Positions 1 through 64,000 of a stretch of 64,000 nt of DNA are shown here, piece by piece. The stretch comes from Cryomorphaceae bacterium 1068. Its GTDB lineage: Bacteria > Bacteroidota > Bacteroidia > Flavobacteriales_D > Cryomorphaceae. A model generated the notes under the pieces. The model was given only the letters and a program-made list of their open reading frames with translations, ran no database searches and had not been told where the DNA came from. Positions within the stretch are counted from its first letter, which is position 1, and the number at the start of each line of letters is the position of its first letter. The DNA lies in NCBI GenBank assembly GCA_027214385.1, contig JAPVXR010000002.1, positions 186,001 to 250,000 of the forward strand, given 5' to 3'. Both the position numbers and the translations under genes were made by a program.

Positions 1-791
1 TAGAACCATTTATTGCCCAAAGCCAAGGATTTTTCTTTCACTCCTTCTTTTGCGGGATTATAGGTCAGTAACGAATACGAATCTGGCAATACACGAACCT
101 CTGACTCTTTTCGTAATGAGATGATTCCGTGAAAGACTCCGTTGGGAGTCATCACTGCGTCTTCTAGCAATACTTTATCTGAAGGGTAAGGGATTTCAAT
201 TTCTTTAGTATCCAAAAGATTGAGCTCCGAGTCGAAATAACGCAAAGCAAATTTTTCGTTTCGAACAGGGTTTTTCTCTTCCGGGATAAAGAGAATTACC
301 TTTTGACTGTCTTCACTTTGGAACATCAAGAATCCATGTTCTGAAATGAGCGCTTCGCGATCAGCGATTCCAATAACAATGGGCTCTTTACTGATTTGTA
401 AATCGTCAGAAATTCGATAAGCCATGATGTAGATATCCGTTCCTTCAGGATCTTCGGCTGTGGCAATCAAAAAGCTGGAATTGGCTGTGGAAATTGGATA
501 GGCCAAAGAGGGAACTCTATTGCTGATTTCAGACGGTGTAAACGAGAGAGTTTTCACTACCGTGAGACTATCGGTTCCTATTTTCTCAATGATGAATTCA
601 CCTTTTTTGCGACGATCAGTGCGGATACAGTAGAAGAATTCTTCGCTATGGCCAAAAGTCTCCCAAATGCGATTTCCCTTCTGCTCCTCTAAGTCAGGGC
701 CCACGAAAAACTCCACCTTAGCAGTATCTTGTGCTCTTAGCGAGCAAAATAGAAAAGTCAGAAGAAGAAGTAAGATCGAACTAGGTCGCAT
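1..791 (-). CDS. Secreted hypothetical protein, C-terminus cut by the window edge
   Basis: Reverse-strand reading frame open for 263 codons from the ATG at 791 to the window start, so the C-terminus is missing. It begins MRPSSILLLLLTFLFCSLRAQ, a clear Sec signal peptide with a cleavage site after the Ala-Gln region. The mature part has evenly spaced hydrophobic/aromatic strands and repeated phrases such as FYCIRTDRRKKGEF and FLMFQSEDSQKVILF, consistent with a beta-propeller-like secreted protein; I do not recognise a named family. It is divergent from the outer-membrane protein at 836, the two starts being only 45 bases apart. Reality as a gene is well supported by the signal peptide and uninterrupted frame; function unknown. 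Confidence 0.8.
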   Translation of the reverse strand, partial: MRPSSILLLLLTFLFCSLRAQDTAKVEFFVGPDLEEQKGNRIWETFGHSEEFFYCIRTDRRKKGEFIIEKIGTDSLTVVKTLSFTPSEISNRVPSLAYPISTANSSFLIATAEDPEGTDIYIMAYRISDDLQISKEPIVIGIADREALISEHGFLMFQSEDSQKVILFIPEEKNPVRNEKFALRYFDSELNLLDTKEIEIPYPSDKVLLEDAVMTPNGVFHGIISLRKESEVRVLPDSYSLLTYNPAKEGVKEKSLALGNKWF

Positions 792-802
792 GAAATTCTC
801 TA

Positions 803-810
803 TATCTTCG
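803..810 (+). promoter_or_regulatory. Candidate Bacteroidota -7 promoter box (TATCTTCG)
   Basis: TATCTTCG is one base off the Bacteroidota -7 consensus TAnnTTTG. It lies 25 bases upstream of the GTG start at 836 in the short divergent gap. No convincing -33 TTG was seen. Confidence 0.35.
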
Positions 811-835
811 TGGTTGTTACAAAAACCATGTCATT

Positions 836-1516
836 GTGATAGGAAGGTATAAATATATCCTCTTCTTCCTTACTTTCTTGGCCTCAAATGCTTTCGGCCA
901 GACTCAAGAAACCGAGGATTTTGATTTTTATATTCAAGATTCCATTTACTCCGTTAGAAACGCCATAAAGGTAGATCCTGTTCAGATTATTTACGGTGAT
1001 TACCGACTTTATTATGAGCACATCCTTTCGGGAAGGTTTAGTGTCCAAGTCGGAGCAGGGTTTACCAGAAGAGACTATACCTCTGGATGGTTCGATTACG
1101 AACTCGACAACTTTGGAAACAACGTTGACATTAAAACAGGGCCCACTGTTTCTCTTTCTTTCCGACGCTACTTCAAAGACTATGAAGAACTTGGCGGCAC
1201 ATATTTATCGGTAGGAGCGAATTACCGTGAATACAAAAAAGAATTTGCTGTCATCGATACGGCTGGTGCTCTAACTGATTTCACTTTCACTGATGACCGT
1301 CGATCTGTGTCGGTTATTTTCAATATTGGTTACCAGGCACTTCCGCTTACAAGTAATGTTTTTGCCGATTTTTACACGGGTCCCGCCATTCGCTTCAAGA
1401 ATTACGACATCGTGAGAACCACGTCTACCAATGACCCTGAAGCCTATTCGGTTGAAAATTTGGAAGAGTTTGTTTTTGGTTGGGAGCTTGGCGTTAGAAT
1501 TGGATTTGGATTCTGA
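836..1516 (+). CDS. Outer-membrane beta-barrel-like protein
   Basis: A 226-residue protein starting with GTG; the only ATG just upstream (828) runs into a stop after three codons in another frame. Residues 1-21 form a signal peptide (KYILFFLTFLASNAFGQ). The rest alternates polar and aromatic residues in amphipathic strands (for example YRLYYEHILSGRFSVQVGAGF) and ends in a hydrophobic strand closing with Phe (GVRIGFGF), as expected of an outer-membrane barrel recognised by the BAM machinery. It resembles the DUF3575/OmpA-barrel type proteins common in Flavobacteriia, probably 8-10 strands. Ligand or role unknown. Divergent from the secreted protein ending at 791. Confidence 0.75.
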   Translation: MIGRYKYILFFLTFLASNAFGQTQETEDFDFYIQDSIYSVRNAIKVDPVQIIYGDYRLYYEHILSGRFSVQVGAGFTRRDYTSGWFDYELDNFGNNVDIKTGPTVSLSFRRYFKDYEELGGTYLSVGANYREYKKEFAVIDTAGALTDFTFTDDRRSVSVIFNIGYQALPLTSNVFADFYTGPAIRFKNYDIVRTTSTNDPEAYSVENLEEFVFGWELGVRIGFGF

Positions 1517-1613
1517 TAATTGGTATCAAGTATCAAGATGAGAATGCCTGAATAACAGTAAGTTCGCTACTGCTCAATAGAGATTCCAGCGGGAAAACTA
1601 CATCGATGAATAA

Positions 1614-1675
1614 GTCATACAAGCAATTCTCTGCGGACTCAGCGCCTTCTCATTTTTCTCTGCGAGAACCCGCAT
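1614..1675. repeat. Possible dispersed intergenic element (CTCTGCG-type)
   Basis: The 198-base gap between the barrel protein and rlmN has no gene. It holds a stretch with two CTCTGCG words (around 1630 and 1659) separated by a CTCAGCG variant, a pattern that I recall from dispersed non-coding intergenic sequences in many bacterial genomes. Only one copy is present in this window, so repeat status is unproved. Confidence 0.3.
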
Positions 1676-1714
1676 AGTCCCGTGTTTGAAGAACAGTTTT
1701 AATCAGCCTCACGG

Positions 1715-2776
1715 CTAGTCAGTGATTTTCAAAGCCGCCTTGTTCTTATTCGCCAATTGGCCGCAGGCTGCATCGATATCTTTTCCACGGCTGCGTCTCA
1801 CATTCACAATGATGTTCCGACTTTCAAGGTATTCTGCGAAAGCGTCCACCTTTTCGGGATCAGCTTGTTTGAATTCACCATCATCGATGGGGTTGTACTC
1901 GATGATGTTGATTTTGCAGGGAACGATCATCGCGAAGTCGGCGAGTTCACGGGCATCTTCTAATTCGTCGTTGAAATCCTTGAAAATGATGTACTCGTAG
2001 GTGACTCTGCTTCCCGTTTTGTCATAGAAATACCTCAGGGCATCGGCCAAAACATCGAGATTGTTCGACTCATTGATTGGCATGATTTTGTTGCGCTTTT
2101 CGTCGTTCGCAGCGTGGAGCGACAGGGCCAAGTTGAAACGCACCTCGTCGTCACCCATTTTCTCAATCATTTTGGCAATTCCCGCTGTCGAGATGGTCAT
2201 ACGTGTGGGAGACATACCGAGGCCTTTGTCGTCCGAAATTCTGAATGTCGATTCGAGTACGTTCTGGTAATTGAGCAAAGGTTCGCCCATGCCCATGTAT
2301 ACGATGTTTGACAAAGGCTTGTCCCGAAGGATTTCCGCATCGCGGTAGATTTCGGCTACTTGATCGTAAATTTCGTAAGCCTCCAGATTTCGCAAACGCT
2401 TAAGCCGACCGGTAGCGCAGAATTTACAGCTTAAGCTACACCCTACTTGGGAAGAAATACAAGCAGTCGTTCTGTTTTTTGTTGGAATCAATACGCCTTC
2501 TACCACTGGACCGTCGCTCATTTTGAACGCATATTTGATGGTACCGTCGGCGCTGACTTGCTTGTCGGCTATCCGCATGGTTCGGATTTTGAACTTTTCC
2601 TCTAGCTTTTCTCGGAGTGCTGCCGGTAGGTTCGTCATCTCCTCAAAGGTCCTCGCTCTTTTCGTCCATAGCCACTCAAAGACCTGCTTTCCGCGAAATG
2701 GTTTCTCACCCATCTCACTAAAAAGCGCGATTAGCTCATCCTTGCTCAGCTTCCTGATGTCGACTTGATTCTTCAT
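1715..2776 (-). CDS. rlmN: 23S rRNA (adenine2503-C2)-methyltransferase RlmN
   Basis: A 353-residue radical-SAM methyltransferase that methylates C2 of A2503 in 23S rRNA and A37 in some tRNAs. An N-terminal helical domain (1-95) is followed by the radical-SAM barrel with the CxxxCxxC iron-sulfur motif at Cys113, Cys117 and Cys120 (CSLSCKFC). The two Cys used for methyl transfer in the family are present: Cys106 in RTTACISSQ and Cys338 in DIDAACGQL. Motifs GMGEPL (SAM binding) and SLHA are intact. Length matches the family. It is monocistronic, with an exact TACCTTTG box just upstream of its start on the reverse strand. Confidence 0.97.
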   Translation of the reverse strand: MKNQVDIRKLSKDELIALFSEMGEKPFRGKQVFEWLWTKRARTFEEMTNLPAALREKLEEKFKIRTMRIADKQVSADGTIKYAFKMSDGPVVEGVLIPTKNRTTACISSQVGCSLSCKFCATGRLKRLRNLEAYEIYDQVAEIYRDAEILRDKPLSNIVYMGMGEPLLNYQNVLESTFRISDDKGLGMSPTRMTISTAGIAKMIEKMGDDEVRFNLALSLHAANDEKRNKIMPINESNNLDVLADALRYFYDKTGSRVTYEYIIFKDFNDELEDARELADFAMIVPCKINIIEYNPIDDGEFKQADPEKVDAFAEYLESRNIIVNVRRSRGKDIDAACGQLANKNKAALKITD

Positions 2777-2781
2777 TGCCG

Positions 2782-2789
2782 CAAAGGTA
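2782..2789 (-). promoter_or_regulatory. -7 box of rlmN (TACCTTTG)
   Basis: Exact match to TAnnTTTG on the reverse strand, 5 bases upstream of the rlmN ATG. If used, the leader is extremely short or absent. No TTG at the usual distance was found. Confidence 0.4.
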
Positions 2790-2941
2790 GGGAATCGAAG
2801 TTTCGGGTGGATAGGGACAATTTGAGGTATTTTTGAAGGGTTGGCTTTACGCTCTTCGGTTTTGAGAAGGCCGTGCTAAGTTGATCATGGTTTTTGCGAA
2901 ATGCAAAAACACACCAAAACCATTCGACTCTTTTCTCTCCA

Positions 2942-2983
2942 CCGAGGACTTCGCTGCGCTTCACCCTCGGCTGTGGAATGACG
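2942..2983. repeat. Palindromic intergenic element (CCGAGG...CCTCGG)
   Basis: The 375-base gap between rlmN and the DUF5687 gene has no credible ORF. It contains an inverted repeat, CCGAGG at 2942-2947 and CCTCGG at 2965-2970, around an internal TTCGCTGCGCTTC and followed by CTGTGGAATGACG. Its build (GAAGCGCAGCGAAGTC and GTCATTCC on the reverse strand) resembles the GTCAT...GAGCGAAGCGAC family of dispersed palindromic elements known in Bacteroidota. Only this copy is seen here. The rest of the gap shows nothing I can name. Confidence 0.4.
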
Positions 2984-3151
2984 TGCTTTCAGCGTTTGAG
3001 TGAAGTAAACGGGGCTTTTCGGATTTCTCTTGGGACTCACAGACCACTCCCTTGAATGGGTTATCACTTAAAATCCTCCATCATCAAGCTAATTCCCCTT
3101 TCATCAAAATTTTAATGACAATCTATGGCCCTCTGCATTATATTGTGCCTC

Positions 3152-4627
3152 ATGAAAAAACCGAATTTTCTCAAACATGCCTGGTTGTCGTTCAGACGAT
3201 CGCCTGCCTTGACACAGAATCTCTTGCAAACTCTGTTTCTCGCATTTTTTGGTTTTTACATTGCTGTATCTTTCTTGATATCGGGATTGGTCGCAGGTGA
3301 GTTGATTCGCGATTTTTTCCCGGGAAGGAATGTGCTCGGAATGGCAGGAGCCTTCTTGATTTACTATTTACCCATGGATATCCTGATGCGCTACTTTTTA
3401 CAAAAGTTTCCTACGCTATCTATCAGACCATATCTTCTCCTGCCCGTGTCTAAATCGGCGATGATTCACTATTTACTGCGTCGATCGCTCTTTAGCTTTT
3501 ATAGCTTTCTACCGCTTTTTCTAACTTTTCCATTTTTCATGGTTGAAGTATTACCAAATGCTTCGAGCACAGAAGCCGTTGGATTTATCATAATGGTTTT
3601 GGGTCTCATTGTTTCGTCCAACTACATCTCATTCTGGGTATCTAAAGCCTCTGATTTTAACAATGCTTTTTCAATTGTTCTACTCCTATTACTCTTCGGT
3701 TTCTTGTTTTTAGAGTACAAAGGCATCACCTCCTTCTTTCCATACTTAGAGTCGGCAGCTACGGCATTTTTCACCAATCCCATTTGGTGGGCCATACCCA
3801 TTCTGATATCCGTGGGGGTTTATCTCTACCTTTTCAGTTACTTCAAAAAGTACCTGACAGCGGAGAAAGAGTCAAAGGATGAGACGTATCTACAAAATAT
3901 AAATCTTGGTTTTTTCGGTCGGTTTGGTCGCGCAGGTCGCCTAATGGATTTGGAGCTCAGACTACTGCTCCGCTCCAAACGAGCCCGCTCTTACCTGCTT
4001 ATGTCACTGGCCATTTTGTTCTTGCCTTTGGCAATGGGTGTTATGGAAGGATCCGAAAAAGAGTTCTATTACCTGCTCTTCGGTTTGTTTATGACAGGCA
4101 TGATTGCTTTGAACCACGGCCAGTTGATGCTTTCATGGAATAGCCTCCATTTTGATTTGTTGCTTTCCCGAGGAAATACCATCCAGGATATTTTCAGAGC
4201 CAAGTACTACATCTTGGCATTGAGTTGCGCAGTGACCTATGTCCTTACGCTGCCTTACGTTTTTTACGACCCGATGATTGTAGTGTTCAATACTGCCCTT
4301 CTCTTCATCAATATGTCCTTTAGTATTTACATGTACATGGCTCTTGCCAGTTACAATTCCTTAAGGGTAGACCCCAATGAAGGGGGTTCCTTTAGCATGA
4401 GTGGTTTCGGTGCGGCTCATTACCTGATAGGTATTCCGATTATGATTTTTCCGATTGTCCTCTTCTATGTGGGAAAATTGGGTTTTGGTTCCATCACAGG
4501 CGGTATTCTTACTCTTCTTGTGGTTGGAGTTTTGGCCACTATCTTTCATCAGCGGGTCATTGATGCCTGCGTCAAACTATTTACGAGAAATCGATACAAA
4601 ATCGCAGCGGCGTTTAGAAAAGCATAG
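3152..4627 (+). CDS. DUF5687-family ABC transporter permease-like membrane protein
   Basis: A 491-residue polytopic membrane protein with about 12 hydrophobic segments, matching in length and N-terminal style (MKKPNFLKHAWLSFRRSP) the DUF5687 family of Bacteroidota exporter subunits. I place the start at the ATG at 3152; a GTG-free upstream extension to 3125 adds nine residues that do not fit the positive N-terminus. It ends 3 bases before the ABC ATPase gene, so the two are surely co-transcribed and probably form one exporter in the inner membrane, DUF5687 supplying the channel and the ATPase the energy. A basic loop after mid-protein (LRLLLRSKRARSYLL) is typical of permeases contacting the ATPase. 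Substrate unknown. Confidence 0.8.
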   Translation: MKKPNFLKHAWLSFRRSPALTQNLLQTLFLAFFGFYIAVSFLISGLVAGELIRDFFPGRNVLGMAGAFLIYYLPMDILMRYFLQKFPTLSIRPYLLLPVSKSAMIHYLLRRSLFSFYSFLPLFLTFPFFMVEVLPNASSTEAVGFIIMVLGLIVSSNYISFWVSKASDFNNAFSIVLLLLLFGFLFLEYKGITSFFPYLESAATAFFTNPIWWAIPILISVGVYLYLFSYFKKYLTAEKESKDETYLQNINLGFFGRFGRAGRLMDLELRLLLRSKRARSYLLMSLAILFLPLAMGVMEGSEKEFYYLLFGLFMTGMIALNHGQLMLSWNSLHFDLLLSRGNTIQDIFRAKYYILALSCAVTYVLTLPYVFYDPMIVVFNTALLFINMSFSIYMYMALASYNSLRVDPNEGGSFSMSGFGAAHYLIGIPIMIFPIVLFYVGKLGFGSITGGILTLLVVGVLATIFHQRVIDACVKLFTRNRYKIAAAFRKA

Positions 4628-4630
4628 ACT

Positions 4631-5323
4631 ATGATAAAAGTTGAAAACCTTAGAAAAGAATACAGCGGGAAGGAAGTCCTGAATATCGCTGACCTCAACA
4701 TTGAGAAAGGAGAAATCGTGGGTTTGGTGGGAAATAACGGTGCGGGAAAGACGACACTTTTCAGCCTGATTTTAGATTTGATCAAAGCAACCAGCGGCAA
4801 GGTTTTGTCAAATGAAAAGGATGTGAGCCAATCCGAAGATTGGAAGATGTACACCTCGGCTTATCTCGATGATGGTTTCCTCATCAACTTTCTCACTGCC
4901 GATGAGTACTTCGAATTTGTCGGCGGACTCTTTGATCACAGTAAAACGGATGTACAAGCTTTTGTACAGCAGTTTGAGCCAATCTTCAACGGTGAGGTGC
5001 TCGGGCAAAAAAAATTTATTCGTCAACTTTCAATGGGGAACCGCAAGAAAGTTGGGTTGATTGGCGCCTTGATAGGAAACCCTGAACTTGTTTTATGGGA
5101 TGAACCATTTTCTAATCTTGATCCTTCCACTCAAATCAGGGTAAGGAACATCGTAAAAGAGCATTCGGATAATCGAACCTTTTTAGTGAGCAGCCATGAT
5201 CTTCACCACATTGCTGAGGTTTGCACGCGAATTATAATTCTTGATCACGGAAAGGTGGTTCGAGATGTGAAGAATTCTCCCGAGATGAAGGAGGACTTGT
5301 TCGAGTTTTTCGAGGTCAAATAA
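4631..5323 (+). CDS. ABC transporter ATP-binding protein
   Basis: A 230-residue ABC ATPase. Walker A is GNNGAGKTT (residues 34-42), the signature region LSMGNRKKVGL replaces canonical LSGGQ, Walker B is LVLWDEPFSNLDP and the H-loop is SSHDLHH. The signature variant (LSMGN/K) is common in exporter ATPases of the CcmA/NatA type. It follows the DUF5687 permease by 3 bases and is the energy subunit of that exporter. The gene ends 53 bases before a separate promoter box and the next gene. Confidence 0.92.
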   Translation: MIKVENLRKEYSGKEVLNIADLNIEKGEIVGLVGNNGAGKTTLFSLILDLIKATSGKVLSNEKDVSQSEDWKMYTSAYLDDGFLINFLTADEYFEFVGGLFDHSKTDVQAFVQQFEPIFNGEVLGQKKFIRQLSMGNRKKVGLIGALIGNPELVLWDEPFSNLDPSTQIRVRNIVKEHSDNRTFLVSSHDLHHIAEVCTRIIILDHGKVVRDVKNSPEMKEDLFEFFEVK

Positions 5324-5351
5324 CGAACCCTCAGAGCTACACGCCTTTTCT

Positions 5352-5359
5352 TACTTTTG
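5352..5359 (+). promoter_or_regulatory. -7 box (TACTTTTG) for the 5377 gene
   Basis: Exact TAnnTTTG match 17 bases before the ATG at 5377, suggesting a new transcription unit after the ABC pair. No clear -33 TTG. Confidence 0.45.
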
Positions 5360-5376
5360 TAGGAAATTGACGTGAA

Positions 5377-5829
5377 ATGATAACAGGTATTACTCATCTA
5401 CACTCTTTGCTTCGCTGGTTGGCGCTTATTGCCATAGTGATTGCGATTTTTCAGTCACTTCGCGGGATGACCGGCGGAAAGGATTATACTGCTAAAGACA
5501 ACCGTTGGTCGTTGATCACGCTCATTACTTTCCACCTGCAACTCGTTTTGGGACTGGTACTTTACTTCGGTAAAGGCTGGTATGCTCAATTGGGCGACAT
5601 GTCCAATGCGGTCGTGCGGTTTTGGAGTCTGGAGCATCTCGTGGCAATGTTAATCGCCATCGCTTTGGTGACAATCGGTCGAATCAGCGCCAAAAAAGCG
5701 TCGAGCGCAAAAGTCAAACACAAACGTCAATTTTGGTATTTCACGATCGCCTTATTGATCGTTTTGGCAAATATCCCATGGCCTTTCAGAGAGCCTGGAA
5801 TCGCCAGAGGTTTATTCCCGGGAATGTAA
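5377..5829 (+). CDS. Four-TM membrane protein, putative b-type cytochrome
   Basis: A 150-residue protein with four predicted transmembrane helices (about 9-28, 45-65, 84-103, 119-136). Histidines sit in or next to three helices (His7/His9 in THLHSLLRW, His53 in TFHLQLVLG, His87 in LEHLVAML), an arrangement expected of bis-His haem b ligation; homologues in Flavobacteriia are often called cytochrome B, which I treat as plausible rather than proven. Its stop codon directly abuts the ATG of a c-type cytochrome lipoprotein (TAAATG), so the two are translationally coupled and may act together in electron transfer at the inner membrane. Confidence 0.75.
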   Translation: MITGITHLHSLLRWLALIAIVIAIFQSLRGMTGGKDYTAKDNRWSLITLITFHLQLVLGLVLYFGKGWYAQLGDMSNAVVRFWSLEHLVAMLIAIALVTIGRISAKKASSAKVKHKRQFWYFTIALLIVLANIPWPFREPGIARGLFPGM

Positions 5830-6138
5830 ATGAGAAACTTGTCCTTCATATTGTTTTTTTGCCTTTTGGTTTGTTCTTGCGGCGGAGGTAGTTCATCTCA
5901 ATCGGCCGATGAAAAAATCTCTGGCCCGAAGATTTACAAAACGCATTGTGCGATTTGTCACGGCGATGATGGCCGAAAGGGCTTTGCCGATGCGAAAGTG
6001 TTGCCTAAGTCAGCATTGACTTTGGAAGAGCGTATTCTCTTGATTACGAATGGAAGAAACACCATGATGCCTTACAGCGGCGTGTTATCGGAAGATGAGA
6101 TTGAAGCCGTGGCCCAGTATACCTTATCTTTAAAGTAA
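5830..6138 (+). CDS. c-type cytochrome lipoprotein
   Basis: A 102-residue protein with a lipoprotein signal (MRNLSFILFFCLLVCSCGGG, lipidated Cys17 most likely) and a Gly/Ser linker. The mature domain is a small class I cytochrome c: haem-binding CAICH at Cys40-Cys43-His44 and a probable axial Met in the MMPYSG region near residue 79. It would be tethered in the periplasm and carry single electrons, perhaps to or from the putative cytochrome b encoded directly upstream. It is followed 3 bases later by hflX. Confidence 0.9.
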   Translation: MRNLSFILFFCLLVCSCGGGSSSQSADEKISGPKIYKTHCAICHGDDGRKGFADAKVLPKSALTLEERILLITNGRNTMMPYSGVLSEDEIEAVAQYTLSLK

Positions 6139-6141
6139 TTT

Positions 6142-7338
6142 ATGGCACAAAATATCTCTACTGAACCACAAGTGGAAACCGCCGTTTTGGTGGGAGTCAT
6201 TTCACGCGATGAAACGACTGAAATAGTAGATGATCATTTGGATGAATTGGCCTTTTTGGCCAGAACTGCGGGAATAGAAACCCAAAAGATGTTCACCCAA
6301 AAGCTTGATTCTCCTGACACACGTACCTTTTTAGGAAAAGGTAAAATTCAGGAGGTCAAAGAATACGTCGAAGAAAATGAGATCGATATGGTCATCTTCG
6401 ACGATGATTTGAGTCCATCTCAAATGCGGAACATCGAGAAGTATTTTGAGAAGAAGATTTACGACCGCAGTTTGCTCATCCTTGACATTTTTATGCTTCG
6501 TGCCCGATCGGCTCAGGCCAAAACGCAGGTAGAGCTGGCTCGATCGGAATATTTGCTTCCTCGCTTAACGCGAATGTGGACTCACCTTGAGCGGCAGCGT
6601 GGTGGAACGAGCACGCGTGGTGGAGCAGGAGAGAAAGAGATAGAGACGGATAGAAGGATGATCCGAAACAAGATCACCAAGTTGAAGGAGCGATTGAAGC
6701 AAATCGACAAGCAAATGAGCACCCAACGTGGTAATCGAGGTGCAATCGTTCGAACGGCTCTGGTGGGATATACCAATGCCGGGAAGTCTACCTTAATGAA
6801 CCTTTTGAGCAAATCAGAAGTCTTCGCAGAAGACAAGCTTTTCGCCACTTTAGATACGACGGTGCGGAAAGTTGTGTTTGGAAATCTACCCTTTCTGCTC
6901 ACCGATACAGTGGGGTTTATCCGAAAATTGCCTACTCAACTTATCGAGTCTTTTAAGAGCACTTTGGATGAGGTACGAGAAGCGGACGTGTTGATTCACG
7001 TGGTAGATATTTCGCATCCCAATTTTGAAGATCACTACAATACGGTGAAGCAAACCTTGAGTGATATTGATAGTGCTGACAAGCCGACTATCGTGGTATT
7101 CAACAAGGTCGATGCTTATAAGCCAAAGCCGGTAGATCCGCAGGACATTGATCCTGATGTAATTACTGATCCTCTGGAGCAATTGAAAAATACTTGGATG
7201 TCCCGAGTAGAGGGAGATGAAGTTGTTTTCATCTCGGCGCTCAAAAAACAAAACATTGAGGAGCTTCGCGAAAAGGTCTACGACCAAGTGAAAGAAATCC
7301 ACAGCAAGCGCTATCCATACCACACCTACCTGTACTAA
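6142..7338 (+). CDS. hflX: GTPase HflX
   Basis: A 398-residue GTPase that binds the 50S subunit and splits stalled or heat-stressed ribosomes. The glycine-rich N-terminal HflX domain (FLGKGKIQEVK; RGGTSTRGGAGEKEIETD), a coiled linker (170-195), and the GTPase domain are in order: G1 GYTNAGKST at 209-217, G3 DTVGF, G4 NKVD, G5 ISALK. Length is normal, with a short C-terminal tail. It is first of a tight run hflX-rbfA-LolE-like (gaps of 11 and 3 bases), the first two both ribosome-related. Confidence 0.97.
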   Translation: MAQNISTEPQVETAVLVGVISRDETTEIVDDHLDELAFLARTAGIETQKMFTQKLDSPDTRTFLGKGKIQEVKEYVEENEIDMVIFDDDLSPSQMRNIEKYFEKKIYDRSLLILDIFMLRARSAQAKTQVELARSEYLLPRLTRMWTHLERQRGGTSTRGGAGEKEIETDRRMIRNKITKLKERLKQIDKQMSTQRGNRGAIVRTALVGYTNAGKSTLMNLLSKSEVFAEDKLFATLDTTVRKVVFGNLPFLLTDTVGFIRKLPTQLIESFKSTLDEVREADVLIHVVDISHPNFEDHYNTVKQTLSDIDSADKPTIVVFNKVDAYKPKPVDPQDIDPDVITDPLEQLKNTWMSRVEGDEVVFISALKKQNIEELREKVYDQVKEIHSKRYPYHTYLY

Positions 7339-7349
7339 AGACTGAACCC

Positions 7350-7694
7350 ATGCCCAGCATACGCCAAGAAAAAGTTGCTAAACTCATTCAGCAAGAACTC
7401 GCGATTATATTTCAGCAACATTCGAGAGATCTTTTCGGGGGTGCTTTCATTACTGTGACGGTAGTGAGGATGAGCCCCGATTTAGGATTTGCCAAGACTT
7501 TTTTGAGTTTTTTCGCTCCCGGCAAAGAGAGTAAAGAAGAGATTTTGGAAATCGTCCGCGCCAAATCATCCAAGATTCGGGGGATTTTGGGAAATAAGGT
7601 TGGTAAGCAATTACGAATCGTTCCCGAGTTGGCCTTCTTTATCGACGACAGTCTCGACTACTCTGAGAAAATTGATGATCTTCTGAAAGAGTAG
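7350..7694 (+). CDS. rbfA: Ribosome-binding factor A
   Basis: A 114-residue KH-fold protein needed for 16S rRNA maturation and cold adaptation. It starts SIRQEKVAKLIQQELA and has the family pattern ITVTVVRMSPDLGFAKTFLS and RGILGNKVGKQLRIVPELAFFIDDSLDYSEKIDDLL. Length is typical. Sits between hflX and a LolC/E-like permease; the rbfA-permease order is common in Bacteroidota. Confidence 0.96.
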   Translation: MPSIRQEKVAKLIQQELAIIFQQHSRDLFGGAFITVTVVRMSPDLGFAKTFLSFFAPGKESKEEILEIVRAKSSKIRGILGNKVGKQLRIVPELAFFIDDSLDYSEKIDDLLKE

Positions 7695-7697
7695 CCT

Positions 7698-8912
7698 GTG
7701 GATCTGAGTTTTTTCATTGCCAAGCGATACCTCTTTTCGAAAAAATCTCTTTCGATAATCACCATTATGAGCATGATCAGTATGCTGGTGGTGGCTGCGG
7801 TAACCATGGCCATGGTGGTAATTCTATCGGCTTTCAACGGCATTGAGTCATTGATCGATAGCCGTTATAGTTATTTCGATTCCGATCTTTCGGTCATTCC
7901 GCTTACCAACAAAGTTTTTAGTACCGACAGTCTTGACTGTCTGGACTTGCAGAATGTTGAAGGGGTCAGGCATTGTGCGCTTTCTATCGAGGAGAGGGTC
8001 TTTGCCCAATACGAGGACAATCAGCGCATCGTGATTTTGAAAGGAGTCGAAGACTCATTCATCAGCGAATCCGGCTTGGACAGCATGATCATTGATGGGG
8101 AGGCCCGTTTGTACTTGGAAGACACTCCGCAGGCGGTGATCGGTATTGGGGTGAAGTACGATCTCGATCTGAGACTATTCGAGCAGGTTTTCAACCCACT
8201 TAGGCTTTCGGCCGTAATCCGCGGAAAAGAACTACGACGAAATCTAACCGAAGCATTGAACAGAAAGAATATTCCCGTCGCAGGAGTATTTACAATTAAT
8301 ATCGATTTTGACTCAGACTATGTGATTGTGCCGCTTAAGTATGCCTCTGATTTGTTGGAGTTCTACAATGAGTATTCCACCGTAGACATTCGAATCAAAG
8401 AAGGTGCCGACATGGAAGCTGTTCAGGCTGCACTTCAAGAAGTGGTTGGTGAAAACTACCGTGTGAGAAGTCGGCTCGAAAAAAATGAGATTATCTACAA
8501 ATCGAATAAGACAGAGAAGTGGGCCACTTTTTTAATCATGGCCTTTATCATGCTCATCGCTACGTTTAACATCATTGCCGCACTTACGCTATTGATCAAT
8601 GAGAAGCGTCACGACATCGCCGTACTCACGGGTATGGGAGCTACGGTAAAATCCATTCGGCGTATTTTCTTTTTGGAAGGAGCATTGATCAATACAATCG
8701 GAGCTTTGGTGGGGATGGTCTTAGGACTTCTCTTCGTCTACCTGCAACAAGAGCTAGGACTCATCCGATTGGAAGGTGGACTGGTCGAGTTCTATCCCGT
8801 CGAAATGGAGTTTACGGATTTCATCGCCATTTTTGGTTTGGTTGTGTTCTGCGGAATTCTATCGAGCATTGCTCCCGTTCGGTTTTTCACGAGGAAGTAC
8901 GCGTCGATCTAG
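7698..8912 (+). CDS. LolC/LolE-family lipoprotein-releasing permease (FtsX/MacB domains)
   Basis: A 404-residue inner-membrane permease starting with GTG, 3 bases after rbfA. It opens with FIAKRYLFSKKSLSIITIMS, the typical LolC/E entry, has one N-terminal TM helix (about 20-45), a periplasmic MacB-type core domain (50-265), and three C-terminal TM helices in an FtsX domain (RHDIAVLTGMGATVKSIRRIFFLEG is the usual coupling loop). With a LolD ATPase elsewhere it would extract lipoproteins for transfer to the outer membrane. Bacteroidota often place this gene directly after rbfA. Confidence 0.9.
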   Translation: MDLSFFIAKRYLFSKKSLSIITIMSMISMLVVAAVTMAMVVILSAFNGIESLIDSRYSYFDSDLSVIPLTNKVFSTDSLDCLDLQNVEGVRHCALSIEERVFAQYEDNQRIVILKGVEDSFISESGLDSMIIDGEARLYLEDTPQAVIGIGVKYDLDLRLFEQVFNPLRLSAVIRGKELRRNLTEALNRKNIPVAGVFTINIDFDSDYVIVPLKYASDLLEFYNEYSTVDIRIKEGADMEAVQAALQEVVGENYRVRSRLEKNEIIYKSNKTEKWATFLIMAFIMLIATFNIIAALTLLINEKRHDIAVLTGMGATVKSIRRIFFLEGALINTIGALVGMVLGLLFVYLQQELGLIRLEGGLVEFYPVEMEFTDFIAIFGLVVFCGILSSIAPVRFFTRKYASI

Positions 8913-9015
8913 TCGTCAATAGCTAGTATTCACAACAACTTGTCGTCTTGGTAAGAAATGGGCTCCTTATCACGCTTTAACCGCCGTGCCACGTTGTCCT
9001 CGTGGTTCAATAAAG

Positions 9016-9093
9016 TGAGCAAAGCGAACCCTCTTCTTCAAAATCTATTCGTCTGTATTCGTGAAATTCGTGGACACTGAGTGAGCGAAGCGA
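9016..9093. repeat. Intergenic repeat-like segment with TGAGCRAAGCGAA words
   Basis: In the 182-base gap before dusB, the word TGAGCAAAGCGAA (about 9016-9028) recurs as TGAGCGAAGCGAA (about 9081-9093), flanking a segment with the ATTCGT word three times (9047, 9057, 9066). The latter resembles low-complexity ATTCGTG-type sequences scattered between genes in other Bacteroidota. No ORF or RNA is evident here. Confidence 0.3.
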
Positions 9094-9094
9094 A

Positions 9095-10087
9095 CTACGC
9101 GAACTCGAAATTCCCATATTTCTCCTTCACTTCAAGAAGCAACTCTCGCACACATTCGGGATTATCTTCCGTTACGAGCTTAATACGGTGTTCCTTGAAA
9201 TCTTGAATTCCGCGGAAGTAGTTTCCGTAATGACGACGCATTTCCACCACTCCAAGTTTTTCACCTTTCCACTTGAGGCCCATTTCAAAATGAGCTAGAG
9301 CTGCTTCTACGCGCTCGTTCATCTGTGGTGGAGCCATTGTCTCTCTGGTTTTGATGAAGTGCTTGATTTCGCGGAAAATCCACGGATAACCGATGCTGGC
9401 TCTGCCAATCATCACTCCGTCTACCCCATAGCGGTTTTTGTATTCCAATGCTTTTTGCGGAGTGTTGATATCACCGTTGCCAAAAACAGGAATCTGTAAA
9501 CGCGGGTTGTTTTTAGTCTCGGCGATTAACGACCAATCAGCTTCCCCCTTGTACATCTGCTGTCGCGTGCGCCCATGGATGCTGATCGCTTGGATGCCCA
9601 CGTCTTGAAGACGCTCAGCCACATCGACGATGTACTTAGTGTCCTCATTCCAACCTAGTCGGGTTTTCACCGTTACAGGTAGGTTGGTCGATTTCACCAC
9701 AGCTTCTGTCAGCTTCACCATTTTCGGTATGTCCTGAAGAATTCCAGCTCCTGCGCCTTTGCAGGCTACTTTCTTTACCGGGCAACCGAAGTTGATATCG
9801 AGAATGTCAGGGTTGGTTTGCTCCACGATGCGCGCCGATTCCATCATTGGCTCCAAATCGCTTCCGAAAATTTGGATTCCGATGGGCCGTTCGTATTCGT
9901 AAATATCGAGTTTTTGTACGCTTTTCGCTGCATCGCGAATCAGACCTTCGGAGCTGATAAACTCCGTGTACATCAAGTCAGCTCCGTGTTTTTTGCACAA
10001 GGCTCGAAAAGGTGGATCGCTCACATCCTCCATCGGAGCAAGCAAAAGAGGAAAGTCCCCCAAGTCAATATTCGCTATCTTCGCCAT
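9095..10087 (-). CDS. dusB: tRNA-dihydrouridine synthase DusB
   Basis: A 330-residue FMN enzyme reducing uridines in the tRNA D-loop. TIM-barrel N-terminus (LLAPMEDVSDPPFRALC), active-site Cys in NFGCPVKKV, lysine-rich GAGAGIL and TVKTRLGW strands, SIHGRTRQQMYKGEADW and FGNGDINTP phosphate-binding motifs, then a C-terminal helical RNA-binding domain from about 245. Length is typical of DusB. A separate promoter lies at 10101-10132 in the divergent gap with the CPBP protease. Confidence 0.96.
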   Translation of the reverse strand: MAKIANIDLGDFPLLLAPMEDVSDPPFRALCKKHGADLMYTEFISSEGLIRDAAKSVQKLDIYEYERPIGIQIFGSDLEPMMESARIVEQTNPDILDINFGCPVKKVACKGAGAGILQDIPKMVKLTEAVVKSTNLPVTVKTRLGWNEDTKYIVDVAERLQDVGIQAISIHGRTRQQMYKGEADWSLIAETKNNPRLQIPVFGNGDINTPQKALEYKNRYGVDGVMIGRASIGYPWIFREIKHFIKTRETMAPPQMNERVEAALAHFEMGLKWKGEKLGVVEMRRHYGNYFRGIQDFKEHRIKLVTEDNPECVRELLLEVKEKYGNFEFA

Positions 10088-10100
10088 CTTTAATTGACTG

Positions 10101-10132
10101 CAAAATTAAACATTCCCAACCGATGGGTTCAA
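10101..10132 (-). promoter_or_regulatory. dusB promoter (TTG-N21-TAATTTTG)
   Basis: On the reverse strand an exact -7 box TAATTTTG (10101-10108) lies 21 bases downstream of a TTG (10130-10132), the Bacteroidota promoter layout, with the dusB ATG 13 bases further on. Confidence 0.5.
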
Positions 10133-11103
10133 GGCCTTTTTCAAATGCCGATCCGTTTCTTCAGATAATCGTTCTTTTTCTCATTGCTTTTTTCTGTGTA
10201 GGCGTTTTTATGCTCATGGGGCAAGGATTGCTGAATGCCTTATGGGGCGTGAATCTCTTTGAGAATCCGAGCGCACTTTCAGACTACGAAAACGAGCATG
10301 TTGTCCAAATGAATCGACTGCTGCTTTTCTTTCAGCATTTGGGATTATTTGTGGTTCCGGCGCTCATTTTCGGTCGCTTGAGCTCTACCGATTGGAAGAA
10401 ATACTTGGGTTTTCGCTTTGTGATGCCTCGTATCGCTATTGCTTCTGTATTGGTTATGGTCGCCGCGCTTCCACTGATAAATGTCTTGGCATGGCTTAAC
10501 GAAGGGCTTGTTCTTCCCGAATTTTTGTCGGGCTTAGAAGAAGCTTTTGCAGGAATGGAGGAAACCGCTCAAAAATTGACAATGGCGATTGCCGGCACCG
10601 GAAGTATCGTATCGTTGGCGATTAATATTGTCCTTGTGGCACTTTTACCCGCCCTTGGTGAGGAGATGGTTTTCAGAGGGCTGTTGATTCCCATCTTAAG
10701 GAAGTGGACAGGCAATGTACACGTTGCAGTATGGACTTCGGCATTTCTGTTTAGCGCTATGCACTTTCAGTTTTATGGCTTTTTGCCAAGGTTTGTGTTA
10801 GGCGCCTTATTGGGTTATTTATTCGTTTGGTCAAAGTCTATATGGGCTCCCGTTTTGGCCCATTTTGTAAACAATGCATTGGCCCTGTTCTTGCTCTTTA
10901 TGATTGCTAGAGGGAATATTTCTGAAGAAGTAGATTCTTTTGACCCCGAATTAAGCGACTGGCTGTTGGTAGTTGCTTCTGCCATCGCCGTGAGCGGATT
11001 AATCTTCTACATCATGAAATATGCTAAGGGCTGGAAAGACAATCGACAGGCTCAGCTATTGCAGCAAGGTATCGAGGAAAACCCATTGGAAGAGAGCGAA
11101 TAG
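10123..11103 (+). CDS. CPBP-family intramembrane metalloprotease
   Basis: A 326-residue, about eight-TM protein. It carries the CPBP (Abi/Rce1-like) signature: motif 1 EEMVFRGLLIPIL (glutamates and Arg), motif 2 FSAMHF with the conserved His, and a later HFVNNALA. These residues form the metal-dependent active site in the Rce1 family; bacterial members are linked to maturation or immunity functions but the substrate here is unknown. The frame extends upstream into dusB (to 10012) but the first residues there are not membrane-like, so the ATG at 10123 is preferred. A strong terminator follows. Confidence 0.88.
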   Translation: MGSRPFSNADPFLQIIVLFLIAFFCVGVFMLMGQGLLNALWGVNLFENPSALSDYENEHVVQMNRLLLFFQHLGLFVVPALIFGRLSSTDWKKYLGFRFVMPRIAIASVLVMVAALPLINVLAWLNEGLVLPEFLSGLEEAFAGMEETAQKLTMAIAGTGSIVSLAINIVLVALLPALGEEMVFRGLLIPILRKWTGNVHVAVWTSAFLFSAMHFQFYGFLPRFVLGALLGYLFVWSKSIWAPVLAHFVNNALALFLLFMIARGNISEEVDSFDPELSDWLLVVASAIAVSGLIFYIMKYAKGWKDNRQAQLLQQGIEENPLEESE

Positions 11104-11209
11104 AACGCTTTCTACTTTCCGTTTTAGATAAACAAGTGACTGACTACTCGGGTGAATCCTAGGTTGAAACGGATGTTTACGTGCACGTTCAGAGGGACTA
11201 CAGGAAAAC

Positions 11210-11245
11210 AAAAAGTCCATCAACCGAAAGGTAGATGGACTTTTT
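11210..11245. terminator. Bidirectional intrinsic terminator
   Basis: Perfect 12-bp inverted repeat (AAAAAGTCCATC at 11210-11221, GATGGACTTTTT at 11234-11245) with a 12-base loop and T-runs on both strands, placed between the convergent CPBP and ExbD genes. Confidence 0.88.
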
Positions 11246-11262
11246 CTTTTGTTCGATTATTC

Positions 11263-11730
11263 TCAGTTGTCTAAAGCTGATCCTTTGTTAACCGAGTAGT
11301 TAATTTTAAGGGCCTGCGCTTCTCTTAACTCCTGTTTGATATCTGTAACCACACCCATTTGAACATCACTATCTACTTTTAGTGAAGTTGTAATCAGGGG
11401 TTTCTCAGCTTCATCTCTCTTATCGCGGTTTTCCTTAATCCAAAATTGGATGTCAGCTACTTCCGCAAAAGCGTCGTCAAGCTGAATCTTTGGCTCTGTT
11501 CCGAAACGCGTATCGATTGGAGTTCCGACATTGATGTAATCTACCAATGACTTCTTTTCAAGCTTCTCCGTTTCCGTAGCGCTAGGTTTGCTGATAGACA
11601 CCTTTGGATCGTCCTCACGCATTACCGTTACCACCATAAAGAAGAACAGGAGCATGAAGATGATATCCGGAAGAGACGCCGTTGAAACGGCGGGAGTTCC
11701 TTTTTTACCTTTTCGTGTGAATTTGCTCAT
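11263..11730 (-). CDS. exbD: ExbD/TolR-family biopolymer transport protein (second ExbD)
   Basis: A 155-residue ExbD-type protein: short cytoplasmic N-terminus, a single TM helix with the proton-relay aspartate in LPDIIFMLLFFFMVVTVM (Asp22), and a periplasmic domain. It is the last gene of the operon ExbB - small membrane protein - ExbD - ExbD (all reverse strand, gaps 5 to 11 bases). ExbB/ExbD use the proton gradient to energise TonB or other envelope machines. The pairing of two different ExbD subunits in one operon is usual in Bacteroidota. Ends in the bidirectional terminator at 11210-11245. Confidence 0.9.
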   Translation of the reverse strand: MSKFTRKGKKGTPAVSTASLPDIIFMLLFFFMVVTVMREDDPKVSISKPSATETEKLEKKSLVDYINVGTPIDTRFGTEPKIQLDDAFAEVADIQFWIKENRDKRDEAEKPLITTSLKVDSDVQMGVVTDIKQELREAQALKINYSVNKGSALDN

Positions 11731-11741
11731 AATATCCTTTT

Positions 11742-12455
11742 TTAATTTCCTCCGGAAATATCCTTTGGTTCGGCTTCTGAGATTCTTTGAGGATAAACTG
11801 CTCTGACTGCTAAAATCTTCGGCTTATCTTCTGAGAGAGCAGGGTTCAATTCGCTGTAAGCAACGCCAAATTTCTCTTCAGATAATTCGTTTCTCAACTC
11901 ATTGATCGCGGCGCTCAATTCATTCTGTACAGTAATATACATGGAATACTTCGTACCACGGTCGTTTTGTAAAGAGATCAAGGCAGACGTAGGAAGTTCG
12001 TCGTACTCACCGATCAACTCGATGGCAGACATTTTTCCTTGCCACTTCTTGAGATCACTTTTCAGCGTCTTATTCGTTGGATCTTTGGCTAAAGCCTGCT
12101 GAAGAATATTGATATTCTCTTGAACGTTTGATCTTGTTTGTCGAGTTAATATCGGCAAATCAGGATCCTGATTTGGGTTGGTGTAGAACATTTTCGCACC
12201 CTCTTTCAAGTCGCGAACATCCATCCTTTCGTTTTCTACTAGGAGTTGATTTCTGCTGTTTACCAATACCTCATAAACGTTCCGCTTCTTAACAGGCGGT
12301 GGCTCGGGCATATCTTCCGGTATTGGCGGAGGCAATTGCCTTAAAATTCCGATGTCTTGATCCATGGTGGTTGTCACCAGGAAGAAGATGAGAAGCAAGA
12401 AGGCAATATCAGCCATAGAGCCGGCATTTATTTCTTGCAAAGGTCTTCTGGCCAT
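11742..12455 (-). CDS. exbD: ExbD/TolR-family protein with enlarged periplasmic domain
   Basis: A 237-residue ExbD paralogue. The TM segment with the proton-carrying Asp is in NAGSMADIAFLLLIFFLVTTT, followed by a Pro-rich stretch (LPPPIPEDMPEPPPVKKR) and a periplasmic domain longer than the usual 130-150 residue total. The extra part is an approximately 70-residue helical insert (ILTRQTRSNVQENINILQQ onward) within the periplasmic domain. Sits between the 137-residue membrane protein (11-base gap) and the second ExbD (11-base gap). Confidence 0.88.
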   Translation of the reverse strand: MARRPLQEINAGSMADIAFLLLIFFLVTTTMDQDIGILRQLPPPIPEDMPEPPPVKKRNVYEVLVNSRNQLLVENERMDVRDLKEGAKMFYTNPNQDPDLPILTRQTRSNVQENINILQQALAKDPTNKTLKSDLKKWQGKMSAIELIGEYDELPTSALISLQNDRGTKYSMYITVQNELSAAINELRNELSEEKFGVAYSELNPALSEDKPKILAVRAVYPQRISEAEPKDISGGN

Positions 12456-12466
12456 GTCTTCAGGGT

Positions 12467-12880
12467 TTATTTAAATATACGTACTACTTCTCCTATTATT
12501 GCCAAGAATACAGCTCCCACAACGAGAACGTACATCAACATAAGACCTGCACCGCTAAATTGCGAGGCGGTCGTCGTAATGTCTTCTCCATAGCGAGTAA
12601 CATCATCGGAAGCTATGCTGTAGCAGATGAATGCTAACACAATGAATCCGATGATCCCTATGAGTAGAGACATATTTTTCTTCAAATTCGTCAATAGTTG
12701 CACAAGACCAAAGATGATGGCAGCGCCACCTGCAACGATCATACAACCATAAACAAGGTAAAGCGACGGACTGATTGAAGCCTCATATCCTATGGCTATT
12801 CGGATCGTAAGAATCAATCCGATAACTATAATTAGGAATGAAAGGCCGGTCAATCCGGTACCTAGTTTCTTCATATCCAT
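12467..12880 (-). CDS. Four-TM membrane protein of the ExbB/ExbD operon
   Basis: A 137-residue protein with four hydrophobic helices (about 10-27, 40-62, 70-88, 111-134) and no catalytic motif. I do not recognise a named domain, but a small membrane protein in this exact place between ExbB and the first ExbD is recurrent in Bacteroidota. It is 5 bases downstream of ExbB. A structural or assembly role in the proton-channel complex is an inference from position only. Confidence 0.7.
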   Translation of the reverse strand: MDMKKLGTGLTGLSFLIIVIGLILTIRIAIGYEASISPSLYLVYGCMIVAGGAAIIFGLVQLLTNLKKNMSLLIGIIGFIVLAFICYSIASDDVTRYGEDITTTASQFSGAGLMLMYVLVVGAVFLAIIGEVVRIFK

Positions 12881-12885
12881 AATTA

Positions 12886-13746
12886 CTACGCTTTAGTTGT
12901 TTTGTGACGAAGAAGCATATCTACCAAAGAGATAGAAGCATCTTCCATATCATTTACGATTCCGTCTACTTTAGAAACGATGTAATTGTAAAAAATCTGA
13001 AGGATGATGGCTACGATAAGTCCCGATACCGTGGTGATCAATGCCACCTTAATACCAGTTGCAACTACACCGGGAGAGATGTTGTTTTCACGAGCGATCG
13101 CTTCGAATGCATCGATCATACCAATTACCGTTCCCATGAAACCTAGCATTGGCGCAAGAGCGATAAAGAGTGAAATCCAAGAAAGCCCTTTTTCCAAAAG
13201 ACCCATTTGCACACCTCCGTAAGAAACAACTGATTTTTCAACCATATCGATTCCTTCGTCGTAGCGCTCCAAACCTTGATAGAAGATAGAAGCGATAGGA
13301 CCTCGAGTATTGCGACAAACGTCTTTTGCAGCTTCAACTCCTCCTGATGCCAATGCATCTTCAACGTCTTTCAAAAGTTTCACTTTGTTGGTAGAAGCCA
13401 TGTTGAGGTAAATAATACGCTCAATACACAATGCCAGACCAAGGATCAAACAGATCAATACGAAGGACATAAAGAATGGTCCACCATCGATGAATGTGTC
13501 TTTTATTCTTTGGTGAAACGTTTGTTGGGTTTCAACTGCAGCAGTCTCCTCATCCATGGTCTCTGCCATAGTTTCTTCGACAACAGGCTCGGCCTCTTCC
13601 ATTACTTCTTCTTCGGCAGCTGAGTCAGCTTCCATCGATTCCATTTGGGTAGTTTCTTCGTCTGCACCGTCTTGGGCGTAGCTTATGCCGGCAATGCCAA
13701 AACTGAATAAAACACTCAAAGTAAGTGCGGTCAGTAATTTTTTCAT
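12886..13746 (-). CDS. exbB: MotA/TolQ/ExbB proton-channel protein with signal peptide and acidic linker
   Basis: A 286-residue ExbB homologue. Unlike proteobacterial ExbB it begins with a cleavable-looking signal peptide ([20 protein letters not shown]...YAQ) followed by a strongly acidic, Glu-rich linker (about 26-75), then the three-TM channel core: TM1 near 95-115, TM2 with [20 protein letters not shown], and TM3 with [17 protein letters not shown]. An upstream in-frame ATG at 13806 would add 20 residues that spoil the signal peptide, so 13746 is chosen. First gene of the ExbB/ExbD operon; partners follow at 5-11 base gaps. Confidence 0.9.
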
Positions 13747-13834
13747 GGTTTCCAAAAGTTGGTTTTTACTTAAGATTAAATCGAACGTTTGTAAATTGTG
13801 GTACAAATAAAACTAAAAATCTATTAAATCATTG

Positions 13835-13921
13835 CGGAGAGGAAGGGATTCGAACCCCCGATCCCCTCACGAGGATACACGCTTTCCAAGCGTGCGCCTT
13901 CAGCCACTCGGCCACCTCTCC
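13835..13921 (-). tRNA. tRNA-Ser (anticodon GGA)
   Basis: Reverse-strand 87-base class II tRNA. Acceptor arms GGAGAGG and CCTCTCC pair, the D-arm reads GGCCGAGTGGCTGAAGGC, the anticodon stem CACGC/GCGTG encloses the loop TTGGAAA with anticodon GGA, there is a serine-type long variable arm, and the T-loop is GGTTCGAATCC. Discriminator is G, as required by seryl-tRNA synthetase. CCA is not encoded. Confidence 0.97.
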
Positions 13922-14015
13922 TATTTCTCTCTAAATTCCTTTATTTTCTTGGGCTAAGAGGCGGCCAAAATACAAAAAATTGCCTTCGACACTAAATGTG
14001 AACTTTAACAAATCG

Positions 14016-15089
14016 TTAATCGGTCGAGATGAGTTTGTAAGCGGTTCGCTCTCCTCTTAAATCTTGCTCGAAGTAGAGACGGAATTCAGCATTGGAAAGA
14101 CCCTGTCCCAAAAGGTACATACTCTTTGCAACTACTGCTTCCAGCTGCATGTCACCGGCGCTTATCAGTCCTATTCGCTCTAGTTCTCCGCTCGTTTCAT
14201 ATTTACCTTGCCTCACCCCGCCGCCACGACAGTGGGTTGCGTTAATTAGGATTAACCCACGATCTGAAGCTTTTTGGAGAGCCTCCAAAAACCAAGGATA
14301 GGTCATCGCATTTCCGCTTCCGTAAGTTCTTACAACCAAAGCGAGATTGTCTTTTATATTGAGTGCAGCTTCTACTATATGTTGTGAAACTCCCGGGAAA
14401 AGTGTCAAAACTGCCACACGATTGTCGAGGTCAGGCTCTATTCTAAACGGAAGTGGTGATGGGCTGTTAATAAAACGATCATTGTATTTTATCGTCACAC
14501 CGGCTTCGGCTAAAAAGGGATAGTTCGGTGATTCAAAAGCCTCAAAGTGCTCTGTATTGTATTTGAAGGTACGGTTTCCGCGATAAAGGTGGTATTCAAA
14601 ATAGATGGCGACTTCAGGCACCATCGGTACACCATCTTGGTAGTCGCAAGCAATCTCAATAGCGGTTATAAGGTTTTCCTTGCCATCTGTTCGGACCATA
14701 CCGATTGGCAATTGGGATCCCGTCAGGATTACAGGTTTGGATAAATTGACAAACATGAAACTCAAGGCTGAAGCCGTATAAGCCATGGTATCACTTCCGT
14801 GCAAAATCACGAATCCATCGTATTGATCGTAATTGTCAAAAATTATCTGAGCGAGCCTTTGCCAGTGCTCTAAGCCCATGTTGCTGCTGTCGAGCGGCTC
14901 TTCAAACGAAAATGTGTTGATAGTGGCAGAAAGCTTTCTTATTTCGGGAATTTGTTTCTCAATACTATCAAAATCAAAAGGGATCAAGCGATTGGTCTCG
15001 TAATCTTGAACCATACCGATAGTGCCACCGGTATAAATGAGCAAAATATTTCTCTTAGAAGTCACGTATTTCGAATAGGTCTTTGGCAT
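14016..15089 (-). CDS. ansA: Type I L-asparaginase
   Basis: A 357-residue cytoplasmic asparaginase hydrolysing Asn to Asp and ammonia. The first catalytic motif is LLIYTGGTIGMV with the nucleophilic Thr near residue 20, the second is FVILHGSDTMAYTASALSF, and Lys is conserved downstream (VILTGSQLPIGMVRTDGKEN). Absence of a signal peptide supports type I. The ATG at 15089 lies 35 bases inside the end of tatD, indicating translational coupling; a GTG at 15065 is an alternative that leaves a typical short N-terminus. Confidence 0.95.
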   Translation of the reverse strand: MPKTYSKYVTSKRNILLIYTGGTIGMVQDYETNRLIPFDFDSIEKQIPEIRKLSATINTFSFEEPLDSSNMGLEHWQRLAQIIFDNYDQYDGFVILHGSDTMAYTASALSFMFVNLSKPVILTGSQLPIGMVRTDGKENLITAIEIACDYQDGVPMVPEVAIYFEYHLYRGNRTFKYNTEHFEAFESPNYPFLAEAGVTIKYNDRFINSPSPLPFRIEPDLDNRVAVLTLFPGVSQHIVEAALNIKDNLALVVRTYGSGNAMTYPWFLEALQKASDRGLILINATHCRGGGVRQGKYETSGELERIGLISAGDMQLEAVVAKSMYLLGQGLSNAEFRLYFEQDLRGERTAYKLISTD

Positions 15090-15834
15090 TGTTAGTAGTC
15101 ACTTGTGCTATTTCCTCAACCGATTTTTCAAAAATAACGGCGAGTTTATCGGCTACCAATCTGGTGTAAGCCGTTTCGTTTCTTTTTCCTCTGTGAGGGT
15201 GGGGTGTGAGGTAGGGGGCATCGGTTTCGAGCATGAGTCTATCCAAGCCAATTTCAGAAAGTACCATGTCCAATCCGCTGTTTTTAAAGGTGGCAACTCC
15301 ACCAATTCCCAGGTAGAAGCCAGTGTAGCTTAAGGCTTTTTCACCTTGCTCAGCTGTACCCGTAAAACAGTGAAATACGCCCTTTAGTCGTTCATCGTGA
15401 ACTTCGTCCAAGACTTCAAAAATCTCGTCGAAAGAATCTCTGGCATGAATCACGATTGGTAGATCGGCCTCTTTTGCCCATTCTACCTGCTCTTTGAATG
15501 CTTCTACTTGAATGCCTAAAGTCGATTTATCCCAATACAGGTCAATCCCGATTTCTCCCACTGCAAGGTATTTTCCCGTATCCAGCTCCTCTTTAATGAC
15601 CGTGAGTTGTTCGCGAAAATCGACTTTGACCGAGCAAGGATGAAGCCCCATCATCCCCATGAATTGAGTGGGAAACTCATCCATAATGCGTTTCATAGGT
15701 TCAATGCTGTCCACATCTATATTTGGCAAAAGAGTGAGAAGCACATTTTCTTTGAAAGCTCTTTCCATGCAGGCTGCGCGATCCTCATCGAATTGGTCGA
15801 GGTACATGTGCGAATGGGTATCTATGATTTTCAC
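15055..15834 (-). CDS. tatD: TatD-family metal-dependent DNase
   Basis: A 259-residue TIM-barrel hydrolase of the TatD (YcfH/YjjV) family with 3'-5' exonuclease and deoxyribonuclease activity. Metal-binding residues are seen in IDTHSHMYLDQF, GEIGIDLYW, IVIHARDS, GVFHCFTG and LETDAPYLTP. Length typical. Overlaps the start of ansA by 35 bases; divergent from the GT9 gene with a 61-base gap. Confidence 0.95.
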   Translation of the reverse strand: MKIIDTHSHMYLDQFDEDRAACMERAFKENVLLTLLPNIDVDSIEPMKRIMDEFPTQFMGMMGLHPCSVKVDFREQLTVIKEELDTGKYLAVGEIGIDLYWDKSTLGIQVEAFKEQVEWAKEADLPIVIHARDSFDEIFEVLDEVHDERLKGVFHCFTGTAEQGEKALSYTGFYLGIGGVATFKNSGLDMVLSEIGLDRLMLETDAPYLTPHPHRGKRNETAYTRLVADKLAVIFEKSVEEIAQVTTNNAKDLFEIRDF

Positions 15835-15845
15835 GCTTTTCAGTA

Positions 15846-15878
15846 TTGGTTACAAATGACGTAAATCGGTTACATTTG
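15846..15878 (+). promoter_or_regulatory. GT9 promoter (TTG-N22-TACATTTG)
   Basis: TTG at 15846-15848 and an exact -7 box TACATTTG at 15871-15878, spaced by 22 bases; the TTG start codon at 15896 follows 17 bases later. Confidence 0.5.
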
Positions 15879-15895
15879 AAAAAATTCAAATTTCT

Positions 15896-16891
15896 TTGAC
15901 GAAAGTCCTGATTATTCGGTTCAGCTCCATCGGCGATATTGTTCTGACGACACCCGTTGTGCGAAATCTATTCCAACAGATGTACGAAGGAGCAGAGATA
16001 CACTTTCTTACCAAGACTCAGTTTAAGTCTCTACTTGAACCAAATCCATACATCGCAAAAGTTTACGGAATTGAGAAGAGTACCAATGAAGTAATCGAAG
16101 ACCTCAAAGAGGAGCGTTATGACTACGTAATAGACTTGCATATGAACCTTCGCTCTGCGAGGGTAAAGCGGTCACTCAAAATGATTTCATTCAGTTTCAA
16201 GAAGTACAATTGGCAAAAATGGTTGCTCGTGAATTTTGGGATTAATAAAATGCCAAAAGTGCACATTGTCGATCGCTATATGGAGACTTTAAAGCCTTTT
16301 AGCATTGAGAATGATGGCAAAGGGCTGGACTATTTTTTTCCGGAAGGAGAAGATGCACCACCTTCAGAATTGCCCCAATCCCATAAAGCGGGATATATAG
16401 CGGTAGCTATTGGCGCTGCTCATTGGCGGAAAAAGCCAAGGCTGAAGCAGTACATCGAGATTTGCCAAAAAATCAATAACCCTATAATCTTATTGGGTGG
16501 GCCATCGGAAAAAGAGGGCGGAAATGAAATTGCCTCGGCCTGCGGTAGCAAGGTTTGGAATGCCGCGGGGAAATTTAACTTGAACGGATCGGCATCACTC
16601 ATTCGAGATTCAAAACTGGTTATTACACCGGACACCGGGATGATGCACATTGCGTCGGCTTTTAAAAAGCCTATTATCTCTTTTTGGGGGGCAACGGTTC
16701 CTGATTTCGGGATGTATCCGTATTTAAATGAAAATCTGGATGAGCGCATCTCAGCAGATCATCTCGGAAAGCGACCTTGCTCCAAGCTTGGCACTAAGTG
16801 TAAGTATAAGGAGTGTCTTTGTATTGACGAATTGCCCATCTCAAAGGCAATAGAGGTCGCTAATTCTCAAATAGCGCCTTTAACTCCGTAG
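15896..16891 (+). CDS. Glycosyltransferase family 9 (heptosyltransferase-like)
   Basis: A 331-residue GT-B enzyme with the GT9 opening TKVLIIRFSSIGDIVLTTPV and the nucleotide-sugar motif TPDTGMMHIASAFKKPIISFWG. The start is a TTG codon; no ATG or GTG fits the conserved N-terminus. In Gram-negatives this family adds heptose to the lipopolysaccharide core; in Bacteroidota some members use other sugars, so the donor is uncertain. A Cys cluster near the C-terminus (CSKLGTKCKYKECLC) is typical of this subgroup. The last 32 bases overlap the convergent thioesterase gene. Confidence 0.9.
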   Translation: MTKVLIIRFSSIGDIVLTTPVVRNLFQQMYEGAEIHFLTKTQFKSLLEPNPYIAKVYGIEKSTNEVIEDLKEERYDYVIDLHMNLRSARVKRSLKMISFSFKKYNWQKWLLVNFGINKMPKVHIVDRYMETLKPFSIENDGKGLDYFFPEGEDAPPSELPQSHKAGYIAVAIGAAHWRKKPRLKQYIEICQKINNPIILLGGPSEKEGGNEIASACGSKVWNAAGKFNLNGSASLIRDSKLVITPDTGMMHIASAFKKPIISFWGATVPDFGMYPYLNENLDERISADHLGKRPCSKLGTKCKYKECLCIDELPISKAIEVANSQIAPLTP

Positions 16892-17375
16892 CGTCCTTCG
16901 GGTCCATTTTCTTCGCCAAAATCAATCCCAGCTGCCTTCTTCGTAAGGCACCATTAAAGCGCTCTTTTTCCAGATCAGTTTCAGGGACGAGTTCAGGCAC
17001 ATGGATGGGCTGGCCTACTTGATCTACTGCTACAAATGTGTATATGGCTTCATTGCATTTGGTGCGCTTTCCCGTGCGATGATCTTCTACTGATACATCG
17101 AGAAAAACTTCCATGGAAGAACCAAATGAGCGAGAAACTTTCGATTCGATGGTGAGAATATCTCCGAGTTTGATGGCCTTGTTGAACGAGACGTTGTTTA
17201 CTGCTGCGGTTACCACTACTCTTCTGCAATGGCGCTGAGCCGAAATGGCTGCATTGATGTCCATCCAATTGAGGAGTTGTCCTCCCATTAGATTCCCCAA
17301 TGTATTGGTGTCATTTGGTAAAATGATCTTCGAGGTGGTGGCAAATGTTTCGCGCGCAAATTTCTGCTCTCTCAT
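16860..17375 (-). CDS. Acyl-CoA thioesterase (hotdog fold, YciA/BACH type)
   Basis: A 171-residue hotdog-fold hydrolase of acyl-CoA. The family motif is NTLGNLMGGQLLNWMD with the catalytic Asp of the helix, followed by SFNKAIKLGDILTIESKV. It is a single-hotdog acyl-CoA hydrolase of the cytoplasmic long/short-chain type. Reverse-strand promoter-like TATCTTCG lies at 17395-17402. Convergent with GT9 (32-base overlap) and divergent from hemJ. Confidence 0.9.
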   Translation of the reverse strand: MREQKFARETFATTSKIILPNDTNTLGNLMGGQLLNWMDINAAISAQRHCRRVVVTAAVNNVSFNKAIKLGDILTIESKVSRSFGSSMEVFLDVSVEDHRTGKRTKCNEAIYTFVAVDQVGQPIHVPELVPETDLEKERFNGALRRRQLGLILAKKMDPKDATELKALFEN

Positions 17376-17394
17376 ATCCGTTGAATTCTGGCCG

Positions 17395-17402
17395 CGAAGA
17401 TA
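17395..17402 (-). promoter_or_regulatory. -7-like box (TATCTTCG) for the thioesterase
   Basis: Reverse-strand TATCTTCG, one mismatch to TAnnTTTG, 19 bases upstream of the thioesterase ATG. Confidence 0.35.
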
Positions 17403-17423
17403 CTGCTATAGATTCGATGTTCG

Positions 17424-17431
17424 TACCTTTG
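17424..17431 (+). promoter_or_regulatory. -7 box (TACCTTTG) at the hemJ start
   Basis: Exact TAnnTTTG match ending 9 bases before the ATG at 17441. If it is the promoter, translation cannot begin at the in-frame ATGs at 17345 or 17417, and the mRNA leader is only a few bases. Confidence 0.45.
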
Positions 17432-17440
17432 ATGCCCAAG

Positions 17441-17971
17441 ATGTACTACACCGCTAAAGCGTTACACCTGATTTTTATGGTGGCCTGGTTTGCAGGGCTT
17501 TTCTACATGCCTCGCTTGTTTATTTATCAAACGGAGGCTTCTCAGAAACCCGAAGCAGAAAGAAAGGCATTGGTTGATCAGCTGAAGTTGATGTCAAACA
17601 GGCTTTGGTATATCATTACATGGCCTGCTTTTGTCTTAACATTCTGTTTCGGAATCACTATGTTGGTAATGATGCCCGATTGGCTGCAGCAGCCTTGGAT
17701 GCACGTCAAGTTGGGATTTCTAGCCTTGCTAATAGGATATCACTTTTCGTTGCACTGGCTGTATGGCAAATTGCAAAAAGGAGAATATCCATTGACCAGC
17801 ATGCAGTTGCGCTTTTACAATGAAGCTGCGACGATTCTGTTATTTGCAATTGTATTCACTGCAACGTTTAAAAACACCATGAGCGGCCTATATGGAATTC
17901 TTGGAATAGTAGGTCTTGGTGTGCTTCTCAGCTTTGGAATAATGCTCTATAAAAAATTCAGAAAGGACTAG
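17441..17971 (+). CDS. hemJ: Protoporphyrinogen IX oxidase HemJ
   Basis: A 176-residue inner-membrane protein of the HemJ (UPF0093) family, which oxidises protoporphyrinogen IX to protoporphyrin IX in haem synthesis. The hallmark KALHLIFMVAWFAGLFYMPR with the conserved His is near the N-terminus, and HWLYGKLQKG with further His/Lys lies mid-protein; about four to five TM helices. In-frame starts exist at 17345, 17417 and 17432, but the exact promoter box at 17424-17431 and the position of the conserved helix favour 17441 (17432 is possible). Its last 4 bases overlap the convergent SpoIIAA-like gene. Confidence 0.92.
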   Translation: MYYTAKALHLIFMVAWFAGLFYMPRLFIYQTEASQKPEAERKALVDQLKLMSNRLWYIITWPAFVLTFCFGITMLVMMPDWLQQPWMHVKLGFLALLIGYHFSLHWLYGKLQKGEYPLTSMQLRFYNEAATILLFAIVFTATFKNTMSGLYGILGIVGLGVLLSFGIMLYKKFRKD

Positions 17972-18354
17972 TTCTGAATTTTTTCCTTGAGCCATTCTTT
18001 GGCTTCATTATCAGTCTTAAAAATCTTGGTTGGTCGCTGAGGCTTGTTGTACCTCACGAAAAAGTTAGCCGTCATGTGATGCTGGTAGTGCTCTACGACA
18101 ATGGCATCGGCGACGATCTGTTCCGTTACATTTCCGGCAGAGACTTTTTCTCTTGCTTCTTGGCTGAGTGTCGCTTCTTTTCCTGCTGTAACCAGAAGGC
18201 CGCGGGCTGATGGGAATTCGGAATGAATATTCTCGAATATTTCATCGATTTCGTCGGTTTCGACAGTACAGTTTGGCAAAATGTGTAATTCCACAATACC
18301 ATCTCCATCCAGCTCGAGGTAGCAATTCTTGAGTTCTATTTTGAGCTCAGCCAT
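17968..18354 (-). CDS. SpoIIAA/STAS-like hypothetical protein
   Basis: A 128-residue soluble acidic protein. The layout, an N-terminal sheet (ELKNCYLELDGDGIVELHI), a central helix-strand pair (EFPSARGLLVTAGKEATLS), AIVVEHYQHHMTANFFVRYNKPQRPTKIF, and a C-terminal helix (NEAKEWLKEKI), matches the STAS/SpoIIAA-like proteins (DUF7793 type) of Bacteroidota. No enzymatic residues are obvious; such proteins are thought to bind partners or lipids, role unknown. It follows the HU/SPOR gene after a single base, so they form an operon. Confidence 0.65.
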   Translation of the reverse strand: MAELKIELKNCYLELDGDGIVELHILPNCTVETDEIDEIFENIHSEFPSARGLLVTAGKEATLSQEAREKVSAGNVTEQIVADAIVVEHYQHHMTANFFVRYNKPQRPTKIFKTDNEAKEWLKEKIQN

Positions 18355-18355
18355 T

Positions 18356-19420
18356 TTAAGATGTTTTTTTCTTTAATAGCCACGCATTGGGAAAGGTCCC
18401 ATTATCACGAGTGGATTTGAGTTCAGTCAAAGCTTGATCGTAATCGCTGAAGCTTTCTATCTTAACTCTATAAAGCCCTTGGTGTAGATCCAAAATGTTT
18501 GCATTGTATCCGCGTGCTTGAAGTCTACCCACAAATTTATCTGCGTTTTGCTTTTCCCCGAAACAACCGCCAATGATGTGATAAAGACCTTCGGTTGTGA
18601 AGGGTTTCTCAAGAACAGTATCCTCAGCAATATCGCTCATATTAATCCAAACGCCTAAGGAGTCTACTTTATTTGACTCAAAGTCGAATGGGAAAACCAA
18701 GGTGTTTTCAGGGTAATTTGTTTCATCCGCCGGCTCCTCTTTGCTCATTGTGATTTCGCGAGCTGCGTATTTGGGGCTTGCCGAATTACTCAAAGGGATG
18801 AGTTCGGCGGGGGTAATTAGGGTTGGACTTTTAAAATCTGTGGTCATTCCCAAATAAATGCTCAATCCTATAAAAGGAAGTAAAGTAGCTGCTGCGACCC
18901 AATAGATCCCTCTGTTGTAAGAAGATGGCTCGGCAATTGGAATGACAGGGGTTTCAATTTCTTTCTCGACTTCTTTTTCTTCTACTACAGGAATTTGAGC
19001 AACAACCTCAGCCGGCATTGCGAATGACTCGAATCCAAAAGATTGACGCAAATAGTTTATAGTAGTATCCGGTTTGAACCTGAGCTGTTTATTTTCATCA
19101 ATAAATAGAATGCCCACTTTATTCAATTCAATCCGCCCACTTTCTTTTAAAGTGCTCAGGTATTTTTCTACCGTTTCATGTAGTATGGCATCCGCATCTT
19201 GAATAGAAATTCCTTCTGAATTTGAAATTGACTGACTCAAAAGACCGTCGTTTTTTGTAAGATTCTTATTGAACCTCAATTCTTTCGAAGGAGGATGAGC
19301 AATACCTTTATCGAAGTACGCAGGCTTGTAGTTGGTTACAAAGCCTCCAAGCTGTGGAACGATCACACAATCGTAATCGAAGAGCAACTCAGAAATGTAT
19401 TTGTCCAGTTCGGTGTTCAT
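18356..19420 (-). CDS. HU-CCDC81-like domain, TM helix and SPOR domain protein
   Basis: A 354-residue three-part protein. Residues 1-125 match the HU domain of the CCDC81-like type (LLFDYDCVIVPQLGGFVTNY; FNKNLTKNDGLLSQSIS), followed by an acidic linker, one TM helix (about 171-191), a disordered stretch, and a C-terminal SPOR domain (about 280-350; YHIIGGCFGEKQNADKFVGRL). SPOR domains bind denuded septal peptidoglycan, while HU folds bind DNA or proteins, so this inner-membrane protein may link cytoplasmic components to the division site. The family is conserved in Bacteroidota but its function is not established. Cotranscribed with the SpoIIAA-like gene. Confidence 0.88.
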   Translation of the reverse strand: MNTELDKYISELLFDYDCVIVPQLGGFVTNYKPAYFDKGIAHPPSKELRFNKNLTKNDGLLSQSISNSEGISIQDADAILHETVEKYLSTLKESGRIELNKVGILFIDENKQLRFKPDTTINYLRQSFGFESFAMPAEVVAQIPVVEEKEVEKEIETPVIPIAEPSSYNRGIYWVAAATLLPFIGLSIYLGMTTDFKSPTLITPAELIPLSNSASPKYAAREITMSKEEPADETNYPENTLVFPFDFESNKVDSLGVWINMSDIAEDTVLEKPFTTEGLYHIIGGCFGEKQNADKFVGRLQARGYNANILDLHQGLYRVKIESFSDYDQALTELKSTRDNGTFPNAWLLKKKTS

Positions 19421-19454
19421 TGACAGTTCGAAATTACATTTTCCGATACCACGG

Positions 19455-20186
19455 TCAAAGTAAATACTTCTTTTCTATCGCTCGAAGATCTTCACGAGTA
19501 TCTACCGAATCTGCTCTTTCATTGGTTATGGCGGTATAAATGGACACTCCGTTTTGCAACCATCGCAATTGTTCAAGCCCCTCGATTTTTTCGAGAGGGC
19601 TCATTTTGAAACGTTCGGTTTTTTCTAAAGCACTTACCGTGAATCCATAAATGCCTAAATGAATTAAGTAGTCTTCGGGTTTTAGGTCTTTTTTATTCCT
19701 TGGAAAAGGAATACCGTGTCTTGAAAAGTACAGCGCTTTGCCGTCTCCGGCGGTTACAGCCTTCACTCGATTGGAGTTTTCAATTTCTTCAAAATTCAAT
19801 GCCGGACTCACCAAAGTGGCAATTTCTGCATCGGTATTTTCAAGAATAGAAATGACTTGATTGATTTGTTCGGGATTAATGAAAGGCTCATCTCCTTGAA
19901 TATTTATGGCCAAATCAAAAGACTGCTCAAGACTTTTTAAGGCTTCTCGGCAGCGATCCGTGCCGCTGGGATGTTCCGAAGATGTCATCACGGCATTTCC
20001 TCCGAAGGAATTGACCGCATCGAAAATCTCATCGTTATCGGTTGCTACCACTACAAAGTTTAAGTCTGACTTGAGGCATTGTTCGTAAACCCTTTGAATC
20101 ATTGGCTTACCGCTGATGAGAGCCAAAGGCTTTCCCGGAAATCGGGTTGAACCATATCGTGCTGGAATAATGCCGACTGTATTCAT
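19455..20186 (-). CDS. kdsB: 3-deoxy-manno-octulosonate cytidylyltransferase
   Basis: A 243-residue cytoplasmic enzyme making CMP-Kdo from CTP and Kdo for lipopolysaccharide. Motifs: GIIPARYGSTRFPGKPL (CTP binding), ATDNDEI, SGTDRCREA, INIQGDEPFI, FSRHGIPF and HLGIYGF. Length is standard. Kdo supply agrees with the GT9 heptosyltransferase-like gene nearby. Divergent from dprA with 41 bases between starts. Confidence 0.97.
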   Translation of the reverse strand: MNTVGIIPARYGSTRFPGKPLALISGKPMIQRVYEQCLKSDLNFVVVATDNDEIFDAVNSFGGNAVMTSSEHPSGTDRCREALKSLEQSFDLAINIQGDEPFINPEQINQVISILENTDAEIATLVSPALNFEEIENSNRVKAVTAGDGKALYFSRHGIPFPRNKKDLKPEDYLIHLGIYGFTVSALEKTERFKMSPLEKIEGLEQLRWLQNGVSIYTAITNERADSVDTREDLRAIEKKYLL

Positions 20187-20227
20187 CTTTTATTTTTTTA
20201 TTTTTCGACTTCGGTTAACCAAAAGTG

Positions 20228-21346
20228 ATGACAAAGATACCTGTAAATAAAGATGAGATTTTTTACCGACTCGCATTGAGTGAAGTTGAAAATGTAGGGA
20301 TAAAAACCGCAAAGAAACTCATTGGCCATTTTGGTTCGGCCCAAGAGATTTTTCGGCTTAGTGGCAGAGAACTCATGCAGGTTCAAGGAATGGCTCAACA
20401 CAGAGCTATTTCCATTGCGGGTTTTTCAAATTGGGCTAAGGTAGAGAGAGAGTTTGATTATGCCGAGTCGAATGGAATCAAGGTCATTTCATACACTGAC
20501 GATCAATACCCCAACAGACTGAAGCACTGTGAAGATGGGCCACTCGTGATCTTTGTAAAAGGTGATGCGAATCTTTCTGCGAGTAGAATGTTGAGCATTG
20601 TAGGTACGCGCAAACTTACCGAGTATGGAAAGTCTATGACGCGCAGACTGGTGGAAAGCCTGGTGCCTTATGGTATTACGGTAGTGAGTGGTTTGGCTTA
20701 TGGGGTGGATGGTGAAGCGCACAAAGCCTGCGTGGATTTTGGTGTAACGACCATTGCTGTTCTTGGGCATGGGTTGAATAAAATTTACCCTTCGGCACAT
20801 ACTCGATTGGCCAATGAAATGGTTGAAAAAGGAGGAGCTTTAATTTCTGAATTCTCTATTGAATCCAAACCTGATCGTGAGAATTTTCCGCAGCGAAATA
20901 GAATTGTAGCGGGAATGTGTGATGCCACTTTGGTCATAGAATCGGCTGCCAAAGGGGGATCTATTATCACTGCTGAATTGGCCAATGATTATCATCGCGA
21001 TGTTTTCGCTATTCCCGGAAGGGTAGGTGATCCTAGGTCTGAAGGATGCAACAAACTGATTAAAGGTCATAGAGCGGCCCTTTTTGAATCAGTCAAAGAC
21101 TTGGAGTACGTCATGGGTTGGAGTTTACCTGAAAAGGCAAAGCCTGTGCAGAAGAAGATTTTCGTCGATTTAAGTCCTGATGAAGAAGCGGTATTAAATC
21201 TATTGAGAGATAAGGGAAGAACTCAGATAGATGAATTGAGTCTATCTCTTAAATCACCCGTTAGTATGGCCATGGTTCACTTGCTCAATTTAGAGCTCAA
21301 TGGATTGGTGAGGAGTTTACCCGGAAAGTTTTACGAAGCCTGTTGA
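20228..21346 (+). CDS. dprA: DNA-processing protein DprA
   Basis: A 372-residue protein loading RecA on incoming single-stranded DNA in transformation. It has an N-terminal helix-hairpin-helix-like region (VGIKTAKKLIGHFGSAQEIF), the Rossmann-like DprA core (SIVGTRKLTEYGKSM; VVSGLAYGVDGEAHKA; PQRNRIVAGM; GGSIITAELANDYHRDVFAIPGR), and a C-terminal winged helix (DEEAVLNLLRDKGRTQIDEL). A GTG at 20225 directly precedes the ATG at 20228; ATG preferred. Confidence 0.95.
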   Translation: MTKIPVNKDEIFYRLALSEVENVGIKTAKKLIGHFGSAQEIFRLSGRELMQVQGMAQHRAISIAGFSNWAKVEREFDYAESNGIKVISYTDDQYPNRLKHCEDGPLVIFVKGDANLSASRMLSIVGTRKLTEYGKSMTRRLVESLVPYGITVVSGLAYGVDGEAHKACVDFGVTTIAVLGHGLNKIYPSAHTRLANEMVEKGGALISEFSIESKPDRENFPQRNRIVAGMCDATLVIESAAKGGSIITAELANDYHRDVFAIPGRVGDPRSEGCNKLIKGHRAALFESVKDLEYVMGWSLPEKAKPVQKKIFVDLSPDEEAVLNLLRDKGRTQIDELSLSLKSPVSMAMVHLLNLELNGLVRSLPGKFYEAC

Positions 21347-21433
21347 AGCTCAAAGTGTAATTTAAACACTTTGGTTTATTGGTGTAACTATCTAAAAATC
21401 AAATCAAAAAGTTACTTCTAGGGAGCTTTTTAA

Positions 21434-22849
<1,416 letters not shown>

Positions 22850-22872
22850 TAGACCACCACCTATTGAAAAGC

Positions 22873-22910
22873 AAAAGCCAGTGGCGATTTATTTCGTCAT
22901 TGGCTTTTTT
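22873..22910. terminator. Intrinsic terminator after gdhA
   Basis: AAAAGCCAGTGGCGA pairs with TCGTCATTGGCTTTTTT, two of the pairs being G-U, with a loop of about six bases and a run of six T. It lies between convergent gdhA and the GNAT gene and can serve both. Confidence 0.85.
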
Positions 22911-22928
22911 CATTTTGAACTCATCCAG

Positions 22929-23429
22929 CTATCGGATGATTTTTTTCATTAGGAAATCTTCGTAGAGAAAACCTTCAGGCCCCGGAAAGTCAATTGATTC
23001 GGTGATGTTGAAATCCCGGTTTTGATAGAATGAAATGGCCGAATCATTTTCGCGATTGACGCGAAGTTCAATATGATTAAGATCGGCATCAAACGCGATT
23101 TCTTCGATTTTCTTCATTACTTCTGCGCCATATCCCTTTCCTTGTATGGATGGGTGAATGTAAATCTTGTCAAGTTTAAGAAAACCGGAATGCTTTTCTA
23201 CGGCTGTATACCCAACGGCCTTGTCGCCATCGTAGATGAAGTAGAGCTCGTTTCCTTCTCGGGAAAGCCAAGCTGTTAGAAGTTCATCGTTGTACATTCC
23301 CGAGAACAATGCTCGCAATTGGGCCTCATCGAAAAGTGGTGCAAAGGCGGGAAGCCAGATTTCCTCTGCCAACTGATAAAGGAGAGGTAAATCTTGCACG
23401 GTAGCTCTTTGGAATTTGAGGTCTACCAC
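22929..23429 (-). CDS. GNAT-family N-acetyltransferase
   Basis: A 166-residue acetyltransferase. The acetyl-CoA pocket motif is YIHPSIQGKGYGAEVMKKIEE, then HIELRVNRENDSAISFYQNRDF, standard GNAT signatures. The acceptor (amine, peptide or tRNA) is unknown. It overlaps the end of the S4-domain gene by 7 bases on the same strand, so the two are coupled. Confidence 0.9.
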   Translation of the reverse strand: MVDLKFQRATVQDLPLLYQLAEEIWLPAFAPLFDEAQLRALFSGMYNDELLTAWLSREGNELYFIYDGDKAVGYTAVEKHSGFLKLDKIYIHPSIQGKGYGAEVMKKIEEIAFDADLNHIELRVNRENDSAISFYQNRDFNITESIDFPGPEGFLYEDFLMKKIIR

Positions 23430-23794
23430 TTGTATTTATCTATGTCCCGGCGCTCGCGTTTGGTCGGCCTCCCTTCTCCTTTGCGACGGTCGAAGCCCGG
23501 CATCATTTTCATCATCTCCAACTTCTCGATCTCCTCCGCCGGGGTGACCTCTTTAATGAATTGATCTACTAGTTTGGCACCGACTCTTCTTTTCAAGAGT
23601 TCCTTCACTTTATAGCTCCGCCATATAGGATTGCGTTTGACTTTAATGACGTCGCCAACTTTAACGGACTGAGAAGCTTTAATCCCTTCTTCATTGATCA
23701 AAACATTGCCTGCCTTGATTTCAGAAGCGCTTATCGAGCGGGTTTTAAAAAGCCGAACAGCCCAGATAAATTTATCGATTCTCAAATCTTCCAT
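23423..23794 (-). CDS. S4-domain RNA-binding protein (Hsp15/HslR type)
   Basis: A 123-residue basic protein with an N-terminal S4 fold (RIDKFIWAVRLFKTRSISASEIKAGNVLI...VKVGDVIKV) and a Lys/Arg-rich tail (RRKGEGRPTKRERRDIDK). Hsp15 of E. coli binds 50S subunits carrying nascent chains after heat shock and returns them to use; the same role is likely. It precedes and overlaps the GNAT gene by 7 bases. Confidence 0.9.
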   Translation of the reverse strand: MEDLRIDKFIWAVRLFKTRSISASEIKAGNVLINEEGIKASQSVKVGDVIKVKRNPIWRSYKVKELLKRRVGAKLVDQFIKEVTPAEEIEKLEMMKMMPGFDRRKGEGRPTKRERRDIDKYKW

Positions 23795-23822
23795 TATCCG
23801 AAGGTAATACGATTTGATATAA

Positions 23823-23954
23823 TCATATAGCTCCTTGGATACTTCTGACTTGTTCGGCTTTCACCAATTCTCGGATATAAGCAGTTACATTACCTTTTGC
23901 CATGAGGGCTTTCGCTTGAGCTACGATTTTCTTGTAAGATGTTTCTTGTGACAT
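23823..23954 (-). CDS. Small hypothetical protein, 43 residues
   Basis: Reverse-strand ORF of 43 codons starting with ATG at 23954: MSQETSYKKIVAQAKALMA... ending RSIQGAI. The composition is protein-like: a helical, Lys-rich N-terminal half (YKKIVAQAKALM) and a second helix (TAYIRELVKAEQVR), separated by a Gly-Asn turn. It fills the otherwise empty 214-base gap between the S4 gene and nadD. No family recognised with certainty. It could be a small soluble protein of two helices; a spurious frame is possible. Confidence 0.55.
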   Translation of the reverse strand: MSQETSYKKIVAQAKALMAKGNVTAYIRELVKAEQVRSIQGAI

Positions 23955-24008
23955 GTTCGTTTGTTTTTGATTTCCTTTCGGAAACCAAAACCTGTGCCAA
24001 ACGAATGT

Positions 24009-24617
24009 CTACTCATAGAAGTGCATCTCCTTCAAGTAGTTATAGACGGGCTCGGTCAATAGGTATTTGACATCGTGACCTCTTTTTATGGCATCACGGA
24101 CAAAACTGGCAGACAATTTCATGACCGGAGCATCAACTTGATGAATATTTGGATGATCTCCGATTTTTGACATGGTCCGATGGGGTTTTAAATCGGCCTT
24201 CTCTTGTATAGTCAAGACTCGCGGGTAGACGAAGATGTGATGATTTTGGAGAATTACTTCGTGGTTTTTCCACTTGTGAAAAGTCCGAAGATTGTCTTCT
24301 CCCATGATTAACGCAAATTCCGTTTCGCGGTGTTCATCAGTCAGATAAGCCAGTGTGGCTGCAGTGAATGATGGTTTAGAAAGATTGAACTCCACATCGC
24401 TCACACGTAGCTTGGGATTATCTTCCACAGCTATTCGAGTCAGGGCCAGTCGATGGTAATCGGCCAAAAGTGTGTTTTTCTGCTTTAAGGGGTTTTGAGG
24501 TGTGACCACTAGCCAAACCTCATCCAGATCGGTGTGATCAGCCATGTGGTTGGCAATGATCAGATGGCCCACATGTACGGGGTTGAAGGTGCCGAAGTAG
24601 AGTCCGACTTTTTTCAT
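24009..24617 (-). CDS. nadD: Nicotinate-nucleotide adenylyltransferase
   Basis: A 202-residue enzyme making NaAD from NaMN and ATP in NAD synthesis. N-terminal nucleotidylyltransferase motif GTFNPVHVGHL (HxGH at residues 15-18), VTPQNPLK, and C-terminal MKLSASFVRDAIKRG corresponding to the ISSTxIR motif. A frame 14 codons longer exists, but the ATG at 24617 shares ATGA with the stop of gmk (4-base overlap), which is the coupled start. Part of the run yicC-gmk-nadD. Confidence 0.96.
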   Translation of the reverse strand: MKKVGLYFGTFNPVHVGHLIIANHMADHTDLDEVWLVVTPQNPLKQKNTLLADYHRLALTRIAVEDNPKLRVSDVEFNLSKPSFTAATLAYLTDEHRETEFALIMGEDNLRTFHKWKNHEVILQNHHIFVYPRVLTIQEKADLKPHRTMSKIGDHPNIHQVDAPVMKLSASFVRDAIKRGHDVKYLLTEPVYNYLKEMHFYE

Positions 24618-25186
24618 TCTGCCAAAAACATTTTCACTTTCTCCTGGGCTTCTTTGCACGCTACTTCAAGTATATCGTTGATAATTGTGGTATCAAATTT
24701 CGATTCGTAGGCCAGTTCTCTTTCGGCTTTGGAAAGTCGTTTCTGCAGACTTTCCTCTGTTTCCGTTCCGCGCGATCTGAGTCGTTCTTCAAGAACATCT
24801 ATACTTGGGGGGCGCACAAATATGGCAAGAGCCCGATCTCCAAAAGTCTCTTTCAAGTTGGCTCCACCCTCCACATCTACATCAAAGATGACATGCTTTC
24901 CTTCGCTCCAAAGTCGATTGATCTCCGATTTCAGAGTGCCATAAAACTGATCTGTGTATACTTCTTCCCATTCCAAAAATTCAGATGTGGCAATTTTCTT
25001 TTTGAAATCATCTGCTGAAATGAAGTGGTAGTGTATGCCAGGTGTTTCACCCTTTCTGGGTTCGCGTGAAGTCGCAGATACCGAGAACGCAAGATTGTCA
25101 AAAGTCTTTAGCAAATGCCGAACAATCGTGGTTTTTCCAGCGCCGGATGGTGCGCAAACGATTATGCTTTTTCCACTCTGGGCCAT
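24614..25186 (-). CDS. gmk: Guanylate kinase
   Basis: A 190-residue kinase phosphorylating GMP to GDP with ATP. P-loop APSGAGKTTIVRHLL, GMP-binding SATSREPRKGETPGIHYHF, EWEEVYTDQFYGT, and VIFDVDVEGGANLK are present. Its ATG shares one base with the yicC stop (TAATG) and its own stop overlaps the nadD start by 4 bases. The yicC-gmk order is widely conserved. Confidence 0.97.
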   Translation of the reverse strand: MAQSGKSIIVCAPSGAGKTTIVRHLLKTFDNLAFSVSATSREPRKGETPGIHYHFISADDFKKKIATSEFLEWEEVYTDQFYGTLKSEINRLWSEGKHVIFDVDVEGGANLKETFGDRALAIFVRPPSIDVLEERLRSRGTETEESLQKRLSKAERELAYESKFDTTIINDILEVACKEAQEKVKMFLAE

Positions 25187-26061
25187 TACTTGATATTGAG
25201 CAGCTGCTCCTTAATTTTCTCTAACTCGTCTTTCATTTGTACCACCAATTGTTGGATAGGCACATAATTGGCTTTCGAGCCCATTGTATTAATTTCTCTT
25301 CCCATTTCTTGAGAAATGAAACCGAGTTTTTTTCCAGCTTCCGAAGACTCATTGAGCGTATCCAAGAAATACTTGCAATGACTTTTTAATCGAATTTCTT
25401 CTTCGGTGATATCTAGCTTTTCTAGGTAATAAACGATTTCTTGCTCGAGTCTGTTCTGATCGGCTTGCTCTTTTTGGATCAGCTCAGCGATATTATTTTG
25501 GATGCGTTGTCGTACCTCTTTAATTCGTTCGTCAAGGTGCGGTTCGAGATCTGTCGTCAAGGTTTCGATATTCCTGACGCGCTGAACAATGTCTGTTTCC
25601 AATCTTTTTCCCTCACTCAGTCGAAATTCATTCAAAGCCTCTGCAGCCTTCTCGACCGCTTCTTTGACGACAGTCCATTCTTCATCACTTAGTTCAGGCC
25701 TTTCCGTTTTTAAAACTTCGGGAAATCCAAGAAGCGAAGTAAGGAGTCCGTCAGGTTCCTTCAAACCTGTTTTTCCACTAAGATCTCTGATTTGGTCGAG
25801 ATAGAGTTGAGCCAATTTGTGATTGATGGTCACGTTTCGATCTCCCTCGGGAGACTCTGTGTAGATGGACAAGTCCACTTTTCCCCTGCCGAGAACCTTT
25901 GACATCATCGATCTGATGATTAACTCTTTCTCGCGGTAGAGAGAAGGCATTTTCATCGAAAGATCAAACTGTTTGCTGTTAAGCGATTTGATCTCTACGG
26001 TAATTTTTTTGTCGGCAAATTGGGCAGAGGCTTTGCCAAAGCCCGTCATTGATTGAAGCAT
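25186..26061 (-). CDS. yicC: YicC-family endoribonuclease
   Basis: A 291-residue protein of the YicC/YloC family, whose E. coli and Bacillus members are endoribonucleases affecting small-RNA turnover. It begins MLQSMTGFGKASAQF, the family hallmark, has a central coiled region (about 150-230), and ends with the DUF1732-type FISQEMGREINTMGSKA segment. The ATG at 26061 is chosen over an upstream in-frame ATG (26097) because the family starts at the MTGFG motif. Coupled to gmk by a one-base overlap. Confidence 0.95.
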   Translation of the reverse strand: MLQSMTGFGKASAQFADKKITVEIKSLNSKQFDLSMKMPSLYREKELIIRSMMSKVLGRGKVDLSIYTESPEGDRNVTINHKLAQLYLDQIRDLSGKTGLKEPDGLLTSLLGFPEVLKTERPELSDEEWTVVKEAVEKAAEALNEFRLSEGKRLETDIVQRVRNIETLTTDLEPHLDERIKEVRQRIQNNIAELIQKEQADQNRLEQEIVYYLEKLDITEEEIRLKSHCKYFLDTLNESSEAGKKLGFISQEMGREINTMGSKANYVPIQQLVVQMKDELEKIKEQLLNIK

Positions 26062-26097
26062 ATTTCTACTTAGAGCGCCAAATGTAACCAATTCCAA

Positions 26098-26445
26098 TCA
26101 GGCCAATACCTTCATTGCCTCTACCTGTTTCTTTGCATTACCTGCAATTGCTTCTGCTGAGGTTTCGAGGACAGGTCTTTTCAAAAATGTATAATCCAAC
26201 AATAAATACTTTCTATACTCTCTCTCGTTCAATACTTTTTCGTTTAATCCAAGTTCGCGGTATTTTCGAGCTCGCTTGCTGAAAATGGCTTCGTAAGAGC
26301 CTGCTTTTTGTGCCAAACGATCCACTTCCTCCTCGTTTATAGGTCGAGACTTGATTTCTCTCAATTCAACTTCATCACTTAAAGCCAGTTCTTTCATAAT
26401 TCGCTGGCAGGTATTACAGGTTTCGAGATAAAAGAACTTCTTCAT
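26098..26445 (-). CDS. ArsC/Spx-family thioredoxin-fold protein
   Basis: A 115-residue protein of the arsenate reductase-like (ArsC/Spx/YffB) family: N-terminal FYLETCNTCQRIMKEL with a CxxC pair at Cys10 and Cys13, and the C-terminal LLDYTFLKRPVLE with the conserved Arg-Pro. Members reduce arsenate or act as regulators, and the true role here is not fixed by the sequence. Upstream of yicC by 36 bases, same strand. Confidence 0.8.
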   Translation of the reverse strand: MKKFFYLETCNTCQRIMKELALSDEVELREIKSRPINEEEVDRLAQKAGSYEAIFSKRARKYRELGLNEKVLNEREYRKYLLLDYTFLKRPVLETSAEAIAGNAKKQVEAMKVLA

Positions 26446-26474
26446 TGTTTACGGACTTGTTTAAGTTAATTTTG
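26445..26474 (+). promoter_or_regulatory. Promoter of the YbhN-like gene (TTG-N19-TAATTTTG)
   Basis: TTG at 26445-26447 and an exact -7 box TAATTTTG at 26467-26474, spaced by 19 bases, overlapping the first base of the divergent ArsC-like ORF. The TTG start at 26514 lies 39 bases downstream. Confidence 0.5.
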
Positions 26475-26513
26475 TAATTCACGAATATTTAAAGCGAAAA
26501 GCCACAAAGATAC

Positions 26514-27755
26514 TTGCTCCCAAAAGAAAACGACATAGTAGATAAATTGAGTGTGAGGAAGATTATTCTTCCTGTTTTTTTGGGTTTGAGCGTGGCTGTT
26601 CTTCTGCTTTATTTCAACCTCACGGATACCCGTTTTGAAGAAGTCATCGATGGCACTTGCGGTGACTATGCCTGGGTGGATGCCAACGGAAATGGAATTC
26701 CCGATTACAGCAGCGAAGAAGAGTTTGAATTCGTTGGGGATTGTGCAGGTCAATATACTTTGCGCACGTACAGAGATACACTGAGGGATATCCAGTGGAC
26801 ATGGGCGAGCACCTTTTGGATTTTTATGGCATTGTTGGCAATGGCCATGCGAGATCTGGCCTATATGTATCGAATAAGGGTGCTTACCGATAATCTCCTC
26901 AGTTGGTTGCAAAGCTTCAGAGTGATTATGCTCTGGGAGTTTGCCTCAGCTCTTACTCCGAGTATCGTCGGAGGAAGCGGTATAGCCATGTTTATTGTCC
27001 ATAGGGAAGGGATCAAGCTTGGGAAAAGTACAGCTATTGTACTGGTCTCGGCGTTGCTCGATGAGCTTTTTTACATTTTGACAGTAGTGGTGGTTTTAGT
27101 CGCAATAGGATCTGATGATCTCTTTCCGGTAAGTATGCAAAAAACCCTCTTCGGGACCACTTTCGGCACTCAGGGAATTTTTTGGATAGGTTATGGCTTC
27201 ATTGTCATACTAACGACTTCGATTCTCATTGCTGTGTTCACTTTGCCGCGCGCATTTAAATATTTGCTGCTGCAAATATTCAGACTGCCTATTCTCAGAA
27301 GATGGAGGTATGGCGTGATCAACGTGGGCGACGACATCATCACAACGAGTGAAGAACTAAAAGGAAAGCCAATTAATTACTGGCTCAAGGCTTTTGGTGC
27401 AACTTACGTGTCCTGGACTGCGCGGTACATTGTGGTAAATTTTCTAATACTTGCTTTTGCCTCAGCTGATAGCTCGTTACTCAATGGATTTTTAGATCAG
27501 ATTCTCATCTATGCTCGACAGCTGGTTATGTGGGTTATTATGCTCATTAGCCCAACGCCCGGCAGCTCGGGAGTTGCTGAATTTGCTTTCTCAGGCTTCT
27601 TAAAAGAGTTTATTCCCTTGGGTCTGGTGGGAGCATTGGCGCTTCTTTGGAGATTGATCTCTTATTACCCGTACTTGTTCATTGGAGCCATAATTCTACC
27701 TAGATGGTTGCGAGCCACATCTCTGAAACAGAAGAGAGAAAAGACCGAAAATTAG
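26514..27755 (+). CDS. Lysylphosphatidylglycerol synthase TM region / YbhN-like membrane protein
   Basis: A 413-residue protein with about eight TM helices of the LPG_synthase_TM (UPF0104, YbhN) family, without the soluble synthase domain of MprF. The family core appears in ELASALTPSIVGGSG-like (here WEFASALTPSIVGGSGIAMF), SALLDELFYIL and ISPTPGSSGVAEFAFSGF. An acidic extracytoplasmic loop of about 60 residues after TM1 (DANGNGIPDYSSEEE, EF-hand-like) is unusual. The only starts in frame are TTG at 26514 (or TTG/GTG a few codons later), with a TTG-N19-TAATTTTG promoter upstream. It may flip or transport lipids; function not known. Confidence 0.8.
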   Translation: MLPKENDIVDKLSVRKIILPVFLGLSVAVLLLYFNLTDTRFEEVIDGTCGDYAWVDANGNGIPDYSSEEEFEFVGDCAGQYTLRTYRDTLRDIQWTWASTFWIFMALLAMAMRDLAYMYRIRVLTDNLLSWLQSFRVIMLWEFASALTPSIVGGSGIAMFIVHREGIKLGKSTAIVLVSALLDELFYILTVVVVLVAIGSDDLFPVSMQKTLFGTTFGTQGIFWIGYGFIVILTTSILIAVFTLPRAFKYLLLQIFRLPILRRWRYGVINVGDDIITTSEELKGKPINYWLKAFGATYVSWTARYIVVNFLILAFASADSSLLNGFLDQILIYARQLVMWVIMLISPTPGSSGVAEFAFSGFLKEFIPLGLVGALALLWRLISYYPYLFIGAIILPRWLRATSLKQKREKTEN

Positions 27756-27801
27756 GGTGTTGGTTTCGCATTGAGCATTCATATAAATTGGGAAAGCAAT
27801 T

Positions 27802-28941
27802 ATGAAATTCGGAACGAAAGCCATTCATGCCGGTGTAGAGCCGGATCCATCAACGGGAGCCATTATGACTCCGATTTTCCAAACGTCTACTTACGTTCAA
27901 GAAGCGGTTGGGGTCAACAAGGGCTACGCGTACTCAAGAACACAGAACCCCACACGTGCTGCCTTGGAAAGTAGTTTAGCGGCTTTGGAAAATGCCAATT
28001 ACGGGGCTTGTTTTGGCAGTGGATTGGCTGCAATTGATTGCCTTCTTAAAACACTAAGCCCGGGTGATGAGGTAATAAGTACCAACGATCTTTATGGTGG
28101 AACTTATCGATTGTTCAATACCATTTTTGCAAAGTACGGGATCAAATTTCTTTACGTTGCCATGGACGATCCGACAAAGGTGGCAGAGGCCATTGGTGCC
28201 AATACAAAGATGGTTTGGATTGAAACTCCGACGAATCCAATGCTCAATATTATAGACATAAGAGCGATAGTGAATGCGGTAAATGGCTCCGATGCTATGG
28301 TCGTGGTTGACAATACTTTTTCAACACCCTATCTCCAGACTCCTCTCGATTTAGGCGCTGATGTAGTCATGCATTCTGTGACCAAGTATTTGGGTGGTCA
28401 TAGTGATGTAGTCATGGGAGCTTTGGTTACAAATGACGAAGCTATTGCATCAGAAATATACCGCATTCAAAATTCTTCCGGAGCAATTTCAGGTCCCCAG
28501 GATTGCTTTTTGGTTTTGCGAGGTGTTAAGACTTTGCACCTTCGCATGCAGCGCCATTGTGAGAATGCAATGGCGGTGGCGAACTATTTGAGCAATCATC
28601 CTGCAATAGAAAAGCTATACTACCCTGGACTAGCGTCTCACCCTGGCCATGAAATTGCCAAAAAGCAAATGCGAGGTTTTAGCGGAATGGTATCATTTAC
28701 GCTAAAAACAGACACGGTGAAAGCTGCTCACGACATGGTAGCCCGATGTAAGATTTTTACTCTAGCAGAATCGCTCGGTGGGGTTGAAAGTTTGATAGGA
28801 CACCCTGCTACAATGACTCACGCTTCCATTCCCGAGGACCTTAGGAAAGAGTCTGGAGTTGTAGATTCTTTGATTCGATTGAGCGTAGGAGTCGAAGACA
28901 TTGAAGATCTTAGAGCTGATTTGGAACAAGCATTAGCTTAG
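27802..28941 (+). CDS. Cystathionine gamma-synthase/lyase-type PLP enzyme
   Basis: A 379-residue PLP-dependent transsulfuration enzyme of the Cys/Met metabolism family. Family markers: FGTKAIHAGVEPDPSTGAI, YSRTQNPTR, GSGLAAID, TNDLYGGTYRLF, and the PLP-Lys in HSVTKYLGGHSDVVMG, then FTLAESLGGVESLIGHPATMTH. Such enzymes make cystathionine from O-succinylhomoserine or split it; sequence alone does not separate CGS (metB) from gamma-lyase. It follows the membrane protein after 46 bases; there is no room for a methionine riboswitch in that gap. Confidence 0.93.
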   Translation: MKFGTKAIHAGVEPDPSTGAIMTPIFQTSTYVQEAVGVNKGYAYSRTQNPTRAALESSLAALENANYGACFGSGLAAIDCLLKTLSPGDEVISTNDLYGGTYRLFNTIFAKYGIKFLYVAMDDPTKVAEAIGANTKMVWIETPTNPMLNIIDIRAIVNAVNGSDAMVVVDNTFSTPYLQTPLDLGADVVMHSVTKYLGGHSDVVMGALVTNDEAIASEIYRIQNSSGAISGPQDCFLVLRGVKTLHLRMQRHCENAMAVANYLSNHPAIEKLYYPGLASHPGHEIAKKQMRGFSGMVSFTLKTDTVKAAHDMVARCKIFTLAESLGGVESLIGHPATMTHASIPEDLRKESGVVDSLIRLSVGVEDIEDLRADLEQALA

Positions 28942-29060
28942 CCTTCCAAGAGTATTTTGCCCCGGATTGATCAGATTATTAGGGTAAAATCGGTTGCGCT
29001 TGTACTTTAACTGTCCAACCTAGATGTCGGGTTGCCGATGCATTGGACTTTACTTATTCG

Positions 29061-29068
29061 TATCTTCG
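29061..29068 (+). promoter_or_regulatory. -7-like box (TATCTTCG) for the first M43 protease
   Basis: TATCTTCG, one mismatch to the consensus, 32 bases before the ATG at 29101; a TTG at 29043-29045 lies 15 bases upstream. The rest of the 159-base gap holds no ORF; a CAACC/GGTTG inverted repeat near 29017-29034 may form a weak stem. Confidence 0.4.
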
Positions 29069-29100
29069 CAAAGCCGAAAAATTTACTGTAAAAAACCACC

Positions 29101-31224
29101 ATGAGAAGATTTCAATCACTACTGTTAGTAGTTGCCACAATGCTCATTTCAACTACAATTTTAGCCCAAGAGCAAGACTTTGTAGACCCTGGTCATTTAA
29201 CCTGTGCCAAGAATGATGCAACCGAAGCATTATTTCAAAAGTATCCTGAGCAAAGGGCGATAGCCGAACAAGCCAGAAAAAAGCTTCAGGCCGAAACAGA
29301 GGCCTTCTCTAATTCAAAAGGTAACGAAGATGACGTTATTATTATTCCGGTAGTCTTTCATGTTGTTCATGCAGGTGGCGATGAGAACATCTCTGATGAA
29401 CAAATTCAAAGCGCGATAGATGTGCTCAATGAAGACTTTAATGCTGCCAATAGCGATATAGATCAAGTTGTGGATGAATTCGCGGATATTGTAGGAGATG
29501 TTGGCTTCGAGTTCAGACTGGCAAAAATTGATCCCGATGGAAACTGCACAAACGGAATTACACGTCATTTGACCGAACTTACTGACGAAGGGTTTTTTGA
29601 TATGAAGGATGAGACAGGGATTTGGGACAGGAGCAGCTATCTCAATATTTGGACTTGCCGACAAATCGGAGAAGGTACTGCAGGGTATACCTTTATTCCA
29701 AGTACTGTATCAGGTGGGTTCGGCCAATTATATGATGGAATAGTTCTTTTGCACGATTACGTGGGCCGAATTGGGACTTCTAACTCGACCAGAAGTCATG
29801 CACTTTCCCACGAGGTAGGGCATTGGGCCAACCTAGAGCACACTTGGGGAACAGATAACAACCCTGCAGATCCATCAAGTTGCAGTGGTAGTGGAAGCAG
29901 TGATTTTGTTTCGGATACTCCCAATACAATCGGGTGGACGTCTTGTGATCTAGATGGTGCGACATGTGGGTCTCTTGATAACGTCGAGAATTTTATGGAC
30001 TATTCCTACTGTTATAAGATGTTTACTGAAGGTCAGGGAAACCGAATGACAGCAGCCATGAACAGCAGCACTGCTCAAAGAAACCAACTATGGACTGATT
30101 TAAATTTGGCTGAAACAGGCGTTCTTGATCCTGCCGAAATTTGCTTTGCAGAATTTGTAACTGATAGAGATCCAAATATTTGTGCGGGTCAAGAAATTGG
30201 GTTTGACGACATTTCTTACAACGGCGTAGAAAATAGAACTTGGACCTTTGAAGGTGGAACCCCTTCAACTAGTAGTGAGAATAATCCGGTGGTCGTCTAT
30301 GATACTCCGGGAACTTATTCGGTTACTCTATCCGTCAGCAATGCCCAAGGCGAAGAAACGGTTGTAAAAGAAGACTTGATAAACGTTCTCGGTGAAGCGC
30401 AGTACGCTCTTCCCTTTCAGGAGGGTTTTGAAGATATGTCAGACATAGAAGAAAACAATGAATGGGTTGTTGTAAATCCTGATGAGTCAGGAATCCGTTG
30501 GACACTGACTGATCAGGCTTCGCTCACCGGCGATCAATCAGTTTATGTGCGAGGAAGAACCAATGACGATTTCCAAACAGAAACACTTGAAAGCCCGACT
30601 TTTGATCTATCTGGTTTAGAGGATAATGCGGTGCTTTCTTTCAAGTATGCGCATGCAAGAAGAAATTCCAATTCGGATGATTTCTTTCAAGTTAGAATTT
30701 CCAGGAACTGCGGAGAAAACTGGAATCTTCGAGAAACAAGGGATATTGACGAACTGCCTACCGTTAGTGGAAATGTAAGTGGACAATTTTTCCCTGACTC
30801 TGATGGAGACTGGGAAGAAGTAATAATTGATAACATAAGTTCAATTTTCTTAACCGATGAATTCAGAATAAGATTTGAGTTCACAAGTGTTGGTGGAAAC
30901 AACATATTCATCGATGATATCAATATTTACGACCCTAACACCTTGAGCGTTGATAATAATGAGGTTGTTAAGGAAATAACTCTTTTTCCAAACCCTGCTA
31001 CCGACAACGTCAGACTTCGGCTAGACCTTTCTGAAAACCAAAACATCAGAATAGATGTTGTTGATGCATCGGGACGGGTTGTGCAGTCTCCGTATACAGG
31101 TACAATGACCTCGGGAACGCAAAGTATCCAGATTCAACTTGATTCATCTTTGACTCCAGGGATGTATTTTGTTAGATTGACTGGTGAAGAAGGAATCGCA
31201 GTGAGGAAGCTTATTGTCAAATAA
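29101..31224 (+). CDS. Secreted M43-family metalloprotease with PKD domain and T9SS sorting domain
   Basis: A 707-residue exported zinc protease. Signal peptide 1-22; a pro-like region; the M43 (pappalysin/cytophagalysin) catalytic domain with HEVGHWANLEH at residues 237-247 (zinc His237, His241, His247; Glu238) followed by the Met-turn region ENFMDYSYC; a PKD-like domain at about 356-428 (WTFEGGTPSTSSENNPVVVYDTPGTYSVTL, part of it); a beta-sandwich segment; and a C-terminal type A sorting domain from about 625 (LFPNPATDNVRL ... GMYFVRLTGEEGIAVRKLIV) that directs secretion by the type IX system. A close paralogue follows 34 bases later, probably cotranscribed. Role likely extracellular protein degradation. 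Confidence 0.93.
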   Translation: MRRFQSLLLVVATMLISTTILAQEQDFVDPGHLTCAKNDATEALFQKYPEQRAIAEQARKKLQAETEAFSNSKGNEDDVIIIPVVFHVVHAGGDENISDEQIQSAIDVLNEDFNAANSDIDQVVDEFADIVGDVGFEFRLAKIDPDGNCTNGITRHLTELTDEGFFDMKDETGIWDRSSYLNIWTCRQIGEGTAGYTFIPSTVSGGFGQLYDGIVLLHDYVGRIGTSNSTRSHALSHEVGHWANLEHTWGTDNNPADPSSCSGSGSSDFVSDTPNTIGWTSCDLDGATCGSLDNVENFMDYSYCYKMFTEGQGNRMTAAMNSSTAQRNQLWTDLNLAETGVLDPAEICFAEFVTDRDPNICAGQEIGFDDISYNGVENRTWTFEGGTPSTSSENNPVVVYDTPGTYSVTLSVSNAQGEETVVKEDLINVLGEAQYALPFQEGFEDMSDIEENNEWVVVNPDESGIRWTLTDQASLTGDQSVYVRGRTNDDFQTETLESPTFDLSGLEDNAVLSFKYAHARRNSNSDDFFQVRISRNCGENWNLRETRDIDELPTVSGNVSGQFFPDSDGDWEEVIIDNISSIFLTDEFRIRFEFTSVGGNNIFIDDINIYDPNTLSVDNNEVVKEITLFPNPATDNVRLRLDLSENQNIRIDVVDASGRVVQSPYTGTMTSGTQSIQIQLDSSLTPGMYFVRLTGEEGIAVRKLIVK

Positions 31225-31258
31225 GCTTACTACCCCTTTCTGCTCAAAGTAAAGCCTA

Positions 31259-33358
31259 ATGAAGAAAATTTACCTAGCTGGTTTGGCCATGCTTACCACT
31301 ATTGTGTTAATTGCTCAAAACACAGGAGAAAATCTGGTAAAGTGCCACACCTATGAAATGCAGAATGAGCTGTATGAAAGCGATCCTGCAGTTAAAGAAT
31401 CTGCTGAAATTCTCAGTGCTCAAATTCTCAAACGAGCCAAAGAGCTCGAGAGAACGGGATTTCAAAAGGATGGTGATCCATTCATTATACCTGTTGTATT
31501 TCACATCATACACGAGTATGGTGCAGAAAACATTTCGTACGCTCAGATCGAGGATGCCATTCGAGTGATGACCGATGATTTCAATGCCAATAGTAGTGGA
31601 ATTGAAAGTGTCCAGGACGCATTTACGGAAATTATTGGAGACGTCGGAATTGAGTTTCGCTTGGCTAAAATTGACCCTGAAGGGAACTGCACCAACGGAG
31701 TGGTTAGAACATTGAGTAATCTGACCACTTCGGGGGGGGAAAACCTCAAGACCGTTAGCCCCATTTGGGATAGATCGAAATACATGAATATTTGGGTATG
31801 TAAGAATATAGCCAGCGGCGCGGCTGGATATACTTACTACCCGAGTTCTCTTGCGGGAGATTTTGGAGAAACCAACGATGGAATAGTAGTTAGATACGAT
31901 TACGTAGGAAGTATTGGTGAAAGCAGTATTGGTCGATCTCATGTTTTGACGCACGAAGTTGGCCATTGGATAGATTTGCCTCACCTATGGGGAAGTACTA
32001 ACGATCCTGATGTTGGGTCAAACTGTGATACTGATGATGGGGTGGACGATACGCCAAATACAATTGGATGGACTTCATGTAATTTGGCGGGTGAATCCTG
32101 CGGAAGTTTAGACAATGTGGAGAATTTCATGGAATATTCTTATTGTGGTAAGATGTTCACCGAGGGCCAGAAAATGAGAATGTTAGCTTCGTTGACAGCT
32201 CCTATTGCAGAAAGAAATAGCTTATGGACAGAGGAAAATCTTGAGCAAACCGGTGTCTTGCTTGAGCCTCAGCTTTGCGATGCCGATTTCACTTCCGACA
32301 ATTTTTCAGTATGTGTAGGAGAGACCATCAGTTATCAAGATCAGTCCCATTCCGGTGTTGCGGAAAGACTTTGGATTTTTGAAGGAGGATCTCCTGCCAC
32401 AACAGCATCTGCTAATCCCAATGTGGTTTATTCCACTCCCGGGATTTATACCGTTAGTTTGGCCGTTGTAGATAGTTTTGGAAATGAACTCACCGAAGTT
32501 AAGGAAGCCTTTATCGAAGTATTAGACACAGCTGCTTTGAGTCTTCCTTACACGCAGAGTTTCGAGGGGATTGAAGAATTCTCAGATTTGGAGGACGAAT
32601 CACTTTACACAGAAAATCTTTATGATAATGATTATTGGGAAATCAGCACAGAGGCTGGCTTCGATGATAATCATTCGGCTGTGTTTAGAGCGAGTGAAGC
32701 TCAAAACTCAACAATACCTAGGTCTGCTTTTGTTTCTAAGACCTTTCAAATGAGTGATGTGGGCGATTTACCGATACTTTCTTTCAAACGGGCAGGAGCT
32801 AGAAGTTCTGCGTCTAGTGAGGGTGAGCTGTGGGTTTTTATATCCAAAAATTGCGGCGAACTATGGAGTCCTCGAAAAGTTTATGATGATGGGGATGCTT
32901 ATACAACGGATGAATTATTTCCCGGAGTATACATTCCTGCAGAAGAGGATTGGCTCACAATTCAAATAGATAATATTGTTCCTGTATTCCAGAATGAGGA
33001 GTTTAGATTTCGATTTGAGTATAGAGGGACTGATGGAGGAACCATTTACATCGATGACATCAACTTAATCGACGGAACGACCTTGAATACAGCGTTTCAA
33101 TCATCTCCCGAAGCTCGATTTGCCTTGTTTCCAAATCCGGCAACTACAACGGTCACACTGAAATTTCCTGATGACGTTTCGAATGTTGAGGCAATTCTTA
33201 TTCGCGACCTTTCGGGACGCATAGTTTATCAAGAAGTGATTTCAAAATCGACTTTGAGAGAACATAGAATGAACCTCAACGATCTTTCCTCAGGAATATA
33301 CTTAGTGGAAGTACGAGGGATAAATGGATCCTCAGCAAAGAAGTTGGTGATAGACTAA
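31259..33358 (+). CDS. Second secreted M43-family metalloprotease with PKD and T9SS sorting domain
   Basis: A 699-residue tandem paralogue of the protease before it, with the same order: signal peptide (1-20), M43 domain with HEVGHWIDLPH at residues 232-242, Met-turn region NVENFMEYSYC, PKD-like domain (LWIFEGGSPATTASANPNVVYSTPGIYTVSL, in part), a beta-sandwich, and a T9SS type A domain (FPNPATTTVTLKF ... GIYLVEVRG). A 34-base intergap suggests one transcript. Divergence outside the catalytic core and conserved cysteines (for example CGSLDNVENF) shows an old duplication rather than recent copying. Ends 4 bases before a convergent gene. Confidence 0.93.
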   Translation: MKKIYLAGLAMLTTIVLIAQNTGENLVKCHTYEMQNELYESDPAVKESAEILSAQILKRAKELERTGFQKDGDPFIIPVVFHIIHEYGAENISYAQIEDAIRVMTDDFNANSSGIESVQDAFTEIIGDVGIEFRLAKIDPEGNCTNGVVRTLSNLTTSGGENLKTVSPIWDRSKYMNIWVCKNIASGAAGYTYYPSSLAGDFGETNDGIVVRYDYVGSIGESSIGRSHVLTHEVGHWIDLPHLWGSTNDPDVGSNCDTDDGVDDTPNTIGWTSCNLAGESCGSLDNVENFMEYSYCGKMFTEGQKMRMLASLTAPIAERNSLWTEENLEQTGVLLEPQLCDADFTSDNFSVCVGETISYQDQSHSGVAERLWIFEGGSPATTASANPNVVYSTPGIYTVSLAVVDSFGNELTEVKEAFIEVLDTAALSLPYTQSFEGIEEFSDLEDESLYTENLYDNDYWEISTEAGFDDNHSAVFRASEAQNSTIPRSAFVSKTFQMSDVGDLPILSFKRAGARSSASSEGELWVFISKNCGELWSPRKVYDDGDAYTTDELFPGVYIPAEEDWLTIQIDNIVPVFQNEEFRFRFEYRGTDGGTIYIDDINLIDGTTLNTAFQSSPEARFALFPNPATTTVTLKFPDDVSNVEAILIRDLSGRIVYQEVISKSTLREHRMNLNDLSSGIYLVEVRGINGSSAKKLVID

Positions 33359-33361
33359 AGT

Positions 33362-33790
33362 CTATTCTTTAAGTTTTCTACCGAGTAGGATTGCTACACA
33401 GCCTTGAGCTTTGATAGCGCTGTCTTCCTGATCGGGAACCTTGATTTTGAGACCGAAGGTCCTTGTACCTTCTAAGCGAAAATCAAAAAACTCGCTGTAT
33501 TCTCGATCAGCATTGTCGTATACAACTTCACCATCTTTATCCACAAGTTGAAAATGGACATCACTCAATACTTCGTGACTGCAGACCAATAGTCTGTAAT
33601 CTACATCGCTATAAAAGGTCATTTCAACTTCGGCTGCATCGCCTGGAAAGAGTTTAACCGCATTGAAGCTTTCGCCGGGGATAAAACCTTCCATGGCATC
33701 GCCACAGTTGTTTTTCACAAATGATCGACACTGTCCCATTGCTAGAGACGTTTGCACTGCTGCAAATAATATTATAAGTAGCTTTTTCAT
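33362..33790 (-). CDS. Small secreted hypothetical protein
   Basis: A 142-residue exported protein (signal peptide MKKLLIILFAAVQTSLAMGQ). The mature part is beta-rich with two Cys near the N-terminus (CRSFVKNNCGDAM) and one near the C-terminus (QGCVAILLG), perhaps disulphide-bonded; no catalytic motif. It appears in an operon 29 bases after the lipoprotein at 33820. I do not recognise a named domain; such small beta-rich secreted proteins are common in Bacteroidota. Confidence 0.75.
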   Translation of the reverse strand: MKKLLIILFAAVQTSLAMGQCRSFVKNNCGDAMEGFIPGESFNAVKLFPGDAAEVEMTFYSDVDYRLLVCSHEVLSDVHFQLVDKDGEVVYDNADREYSEFFDFRLEGTRTFGLKIKVPDQEDSAIKAQGCVAILLGRKLKE

Positions 33791-33819
33791 CTTCGGGGAG
33801 AATAGAATGAATTCCTTTG

Positions 33820-34728
33820 TTAGACTTGTACGTATCCTTGTCGGATTTCTGAAACGATTTTGGTAAGGTTGTTAAGGTCCTCATCGGAGATTAGAATTTC
33901 TGTTCTACCACCGATTTGCGTTACACCATCTTCACCTTCGGTTATGGTATTTTTTGACTCGCTAATCGAAACAGATCCATATCCATCTTCAATCTTTTTA
34001 AGGTCGTCAAGGATGAAGTCCAAACTTCCTGACTCGTTGTAGCTAACAACCAAGGCAACCAGATTATTCAGTGATATTTTTTGTTCTGCAATGCGCTCCA
34101 TCAATTTTGGAGAAGGAGTTTCGCTTGAGTTGGCGATTTGAGTTCCCAAGTAAAGTCCTTCAATCCAGCCTGCAGCAATAATCATAGCTGAGATATGATC
34201 GCGATCATTTTCCTTTAAGTAAGAATCGAGATTGTAATACGTATCGGAGATGATAGTTAGAAGCGAATCGCGGTTGTCTACGTTCATCTCCATTCTTTCT
34301 ATGACCTCGTCATTAAAAGCTTTGCTGAGACCTAGTTTATCGGCTAGTTTCTTTGTGCAACTCAGGTATAGAATAGATTCCTGATTTTGATTGAATATAC
34401 TGGCATAACTAAGATCAGCACCATAAATACCCAAATTCAATGCTTGTTGACGAGCAGAAGAGTATTCATTTACATTTCTCACCTTGTTCAGAAATTCAGC
34501 GTCATACCTCGCTCCTGACTTTTTCAAGATTGCGGCCATATCAAGTGGCGACGGCACTGAGTGAAGGATTTCTTTCACCTTTGTGACGCTCTCTTCAGAA
34601 GGTTCTTCAGCTTCTTCAGTAGAGATTTCGGCATTGGTAATGCTTTCATCAGTTACAGCACCGTCATCACATGACGTGAGAGACAATGAGAACAGGGCAA
34701 TAACGATAGGAAAAGTTCTAATTTTCAT
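33820..34728 (-). CDS. Periplasmic/outer-membrane lipoprotein, hypothetical
   Basis: A 302-residue lipoprotein: signal with lipobox LSLTSCDDG, then an acidic, Glu-rich low-complexity linker (AEISTEEAEEPSEES), then a helical domain without cysteines (AEFLNKVRNVNEYSSARQQ; MIIAAGWIEGLYLGTQIA). Acidic residues right after the Cys suggest surface export in Bacteroidota (SLAM-independent LES-like signal). The upstream in-frame ATG at 34776 is rejected because it adds no signal. Cotranscribed with the small secreted protein (29-base gap). Family is recurrent in Flavobacteriia; function unknown. Confidence 0.75.
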   Translation of the reverse strand: MKIRTFPIVIALFSLSLTSCDDGAVTDESITNAEISTEEAEEPSEESVTKVKEILHSVPSPLDMAAILKKSGARYDAEFLNKVRNVNEYSSARQQALNLGIYGADLSYASIFNQNQESILYLSCTKKLADKLGLSKAFNDEVIERMEMNVDNRDSLLTIISDTYYNLDSYLKENDRDHISAMIIAAGWIEGLYLGTQIANSSETPSPKLMERIAEQKISLNNLVALVVSYNESGSLDFILDDLKKIEDGYGSVSISESKNTITEGEDGVTQIGGRTEILISDEDLNNLTKIVSEIRQGYVQV

Positions 34729-34857
34729 CAGTTTAAAATAAGGGGTGTAAACAAATTTAGGCTTACAACAGTCCACCGTGGTTTCCTAAACCTATGAACG
34801 ATTAACAAAACAATGTTGAGCGAGTGTACCGATTTAATGCCCGAAAGGTTTCAATTC

Positions 34858-37665
34858 TTAGTGCGCTTCCAGCCAATTTTCTCCTGTGTCCATATCGACC
34901 TTCATAGGCACGCTTAGACCAGTGAATGCATTCATCATTTCTTTTTCTACGATTGGTCCGATTTTGTCAAGCTCGTCCTTTTGCGCATCAAAGACCAATT
35001 CATCGTGAACCTGAAGAATCATTTTAGACTTAAAACCTTCTTTTTCAAAGACCTCATTTAATCTGACCATGGCCACTTTTATCATGTCTGCAGCTGATCC
35101 TTGAATTGGTGCATTGATGGCATTACGCTCTGCGAAGCCTCTTACTGTTGGGTTTTTTCCGTTAATGTCTTTCAAATAACGACGACGTTTCAAGATGGTT
35201 TCGACGTAGCCATGTTCTCGAGCAAAAGTGATGCTTTCATCCATGTATATCTTTATACCCGGATACTTCGCGAAATAATTTTTAATCAGGTCAGAAGCTT
35301 CAGTTCGACTTACGTGCAAACGCTGAGACAATCCAAAGGCTGAAATGCCATAAATGATTCCGAAGTTTACCATCTTGGCTTGGCTTCTCATTTCACGTGT
35401 GACTTCTTCAATGTCAACATCAAAAACTTTTGCAGCAGTAGCTGCGTGGATATCTTCTCCATCATTAAACGCTTTGACCATGGCTTCATCGCCGCTCAAG
35501 TGAGCGATCAGTCTCAATTCTATTTGAGAATAGTCGGCTGCGAAAATGATGTGATTTTCATCTGTGGGAATAAAAGCTTCGCGGGTTCTTCTGCCCAGCT
35601 CAGTTCTGATAGGAATGTTCTGGAGGTTTGGATTTTGGGAACTCAAGCGGCCCGTAGCTGCAACGGCCTGCATATAAGTGGTGTGGATTCGTTGATCCTT
35701 TGGGTTAATTAATTCAGGAAGGGAATCAACATAAGTGCTTTTCAGTTTCACCACTTGTCGATACTCCAAAAGCTTGCTAACGATTGGTTGATCGTGCTCG
35801 TATTTTAACAGCGTTTCTTCGTTGGTGCTGTATTGTCCTGATTTGGTTTTTTTTGGCTTAGAATCAATCTCAAGTTCATCAAATAGAATAACGCCAAGCT
35901 GTTTTGGGCTGCCAATGTTGAATTCTTTGCCGGCTAACTTGTAGATTTCTTTTTCTAAGTCTACGATGATTTGTTCCAACTCTTTCGAGAAGGCAAACAG
36001 CCCTTCTTTGTCAATTTTGACTCCTGCAAATTCCATTTTTGCCAAAACCGCCACCAATGGCATTTCGACATCATAGAGCAGATTCTTCAATTCGTCTGAC
36101 TCTTCCACTTTCTTTTTGAAAATTGTGTAAAGGCGGTATGTGATATCCGCATCTTCATTTGCATAAGGTGCAACTTCCTCAACGGGAATATCGCGCATGC
36201 TCTTTTGGTTTTTCCCCTTTTTTCCAATTAGCGTTTCAATGGAAATTGGTCTATAGCCTAAGTAGGTCTCAGACAACTCATCCATATTGTGTTTCATGTC
36301 AGGGTTAATGAGGTAGTGGGCAATCATGGTATCGAAGATGGGTCCTGACACTTCCATGTCGTACCATTTCAAAACAGTAATGTCATATTTCAGATTGTGC
36401 CCGATCTTTAAGATGTCTTTATTACCAAAGAAAGGTTTGAATTCCTTCAAAATAAACTTAGCTCCCGCTTGATTTTCAGGAATTGGGATATAATAAGCCT
36501 CACCTTCTTTCCATGAAAAAGACATCCCGACCAATTCGCAGTTATTGGCATCTACTGAGGTGGTTTCCGTGTCAAAACAAACCACCCTTTGCCTCATCAA
36601 ATTAGTGAGGAAAGTCGTTCGCTTGTCCTTAGTTTCAATAAGGCTATAGCTAACTTTTTCGGGGTCGAAAACTTCCATGGTGGTTACAATCTCCTCCTCG
36701 GCATCATGAACTGTATCTCCTCCGCCGCTGAAGAGATCCATCTGTGCTCCCGATGAAACGACTTGTTCACCTGAAGAAGCCATTTTTTCGCCGAGAATTC
36801 TCTCCGACATAGTTCTGAACTCGAGATCAGCAAAAATCTCTCTGAGCGCTTCTCGATCGGGTTCCTCCAAAATAACCTCCTCCGCGACGAATTTGACGGG
36901 CACTTCGCAATTGATCGTAGCCAATTCTTTCGAAAGAAGGGCTTGCTCTTTATTTTCTTGAATCCGTTCTTTCAGTTTTCCTTTTAATTCGTCAGAATGC
37001 TCCAGGACTCCTTCTACAGTTCCGTAATCGGCAATGAGTTTCATGGCCGTTTTTGGCCCAACTCCGGGCACACCGGGTATATTGTCTACGGCATCACCCT
37101 GTAAGCCTAGTATATCAATGACCTGCTCTGTTCGCTCAATTCCAAATTTCTCACAAATCTCTTTTATTCCCCAGACTTCACTCGCATTGCCCTGTCGGCC
37201 TGGCTTTAGCATTTTTGAATGCTCCGTTACCAGTTGACCGTAGTCTTTATCGGGCGTTACCATAAATACATCAAAACCTTCTTTTTCGGCTTGTCTTGCG
37301 ATAGTTCCTACCACGTCATCTGCCTCAAAACCTGCCATTTCTATAATAGGAATCCGAAATCCTTCGATGATCTTTCGGATATACGGGATCGACATTTTGA
37401 TATCGTCGGGAGTTTCTTCTCGATTGGCTTTGTATTCGGGGAAAGTTTCATTCCTGAATACATCGCCCGGAACATCAAATGCCACGGCAATATGAGTTGC
37501 TCCATAATTCTTGATGAGGTCATTCAAGGTATTGGTAAAACCAAACATTGCTGAGGTGTTCATTCCTTTGGAATTTACACGCGGATTGCGAATGAATGCG
37601 TAATAGGCTCTGTATATCAGAGCATAAGCATCAAGAAGGTATAGGGTGGGTCTTTTTTGGCTCAT
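34858..37665 (-). CDS. polA: DNA polymerase I
   Basis: A 935-residue family A polymerase for Okazaki fragment processing and repair. N-terminal 5'-3' exonuclease (LLDAYALIYRAYYAF; FEADDVVGTIA; TPDKDYGQLV; PGVPGVGPKTA) up to about 290, a 3'-5' exonuclease domain with intact acidic residues (FDTETTSVD; KIGHNLKYDITVL) so proofreading is likely retained, and the polymerase domain with DYSQIELRLIAHLSGD, KMVNFGIIYGISAFGLSQR, and VHDELVFD. Full length. A TAnnTTCG-type box lies at 37685-37692 upstream. Confidence 0.98.
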   Translation of the reverse strand: MSQKRPTLYLLDAYALIYRAYYAFIRNPRVNSKGMNTSAMFGFTNTLNDLIKNYGATHIAVAFDVPGDVFRNETFPEYKANREETPDDIKMSIPYIRKIIEGFRIPIIEMAGFEADDVVGTIARQAEKEGFDVFMVTPDKDYGQLVTEHSKMLKPGRQGNASEVWGIKEICEKFGIERTEQVIDILGLQGDAVDNIPGVPGVGPKTAMKLIADYGTVEGVLEHSDELKGKLKERIQENKEQALLSKELATINCEVPVKFVAEEVILEEPDREALREIFADLEFRTMSERILGEKMASSGEQVVSSGAQMDLFSGGGDTVHDAEEEIVTTMEVFDPEKVSYSLIETKDKRTTFLTNLMRQRVVCFDTETTSVDANNCELVGMSFSWKEGEAYYIPIPENQAGAKFILKEFKPFFGNKDILKIGHNLKYDITVLKWYDMEVSGPIFDTMIAHYLINPDMKHNMDELSETYLGYRPISIETLIGKKGKNQKSMRDIPVEEVAPYANEDADITYRLYTIFKKKVEESDELKNLLYDVEMPLVAVLAKMEFAGVKIDKEGLFAFSKELEQIIVDLEKEIYKLAGKEFNIGSPKQLGVILFDELEIDSKPKKTKSGQYSTNEETLLKYEHDQPIVSKLLEYRQVVKLKSTYVDSLPELINPKDQRIHTTYMQAVAATGRLSSQNPNLQNIPIRTELGRRTREAFIPTDENHIIFAADYSQIELRLIAHLSGDEAMVKAFNDGEDIHAATAAKVFDVDIEEVTREMRSQAKMVNFGIIYGISAFGLSQRLHVSRTEASDLIKNYFAKYPGIKIYMDESITFAREHGYVETILKRRRYLKDINGKNPTVRGFAERNAINAPIQGSAADMIKVAMVRLNEVFEKEGFKSKMILQVHDELVFDAQKDELDKIGPIVEKEMMNAFTGLSVPMKVDMDTGENWLEAH

Positions 37666-37718
37666 AAGAAAAATTTGCAGACTTCGAATATAATCAAAGC
37701 CACAGCCTAACCCATGAA

Positions 37719-39191
37719 TTATCCGATCTCGTAAGTGGTTCCTTCCGGCGAATCTTTTAGAACAACACCAAGTTTGGTAAGCTCATTCCTGATCTGATCA
37801 GCAGTGGTGAAGTCCTTGTTTAACTTGGCTGATTGTCGCAGCTTTATGACCAAATCCATCAAACCATCCGTGACTTCGCCTCCTGAAGCAGCTTCATCCG
37901 ATTCGTTTCGGAAACCAAGTATGTCGAAAATATACTCGTCAAAGAGCGTTTTCAACTTGTTCAAATCCTCTTCAGAGATCTTTTCTTTTCCGCTATCGAT
38001 CAGGTTGATCATTTTCACTCCTTCGAATAAGTGCGACAGTAGAATGGGCGTATTGAAATCGTCGTTCATTGCAGCTTTACACTTTACTACCAAGTCGTCT
38101 ATTTGCACAGAAGAGGTGTCAGAGGTAGTCAATTCTTGAAGGCGATTATGGCTATCCATGAGACGCTTAAATCCTTTCTCGGCTCCTCTAAGGGCATCAT
38201 TAGAAAAGTCGAGCGTGCTTGAGTAATGACTCTGCAACATAAAGAAGCGGACGGTCATGGGCGAATATCCTTGCTCCAAAAGCTTGTGGTTTCCCGTGAT
38301 CAACTCCTCAGGAGTAAATCCATTTCCTTCGCTCTTGGCCATTTTTCTTCCCTGAACGGTGAGCATGTTTCCATGCATCCAGATGCGTGGCCCGGCCTTT
38401 CCTGTAGCTCCGATATTTTGAGCGATTTCACAATCGTGGTGGGGGAATTTCAAATCCATTCCACCTCCGTGGATATCAAATTCTTCGCCCAGATACTTTC
38501 GGCTCATGGCCGAGCACTCGAGGTGCCAGCCCGGAAAGCCTTGACCCCAAGGTGATGGCCAATACATGATATGTCCTTTCTCGGCTTTCTTCCAAATAGC
38601 AAAGTCGAGCGGATCTCTTTTCTGTTCCTGTCCATCGAGGGTTCGGGTATTATTCTGCAGGTCGTCAATGTTGCGTCCCGAGAGCTTACCATATCCGAAT
38701 TCATTATTGAATTTCCGAACATCGAAATACACTGATCCATCAACCACATAACCAAAATCTCGATCGATGATCTGTTTGATCATTTCGATTTGCTCAATGA
38801 TATGTCCTGTAGCCGTAGGCTCAATAGAAGGAGGTAGAATATTGAAGATTCCCATGACATCGTGAAATCCATAAGTGTATTTCTGTACTACTTCCATAGG
38901 CTCTATCTGCTCGAGACGTGCCTTCTTTGCAATCTTATCTTCACCCTGGTCGGCATCATCCGAAAGGTGACCGACATCAGTGATATTTCTGACGTAACGT
39001 ACTTTATATCCCAAATGGCTCAGATACCTGAATACAATGTCGAAAGCGAGAAATGATCTAACATTTCCTAAATGCACATCGCTGTACACAGTGGGGCCAC
39101 AAACATAAAGGCCTACGTGTGGGGGATTGAGAGGCTCGAATTCTACTTTTTCCCTAGTTAGGGTATTGAAGATTTTGAGTTTGGATTCCAT
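37719..39191 (-). CDS. cysS: Cysteinyl-tRNA synthetase
   Basis: A 490-residue class I synthetase charging tRNA-Cys. The HIGH motif is HLGN within [17 protein letters not shown], zinc-binding residues lie in [16 protein letters not shown] and the HH of [10 protein letters not shown], and the KMSKS loop reads KMAKS. C-terminal anticodon-binding DALR-like domain present. An exact reverse-strand TATTTTTG box at 39222-39229 is its likely promoter. Length normal. Confidence 0.97.
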
Positions 39192-39230
39192 GTGGGGATA
39201 AATAGGTTAATCGTTGGCGGCCAAAAATAC

Positions 39231-40121
39231 TTAATTGTTGGCATCTTCAAGGAGGCCATATCCTACAAACTTTCCTTCTTGATAAACCTCTACTTTTTTG
39301 AGTGTACCGTTTGCATCATATCGATGCCATTTACCATTCCAAAGTCTTCCGTTTTTAAACTCACCGATTTGCGTTACTTGCTTTCTCTGGTTATACAGCG
39401 CGTTTTGCCCACTCTGTTCAAATTCCGGAACGCGGGTTTTTTCATTCCCAGCAGACGCTTTAATGTTTTCCGGGACTTCAGGCATTTCAATTTTAGCGTA
39501 TTCAGTCCTGGCCGGCTCAAATGTTTTTACCGAATTTTCGTTTAAAATTCCATTAGCAATGACTTGAGTCAACTTGGGATTTCCATCAGGGTAGAAAGTC
39601 TTGTACAGACCGTTCGCAACACCATCTGCTACTTCTACAGATAGTTGAAGATTGCCATTTTCGTAATAGTAATTCTGCACGCCATCTCTTTTTCCTGCTG
39701 ATGTAAAGTTGAATTCTTGAGCGATCGATCCATTTTTGTGGTAGCGCTTAAATGCTCCCACATTCTTGTTCCCTTGCCAATTTCCCTCTTCCTCTAGTTT
39801 TCCATTCGGATAGTAAACCTTGTACAGACCTCGAGGGAGATTGTTTTTAAATGTAATTTCATTCCTCAATGTCCCTGAAGGGTAGTACTTTTTCCAAACA
39901 CCGATTTTCTTGTTGTTTTCGTAATTCCCTTCTTCAACTATTTGATTCTCGCGAAAACCATCCTCCAATGTCATAGAACCTGTTATTTTCCAATAGCCTT
40001 GCCTGTTTCCATTGTCATCAACAGCATTGATCTCCTCACCTCCACGACAGATGGAGGTGAGACAAAACACCACAATAAAGGTGCTGAAAACACGTAAGAA
40101 TGAATTTTGTAGGGTGCGCAT
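39231..40121 (-). CDS. YwqK-like MORN-2 repeat secreted protein
   Basis: A 296-residue protein with a signal peptide (RVFSTFIVVFCLTSICRG) and about ten MORN-variant repeats, for example YYPSGTLRNEITFKNNLPRGLYKVYYPNG. Databases label this repeat family 'toxin-antitoxin YwqK antitoxin', but nothing here resembles a toxin partner, so I take it as a repeat-scaffold protein exported to the periplasm or surface. Downstream of tdh and upstream of cysS on the same strand; a 39-base gap to cysS carries the cysS promoter box. Confidence 0.85.
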   Translation of the reverse strand: MRTLQNSFLRVFSTFIVVFCLTSICRGGEEINAVDDNGNRQGYWKITGSMTLEDGFRENQIVEEGNYENNKKIGVWKKYYPSGTLRNEITFKNNLPRGLYKVYYPNGKLEEEGNWQGNKNVGAFKRYHKNGSIAQEFNFTSAGKRDGVQNYYYENGNLQLSVEVADGVANGLYKTFYPDGNPKLTQVIANGILNENSVKTFEPARTEYAKIEMPEVPENIKASAGNEKTRVPEFEQSGQNALYNQRKQVTQIGEFKNGRLWNGKWHRYDANGTLKKVEVYQEGKFVGYGLLEDANN

Positions 40122-40175
40122 AGCGGGACCTTTTGTACCCCCACATACGCTAAATTTGAAAAAATGTTTCTGCTA

Positions 40176-41123
40176 TTAGACTACCGCTCGAAGGTTTACC
40201 AGCATGTCACTCACTAAATCTTCAAGGCCGAAATCAGGCTTCCAACCCCAATCTTTTCGCGCTAGACTGTCGTCAAGCGATGAAGGCCAACTTTTAGCTA
40301 TAAGGTCTCTATAATCAGGCTGGTACGAAATACTGAAACCAGGCATTTGTTTTTGAATGGCTTCGCTAAGTGTTTTGGGAGTAAAAGAAACACCTGAGAT
40401 ATTATACGATGTGCGAAGCGAGATATTCTCTTCAGGAGTATTCATGATTTCAAGTATAGACTTGATGGCGTCGGGCATGTACATCATTGGTAACTCTGCA
40501 TTTTCGCTGAGAAAACACTCGTAGTTCCCATTCTTGATGGCTTCGTGAAAAATGTGAACGGCGTAATCGGTAGTGCCTCCACCGGGTGCGCTTTTGTAGC
40601 CGACAATTCCAGGGAAACGCACACTCCTGATATCAATCCCGTAGCGTTTGTGGTAATATTCGCACCAACTCTCACCAGCGACTTTAGTGATGCCGTAAAC
40701 CGTAGTTGGTTCCATTATGGTGCGCTGCGGGGTTCGGTCTTTTGGTGTATGCGGTCCGAAAACTGCGATCGAGCTCGGCCAAAAGATTCGCTTGATATGC
40801 CCGTCTCTTGCGATATCCAGCACATTGCTCAGTCCGTTCATGTTCAAATCCCAACCCAGTGCAGGATTTTGTTCGGCTGTAGCCGATAGCAAAGCTGCAA
40901 GGAGGTAAATCTCGTCGACATTGTTTTTGCTGACTACTTCAAAAAGTCGCTCTTTGTCAAGAATATTCAAAGTTTCGAAAGGCCCTGCCAAAAGAGCTTC
41001 CGGAGGCGAATCTTTAATATCCGTTGCAATGACTCTATCGGTTCCGTGGATCTCGCGCAATTTGAGCGTCAGCTCGGTACCGATTTGACCGGCAGCACCG
41101 ATCACTAAGATGTTTGAAGGCAT
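40176..41123 (-). CDS. NAD-dependent epimerase-family L-threonine 3-dehydrogenase
   Basis: A 315-residue extended short-chain dehydrogenase. Rossmann motif GAAGQIGTEL at the N-terminus, active-site Ser/Thr-Tyr-Lys as YGITKVAGE, and the TDH-type segments FPGIVGYKSAPGGGTTDYA and GGTTDYAVHIFHEAI. This epimerase-like form converts threonine to 2-amino-3-ketobutyrate for glycine and acetyl-CoA. Divergent from the hmgA gene; an exact reverse-strand box TAAATTTG at 41149-41156 is its likely promoter. Confidence 0.92.
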   Translation of the reverse strand: MPSNILVIGAAGQIGTELTLKLREIHGTDRVIATDIKDSPPEALLAGPFETLNILDKERLFEVVSKNNVDEIYLLAALLSATAEQNPALGWDLNMNGLSNVLDIARDGHIKRIFWPSSIAVFGPHTPKDRTPQRTIMEPTTVYGITKVAGESWCEYYHKRYGIDIRSVRFPGIVGYKSAPGGGTTDYAVHIFHEAIKNGNYECFLSENAELPMMYMPDAIKSILEIMNTPEENISLRTSYNISGVSFTPKTLSEAIQKQMPGFSISYQPDYRDLIAKSWPSSLDDSLARKDWGWKPDFGLEDLVSDMLVNLRAVV

Positions 41124-41148
41124 TAAAAACTTGTTAGGTTGAGCGTTG

Positions 41149-41156
41149 CAAATTTA
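41149..41156 (-). promoter_or_regulatory. -7 box (TAAATTTG) of the threonine dehydrogenase gene
   Basis: Exact TAnnTTTG on the reverse strand, 25 bases upstream of the ATG at 41123. Confidence 0.45.
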
Positions 41157-41224
41157 CATAATAGTTGGTTGCAAAATTGTCATTCATTATGGCCCCGGCT
41201 TAGCCTCTTCCGCTTTTCATTTGG

Positions 41225-41232
41225 TATATTTG
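41225..41232 (+). promoter_or_regulatory. -7 box (TATATTTG) of hmgA
   Basis: Exact TAnnTTTG match 23 bases before the preferred ATG at 41256. It lies inside the frame that opens at 41139, which argues against that earlier start. Confidence 0.5.
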
Positions 41233-41255
41233 TGAACCAACTACTAAACAGCACT

Positions 41256-42419
41256 ATGCCTTTTTATCATCAACTCGGAAAGATTCCACACAAACGTCAC
41301 ACGGTATTTAAAAAGCCCGATGGAGAGCTCTACTACGAGCAGCTTTTTGGCACCGTAGGTTTCGACGGAATGTCTTCACTTCTCTATCATCTGCATCGCC
41401 CTACTCAGGTCAGTGATCTGGGAAATACATTGGATGTCTCCCCAAAAATCGCCGTTGAGAAGAACCTCAAATCATATCGATTGAAAGGATTTCAAGTTCC
41501 GAGTGAGGATGACTTTTTGGAAAGTAGAAAACCCGTTTTGGTGAACAGCGATTGCTATATCGAATTGGCTTCCCCCAGAAAGTCAATGACGGATTACTTC
41601 TACAAAAATGCAGATGCCGATGAAGTGATTTTCGTTCATCGAGGAAAAGGAACACTCAAGACCTTTTTGGGGGACCTTACCTTCTCTTACGGCGATTACT
41701 TGGTTATTCCGCGTGGAATGATTTATCAAATACACTTTGATACAGAAGACAATAAATTATTCATCGTTCAGTCTTTCAGTCCTGTTTATACCCCAAAGCG
41801 TTATCGCAATTACTTTGGTCAACTTTTAGAGCATTCACCTTTTTGTGAAAGAGACATTCGAAGGCCTGAAAACTTAAATCCGATTGACGAAAAAGGCAGC
41901 TTCTTGATGAAGATTAAGAAGGAAGATATGCTTTACCACTTTTCATATGCCACACATCCATTTGATGTGGTCGGTTGGGATGGGTATAATTATCCTTACG
42001 CCTTTTCGATCCACGATTTTGAGCCCATTACGGGAAGGGTTCATCAGCCACCTCCCGTGCATCAGACTTTCGAAACTTCCGCGTTTGTGATTTGCTCGTT
42101 TTGCCCAAGGATATACGATTATCATCCAGAAGCTATTCCCGCACCTTACAATCATTCCAATATCGATTCGGACGAAGTGCTCTACTATGTAGATGGCGAC
42201 TTTATGAGTCGAAATGACATTGATGCGGGACACATCAGCCTGCACCCCGCGGGAATTCCTCATGGACCACACCCTGGCGCTGCTGAGCGAAGCATTGGAA
42301 AAAAAGATACTGAAGAACTGGCCGTGATGGTCGATACCTTCAGACCACTAAAGCTTACGACTCATGCGATCGAAATTGCTGATGACACTTACTGGAAGTC
42401 TTGGCTCGATCACGACTAA
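41256..42419 (+). CDS. hmgA: Homogentisate 1,2-dioxygenase
   Basis: A 387-residue iron enzyme opening the ring of homogentisate to maleylacetoacetate in tyrosine degradation. It begins PFYHQLGKIPHKRHTVF, and the iron ligands are His, His and Glu in PPPVHQTFETSAFVICSF, with HPAGIPHGPHPGAAERSIG near the end; the jelly-roll core is intact. Annotating from 41139 would include a promoter box, so ATG 41256 is chosen. The next enzyme of the pathway (hppD, which makes homogentisate) follows after 37 bases in the same operon. Confidence 0.95.
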   Translation: MPFYHQLGKIPHKRHTVFKKPDGELYYEQLFGTVGFDGMSSLLYHLHRPTQVSDLGNTLDVSPKIAVEKNLKSYRLKGFQVPSEDDFLESRKPVLVNSDCYIELASPRKSMTDYFYKNADADEVIFVHRGKGTLKTFLGDLTFSYGDYLVIPRGMIYQIHFDTEDNKLFIVQSFSPVYTPKRYRNYFGQLLEHSPFCERDIRRPENLNPIDEKGSFLMKIKKEDMLYHFSYATHPFDVVGWDGYNYPYAFSIHDFEPITGRVHQPPPVHQTFETSAFVICSFCPRIYDYHPEAIPAPYNHSNIDSDEVLYYVDGDFMSRNDIDAGHISLHPAGIPHGPHPGAAERSIGKKDTEELAVMVDTFRPLKLTTHAIEIADDTYWKSWLDHD

Positions 42420-42456
42420 ATCATTAACTACCTACGAATTTTAAAATATCATTACC

Positions 42457-43599
42457 ATGGAATCAACTTCAGAATCTACACTCAATCTTAAAAAAATAAA
42501 TCCCGAGGCGGAGGATTTTCTTCCCCTTAACGGAACTGATTACGTAGAGCTTTACGTTGGAAACGCAAAGCAATCCGCCCACTATTACAAGACGGCATTC
42601 GGCTTTCAAGCAGAAGCCTACTCTGGTCTTGAGACGGGCCGGAAGGATCAGGTTTCTTACGTATTGCGCCAAGACAAAATCAGATTGGTGCTCACTACAC
42701 CACTCACTCCCGCTAGCCCGATTAACGAACACATTCGTAAGCATGGAGACGGAGTAAAGGTAGTGGCCCTTTGGGTGGATGATGCCACCAAATCTTGGGA
42801 AGAAACGACTAAAAGAGGAGCAAAATCATTTTTAGAACCTGAGACTGTCGAAGATCAGGATGGCCATATTGTTCGTTCGGGAATTCACACTTATGGTGAG
42901 ACCATTCACATTTTCATTGAGCGCAAAAATTACAACGGTGTTTTCTTGCCTGGCTATAGAAAATGGGAAAGTGACTACAACCCAGAATCTACCGGCTTGA
43001 AGTACATCGACCACATGGTTGGAAATGTTGGATGGGGTGAGATGAATAAATGGGTTGATTTTTACGCCAAGGTGATGGGCTTTGCGCAATTGATTTCATT
43101 CGACGACAAGGACATTAGTACTGAGTACACTGCCTTAATGAGTAAGGTAATGAGCAATGGAAATGGTCGAATCAAATTCCCGATCAACGAGCCCGCTAAA
43201 GGCAAGAAAAAATCTCAGATCGAGGAGTATATTGACTTTTATGAAGGTGCAGGGGTGCAACATATTGCGCTGGCCACTGACAATATTATCGAAACGGTTA
43301 CGTCTTTGCAGAGTCGGGGAGTGGAGTTCTTGTACGTCCCCGAGACCTATTATGAAACCGTATTGGACAGGGTAGGAGAGATCGACGAAGATCTTGCACC
43401 GCTCAAGAAACTTGGGATTTTGATAGACCGCGATGATGAGGGATACTTGCTTCAGATTTTTACCAAGCCTGTTGTTGACAGACCAACCATGTTCTTTGAA
43501 ATCATTCAGCGTAAAGGGGCAAAGAGTTTTGGTAAAGGAAACTTCAAAGCACTTTTCGAAGCAATTGAGCGTGAACAAGAGTCGCGAGGTACACTCTAA
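42457..43599 (+). CDS. hppD: 4-hydroxyphenylpyruvate dioxygenase
   Basis: A 380-residue Fe(II) dioxygenase converting 4-hydroxyphenylpyruvate to homogentisate. Two vicinal-oxygen-chelate domains: the N-terminal (DYVELYVGNAKQSAHYYKTAF) and the catalytic C-terminal one with ligand His in YIDHMVGNVGWGEMNKWVDF, His in GVQHIALATDNI and Glu in FFEIIQRKGAKSFGKGNFKAL. In operon with hmgA, giving the Tyr to fumarate/acetoacetate route after a transaminase. Its end overlaps the next gene by 29 bases. Confidence 0.97.
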   Translation: MESTSESTLNLKKINPEAEDFLPLNGTDYVELYVGNAKQSAHYYKTAFGFQAEAYSGLETGRKDQVSYVLRQDKIRLVLTTPLTPASPINEHIRKHGDGVKVVALWVDDATKSWEETTKRGAKSFLEPETVEDQDGHIVRSGIHTYGETIHIFIERKNYNGVFLPGYRKWESDYNPESTGLKYIDHMVGNVGWGEMNKWVDFYAKVMGFAQLISFDDKDISTEYTALMSKVMSNGNGRIKFPINEPAKGKKKSQIEEYIDFYEGAGVQHIALATDNIIETVTSLQSRGVEFLYVPETYYETVLDRVGEIDEDLAPLKKLGILIDRDDEGYLLQIFTKPVVDRPTMFFEIIQRKGAKSFGKGNFKALFEAIEREQESRGTL

Positions 43600-44065
43600 G
43601 CTACTCGCCATAATCTTCTTTTTAGCGATAGCCCTTTCGGGAATTGCTCAAGAAAGGTCGTTAGGCCTCCGCCTCGGATGGGGTGGAGGCCTTTCTTATG
43701 TTCAGTCTATTACCGAGAGTCAGGATTTCGAATTGATCCTCACTCCTAGATGGGGTGGCATTATTTTAACGGGACTTTATGAGAGGAGAGTTCCTCTATC
43801 TTCTGGTTCTTGGAATTGGTATTATGGCGGTGGCCTTCACGGAGGGTATCACCACCGAAACAATTTCATAGGAGAGGGGTTCAATGGAGACCCGCCTTAC
43901 ATAAACTTAGGCTTCGATTTGATCGTAGGAATCAAATATCGATTCGACTCCCTTCCCATAGAGTTCTCAGTAGATTATAAACCTTCTATTGAGCTCCTGG
44001 CCAATAGAAATCTCTTGCTGGAAGAATTTGCAATTTCTTTCCGCTACCTTATTTTTCAAGATTGA
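43571..44065 (+). CDS. Outer-membrane beta-barrel-like protein
   Basis: A 164-residue protein starting with GTG at 43571, inside the last 29 bases of hppD. A longer frame reaches 43433, but the N-terminus [27 protein letters not shown] from 43571 gives a proper signal peptide. The mature part has Gly/Tyr/Trp-rich alternating strands ([27 protein letters not shown]) and ends [14 protein letters not shown], like a small outer-membrane barrel or a cell-surface protein. Function unknown. Overlaps the aspS end by 17 bases. Confidence 0.72.
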
Positions 44066-45800
44066 GCTTCAAACCCAATTCCGTCAACTGAGCATCATCA
44101 ACTTGCGCGGGAGCATCGATCATTACATCTCTTCCTGAGTTGTTTTTCGGGAAAGCAATGTAATCTCTGATCGATTCCGATCCTCCGAAAAGTGAGCAGA
44201 GACGGTCAAAACCGAATGCGATTCCACCATGTGGAGGTGCGCCGTATTCAAAAGCGTTCATCAAAAATCCAAACTGTGCTTGCGCTTCCTCCTTCGTAAA
44301 CCCTAGCAAATCAAACACTTGTGCTTGCTCCTCCTTATCGTGAATTCTAATCGAACCTCCTCCGATTTCAACTCCGTTGATCACCAAGTCGTAGGCATTG
44401 GCTCTCACTTCACCCGTGGCTGATTTGAGTTTGTCCAAGTCCTCGGGCTTTGGCGAAGTAAACGGGTGATGCATGGCAAAATACCGCTGCTCGTCTTCGT
44501 CCCATTCCATTAAAGGAAAATCAACTACCCAAAGCGGAGCGAAAACCTTGGAGTCTCGTAGGCCAAGTTGATTGGCCATATGGAGTCTCAATTCACCGAT
44601 TTGTTTCTGCGTTTTATTCAAATCACCGCTCAAAACGAGCAACAAGTCGCCGACCTTTCCGCCGCAGGCTTTACACCATTCTTCGAGGTCTTCTGAAGAG
44701 TAAAATTTATCCACAGAAGACTTGAAACTTCCTTCTTCCTGGTACTTCACGTATACCAAACCTTTGGCGCCAATCTGTGGTCGCTTCACCCAGTCAGTGA
44801 GGGCATCGAGTTGCTTACGGCTCATCTCGCTCCCACCTTCTACATTGATAGCCAGAATGGATTCAGCACTGTCAAATACGTTGAACCCTTTGCCTTGTGC
44901 ATACCTTGAAATATTGTTGATTTCCATTCCGAAGCGGATATCAGGTTTATCCGATCCGTACTTCTCCATGGCAACCGCATAGTCCATTCTAGGAAAATCA
45001 CCAAGGGTAACATCCAGAACTTCTTTGAAAAGATTCTTGGTCAGACCCTCAAAAGTGTTCAGGATATCTTCTTGTTCTACAAACGCCATCTCGCAGTCAA
45101 TCTGAGTAAACTCTGGTTGACGATCAGCCCGCAAATCTTCGTCGCGGAAGCAGCGCACAATCTGAAAGTAGCGATCGTATCCACTCACCATCAGCAATTG
45201 CTTAAACGTCTGCGGTGATTGAGGTAGTGCATAGAATTCTCCCGGATTCATTCTGCTAGGAACGACAAAGTCCCTAGCACCTTCAGGAGTAGATTTAATT
45301 AAATAGGGTGTTTCGATTTCTAAAAATCCCTGGCCATCTAAGTAAGATCTGGTGGCAATGGCTAATTTATGGCGAAGCATCAAGCTTTTCTGTACAGGAT
45401 TTCGACGTAAGTCCAAATAGCGGTACTTCATTCTCAACTCGTCTCCACCGTCGGTTTCATCCTCAATGGTAAAAGGAGGAGTTTTGCTGGAGTTTAATAC
45501 GGTCAATGCTGAAGCTTCAATCTCAATATCGCCGGTGAGCATATTGGGATTTTTATTGCTTCGCTCGCTTACAGTTCCTTCGATTTTCACCACAAATTCG
45601 CGACCCAGCTTTCTGGCTTGTTCGCATAGATCAGCATTGGACTCAATGTTGAATACCACTTGAGTAAGACCATATCGGTCTCTCAAATCGACGAAGGTCA
45701 TTCCTCCTAAATCTCTCGATCGTTGAACCCAACCTGATAGAGTAGTTGATTCTCCGACGTGTTCAATGCGTAATTCTCCGCAAGTGTGTGATCTATGCAT
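44049..45800 (-). CDS. aspS: Aspartyl-tRNA synthetase
   Basis: A 583-residue class IIb synthetase. OB-fold anticodon domain (1-110), catalytic motifs [21 protein letters not shown] (motif 2; partial), [11 protein letters not shown], a GAD insertion domain near 290-400, and motif 3 [15 protein letters not shown]. The GAD domain marks the bacterial type. Promoter on the reverse strand at 45820-45849. Confidence 0.97.
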
Positions 45801-45819
45801 AGCTCAAAAATTTCGAATG

Positions 45820-45849
45820 CAAAGGTATTACTTTGAAGGATTGAATCAA
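45820..45849 (-). promoter_or_regulatory. aspS promoter (TTG-N19-TACCTTTG)
   Basis: Reverse strand: TTG (45847-45849), 19 bases, exact TACCTTTG (45820-45827), 19 bases upstream of the aspS ATG. It lies back to back with the tadA promoter. Confidence 0.6.
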
Positions 45850-45854
45850 CGACA

Positions 45855-45885
45855 TTGGCGGGCTAGTTGGCTTGGTTTATATTTG
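45855..45885 (+). promoter_or_regulatory. tadA promoter (TTG-N20-TATATTTG)
   Basis: TTG (45855-45857), 20 bases, exact TATATTTG (45878-45885). This places transcription start near 45890, so the early frame opening at 45872 is not translated. Confidence 0.6.
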
Positions 45886-45889
45886 CCTT

Positions 45890-46345
45890 ATGGCAATGCA
45901 AACAAGTGGTGATGATTTCTTTATGAAGCAAGCGTTGAGAGAGGCTCAGTCGGCTTATGAAGAAAATGAAGTGCCCGTAGGGGCTGTAGTGGTTTGCAAT
46001 GACCGCATTATTGCGCGTGCCCACAATCTTACCGAAAGGTTGACCGATGTTACCGCTCACGCCGAGATGCAAGTGATTACTGCTGCCGCAGATTTCTTGG
46101 GTGGTAAGTACCTCAATCAATGCACACTTTATGTCTCTTTGGAACCATGCCCTATGTGCGCGGGTGCATTGGGTTGGGCTCAATTGAAGCGGTTGGTATT
46201 TGGAGCTTATGACGAACGAAAGGGTTATAGCCAGCTTTCTGAAAATCTGCTTCATCCCAAAACTGAAGTGAAGGGCGGTGTAATGGGAGATGACAGTGCC
46301 GAACTATTGCGTCGCTTTTTTCAAGAGAGAAGAAAAAAGTCATAG
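45890..46345 (+). CDS. tadA: tRNA-specific adenosine deaminase TadA
   Basis: A 151-residue zinc deaminase making inosine at the wobble base of tRNA-Arg. Zinc motif HAEMQVI and PCPMCAGALGWAQLKRLVFGA; catalytic Glu in HAE. In-frame ATGs exist at 45872, 45890, 45896 and 45923; the promoter at 45855-45885 excludes 45872, and residues before MKQALREAQ are usual for the family, so 45890 (or 45896) is preferred. The mRNA would be leaderless or nearly so. Confidence 0.95.
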   Translation: MAMQTSGDDFFMKQALREAQSAYEENEVPVGAVVVCNDRIIARAHNLTERLTDVTAHAEMQVITAAADFLGGKYLNQCTLYVSLEPCPMCAGALGWAQLKRLVFGAYDERKGYSQLSENLLHPKTEVKGGVMGDDSAELLRRFFQERRKKS

Positions 46346-46377
46346 ACTAAGACTATCATTTCGGAAGAATTTTCGAT

Positions 46378-46406
46378 TTGATCTAGCCGATCCCTTCTTA
46401 CCTTTG
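46378..46406 (+). promoter_or_regulatory. Promoter of the bacilliredoxin gene (TTG-N18-TACCTTTG)
   Basis: TTG at 46378-46380 and exact TACCTTTG at 46399-46406, spaced by 18 bases; ATG at 46427 follows 20 bases later. Confidence 0.6.
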
Positions 46407-46426
46407 TAGAAATAAAATTTCAAAAT

Positions 46427-46840
46427 ATGTACCCACCGGAATTAGTTGCACCAATGAAGGAAGACCTCACTCAAGCAGGTTTTTCTGAACTACATACGGC
46501 AGAAGAAGTTGATCAAGTACTTTCAGAGGCAGAAGGCACTACCTTGGTGGTAGTGAACTCTGTTTGCGGATGTGCTGCAGGGGCTGCTCGGCCAGGTATC
46601 AAAATGTCACTTGACGGATCCAAAAAGCCATCCAAATTAACGACTGTTTTTGCAGGGGTTGATCGCGAAGCTGTCGATCGAGCTCGTCAGTACTTTTTGC
46701 CTTACCCGCCATCATCACCTGCTATCGGTCTTTTTAAAGACGGTAAGTTGGTTCACTTTATCGAAAGACACCATATTGAAGGTCGTCCGGCTGAAATGAT
46801 TGCCGAAAACCTGAAGATGGCTTACGAGGAATACTGCTAA
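46427..46840 (+). CDS. BrxA/BrxB-family bacilliredoxin
   Basis: A 137-residue thioredoxin-fold protein of the YphP/YqiW (BrxA/B) family, with the CGC active site in VVVNSVCGCAAGAARPG and the Arg/Pro-rich LPYPPSSPAIGLF region. In Firmicutes these remove bacillithiol from proteins; many Bacteroidota keep homologues whether or not bacillithiol is made, so the thiol partner is uncertain. A terminator follows, then a second thiol-redox gene. Confidence 0.9.
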   Translation: MYPPELVAPMKEDLTQAGFSELHTAEEVDQVLSEAEGTTLVVVNSVCGCAAGAARPGIKMSLDGSKKPSKLTTVFAGVDREAVDRARQYFLPYPPSSPAIGLFKDGKLVHFIERHHIEGRPAEMIAENLKMAYEEYC

Positions 46841-46856
46841 TTGCAAATTATTAACG

Positions 46857-46889
46857 AAGCGGGAAATCATTATTGATCTCCCGCTTTTT
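46857..46889 (+). terminator. Intrinsic terminator after the bacilliredoxin gene
   Basis: GCGGGA (46859-46864) and TCCCGC (46879-46884) with inner pairs ATCA/TGAT, four-base loop, followed by TTTTTATTTT. Confidence 0.85.
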
Positions 46890-46910
46890 ATTTTGACTAA
46901 AATCACAACA

Positions 46911-47564
46911 ATGAAAAAGAATTTAAAATTGACTTTGGGACTACTTGCCTTGGCTGCTTTTGCCATTACAACAGCGTTTACTATTTCTGAAGGGAGAGAA
47001 GAAATCTTGGAAATCGGATCCAAGGCACCGAAAGTGGATATGCCGATGATGGATATCTCAGGCGACAAAGTAGCGCTGAAAGAGATTGCCGGTAGGAACG
47101 GGTTATTGGTGATTTTTAGCTGCAATACATGTCCTTTTGTAGTGGGAAATGGAAGCAAGAGCGAAGGATGGGAAGGACGATATCCCGGTCTTTATGATGC
47201 CGCTTCATCTGCTGGGATAGGAATGGTAATGGTTAACAGCAATGAGGCAAAGCGAGATGCAGGTGATAGCATGGATGATATGAAGCAGCGCTACAAGGAG
47301 CAAGGGTTGAAAGGACGCTACGTTCTCGATAAAAAACATGTTTTGGCAGATGCTTTCGGGGCATTGACTACACCACATGTATTCCTCTTTGATGCAAACA
47401 TGAAGTTGATTTACAAAGGTGCCATTGATGATTCAGTTGATAGCGCTGAAGATGTAAAAGAACCTTATCTGTTGAATGCTATCAAAATGCACGTGTCTGG
47501 TGGAAAGGTTGACCCTAACAGTACCAAGCAGTTGGGTTGCAGTATCAAACGCGTTAAAGCCTAG
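46911..47564 (+). CDS. Exported thioredoxin-like redoxin (AhpC/TSA family)
   Basis: A 217-residue thioredoxin-fold protein with an N-terminal hydrophobic signal or anchor (KLTLGLLALAAFAITTAF). The redox site is CNTCPFVVGN (Cys-x-x-Cys), with FLFDANMKLIYKGAIDDS near the C-terminus, as in the PRX-like 'thioredoxin family' redoxins of Bacteroidota. It probably handles periplasmic thiol chemistry. An earlier in-frame start at 46893 adds six non-signal residues; ATG 46911 chosen. Terminators lie on both sides. Confidence 0.88.
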   Translation: MKKNLKLTLGLLALAAFAITTAFTISEGREEILEIGSKAPKVDMPMMDISGDKVALKEIAGRNGLLVIFSCNTCPFVVGNGSKSEGWEGRYPGLYDAASSAGIGMVMVNSNEAKRDAGDSMDDMKQRYKEQGLKGRYVLDKKHVLADAFGALTTPHVFLFDANMKLIYKGAIDDSVDSAEDVKEPYLLNAIKMHVSGGKVDPNSTKQLGCSIKRVKA

Positions 47565-47587
47565 AACTTCTTCTATTAAGTGAATTG

Positions 47588-47623
47588 CAAAAGGTGTCCG
47601 ACTGAGTTGGATACCTTTTTTTT
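47588..47623 (+). terminator. Intrinsic terminator after the redoxin gene
   Basis: AAAAGGTGTCCGAC pairs with GTTGGATACCTTTT (two G-U pairs), loop TGA, followed by a run of T; it separates the redoxin gene from purD. Confidence 0.85.
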
Positions 47624-47654
47624 GTTCTTTTGAAGAGTGAAAATCAAAAATACT

Positions 47655-48935
47655 ATGAAAGTCTTAATCCTTGGTTCAGGTGGCCGCGAACACGCATTAG
47701 CCAAAAAGATTTCCAAGAGTCCGCTCTGCGAAAAGGTTTTCGTGGCTCCCGGAAATGGCGGAAGTCAGGCCGTAGCTGAGAATGTTAAAATAGATATCAG
47801 CGATTTCTATTCGATAGCCGAAAAGGTAGCAGATCTCGGAATACATATGCTGGTGGTTGGGCCCGAAGCTCCATTGGTAGAGGGAATCCGCGAATACTTT
47901 GAAGGATCAGGCGAGTTTAGCAACCTTATGATTATTGGTCCCGGAAAAGAAGGTGCTATGCTGGAAGGGAGTAAGGATTTTGCCAAGGATTTTATGAAGA
48001 GGCACGCTATCCCAACTGCACCGTACGCCACATTTGGAAGAGGTGAGGTCAAAGAAGCCCAAGATTTCATCGACAAGACAAATGCACCATACGTACTCAA
48101 AGCAGATGGTCTGGCAGGAGGAAAAGGAGTGCTCATATTGCCAAACAAGGAGGAAGCACAACACGAGATCAAACTGATGCTCGATGATGGGAAGTTTGGA
48201 GCGGCATCGGACAAAGTGGTCATCGAGAACTTTTTGGACGGAATAGAGATGTCGGCTTTTGCCCTAACCGATGGTAAGAATTATCTCATGTTGCCTTATG
48301 CGAAGGATTATAAGCGAATCGGCGAGGGCGATACCGGATTGAATACTGGTGGAATGGGCGCCGTGAGTCCGGTGCCATTTGCAGACGACGAACTGTTAAA
48401 GAAAATTGAAGAAAGAGTAGTGGCTCCTACTGTTCTCGGGCTGGAAAGAGATAATATTCCATATGTAGGCTTTTTATTTTTTGGATTGATGATCGTCGAT
48501 GGAGATCCCTTTGTGATTGAGTACAATGTAAGAATGGGTGATCCGGAGACAGAAGTCGTCCTTCCGCGAATAACAAGTGATTTATTGTCCCATCTCAAAG
48601 CTGCCGCTCAAAGAAGTCTGGAGTATGACCAGCTCGAAAAGGACGAGCGGTTTGCTACGACGGTCATGTTGGTCTCAGGTGGATATCCTGAGAGCTATCA
48701 GAAAGGAATGGCTATAAAAATGGATGGCGAAGTAGCTCAAGATCAGATTCTGTTTCACGCGGGAACAAAATCAGAAGGGGACCAACTCACGACCTCAGGT
48801 GGTCGGGTACTCGCTTGTACCGCATATGGCAATGACCTTGAATCAGCACTAACCAAATCGTACGACTTGGCTGACAGAATTCACTTTCAAGGAAAATATC
48901 TCCGAAGAGATATTGGAAAAGACTTACTTATTTAA
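47655..48935 (+). CDS. purD: Phosphoribosylamine-glycine ligase
   Basis: A 426-residue ATP-grasp enzyme making glycinamide ribonucleotide, step 2 of purine synthesis. It opens MKVLILGSGGREHALAKKI, with GPEAPLVEGI, YVLKADGLAGGKGV, GLNTGGMGAVSPVP and FIEYNVRMGDPETE-type motifs (here VIEYNVRMGDPETEVVLPR). A GTG six codons earlier (47637) lies in frame but is unlikely. Its end overlaps the convergent DUF6341 gene by 8 bases; the purD-DUF6341-DUF6427 neighbourhood is typical of Flavobacteriia. Confidence 0.96.
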   Translation: MKVLILGSGGREHALAKKISKSPLCEKVFVAPGNGGSQAVAENVKIDISDFYSIAEKVADLGIHMLVVGPEAPLVEGIREYFEGSGEFSNLMIIGPGKEGAMLEGSKDFAKDFMKRHAIPTAPYATFGRGEVKEAQDFIDKTNAPYVLKADGLAGGKGVLILPNKEEAQHEIKLMLDDGKFGAASDKVVIENFLDGIEMSAFALTDGKNYLMLPYAKDYKRIGEGDTGLNTGGMGAVSPVPFADDELLKKIEERVVAPTVLGLERDNIPYVGFLFFGLMIVDGDPFVIEYNVRMGDPETEVVLPRITSDLLSHLKAAAQRSLEYDQLEKDERFATTVMLVSGGYPESYQKGMAIKMDGEVAQDQILFHAGTKSEGDQLTTSGGRVLACTAYGNDLESALTKSYDLADRIHFQGKYLRRDIGKDLLI

Positions 48936-49128
48936 TCTGACCCGGAGTGTTGTCAGCTTGAGTATTGTACTTCTTTTGAAGTATCAACCAATAGAACAGA
49001 CCAACGAACCCAATTGCTAAAAAGATATAATTGGGGTTAATGATATCCGGAAGCTCTCCGATTGGAACAAGTATCTCGTCAAAAGTCCATTTAATAAGTG
49101 CTGCTATGGGTCCTACTATTTCCTGCAT
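48928..49128 (-). CDS. Small DUF6341-type membrane protein
   Basis: A 66-residue protein, MQEIVGPIAALIKWTFDEI... with an amphipathic N-terminal part, a short loop and one TM helix (YIFLAIGFVGLFYWLILQ), and a short charged tail. This matches the small DUF6341-type proteins found next to purD and DUF6427 in Flavobacteriia. An exact reverse-strand promoter box at 49147-49154 overlaps a longer frame starting at 49149 and therefore supports the ATG at 49128. Function unknown; localisation inner membrane. Confidence 0.75.
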   Translation of the reverse strand: MQEIVGPIAALIKWTFDEILVPIGELPDIINPNYIFLAIGFVGLFYWLILQKKYNTQADNTPGQIK

Positions 49129-49146
49129 GTTGCTAGTTTTCGATTG

Positions 49147-49154
49147 CAAAAATA
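49147..49154 (-). promoter_or_regulatory. -7 box (TATTTTTG) of the DUF6341-type gene
   Basis: Exact TAnnTTTG on the reverse strand, 18 bases upstream of the ATG at 49128. For the divergent DUF6427-type gene only a one-mismatch TATTTTAG at 49182-49189 is seen. Confidence 0.4.
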
Positions 49155-49195
49155 AAGATTAATTGAACATCTTGAAAACACTATTTTAGCGATTC

Positions 49196-50188
49196 ATGGT
49201 TTACTCCGCTTTTGGATCAAACAGACCTATAGTTCTATCGTTTTTGATAGCTCCTGCAATCGCCTTGGTTGTTGCAGCTGCTTATTCCGTCACGGCCGGA
49301 GAGTATGGCTTGGGAGGCCCTGCTACCGATCTTCTTTTTGATCTATTCAGAGACATGCCTGTTTGGCGCCGATCACTTGGAATGGTTTTGATTTTGAGCA
49401 ATGCCGTACTTTTAAACAACATCTTTAATAAGCACGATTTTTCTTCATCGGAAAATTACTTTCCAGCTCTGGTATTTGTTAGTCTTTCAGCCGTAGATTT
49501 TCGCAACATTGACCTGCATCCTATCCTGTTTTCAAGCTTGTTCATGCTTTTTGCACTTCGACGATTGCTTACGGTTTATAGAGCAGAATCTGCTCTGAGC
49601 ATAGGCTTCGACTCGACACTCTTTCTATCACTGGCCATTTTCTTTTTTCCACCTGCAGTTTTTTTACTTCCGCTTACTTGGCTTGTTTTTCTTCAAGTTC
49701 GCCCCTTCAGTCTTAGAGAATGGCTTGTCCCTGTTACGGCTATTACAGCAGCTGTAATTTATGCTTTCAGCTTTTATTTCATCGGAGGATACACCTTCGA
49801 TGCGAGTGAATACCTCATCTTCAGTGGAAACTCATTTGTCTTACCTGAAGAGGATGGGAGAGTCGGAGTGCTATTCATGATTGCATTATTTTTTGTGCTG
49901 TCTATACTTGGCTTAGTAGGATTCTTCACTGATATTGCCAAGTCAACTTTGCGGAAAAAGAGTACCAAGTACATTTTTCTTTGGGCATTTTTTTTAATGG
50001 TTCTGGAATACTTATACGTTTCATTCCTGGATATCCGACAATCCGGTAATTGGCTGATTTTCGCAGTACCTGTCTCCGTCTTTATGTCAGTATACTTTTC
50101 CGGAAAAGGTAAGCGACCGCTGATTAAAATAATCCTCTTTTATATTTGGCTTATTGCTTGCGCATCCTTCATGGTATTCGCCAATTAA
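49196..50188 (+). CDS. DUF6427-type polytopic membrane protein
   Basis: A 330-residue inner-membrane protein with about nine TM helices and few charged loops, matching the DUF6427 family (YSAFGSNRPIVLSFLI start, SLREWLVPVTAITAAVIYAF core). This family is fixed beside purD/DUF6341 in Flavobacteriia and has no established function; a link to cell envelope or nucleotide sugar handling would be guesswork. The divergent DUF6341-type gene is 67 bases away. purQ follows after 44 bases. Confidence 0.8.
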   Translation: MVYSAFGSNRPIVLSFLIAPAIALVVAAAYSVTAGEYGLGGPATDLLFDLFRDMPVWRRSLGMVLILSNAVLLNNIFNKHDFSSSENYFPALVFVSLSAVDFRNIDLHPILFSSLFMLFALRRLLTVYRAESALSIGFDSTLFLSLAIFFFPPAVFLLPLTWLVFLQVRPFSLREWLVPVTAITAAVIYAFSFYFIGGYTFDASEYLIFSGNSFVLPEEDGRVGVLFMIALFFVLSILGLVGFFTDIAKSTLRKKSTKYIFLWAFFLMVLEYLYVSFLDIRQSGNWLIFAVPVSVFMSVYFSGKGKRPLIKIILFYIWLIACASFMVFAN

Positions 50189-50203
50189 TCCATGATATTC
50201 TCT

Positions 50204-50211
50204 TAACTTTG
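50204..50211 (+). promoter_or_regulatory. -7 box (TAACTTTG) of purQ
   Basis: Exact TAnnTTTG match 21 bases before the purQ ATG; no clear TTG at the usual distance. Confidence 0.4.
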
Positions 50212-50232
50212 GGACTCATTTAAACCGTAAAA

Positions 50233-50928
50233 ATGAAGTTTGGAGTCATCATCTTCCCTGGGTCTAATTGCGACCACGATTTGATTTATGTTCTTAGAGA
50301 CATACTTGGTCATGAAGTAGTAGAGCTTTGGCATAAAGACCGCGATCTAAAGGGGGTTGATTTCGTTATGGTTCCAGGCGGTTTTTCTTATGGAGACTAC
50401 TTGCGTTCAGGTGCTATTGCAAGGTTTTCCCCAGTTATGGAAAGTGTGATTGAGCACTGCAATAACGGTGGTTACGCCATGGGTATTTGCAATGGGTTTC
50501 AAATTTTGTGTGAGGCCGGCTTATTGCCAGGAACCTTACTGCACAATACAGATCACAAGTTTATTTGCAAGAATCTCTTCATCAAACCGGCTACTAGTAG
50601 CACGATTGTGACTTCAGGATTAAATTCAGATGAGGTTTTAAAAATTCCTATTGCGCATGGAGAAGGAAGGTATTACGCACCTGATGAGGTTTTAAAAAAG
50701 CTGAATGAAAATCAGCAGGTCATCTTCCGCTATTGCGATAAGGATGGTCATTTTAATAGCAAGTCCAATCCAAATGGTTCGCTTGAGAATATTGCAGGTG
50801 TAGCCAATGAGAACAAGAACGTTTTCGGTATGATGCCTCACCCCGAAAGAGCTGCAGATGAGTTACTTGGGAATGAAGACGGGCGATTGATTTTTGAATC
50901 CATCTTGAACTCAGTTATCCCCGCCTAA
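50233..50928 (+). CDS. purQ: Phosphoribosylformylglycinamidine synthase glutaminase subunit PurQ
   Basis: A 231-residue class I glutamine amidotransferase. The nucleophile Cys is in AMGICNGFQILCEAGLLPG, and the catalytic His/Glu in MMPHPERAADELLG. It supplies ammonia to PurL in purine synthesis, so the enzyme is of the split (PurS/L/Q) type; purS and purL are not in this window. Downstream lies a 337-base stretch with a structured RNA candidate and a small ORF with a strong Shine-Dalgarno. Confidence 0.95.
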   Translation: MKFGVIIFPGSNCDHDLIYVLRDILGHEVVELWHKDRDLKGVDFVMVPGGFSYGDYLRSGAIARFSPVMESVIEHCNNGGYAMGICNGFQILCEAGLLPGTLLHNTDHKFICKNLFIKPATSSTIVTSGLNSDEVLKIPIAHGEGRYYAPDEVLKKLNENQQVIFRYCDKDGHFNSKSNPNGSLENIAGVANENKNVFGMMPHPERAADELLGNEDGRLIFESILNSVIPA

Positions 50929-50936
50929 ACTTTTTC

Positions 50937-51078
50937 GACACTACTTCTGTTAATAAACCTGGAAATTTTGATTTCAATTATCAAAATTTTCTTTGTTACT
51001 TGAACTCAAATCCAAGAAAAGCTTGGTGATTTGGGAATCGAAATCATAAGATAATTGAGGACGATCCCAAGTAGTGTT
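50937..51078 (+). ncRNA. Candidate structured RNA element (multi-stem junction) after purQ
   Basis: Inverted repeats are nested in one 140-base block. Closing stem: ACACTACTT (50938-50946) with AAGTAGTGT (51069-51077), 9 bp perfect. Inside it: AAATTTTGAT (50963-50972) with ATCAAAATTT (50980-50989), 10 bp perfect; CAAATC+CAAG (51007-51016) with CTTG+GATTTG (51022-51033) with a two-base bulge; and GGGAATCG (51033-51040) with CGATCCC (51062-51068) with one bulged A. Together they can fold as a four-way junction. No ORF covers the block. The first stem, AT-only and followed by T-rich sequence, might instead be the purQ terminator. Confidence 0.5.
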
Positions 51079-51088
51079 AAACTAAACA

Positions 51089-51098
51089 AAAGGAGGTG
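51089..51098 (+). promoter_or_regulatory. Perfect extended Shine-Dalgarno sequence (AAAGGAGGTG)
   Basis: AAAGGAGGTG is the full 10-base complement of the conserved 16S rRNA 3' tail CACCTCCTTT. Its GGAGG core ends 7 bases before the ATG at 51104, the ideal spacing. I noticed no comparable ribosome binding site elsewhere in the window. ACCTCC at 51149-51154 can pair with GGAGGT (51092-51097) and could mask it. Confidence 0.7.
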
Positions 51099-51103
51099 TT
51101 CAG

Positions 51104-51169
51104 ATGTCTGACTATTCGAAACCGGAAGCAGGAATTTGTTTCACAGAGACCTCCAATTTTTGGGGGTAG
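51104..51169 (+). CDS. 21-residue small ORF behind a perfect Shine-Dalgarno
   Basis: The ORF reads MSDYSKPEAG then ICFTETSNFWG and a TAG stop. It contains one Cys, is slightly acidic and has an aromatic Phe-Trp-Gly end; no signal peptide or TM helix, and I recognise no family. Its start is set by AAAGGAGGTG 5 bases upstream. The ORF's own 3' part holds ACCTCC, able to pair with the Shine-Dalgarno and close a hairpin around the coding region. Downstream are a 7-bp stem (AGCTTCT 51168-51174 / AGAAGCT 51180-51186) and a terminator (51233-51264). It may be a small protein, a peptide precursor or a regulatory leader peptide; peptide synthesis is unproved. Confidence 0.5.
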   Translation: MSDYSKPEAGICFTETSNFWG

Positions 51170-51232
51170 CTTCTGAGAAAGAAGCTCCTACGGGATCTGA
51201 GTAAAATTACTGCGGATCGGTACGAAAATATA

Positions 51233-51270
51233 AAAGAGGCTGTCTCGCAAGAGTCAGCCTCTTTCTCATT
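51233..51270. terminator. Bidirectional terminator between the small ORF region and the TPR gene
   Basis: AAAGAGGCTG (51233-51242) pairs perfectly with CAGCCTCTTT (51255-51264), inner TCTC/GAG(T) pairs extend it, and T-rich tracts flank both sides. It ends the reverse-strand TPR gene (stop at 51266) and any forward transcript from the 50.9-51.2 kb region. Confidence 0.82.
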
Positions 51271-52540
51271 TTAAACCTCGACAGAAATAAGGAAGTTTCT
51301 CTTGTGCTTTATCGTACCCCATTTTTGCACTTATTTCTAAATCTTCACAGCCTGCTTGATCTTTGTAAGTCAAAAGCTTGGTAATGCCTCTATTGTGGTA
51401 AGCTTCTGCATATTCAGGATCGAGTTGAATAGCCTGATCGTAATCTTCAAGTGCCGAGATGTATTTGCCGTAAAAGGCCTTCACGTTGCCTCTCATATTA
51501 TAAACCTCGGGGTCTTTGGGGCTCGACTCTACAGCGCGGTCAAAGTCGGGTAAACTTTCCGCATAACTCCCCAGCATGCTTTTGGAAAAACCACGATTGA
51601 AAAGAGCATCCGTGAAATCGCCTTCAATCGCAATGGCTTTTGAGTAATCATCAATAGCGTCTTCGATACGCCCCATTTTCTTGCTGGTAATGGCACGATT
51701 GAAGTATGCATTTGGAAAGTCCTGATTCAAAGCCAATGCAATGTTCAAGTCGCTGTTTGCCTCTTCAATTTGACCTAATTTCTTTTTGGCTACACTTCTG
51801 TTGTAATAACCGATGGCGAACGTGGGCTCCAAATCAATGGCCTTGCTAAAAGCGGCTATAGCTCTGTCAATTTCGTCATACTTCAGATGGATTAAACCCT
51901 TAATATCATAAACCAAAGGAGATCGTGGAGCCAGTTTTTTCGCTTCCTCCACATCTGCTTCAGCGGAAAGTCTATCACCCACCCGCAAGTAAGTGATGGC
52001 ACGTTTCAGGTATGCAAGCGTGTCTTGTGGATTTAGTTCAATGATGAATGTGAAGTCTTCGATGGCCCTATCGTAGTCGCCACCCTCGAGCCCTGCCAAT
52101 GCGCGTGAGTCAAGCAGATAGTCGTCATACGGACTTAACTCCAAAGCTTTGTCTAAATCACCGATGGCCTCTTTGTAGTCGCTTTGTAAGAGCCTCAATC
52201 TGGCGCGCTTGTCGTAATAAACATCGCTGTACGGATTGATGTCGATAGCCTTGTTGTAGTCTTCCAGCGACTCTTGATAACGCCCCATTTGCTGAAGCAT
52301 AAGTGCACGTTTCATATAGGCCTCCGCATAATTTGGGTCGACTGTTATCGCATTTGTGTATTCTTGATAAGCATTGTTGAAGTTTCCGCCTCTTTTGGCC
52401 ATTTCAGCTTTTTGCATGTATTGGAAGGCTTCTTTCCTATTTTGTGTGTAAATGTTTTGAGCGCTTACTGCATTTGTAAAACCAGTAAAAACAAGCATTA
52501 CAACTATCCATCGCGCGATTTTTGACTTCAGCTTTCTCAT
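51266..52540 (-). CDS. Exported TPR-repeat protein
   Basis: A 424-residue protein with a signal peptide or anchor (IARWIVVMLVFTGFTNAVSAQ) and about eleven tetratricopeptide repeats in tandem, each close to YNRSVAKKKLGQIEEANSDL-type 34-residue units (for example AYMKRALMLQQMGRYQESLEDY). TPR arrays mediate protein-protein contact; location is the periplasm. The C-terminus after the last repeat has two Cys (CEDLEISAKMGYDKAQEKLPYFC). Partner unknown. Divergent from udk. Confidence 0.9.
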   Translation of the reverse strand: MRKLKSKIARWIVVMLVFTGFTNAVSAQNIYTQNRKEAFQYMQKAEMAKRGGNFNNAYQEYTNAITVDPNYAEAYMKRALMLQQMGRYQESLEDYNKAIDINPYSDVYYDKRARLRLLQSDYKEAIGDLDKALELSPYDDYLLDSRALAGLEGGDYDRAIEDFTFIIELNPQDTLAYLKRAITYLRVGDRLSAEADVEEAKKLAPRSPLVYDIKGLIHLKYDEIDRAIAAFSKAIDLEPTFAIGYYNRSVAKKKLGQIEEANSDLNIALALNQDFPNAYFNRAITSKKMGRIEDAIDDYSKAIAIEGDFTDALFNRGFSKSMLGSYAESLPDFDRAVESSPKDPEVYNMRGNVKAFYGKYISALEDYDQAIQLDPEYAEAYHNRGITKLLTYKDQAGCEDLEISAKMGYDKAQEKLPYFCRGLK

Positions 52541-52554
52541 GGCCTTAAATTACA

Positions 52555-52562
52555 TATTTTTG
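52555..52562 (+). promoter_or_regulatory. -7 box (TATTTTTG) of udk
   Basis: Exact TAnnTTTG match 9 bases before the udk ATG at 52572; implies a very short mRNA leader. Confidence 0.45.
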
Positions 52563-52571
52563 TCGGCCTGA

Positions 52572-53192
52572 ATGGAGATCAAATCACCATATGTAGTTGG
52601 AGTGGCCGGAGGAAGCGCTTCAGGTAAAACATCCATCTTGAACGATCTCATGAATCACTTTGAGCCCAGTCAGGTTGCTTTGATCTCTCAGGACAATTAT
52701 TATTACGAGCGCGAACGTCAATTTCAAGATGTTAACGGCGAAATTAACTTTGATCTTCCTACTGCCATCGATCGGGAAAGCCTTAATCAGGATGTTGCAG
52801 ATTTAATAGATGGAAAGATCGTGGTCAAGAAGGAGTACACCTTCAACAATCCGTCTGCTGACCCCAAAATGGTTTCAATAGAACCGGCCCCCATCTTAAT
52901 TATTGAAGGGTTATTCGTTTTCCACTATATGGAACTGGCAGCTAAAATGAATTTAAAAGTCTATGTTGATGCACTCGAAGAAGTCAAGCTAAAACGCAGA
53001 ATAATCAGAGACTTAACTGAGCGTGGCTATCCCGAAAGCGACGTGCGATATAGGTGGAAAAACCACGTGATGCCTTCCTACCACAATTACCTAAAGCCTC
53101 ACAAGAAGCACTGCGATATTATCGTCAACAATAACTCTTCCTACCAAAACGGATTGATGGTTTTGGTAAACCACTTGAAGGCAACTCTTTAA
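52572..53192 (+). CDS. udk: Uridine kinase
   Basis: A 206-residue P-loop kinase phosphorylating uridine and cytidine for pyrimidine salvage. Walker A GVAGGSASGKTSIL at the N-terminus, ISQDNYYYERE (substrate), FDLPTAIDRE, ILIIEGLFVFH and RIIRDLTERGYPESDV. Length typical. It converges with sucB with only 1 base between stops. Confidence 0.96.
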   Translation: MEIKSPYVVGVAGGSASGKTSILNDLMNHFEPSQVALISQDNYYYERERQFQDVNGEINFDLPTAIDRESLNQDVADLIDGKIVVKKEYTFNNPSADPKMVSIEPAPILIIEGLFVFHYMELAAKMNLKVYVDALEEVKLKRRIIRDLTERGYPESDVRYRWKNHVMPSYHNYLKPHKKHCDIIVNNNSSYQNGLMVLVNHLKATL

Positions 53193-53193
53193 T

Positions 53194-54450
53194 TTAAAGT
53201 CCCAACAAAACTTCCGCAGGCGATTTTCCCCCGAAGATCATGTGCTCTGGATTCTCCAGCATTTCTTTCACTTTTACCAAAAAACTAACCGACTCTTTTC
53301 CATCGATAATTCGGTGATCGTAAGAGAGTGCCAAATACATCATCGGTAAGATCTGAACTTCGCCATTTACTGCCATCGGTCGCTCAACGATGTTGTGCAT
53401 TCCTAGGATGGCAGACTGCGGAGGATTAATGATCGGTGTGCTCATCATGGAACCGAACACACCTCCGTTAGTAATGGTAAAAGTTCCACCTTGCATCTCA
53501 TCGATGGTTATTTTTCCATCACGTGCTTTAATAGCCAGGCGCTTGATTTCTGCTTCGATTTCGGCAAGGCTCATCTGCTCGGCATTGCGCACTACAGGAA
53601 CCATTAGTCCCTTTGGTGAACTTACCGCGATTCCTATGTCCGCATAGTTATGCGTAACCATTTCGTTCCCGTCTATCTGTGCATTCACGGTCGGGAACAT
53701 ATTTAGGGCTTCGGTCACCGCTTTGGTAAAGAAGGACATAAATCCAAGACCGACGCCATGGTTTTCTTTAAAGACCTCTTTGTACTTCGAGCGCATGTCC
53801 ATGATGGGCTTCATGTTCACTTCGTTGAATGTGGTGAGCATAGCCGTCTCATTCTTAACGCCAACCAATCTCTCCGCAACTTTTCGACGAAGCGATGACA
53901 TTTTCTTGCTCTGTGTATCCCTGGTTCCACCCCAGCCTGCAGCTGATTCAGTAGTGAATCCGGCTGCCATTGCCTTAATTACATCCTGCTTTGTGATTCG
54001 GCCATCTTTCCCCGATCCTTGAATTTGATTCGCAGAGATTCCTTCTTCGCTCAACTTTTTCTTTGCTGCAGGTGAAGCATGTCCATCAGCGTAACTCTTT
54101 TTGCCGGCAGGGTCAGGTGCAGCAGCTGCTGCTTCCTTTTTTTCTTCTTTGGCTGCAGCAGGAGCTTCTTCTTTTTTTGTTTCTTGTTTTGGCTCTTCTT
54201 TTTTTACGGGTGCCTCAGCCTCCGTGTCAATCAAGCAAACCACCTCACCTACTCCAACGGTATCTCCTTCTTCGGCTTTGAGAGTGATCACTCCTGCTAC
54301 TTCAGCAGGAAGCTCCAAAGTAGCCTTGTCAGAGTCTACTTCGGCAATGACTTGATCCTTTTCTACATAATCACCATCGGCAACGAGCCATTCGGCAATT
54401 TCTACTTCAGATATGGATTCGCCCGGACTGGGCACTTTCATCTCAAACAT
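53194..54450 (-). CDS. sucB: Dihydrolipoyl succinyltransferase (2-oxoglutarate dehydrogenase E2)
   Basis: A 418-residue E2 transferring succinyl groups to CoA in the TCA cycle. One lipoyl domain (1-76; lipoylated Lys in [13 protein letters not shown]), an Ala/Lys/Glu/Pro-rich linker (80-115), a peripheral E3/E1-binding domain ([19 protein letters not shown]), and the catalytic domain with [19 protein letters not shown] (His and Asp). Immediately downstream of sucA with an 11-base gap. E3 (lpd) is not in the window. Confidence 0.96.
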
Positions 54451-54461
54451 GTGTGGTGGTG

Positions 54462-57200
54462 TTATTTAACGGTTTGTTTGGCGTGCGAAAATAAGGAATC
54501 TAATATGGCTTGCTGTCTGGCTGCCGATGTGACGGGCGATCCACTTGCGGGGCTGGCGCTTGCTAGTCTGGAAATACATTCCAATTTGACGGTTTCGTAG
54601 TTCAAGGCTATAAAAGACCAAGCACCCATATTCTTCGGTTCCTCCTGAACCCAGAGGTGCTTTTTGGCATTGGAGTACTTCTCAATGATAGCATCCATTT
54701 GCTTCTCGGGCAGTGGGTAAATCTGTTCCAATCGAACAACGGCAATATTTTCACCACTGTCAGTTTTCTCCTTCTCTTCCAGGATCTCGTAATAGATTTT
54801 ACCCGAACAGAATACGACAGTATCGATTTCTTTCGCATCCGCATTTGGATCATCCATTACCTCCATAAATCTACCTGTAGCCAATTCGTCCATCTTGGAC
54901 TTGGCTTTGGGATAACGAAGCAATTTTTTTGGAGTGAAAACAATAAGTGGTTTTCGGAAATGGCGGTGCATTTGTCGTCTCAATAGGTGAAAAAAGCTAG
55001 CGGGGGTTGTAGCATTACAAACCTGCATATTGTTTTCCGCGCAAAGCTGAAGGAATCTCTCCATCCGACCGCTGGAGTGCTCGGAGCCCATTCCTTCATA
55101 TCCGTGTGGCAGAAGCATGACCAATCCATTTTGAGTGCGCCACTTGTCTTCGGCGGAACTTAAAAACTGGTCTATCAAGATTTGAGCACCATTAAAGAAA
55201 TCTCCGAATTGCGCTTCCCAAATACTCAATGTTCGTGGGCTGGCAAATGCGTACCCATAATCAAAACCTAGCACTGCATATTCGCTGAGAAGCGAATTAT
55301 AAATGTAGTAGTGGCCTTGATCTTTACCGAGGTGGTTCAATGGGACGTATTCCTCTTCACTGTCCTCTGTTTTCAGCACAGCATGGCGGTGCGAGAACGT
55401 TCCTCTTTCTACATCCTGACCTGAAATTCTTACATCGTATCCTTCCTCTAGGAGCGTGGCATATGCCAATAGCTCGCCCATTGCCCAGTCCAGTCCATCG
55501 TCTTCGACCATTTTAAGTCGATCTTTCATCAACTTTTTCAATTTTCTGAAGAAGTTTTTGTCTTCAGGAAGAGTATTGAAGGTCTTGGCCAAACGGATGA
55601 GGTCCTCCTTCTTGTAACCGGTTTCAGGAGACTGATCAAAATCTTCTGCTGAGGCGGGACTTAAGGCTTCCCATGTACTTTTCAGAAATTGCATCACTTC
55701 GAGTGTATCCATTTTCTTGGACGCATCGAAATTCTTTTCCAGCGTATTCCCGAACTTATCAATTATTTTGTCCGCCTCCTCTTGTTTGATGATTCCCTCT
55801 TCAATAATTTGTTTGAGGTAAATCTCTCTCGGATTCGGATGACTTGCGATGAGATCATACAGTTTTGGTTGAGTGAATTTTGGTTCATCGCCTTCATTGT
55901 GGCCGTACTTACGGTAGCACAACAAGTCAATAAACACATCCATCCCAAACTTCTGACGGTATTCAAATGCGATTAGAATGGTTTGAACCATTGCTTCAAT
56001 ATCATCTCCATTTACGTGAAAAACAGGACATAACGTCGTCTTTCCTACGTCGGTGCAGTAAGTTGAAGATCGAGCATCCAAATAGTTGGTAGTAAATCCA
56101 ACTTGATTATTCACCACAATGTGAATCGTACCCCCCGTGCGGTAACCATCTAATTGAGCCATTTGTACTACCTCGTAAACGACACCTTGCGCAGCAATAG
56201 CGGCATCTCCATGAATTAAAATGGGAAGGATGGCTTTTTCGTCCTTGAGATAATTGTCAATTTTCGCTCGTGCGATACCTTCTACTACCGGGTCTACCGC
56301 CTCCAGGTGTGAAGGGTTTGGCGAAAGCGTCAAATGAATTGGCTCGCCGCTTTCGGTAATGACCTCATTGCTATAGCCCAAATGATATTTTACGTCCCCA
56401 TCAAATTCTTTGGAAGCGTCGTACTCTTCGTATTCCTTGCCTTCAAATTCACTGAAGATTTCTTTGAATTGTTTTTTAAAAATATTCCCCAAAACATTGA
56501 GTCGACCGCGGTGGGCCATCCCAATAATTACTTCTTTAACACCTAAGCGTGACCCTCTTTGAATCAACGCATGCAGGGCAGGAATTAAGGCCTCTCCTCC
56601 TTCCAGTGAAAAACGCTTTTGACCGACAAACTTTTTTTGCAAAAACTGCTCGAAAGAAGTCGCGCGGTTTAGCATATTGAATATGATTCGCTTCTCTTCA
56701 TCGGTAAACTTAGGCCTATTGGCAAGCTCGATGTTTTCGCGAATCCATTTGACGCGCTCTGGTTTTCGGATATAATTGTACTCGATCCCGATGCTTTCAC
56801 AATATGTTTTCTCCAAATGAGAAATAATGTCTTTAAGAGGTGCAGGACCCATGCTAATCTCTTCTCCAGCTTGAAAAACAGTGTTCAAGTCATCTTCGGA
56901 GAGATCGAAGTTTTTTAACTCTAGCGTTGGGGTGTACTTTCTTCTATCTCGTACCGGGTTTGTTTTGGTAAAGAGATGCCCGCGTGAGCGGTAACCCTCA
57001 ATCAGATTGAGGACTTTGAACTCTTTGTGAACGTTTTCGGGAATTTCGCTGTCTGAATCGTAGTTTTTTCTTGCGAATTCGAAGCCTTCAAAAAAGTGGG
57101 CCCAGTCCTTCTCTATAGAAGCTGGGTCTTGTCGATACTTTTCATATTGCTCGTCTATCCAATCGATGGAGGCGTTGCCGAGGAATGAAAATTTGTCCAT
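54462..57200 (-). CDS. sucA: 2-oxoglutarate dehydrogenase E1
   Basis: A 912-residue thiamine-diphosphate E1 decarboxylating 2-oxoglutarate. The N-terminal E2-binding helix region starts [21 protein letters not shown]; ThDP motifs [14 protein letters not shown] and [15 protein letters not shown]-terminal transketolase-like half with [19 protein letters not shown]-type segments (here [20 protein letters not shown]). An in-frame ATG 11 codons upstream (57233) is rejected since the conserved N-terminus starts at 57200. An exact reverse-strand box TATTTTTG at 57223-57230 lies just upstream. Confidence 0.97.
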
Positions 57201-57222
57201 AAGGATTTTCAGAATGTGATTG

Positions 57223-57230
57223 CAAAAATA
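57223..57230 (-). promoter_or_regulatory. -7 box (TATTTTTG) of sucA-sucB
   Basis: Exact TAnnTTTG on the reverse strand, 22 bases upstream of the sucA ATG at 57200; it overlaps the longer frame starting at 57233 and argues against that start. Confidence 0.45.
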
Positions 57231-57296
57231 CAATTTTATGAACGGCTACCACAGGGAATAGTTCCCTCCTTTAAGGACTTTTCGTTGAAAAAAAGT

Positions 57297-57653
57297 TTAA
57301 CTGTATTTCTTCCGAAAAACCACTTTGGCAAAACAGCGCTTAATAACTGCATCAGCCAGTGAAGCTGAATGTTCTTCTTGTTTTTTTGATAGAATCTGTT
57401 CCCGCACGAATTTCTCTGAGATGTCCAATTGATAAAGTAATGGCTGTAATTTCGAATTATCGTGTACCTGAAGGTCCTCCAGACTTTTGGAAATGACTTT
57501 TACCAGCTCACTATAAGGCTGTGCCTCGTCATCTATCTTGATTTCAATGCCCTGCAAACGAAAATCTTTTTCGATTTGTAGTAATGTCTTCTGTCGGAGA
57601 GCTTCAAACTCGGCAGGAGCAATAAATGATGTTTTTTTTGGTGATTCTTCCAT
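57297..57653 (-). CDS. Hypothetical soluble protein
   Basis: A 118-residue charged, helical protein (EFEALRQKTLLQIEKDFRLQG; VREQILSKKQEEHSASLADAVIKRCFAKVVFRKKY) with no recognised domain. The start at 57653 overlaps the stop of the M61 peptidase by one base (TAATG), so the two are translationally coupled; a longer frame starting at 57668 adds five residues and loses this link. Located between the M61 gene and sucA on the reverse strand. Function unknown. Confidence 0.65.
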   Translation of the reverse strand: MEESPKKTSFIAPAEFEALRQKTLLQIEKDFRLQGIEIKIDDEAQPYSELVKVISKSLEDLQVHDNSKLQPLLYQLDISEKFVREQILSKKQEEHSASLADAVIKRCFAKVVFRKKYS

Positions 57654-59494
57654 TAGCCTACAAGCCATGCATCTCGAATACGCTTCTGCTCTTCTGTAAT
57701 GTCTTCTTTTACTTCAAGGTAGTTGTAGAGTGTTCGCTCGACGGTTTTTACTTTACCCTTCAATTTTTTCTCTTGATAGGTACCATCTTCTTTCTTTCGA
57801 GCGACCAGTACCGTTACCTTATCGCCTTTTGAGACTGACTTCTTGAATGTATTAAGTTGAGATCTGAAGTTGTCACTTTCAACTTTGACACCATTCCAGT
57901 TAATGATTTCATCTCCTTTTTCGAAGCCCAAATCCTTTCCAAAATCATCCAGTTGGTCCACACCGACTACTACCATTCTATCGGTTCTTGGGTTGAATCC
58001 TACCGCGGCACCACCTCCTGAGACGACATTTTTGGTGATTTCTTCTTCATATTCAATGCCCGCGTAATTCAGCAACTCTGTGAACGGAAGTGGTTCGGTT
58101 CCCCCTACATGTTTTTCCAAAAAAGGCGTGATTTCCAGATAGCCGGAGACTTTTCCGATTTCCAAGAATAGTCGGTCATCCTCAAATGGCCTATCTACTC
58201 CAAACTCATCAGAGAGGTCGCTCATTAAATCCTGAATACCATACTCTCCATTGCTTAAATGAAGTAATTTCAGATCAATGGCCATGCCGATCAGAGCACC
58301 TTTTTGGTATACATTCAGGTATTGATCTTCGTGCTCATCCAGAGCTTTTTTACTCATTTCAGTAAATGCTATTCCCGAATCAAAAGAGGAAGCAGCGATC
58401 ATTTTTGTCTTCATGACGTCTAAGAACTCATCTACGCTCATCAGGCCATACTTAACTTGAACGTGTTGAGCGGCATACTCCGTGCAGCCCTCATAAAGCC
58501 AAAGATGTTTGCTCATTTCGGGATTCATAAAGTCGTAATCGTCGATTTGCTCAGAGTGAATATTGAGCGGAGTGACGATGTGAAAAAACTCATGGGCCAC
58601 TACATCTTTTATAGTCTGAGCCAATGAAGCCACGGGAGTTTCAGGTAGCACACATACAGTAGATGTGTTGTGCTCTAAAGCTCCGAATCCGCCGCTGCCG
58701 CCAAACCCTTTAGTCAGATAAATGAGAATAGAATATTGATCTGTGGGCAAGTCGCCGCCTAAGTATTCAGAAGCTGCAGGGAAGAGATCATCAACCAAGT
58801 CCAAGACTTCTGCAGCTTTTACAACCCCAGTTGGTGAGTATACGGATACTACGATTCGAGTATCGTCAACATACATTGCCGCGGTATCAGGCACGCAGTA
58901 GAGCATTGGGCAGTCGTGAAGCTGGAAGTAATCTTTGGCTGCAAATAAATCCAGTGAATCACCTGTGCTTACTCTTGGTAAAGAGGTCTCTCCATAAAAT
59001 TTCTCCGGACGAAGAATCTCTACCTCGTAAGGCGATTTTTTTAAATGATCAAGGTAACCTGCGAAGCCAAAAGTATTGAGAACCACGTTTTCGCCGGCTT
59101 CGATATTGGTGCCTGCTGGTTCGAATATCCCCGCAGCGCGCGGTTCATCAAAGCTGTCTTTCACTTTATAATTGAGATAGCTCAGACCTTTCGCGTTTGA
59201 AATCTGCCACCTGTTTTCGTCCAATTTTTCAATGGGAAGTTCTACACCTGTTGAGTCATAGGCCTTGATGTCCTCAACGAATCGACCGAAGTCGCTGATA
59301 CTATAAGTACCTGGAATAATCTTGGGCATATTGTAAATCACCGTGTCTCGATGTATAGTCGGTACAAACAGTTTCACCTCAACTTGATCATTTTCAATAT
59401 TTTTGAGATCGAGTTTGAGAGTATACCCTTTGGGATCATTGGCGGAGACCATGGAAACACAAATGGTGAGGAGTACAAGCAGTAAATTTTTCAT
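57653..59494 (-). CDS. M61-family glycyl aminopeptidase-like protein with PDZ domain
   Basis: A 613-residue exported peptidase: signal peptide (KNLLLVLLTICVSMVSA), an N-terminal beta-sandwich, the zinc peptidase domain with HEFFH at about 301-305 in VVAHEFFHIVTPLNIHSEQ and a downstream Glu in LWLYEGCTEYAAQ, and a C-terminal PDZ-like domain (GGGAAVGFNPRTDRMVVVGV; DLGFEKGDEIINWNGVKV). M61 members prefer N-terminal Gly/Ala. A 7-residue longer frame (59515) is rejected because the signal starts at 59494. Exact promoter box at 59513-59520. The following small gene overlaps its stop. Confidence 0.93.
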   Translation of the reverse strand: MKNLLLVLLTICVSMVSANDPKGYTLKLDLKNIENDQVEVKLFVPTIHRDTVIYNMPKIIPGTYSISDFGRFVEDIKAYDSTGVELPIEKLDENRWQISNAKGLSYLNYKVKDSFDEPRAAGIFEPAGTNIEAGENVVLNTFGFAGYLDHLKKSPYEVEILRPEKFYGETSLPRVSTGDSLDLFAAKDYFQLHDCPMLYCVPDTAAMYVDDTRIVVSVYSPTGVVKAAEVLDLVDDLFPAASEYLGGDLPTDQYSILIYLTKGFGGSGGFGALEHNTSTVCVLPETPVASLAQTIKDVVAHEFFHIVTPLNIHSEQIDDYDFMNPEMSKHLWLYEGCTEYAAQHVQVKYGLMSVDEFLDVMKTKMIAASSFDSGIAFTEMSKKALDEHEDQYLNVYQKGALIGMAIDLKLLHLSNGEYGIQDLMSDLSDEFGVDRPFEDDRLFLEIGKVSGYLEITPFLEKHVGGTEPLPFTELLNYAGIEYEEEITKNVVSGGGAAVGFNPRTDRMVVVGVDQLDDFGKDLGFEKGDEIINWNGVKVESDNFRSQLNTFKKSVSKGDKVTVLVARKKEDGTYQEKKLKGKVKTVERTLYNYLEVKEDITEEQKRIRDAWLVG

Positions 59495-59512
59495 AGATAT
59501 ATTTATACGCGG

Positions 59513-59520
59513 CAAAGATA
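59513..59520 (-). promoter_or_regulatory. -7 box (TATCTTTG) of the M61 peptidase gene
   Basis: Exact TAnnTTTG on the reverse strand, 18 bases upstream of the ATG at 59494. Confidence 0.45.
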
Positions 59521-59571
59521 AGCCGAGAGGGAGCTGGAATTGACTCCGATTAGAAACTTTTAAGACCGCTT

Positions 59572-60102
59572 ATGGAGATTTACGATAGATTCACACCAGA
59601 ACAGAATGAGTACGGAGCATTTTATGCCAATTATTTAAAGAATGTGGAAGGCATGACGATATCCGAAGCGCTCACTGCCGATATTGATATGTTTGAAAAT
59701 TTGGCAAATCTCAACGGCTTGGATATTCATACCACCTATGAACAGGGAAAATGGACGATCGCAGAATTGATGCTACACTGCATTGATACCGAAAGGGTTT
59801 TTGCAGGAAGAATCTTGCGGCTATTGCGAAAGGACAGTACTCCGCTTCCCGGGTTTGATCAGGATGATTTTGTGTTGACTTCGGGTGCAAAAAATCACAC
59901 TGTGAAAGATCTTGTGAGACAGTGGGATGTGGGACGTGATTTTACTCTTGAGTTGTTCCGAAATGCCGAGGATAGTGCCATGGAATTCATCGGAAATGCC
60001 AGTGGTTACCCCATCTCAGCGAGGACCATTGGACTAATTATTCCAGGGCATAACCTTCACCATTGTAAGGTGCTACGTGAAAGGTACGGATTGGATATTT
60101 AG
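59572..60102 (+). CDS. DinB-family protein
   Basis: A 176-residue four-helix-bundle protein of the DinB/YfiT superfamily. Putative metal-binding His residues lie in MLHCIDTERVFAGRIL and GHNLHHCKVLRERYGL, spaced as in the family. Such proteins are metal-dependent thiol- or hydrolase-like enzymes; in Firmicutes some use bacillithiol or mycothiol. The actual substrate is unknown. Converges with the NifU gene by 4 bases. Confidence 0.88.
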   Translation: MEIYDRFTPEQNEYGAFYANYLKNVEGMTISEALTADIDMFENLANLNGLDIHTTYEQGKWTIAELMLHCIDTERVFAGRILRLLRKDSTPLPGFDQDDFVLTSGAKNHTVKDLVRQWDVGRDFTLELFRNAEDSAMEFIGNASGYPISARTIGLIIPGHNLHHCKVLRERYGLDI

Positions 60103-60689
60103 ACAGACTCAGCCTCGACACTCTTCACCTCGGGAAGCTCAGTCTTCAGCAGGTTCTCAATCCCGTCTTTCAGCGTCATGGTAGAGGATGGGCAGCCAGA
60201 ACATGATCCGCGCAGCTGAACTTTGACTACGCCTTCTTTGAAAGATACAAAGTCGATCGCTCCACCATCACTTTCTACTGCAGGTTTTACGTATTCATTT
60301 AGCAGATGACGGATGGCATCGTCGTATTCACTCGGTTCCACAGGCTCTTGGGCTTTCATTTCCTCGGCCACTACTTCGAATTCAGGTATTTTTTCAACGG
60401 CCGTTTCGTGCTTGAGCAGGAATTCTCGCACGAACTCGCGCAGCTCGAAAGTGATGAGATCCCAACTCAAATCTGCAGTTTTGGTAACGGTCACAAAGTT
60501 ACTCGCGATAAAAACACTCTTTACAAAAGGGAAGTCAAATAGCTTTCCGGCTAGCTCTGATGAGCCTTTCGCTTCTGCTGCGGTCTTGTATTCAACGGCA
60601 TCTTTTGAATTGAAAATGACCCGGTCGGCCACGAATTTCATGGTGTTTGGGTTGGGTGTGAGCTCGGCGTATATACTTGTTGGAAACAT
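60099..60689 (-). CDS. NifU-like iron-sulfur scaffold (Nfu type)
   Basis: A 196-residue Fe-S carrier with an N-terminal Nfu_N-type domain (YAELTPNPNTMKFVADRVI; SPFVKSVFIASNFVTVTK-like) and a C-terminal NifU domain (EYVKPAVESDGGAIDFVSF) with CSGC in RGSCSGCPSSTMTLKDGIE, the cluster-binding Cys pair. It delivers Fe-S clusters to targets. Its promoter box TAACTTTG (60715-60722) abuts that of the divergent Cys-rich gene. Confidence 0.93.
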   Translation of the reverse strand: MFPTSIYAELTPNPNTMKFVADRVIFNSKDAVEYKTAAEAKGSSELAGKLFDFPFVKSVFIASNFVTVTKTADLSWDLITFELREFVREFLLKHETAVEKIPEFEVVAEEMKAQEPVEPSEYDDAIRHLLNEYVKPAVESDGGAIDFVSFKEGVVKVQLRGSCSGCPSSTMTLKDGIENLLKTELPEVKSVEAESV

Positions 60690-60714
60690 GTCCTTTAGAT
60701 TATTCGTATTTTTG
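60680..60714 (+). promoter_or_regulatory. Promoter of the Cys-rich gene (TTG-N24-TATTTTTG)
   Basis: TTG at 60680-60682 and exact TATTTTTG at 60707-60714, spaced by 24 bases, a little long. The box directly abuts the reverse-strand TAACTTTG box. Confidence 0.45.
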
Positions 60715-60749
60715 CAAAGTTAATACAGCAGAGCGAACCTTTTGTTCAA
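60715..60749 (-). promoter_or_regulatory. Promoter of the NifU-like gene (TTG-N24-TAACTTTG)
   Basis: Reverse strand: TTG at 60747-60749, 24 bases, exact TAACTTTG at 60715-60722, 25 bases upstream of the ATG at 60689. The two promoters face each other with adjoining -7 boxes. Confidence 0.45.
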
Positions 60750-61161
60750 ATCAAAAACATACAAGCAATCCCTTTTCGCCAGAAGCCTCAGTCTTCTGTT
60801 GGCGTTCACCTTTATAGTGCACACGGGCTACGTGAATGCAACTACCATGGAGTGTTACACTTCGGGTAGGAGTGAGGTGAGCTTATTGCAAAAGGATTTT
60901 TGCTGTGCGGTGGAAGCACTTGATTTTTCTTCCGTATCGCCTAAATGCTGTGCCTTTGAGCAAACACAAAAAGTATTTGATGGCTTTACAGGTGAGGATT
61001 CTTTTGAGCTGAAGAAAATTTCTTTTCCAAGTATAACGTTTGGACTAGTTGAAATCCTTACTCCTCTCCTGAGGAAAGCTGATAGTGCTTCTCTCAAGTC
61101 GCCTCCTGATCCACTCAGTGGTCTCTCACTTCTTAAGTATATCTCTGTTTTTCGACTTTGA
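60742..61161 (+). CDS. HYC_CC_PP-like secreted Cys-rich protein
   Basis: A 139-residue protein with TTG start, a Sec signal-like helix (LFARSLSLLLAFTFIVHTGYVNA), then four Cys clusters: MECYTS, KDFCCAVE, KCCAFEQ, and a late SPPDPLSG. This fits the HYC_CC_PP-type proteins which sit before a TonB receptor and an HMA protein in Bacteroidota. It probably binds a soft metal (copper is likely) in the periplasm or outer membrane; the metal is inferred. Promoter at 60680-60714. Confidence 0.72.
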   Translation: MFKSKTYKQSLFARSLSLLLAFTFIVHTGYVNATTMECYTSGRSEVSLLQKDFCCAVEALDFSSVSPKCCAFEQTQKVFDGFTGEDSFELKKISFPSITFGLVEILTPLLRKADSASLKSPPDPLSGLSLLKYISVFRL

Positions 61162-61209
61162 TTTTGATGATGATCAGTTCTGATTCATCACTCATCAAAT
61201 TCGTTAGAT

Positions 61210-63420
61210 ATGAAAAATACAATCATCTTATTTCTGATGTGCTTTGCTTTAAGCACGTCAGCCCAAATTACAGGCGTAGTCACTGATTCCGAATCTGGAA
61301 ATTCTCTTCCCAGAGCAAGCGTTGTTTGGTTAGGAACAACGGAAGGTACACTCACAGACCCGAACGGTAGGTTTTCGATCGAGCCTGCCGATGAGTTTCC
61401 CGCCTTATTAATATTCAGCTATGTGGGCTTCTCTAAAGATACCATAGAAATAACCACCCCCGCGCAAAATGTAAATGTTGCGCTGAGCTCCTCAGTGGAA
61501 ATGCAAACAGTGGAAGTCACCGAAGAGCGAGATGCATTCAGTATGTCGGCAACCGATAAGGTAAACGTCGAATCCATCAATCGAGCTGTGCTAAGAAAGG
61601 CAGCTTGTTGCAACCTTTCCGAGTCTTTTGAAACCACTGCCTCGGTAGATGTGGTTCTTAACGATGCCGTAACGGGCACCAAGAAAATTCAGATGCTCGG
61701 CCTCGAGGGCGTTTACGTTCAAAAGCTTTTTGAGGGAATTCCTTTTAATCGAGGACTCGGAAACGTCTTGGGTTTTGACCAAATTCCGGGACCGTGGATC
61801 AACTCTATCCAACTGACCAAAGGCGTCGGTTCCGTTTTGAACGGCTATGAAAGCATGTCAGGTCAGATCAACCTCAACTTCCTTCCACCTGACGGCAATG
61901 AGCGGGTCTACGCCGATGTCTTTGCTAACCAGCAAGGCCGCTTTGAAGGTAATTTGGTATGGACAAAGCCTTTGAACAAAAGATGGTCGACCGCTTTCTT
62001 TGCCGGACTTCATTTTCAAGATCAGAAAGTAGATCGCAACGACGACGGATTTTTGGATATGCCGACCCGCGAAGGAATTAAGTTATTGAACCGCTGGAAA
62101 TACTTCGGTGATTATTTTCGCTCGCAGTTTATGGCTTCATATGCTTATGAAGACCGCACATCCGGTCAGCGCGATTTCAATTTCAGTGACGACTTTGGTA
62201 GCGAGAATGTTTACGGTTTCGGGATGGAAGTCAATCAGATCGACTTCATGGCGAAAGCGGGAATTCTTTCCAAAAAGCGCGAAGACCGCAGCGTGGGCAT
62301 TCACACCATCTTTTCGCGCACGGATGTCGATTCCTATTTTGGAAACAATCCATACGTTGGAGTACAAACAACAGGAAGATTGAATGTGACCTTACAGCAG
62401 AAGTTTTCGAAGTATAGCGACCACTCCATCTCGACGGGTCTTCATTTTCTCTACGACGAGTACAACGAATCATATCTTGATTCAGCATTCAACAGGATCG
62501 AGCGGGTGCCCGGAGCCTTTGCTGAGTACACCTACGAGCGACCGCGATTTACTTTGGTGGCTGGTGCGCGCTACGACGCGCATAACCTTTACGGCGGGCA
62601 GTTCTCCCCTCGATTGCATTTGAAGTACAACCTGCGACCTCTCACCACCATCCGGACAACCCTTGGTCGAGGTTTTCGGTCAGCCAATGCCTTTGGAGAT
62701 CAATTGGGATTACTCGCTTCCTCAAGACAAGTACGTGTTTTGGACACTCCTCAAGCGGAGGAAAGTTGGAATACGGGAATCTCCTTTCTGCACAAATTTG
62801 AGTTGTTTGATCGGCAGGCAGTCATCAACACGGATTATTACTACACTTGGTTCCAAAATCAATTGGTGGTAGATCGCGATTTTAGTGCGCGCCAATTGCT
62901 CTTTTATAACCTGGATGGTGAATCAACAGCTCATAGTTTGCAGGCTGATTTTCAAATGGAGCCTCTGAAAGGACTTGGCATGAAATTCTCGTACAAGTAT
63001 CAAGTAGTGGAGACCGATTACTTAGAAGGAAGACTGCAAAAACCCCTGATCCCTGAGCACCGTGCCTTGATAAATGTCGGTTATACATCGCCTGACGGCA
63101 ATTGGTACCTTGACTTTACGACCAATTATTACGGGATGTCACGACTACCCGATACGCAGATGAATCCCGAGAATTTGCAATTGGAGGCGGAAAGCGAGAA
63201 CTTTTTACTCTTCAATACACAAGTGACGCGAACCCTCGGAAATTTTGAAGTTTATGTTGGTTCCGAAAACCTCGGTAACTTTATACAGGCAGATGCCATA
63301 GTAGATGCTGAAAATCCTTTTGGCGACTTTTTTGATGCTACCATGATATATGGACCATTAAATGGACGTACCGTATATTTGGGAGTGCGATTTAACCTTG
63401 AAAAACAATCTAAAAAATGA
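61210..63420 (+). CDS. TonB-dependent outer-membrane receptor with N-terminal CarboxypepD_reg-like domain
   Basis: A 736-residue outer-membrane receptor. Signal peptide 1-19; a carboxypeptidase-regulatory-like beta-sandwich at 20-95 (ITGVVTDSESGNSLPRASV); plug domain at about 115-230 with IQLTKGVGSVLNGYESMSGQI; 22-strand barrel ending in YLGVRFNLEKQSKK. In the plug N-terminus there is a Cys-Cys pair (Cys133-Cys134, RKAACCNLSES), seen in receptors next to HMA proteins. Located between the Cys-rich protein (48-base gap) and the HMA protein (4-base overlap), so it probably takes up a metal or metal complex. Substrate not shown. Confidence 0.93.
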   Translation: MKNTIILFLMCFALSTSAQITGVVTDSESGNSLPRASVVWLGTTEGTLTDPNGRFSIEPADEFPALLIFSYVGFSKDTIEITTPAQNVNVALSSSVEMQTVEVTEERDAFSMSATDKVNVESINRAVLRKAACCNLSESFETTASVDVVLNDAVTGTKKIQMLGLEGVYVQKLFEGIPFNRGLGNVLGFDQIPGPWINSIQLTKGVGSVLNGYESMSGQINLNFLPPDGNERVYADVFANQQGRFEGNLVWTKPLNKRWSTAFFAGLHFQDQKVDRNDDGFLDMPTREGIKLLNRWKYFGDYFRSQFMASYAYEDRTSGQRDFNFSDDFGSENVYGFGMEVNQIDFMAKAGILSKKREDRSVGIHTIFSRTDVDSYFGNNPYVGVQTTGRLNVTLQQKFSKYSDHSISTGLHFLYDEYNESYLDSAFNRIERVPGAFAEYTYERPRFTLVAGARYDAHNLYGGQFSPRLHLKYNLRPLTTIRTTLGRGFRSANAFGDQLGLLASSRQVRVLDTPQAEESWNTGISFLHKFELFDRQAVINTDYYYTWFQNQLVVDRDFSARQLLFYNLDGESTAHSLQADFQMEPLKGLGMKFSYKYQVVETDYLEGRLQKPLIPEHRALINVGYTSPDGNWYLDFTTNYYGMSRLPDTQMNPENLQLEAESENFLLFNTQVTRTLGNFEVYVGSENLGNFIQADAIVDAENPFGDFFDATMIYGPLNGRTVYLGVRFNLEKQSKK

Positions 63421-63758
63421 AAGCAATAAAATTAATTCTGGTGTTCTGTTTCTTCGCTACTATTGGTATGGCCAATGAACCAGGCGAACTAACCGTAAAA
63501 TCTTCGATTGTCTGCGATATGTGCAAGACTACGATTGAAGAAGGACTCGCTTACGAAAAGGGAATTAAGCGTGTGGCGGTAGACGTAGAAGCTAACACCA
63601 TTTTTGTAAAGTATAATGAGAAGAAGCTCAATGAAGATGAAGTGAAAAGTCTTATTGCAGGACTCGGCTACGCTGCTGATAACGTTAAACCCGTCAAAGA
63701 GGCTTACGACAATCTTCACGGATGCTGCAAGATGCCGGGAGCTTGTGGAGACAAATAA
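63417..63758 (+). CDS. Secreted heavy-metal-associated (HMA) domain protein
   Basis: A 113-residue HMA protein with a signal peptide (KAIKLILVFCFFATIGMA), the metal motif CDMC (Cys33, Cys36), a ferredoxin-like fold following it (KRVAVDVEANTIFVKYNEKKL), and an extra C-terminal Cys/His cluster (HGCCKMPGAC). It binds Cu(I) or a similar metal in the periplasm. It overlaps the TonB receptor stop by 4 bases (ATGA), so the two are coupled. The C-terminal cluster is outside the usual HMA fold. Confidence 0.9.
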   Translation: MKAIKLILVFCFFATIGMANEPGELTVKSSIVCDMCKTTIEEGLAYEKGIKRVAVDVEANTIFVKYNEKKLNEDEVKSLIAGLGYAADNVKPVKEAYDNLHGCCKMPGACGDK

Positions 63759-64000
63759 GCCAATCATTCACGCTGTAAATGGTATGGCTCCATTCTTGGA
63801 AGAAGGTGTTTGGGTGGCGCCAAATGCTACGATTGTAGGAGAGGTCCACATCGGTGCGCGAAGTAGCATCTGGTACCAAACTGTTTTGCGCGGCGATGTC
63901 GGCAAAATTGTCTTGGGAAATGACGTGAACATTCAGGATGGATCCGTCCTCCATAGCACCACTGGAAAGAGTCAGGTTATTTTAGGAAATCGCGTGTCGG
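63745..64000 (+). CDS. Gamma-carbonic anhydrase-like hexapeptide protein, 3' end cut by the window edge
   Basis: The frame starting with GTG at 63745 overlaps the HMA gene by 14 bases and runs open for 85 codons to the window end. The N-terminal (KPIIHAVNGMAPFLEEGVW) and following left-handed beta-helix segments (NATIVGEVHIGARSSIWYQ; LRGDVGKIVLGNDVNIQDG; VLHSTTGKSQVILGNRV) match gamma-class carbonic anhydrase or PaaY-like proteins, including Arg-Gly-Asp and the Gln-Asp of NIQDG. Zinc His residues should lie just beyond or near the edge (VLHST). Confident family, partial gene. Confidence 0.88.
   Translation, partial: METNKPIIHAVNGMAPFLEEGVWVAPNATIVGEVHIGARSSIWYQTVLRGDVGKIVLGNDVNIQDGSVLHSTTGKSQVILGNRVS

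Follow-up and report, generated by a model that had tools for sequence, protein, structure and literature searches.

A structured RNA conserved in Cryomorphaceae that combines an extended Shine-Dalgarno sequence with a short open reading frame

The region behind purQ of Cryomorphaceae bacterium 1068 carries a member of a well-supported, previously unlisted RNA family, which combines a conserved structure with an extended Shine-Dalgarno (SD) sequence fitting the 16S rRNA tail, a short open reading frame (ORF), and a stand-alone genomic setting. It was analyzed within a stretch of 64,000 nucleotides, here called the window. Transcription and translation of the RNA are suggested by a box that is similar to flavobacterial -7 elements, a terminator-like hairpin, and a modest coding signal. 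Tentatively, with a probability of about 0.42, we read the element as a stand-alone RNA gene with a length of about 260 nt. Its product would be a small mRNA, possibly with a dual function, that serves mainly ribosomes in which the anti-SD sequence is exposed.

Architecture and boundaries of the RNA

A preliminary description of the block at 50937-51078 had proposed a new structured RNA, drawn as a four-way junction, from inverted repeats that are indeed present exactly where it placed them in the window. In the source genome (G000), these are the arms of a 9-bp closing stem, ACACTACTT (50938-50946) and AAGTAGTGT (51069-51077), and three inner hairpins at 50963-50989, 51007-51033, and 51033-51068. 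The block folds at -38.5 kcal/mol (z -4.5), and none of 200 dinucleotide shuffles was this low; for 50929-51270, the z score is -6.5 (0/100 shuffles this low). Because of conservation, the boundaries of the candidate RNA were shifted from 50937-51078 to 51004-51265, and the hairpins 51007-51033 and 51033-51068 correspond to P1 and P2 of the conserved RNA (Table 1).

The four-way junction had to be given up. Its closing stem is private to G000, where a stem of this length arose in 2 of 300 shuffles, while the best perfect match in the corresponding stretches of the other seven family genomes measures 5 to 7 bp and is equaled by 27 to 264 of 300 shuffles; moreover, the left arm lies upstream of the conserved promoter-like box. 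The hairpin at 50963-50989, which is A/T-rich, perfect, and located 35 nt 3' of the purQ stop codon, is recognizable by eye in the alignments of G000 and its congener G001 only and could be a local end of the purQ transcript.

Table 1. Features of the proposed RNA in the window
Feature	Position	Strand	Description
Promoter-like box GTTACTTG	50995..51002	+	GTTA(C/T)TTG in 8/8 family genomes; GTTACTTT in G402
Proposed RNA (P1 region through terminator-like hairpin)	51004..51265	+	About 260 nt; putative ends; fold z -6.0 (0/200 shuffles this low); model R1
P1 hairpin	51012..51026	+	5 pairs, 100% paired
P2 hairpin	51029..51072	+	9 pairs, all 9 with both-side changes (8-sequence alignment)
Extended SD	51088..51101	+	Uninterrupted 14-bp pairing to the 16S tail GGAACACCUCCUUUUU, -23.1 kcal/mol
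Short ORF	51104..51169	+	21 codons plus TAG: MSDYSKPEAGICFTETSNFWG
P3 hairpin, end of ORF	51149..51167	+	ACCTCC with GGGGGT, 6 pairs
P4 hairpin, directly after P3	51168..51186	+	Present in 8/8 minimum-energy folds
Terminator-like hairpin	51233..51264	+	10-pair helix in folds; missed by a consensus terminator scan

The promoter-like box resembles the flavobacterial -7 elements TAnnTTTG and TAnnTTGY given in the available text of PMC9723704 and is, by this likeness, a putative promoter element.

Covariation and comparison with known families

The structure was evaluated on an alignment of the eight family sequences (A4), which was built with MAFFT and without structural information. Since the tested structure was taken from the consensus fold of the same alignment, the covariation test favors it. 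P1, P2, the P2 tip, and P3 together had 92.9% paired cells versus 76.4% in the shuffles and a covariation score of 0.533 versus 0.202, and none of 500 shuffles reached either value. Changes on both sides occurred in 12 of the 23 pairs (reached by 2/500 shuffles), 26 further pair types were counted (13/500), and slid versions of the structure scored at most 0.12. The strongest structural evidence is the presence of both-side changes in every pair of P2. In P1, two pairs are changed on both sides among eight sequences and three among nine, and the outer pair of P3 shows such changes in 5/8. The tip of P2 (TCATAAGATAATTGA at 51044-51058) has the family form TCATAAnnTnnTTGA and reads CCATAA...TTGG in G002. 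With the distant copy from G402 added, 93.4% of the cells of P1 and P2 were paired and both-side changes affected 12 of 17 pairs (0/500 shuffles), in a nine-sequence alignment that was fitted to the covariance model. P4 lies outside the covariation scoring; it forms with differing letters when the 3' parts of the eight sequences are folded to minimum energy. When all helices with four or more pairs were scanned for further helices or a pseudoknot, none beyond P1, P2, and P3 covaried well, and the other helices listed contain no more than one both-side-changed pair each.

In agreement with the earlier statement that no Rfam-type family was recognizable, Rfam 15 at curated thresholds returned only a tRNA for the whole window, and nothing came near the threshold for the G402 copy. 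The best subthreshold match was BTnc231 (RF04180) at 51132-51264, with 24.2 bits versus a threshold of 80.4 (E 0.0062). 6S RNA was considered and rejected: neither RF00013 nor RF01685 matched in G000 at E <= 1, with the RF01685 control being weak (0/14 control genomes at the cutoff), and whereas 6S RNA is one long rod with a central bubble, the conserved pairs here form the separate hairpins P1, P2, and P3. Literature searches on small RNAs of Cryomorphaceae, Bacteroidetes, and Flavobacteria, on SD sequences with small ORFs, and on the anti-SD and bS21 revealed no description of the RNA in titles and the starts of abstracts, with supplements and most subscription journals being outside their scope. 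Overall, the preliminary description was borne out in part: the new structured RNA stands, based on covariation, presence in 8/8 family genomes, and the lack of an Rfam match, the junction does not, and the link to purines is one of position.

Distribution and genomic setting

Using blastn against 60 related genomes, the region was recovered from G000, G001, G002, and G004, half of the eight family genomes; at E <= 0.01, 12/60 genomes were matched, and the eight non-family ones among them contributed pieces of 23 to 44 bases (E 1.1e-5 to 0.008). All eight family genomes carry the block AAGGAGGTGTn(0-5)ATGTCTGA; of the 291 other genomes searched in the order, one has it too but lacks the remainder of the RNA, and this match was attributed to chance. 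In 84,980 species, a stricter version of the block matched seven stretches, all from records with Flavobacteriales, Bacteroidia, Cryomorphaceae, or Cryomorpha ignava in the title. The covariance check that the preliminary description had suggested turned out in favor of the RNA, as P1, P2, and P3 covary in the eight-genome alignment and the model R1, built from the eight family sequences, recovers the RNA in all eight Cryomorphaceae genomes with E <= 2.4e-35. Among 391 non-family genomes of the order, R1 had 13 matches (E 0.0017 to 0.096), each of which was read and rejected for lack of the SD-ORF architecture. Across 395 genomes of the class, the single convincing outsider was G402 from another Bacteroidia family (E 2e-4, 31 bits), with about 0.08 such matches expected by chance; the matches in G040 and G577 were read and rejected. 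Since the searches of the order and the class used strict filters, absence of the RNA elsewhere is weak evidence. The nine-sequence model R2, which includes G402, had one match (E 0.036) on 0.4 Mb of G025 (about one-tenth of the genome) and, on 1.74 Mb of G402, found the known copy that is part of the model and two matches with E 0.17 and 0.68. A pattern scan of viral contigs returned 24 stretches, all of which were judged to be chance on reading; the G402 RNA had no plasmid or phage match, and the RNA of the window had no plasmid match.

The copy in G402 has the box GTTACTTT, P1, P2 with the tip TCATAAGGTACTTGA, AAGAAAGGAGGCGGTGTAATG, and an ORF of 23 codons that ends in a hairpin of other sequence, followed by a terminator-like hairpin; box, ORF-end hairpin, and terminator are outside the scoring of R1. 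It is located between genes read as an aldehyde dehydrogenase (convergent) and phoH (divergent). In the family, purQ is found upstream of the RNA in 8/8 genomes; the purQ gene of the metagenome-assembled G004 is split over two frames (L005, 1698-2227, - strand), probably by an assembly error. The next large ORF is convergent, i.e., on the other strand, in all six family genomes that cover this side (G003 and G006 left out).

The extended Shine-Dalgarno sequence

The most informative part of the preliminary description is its ORF with a strong SD sequence. The SD is real and conserved, but the ORF, which had been taken for the gene that follows, lies inside the RNA. Pairing with the 16S tail amounts to -18.0 to -23.1 kcal/mol over 11 to 14 consecutive pairs in 8/8 family genomes, with -23.0 kcal/mol in G001 and -18.0 to -19.5 kcal/mol in the six genomes other than G000 and G001. 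All eight values are below the limit of about -13 kcal/mol for an extended SD, as calculated with the family tail GGAACACCTCCTTTTT, which was read in three of the eight genomes (G001, G002, and G005, not G000) and applied to all of them. A pattern for the usual 16S end GGNTGGATCACCTCC found nothing in the eight family genomes, and a second pattern found the end in three. The 16S rRNA ends in GGAACACCTCCTTT and not in the usual GGATCACCTCCTTT in three family genomes and G402 (L068, L069, L070, and L169).

With respect to the background, the ORFs called mechanically in the window with a minimum length of 150 codons (n = 53) have a median SD energy of -3.9 kcal/mol and a best value of -12.0 kcal/mol. 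The motif itself is no commoner in G000 than expected from a reversed control (8 versus 7 matches of AAAGGAGGTN{2,8}ATG); the other matches head frames of 2 to 46 codons and once of 229 codons, with an ATG that in the latter case seems to lie inside a pyruvate dehydrogenase gene. Across the 299 genomes scanned in the order, AAAGGAGGTGTTCN{0,9}ATG occurred at 14 places in 13 genomes, and two of these are the RNA described here (G000 and G001). None of the other 12 heads rpsU or a similar short ORF, two of them (L072 and L077) head long frames and are probably internal ATGs, and the reversed control gave at least three among the matches listed. In G402, the SD AGAAAGGAGG pairs with -17.2 kcal/mol to the genome's own tail (...CCUCCUUUCU; 16S tail GGAACACCTCCTTTCT) and with -14.7 kcal/mol to the family tail, and the better match to its own tail fits extended pairing. 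This energy is no outlier, since the best of 1473 ORFs in 2.1 Mb reaches -17.1 kcal/mol, with 25 bases considered for the ORFs and 35 for the RNA, and ORFs at -13 kcal/mol or below are about equally common in the mock window (10 versus 6).

In the available text of PMC9976891, the anti-SD is reported to be hidden in ribosomes of Bacteroidia, extended SDs to be preferred in the absence of bS21, and rpsU to be typically the one gene of a Flavobacteriales genome with such an SD, with published values of -14 to -21 kcal/mol. The rpsU SD of the seven family genomes in which the gene was found (not in G007), always elsewhere than the RNA, pairs with -2.4 to -11.1 kcal/mol only. In the genus of the source genome, rpsU is without a recognizable SD, with family-tail pairing of -2.4 kcal/mol in G000 (L066) and -3.3 kcal/mol in G001 (L065), whereas an extended SD has been published for many Flavobacteriales. 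A survey found rpsU in 45/45 genomes and provided loci for the best 30 of 45, six of them family. Of the 24 non-family genes, calculated with the best of three tails and not with their own, 3 reach -13 kcal/mol, namely L094 (G012), L097 (G045), and L102 (G017), with -14.4 to -20.7 kcal/mol; a strong rpsU SD is absent from most of the families sampled. A weak rpsU SD is therefore widespread outside the family and has no particular connection with the RNA, and the idea that the extended SD was moved from rpsU to the RNA within the family is weakened. A general switch in which the CCTCC of P3 holds the SD was not adopted, as the two pair with a probability of 0.97 in G001, 0.34 in G000, and no more than 0.17 in each of the remaining genomes of the family; in G402, the ORF-end hairpin lacks CCTCC.

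The short ORF and alternative readings

The ORF is open in the same frame over 21 or 22 codons in 8/8 family genomes and ends in TAG, TGA, or TAA, which would suit a microprotein gene, in which the peptide of 21 to 22 amino acids acts and the hairpins merely regulate or stabilize its mRNA. Among the five ORFs with 22 codons, pN/pS is 0.50 for the reading frame itself, compared with 1.29 and 1.26 for the two alternative frames; since shuffling of the columns produced the in-frame value in 83 of 2000 cases, the coding signal is only modest. Over all eight ORFs, pN/pS is 0.54, with low values at both ends (0.33 in codons 1 to 7 and 0.36 in codons 17 to 23), which overlap the conserved start block and P3, whereas the middle codons 8 to 16 reach 0.81; for comparison, the value for purQ is 0.19 over seven genomes (G004, with its broken purQ, left out). 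Furthermore, the G402 peptide is unlike those of the family beyond the initial MS, and four peptides had no match among the Pfam and NCBIfam models. Taken together, we regard a gene whose function lies in the peptide as unlikely.

A trans-acting base-pairing small RNA with an incidental ORF, whose P2 tip or SD stretch pairs with targets, appears quite improbable. The tip is kept in 8/8 family genomes and in G402, and conserved structured small RNAs do exist in Flavobacterium, e.g., Rfp18, which are typically without coding potential as far as the available text of PMC9723704 goes. With these, the element shares, compared by description only, the stand-alone structured intergenic layout in the same order. 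However, the frame is open in all eight genomes with a coding signal, and the most conserved stretch comprises the SD and the ATG.

Its constant position after purQ in the family would fit a cis-regulatory leader or riboswitch, e.g., one sensing purines, for a neighboring gene, but this is very improbable, since the six covered genomes and G402 have their next large ORF on the opposite strand, a terminator-like hairpin follows, and the G402 copy is not near purQ. Since that copy lies between other genes, the link to purines is positional only, as already cautioned in the preliminary description. Its own alternative, that nothing but the purQ terminator and a 3' untranslated region with chance repeats is present, has hardly any probability left: the hairpin at 50963-50989 could end the purQ transcript and the closing stem is unconserved, but compensatory changes refute it for 51004-51265, a homologue is found away from purQ, and a terminator scan, which is not exhaustive and missed 51233-51264 too, made no + strand call in 50850-51350.

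Proposed mechanism and implications

The most economical mechanism is that of a small mRNA for ribosomes with an exposed anti-SD. The 5' part of the RNA would fold into P1 and P2, the middle would present the extended SD and the ORF of 21 to 22 codons ending in a hairpin, and the 3' part would be structured as well. Because the anti-SD of Bacteroidia ribosomes is normally concealed in a pocket formed by bS21, bS18, and bS6, mainly 30S subunits with an exposed 16S tail, e.g., bS21-deficient ones, may bind and translate the RNA, which might thereby act as a sensor, reporter, or sink of this ribosome state. P2 with its conserved tip is predicted to be a likely binding site for a partner. We infer both the preference for anti-SD-exposed ribosomes and a downstream effect. 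It is doubtful, but conceivable, that a dedicated RNA sensor or sink captures bS21-deficient 30S subunits via its 11- to 14-bp SD where the SD of rpsU is weak or absent, so that the state of the ribosome pool would be read by a separate structured RNA and not by rpsU.

Structured RNAs with a short ORF are known as dual-function small RNAs, e.g., SgrS and RNAIII, to which the element is likened by description on account of its conserved ORF; in contrast to these, it has an extended SD. It also resembles the rpsU mRNA of Flavobacteriales, which carries an extended SD of the same strength class in bacteria that hide their anti-SD. Unlike the latter, the RNA is without bS21 coding and encodes a peptide of 21 to 22 amino acids, has a conserved fold on its 5' side and hairpins on its 3' side, and is separate from rpsU, whose SD is weak in the same genomes.

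SD-dependent control of translation in Flavobacteriales has been concluded to be limited to the autoregulation of rpsU, according to the available text of PMC9976891. If our reading is true, translation by bS21-deficient ribosomes would be directly testable in cultured Cryomorpha ignava and with reporters in Flavobacterium johnsoniae, and ribosomes with an exposed anti-SD would have a further client in this RNA, one of a type that may escape scans restricted to annotated genes.
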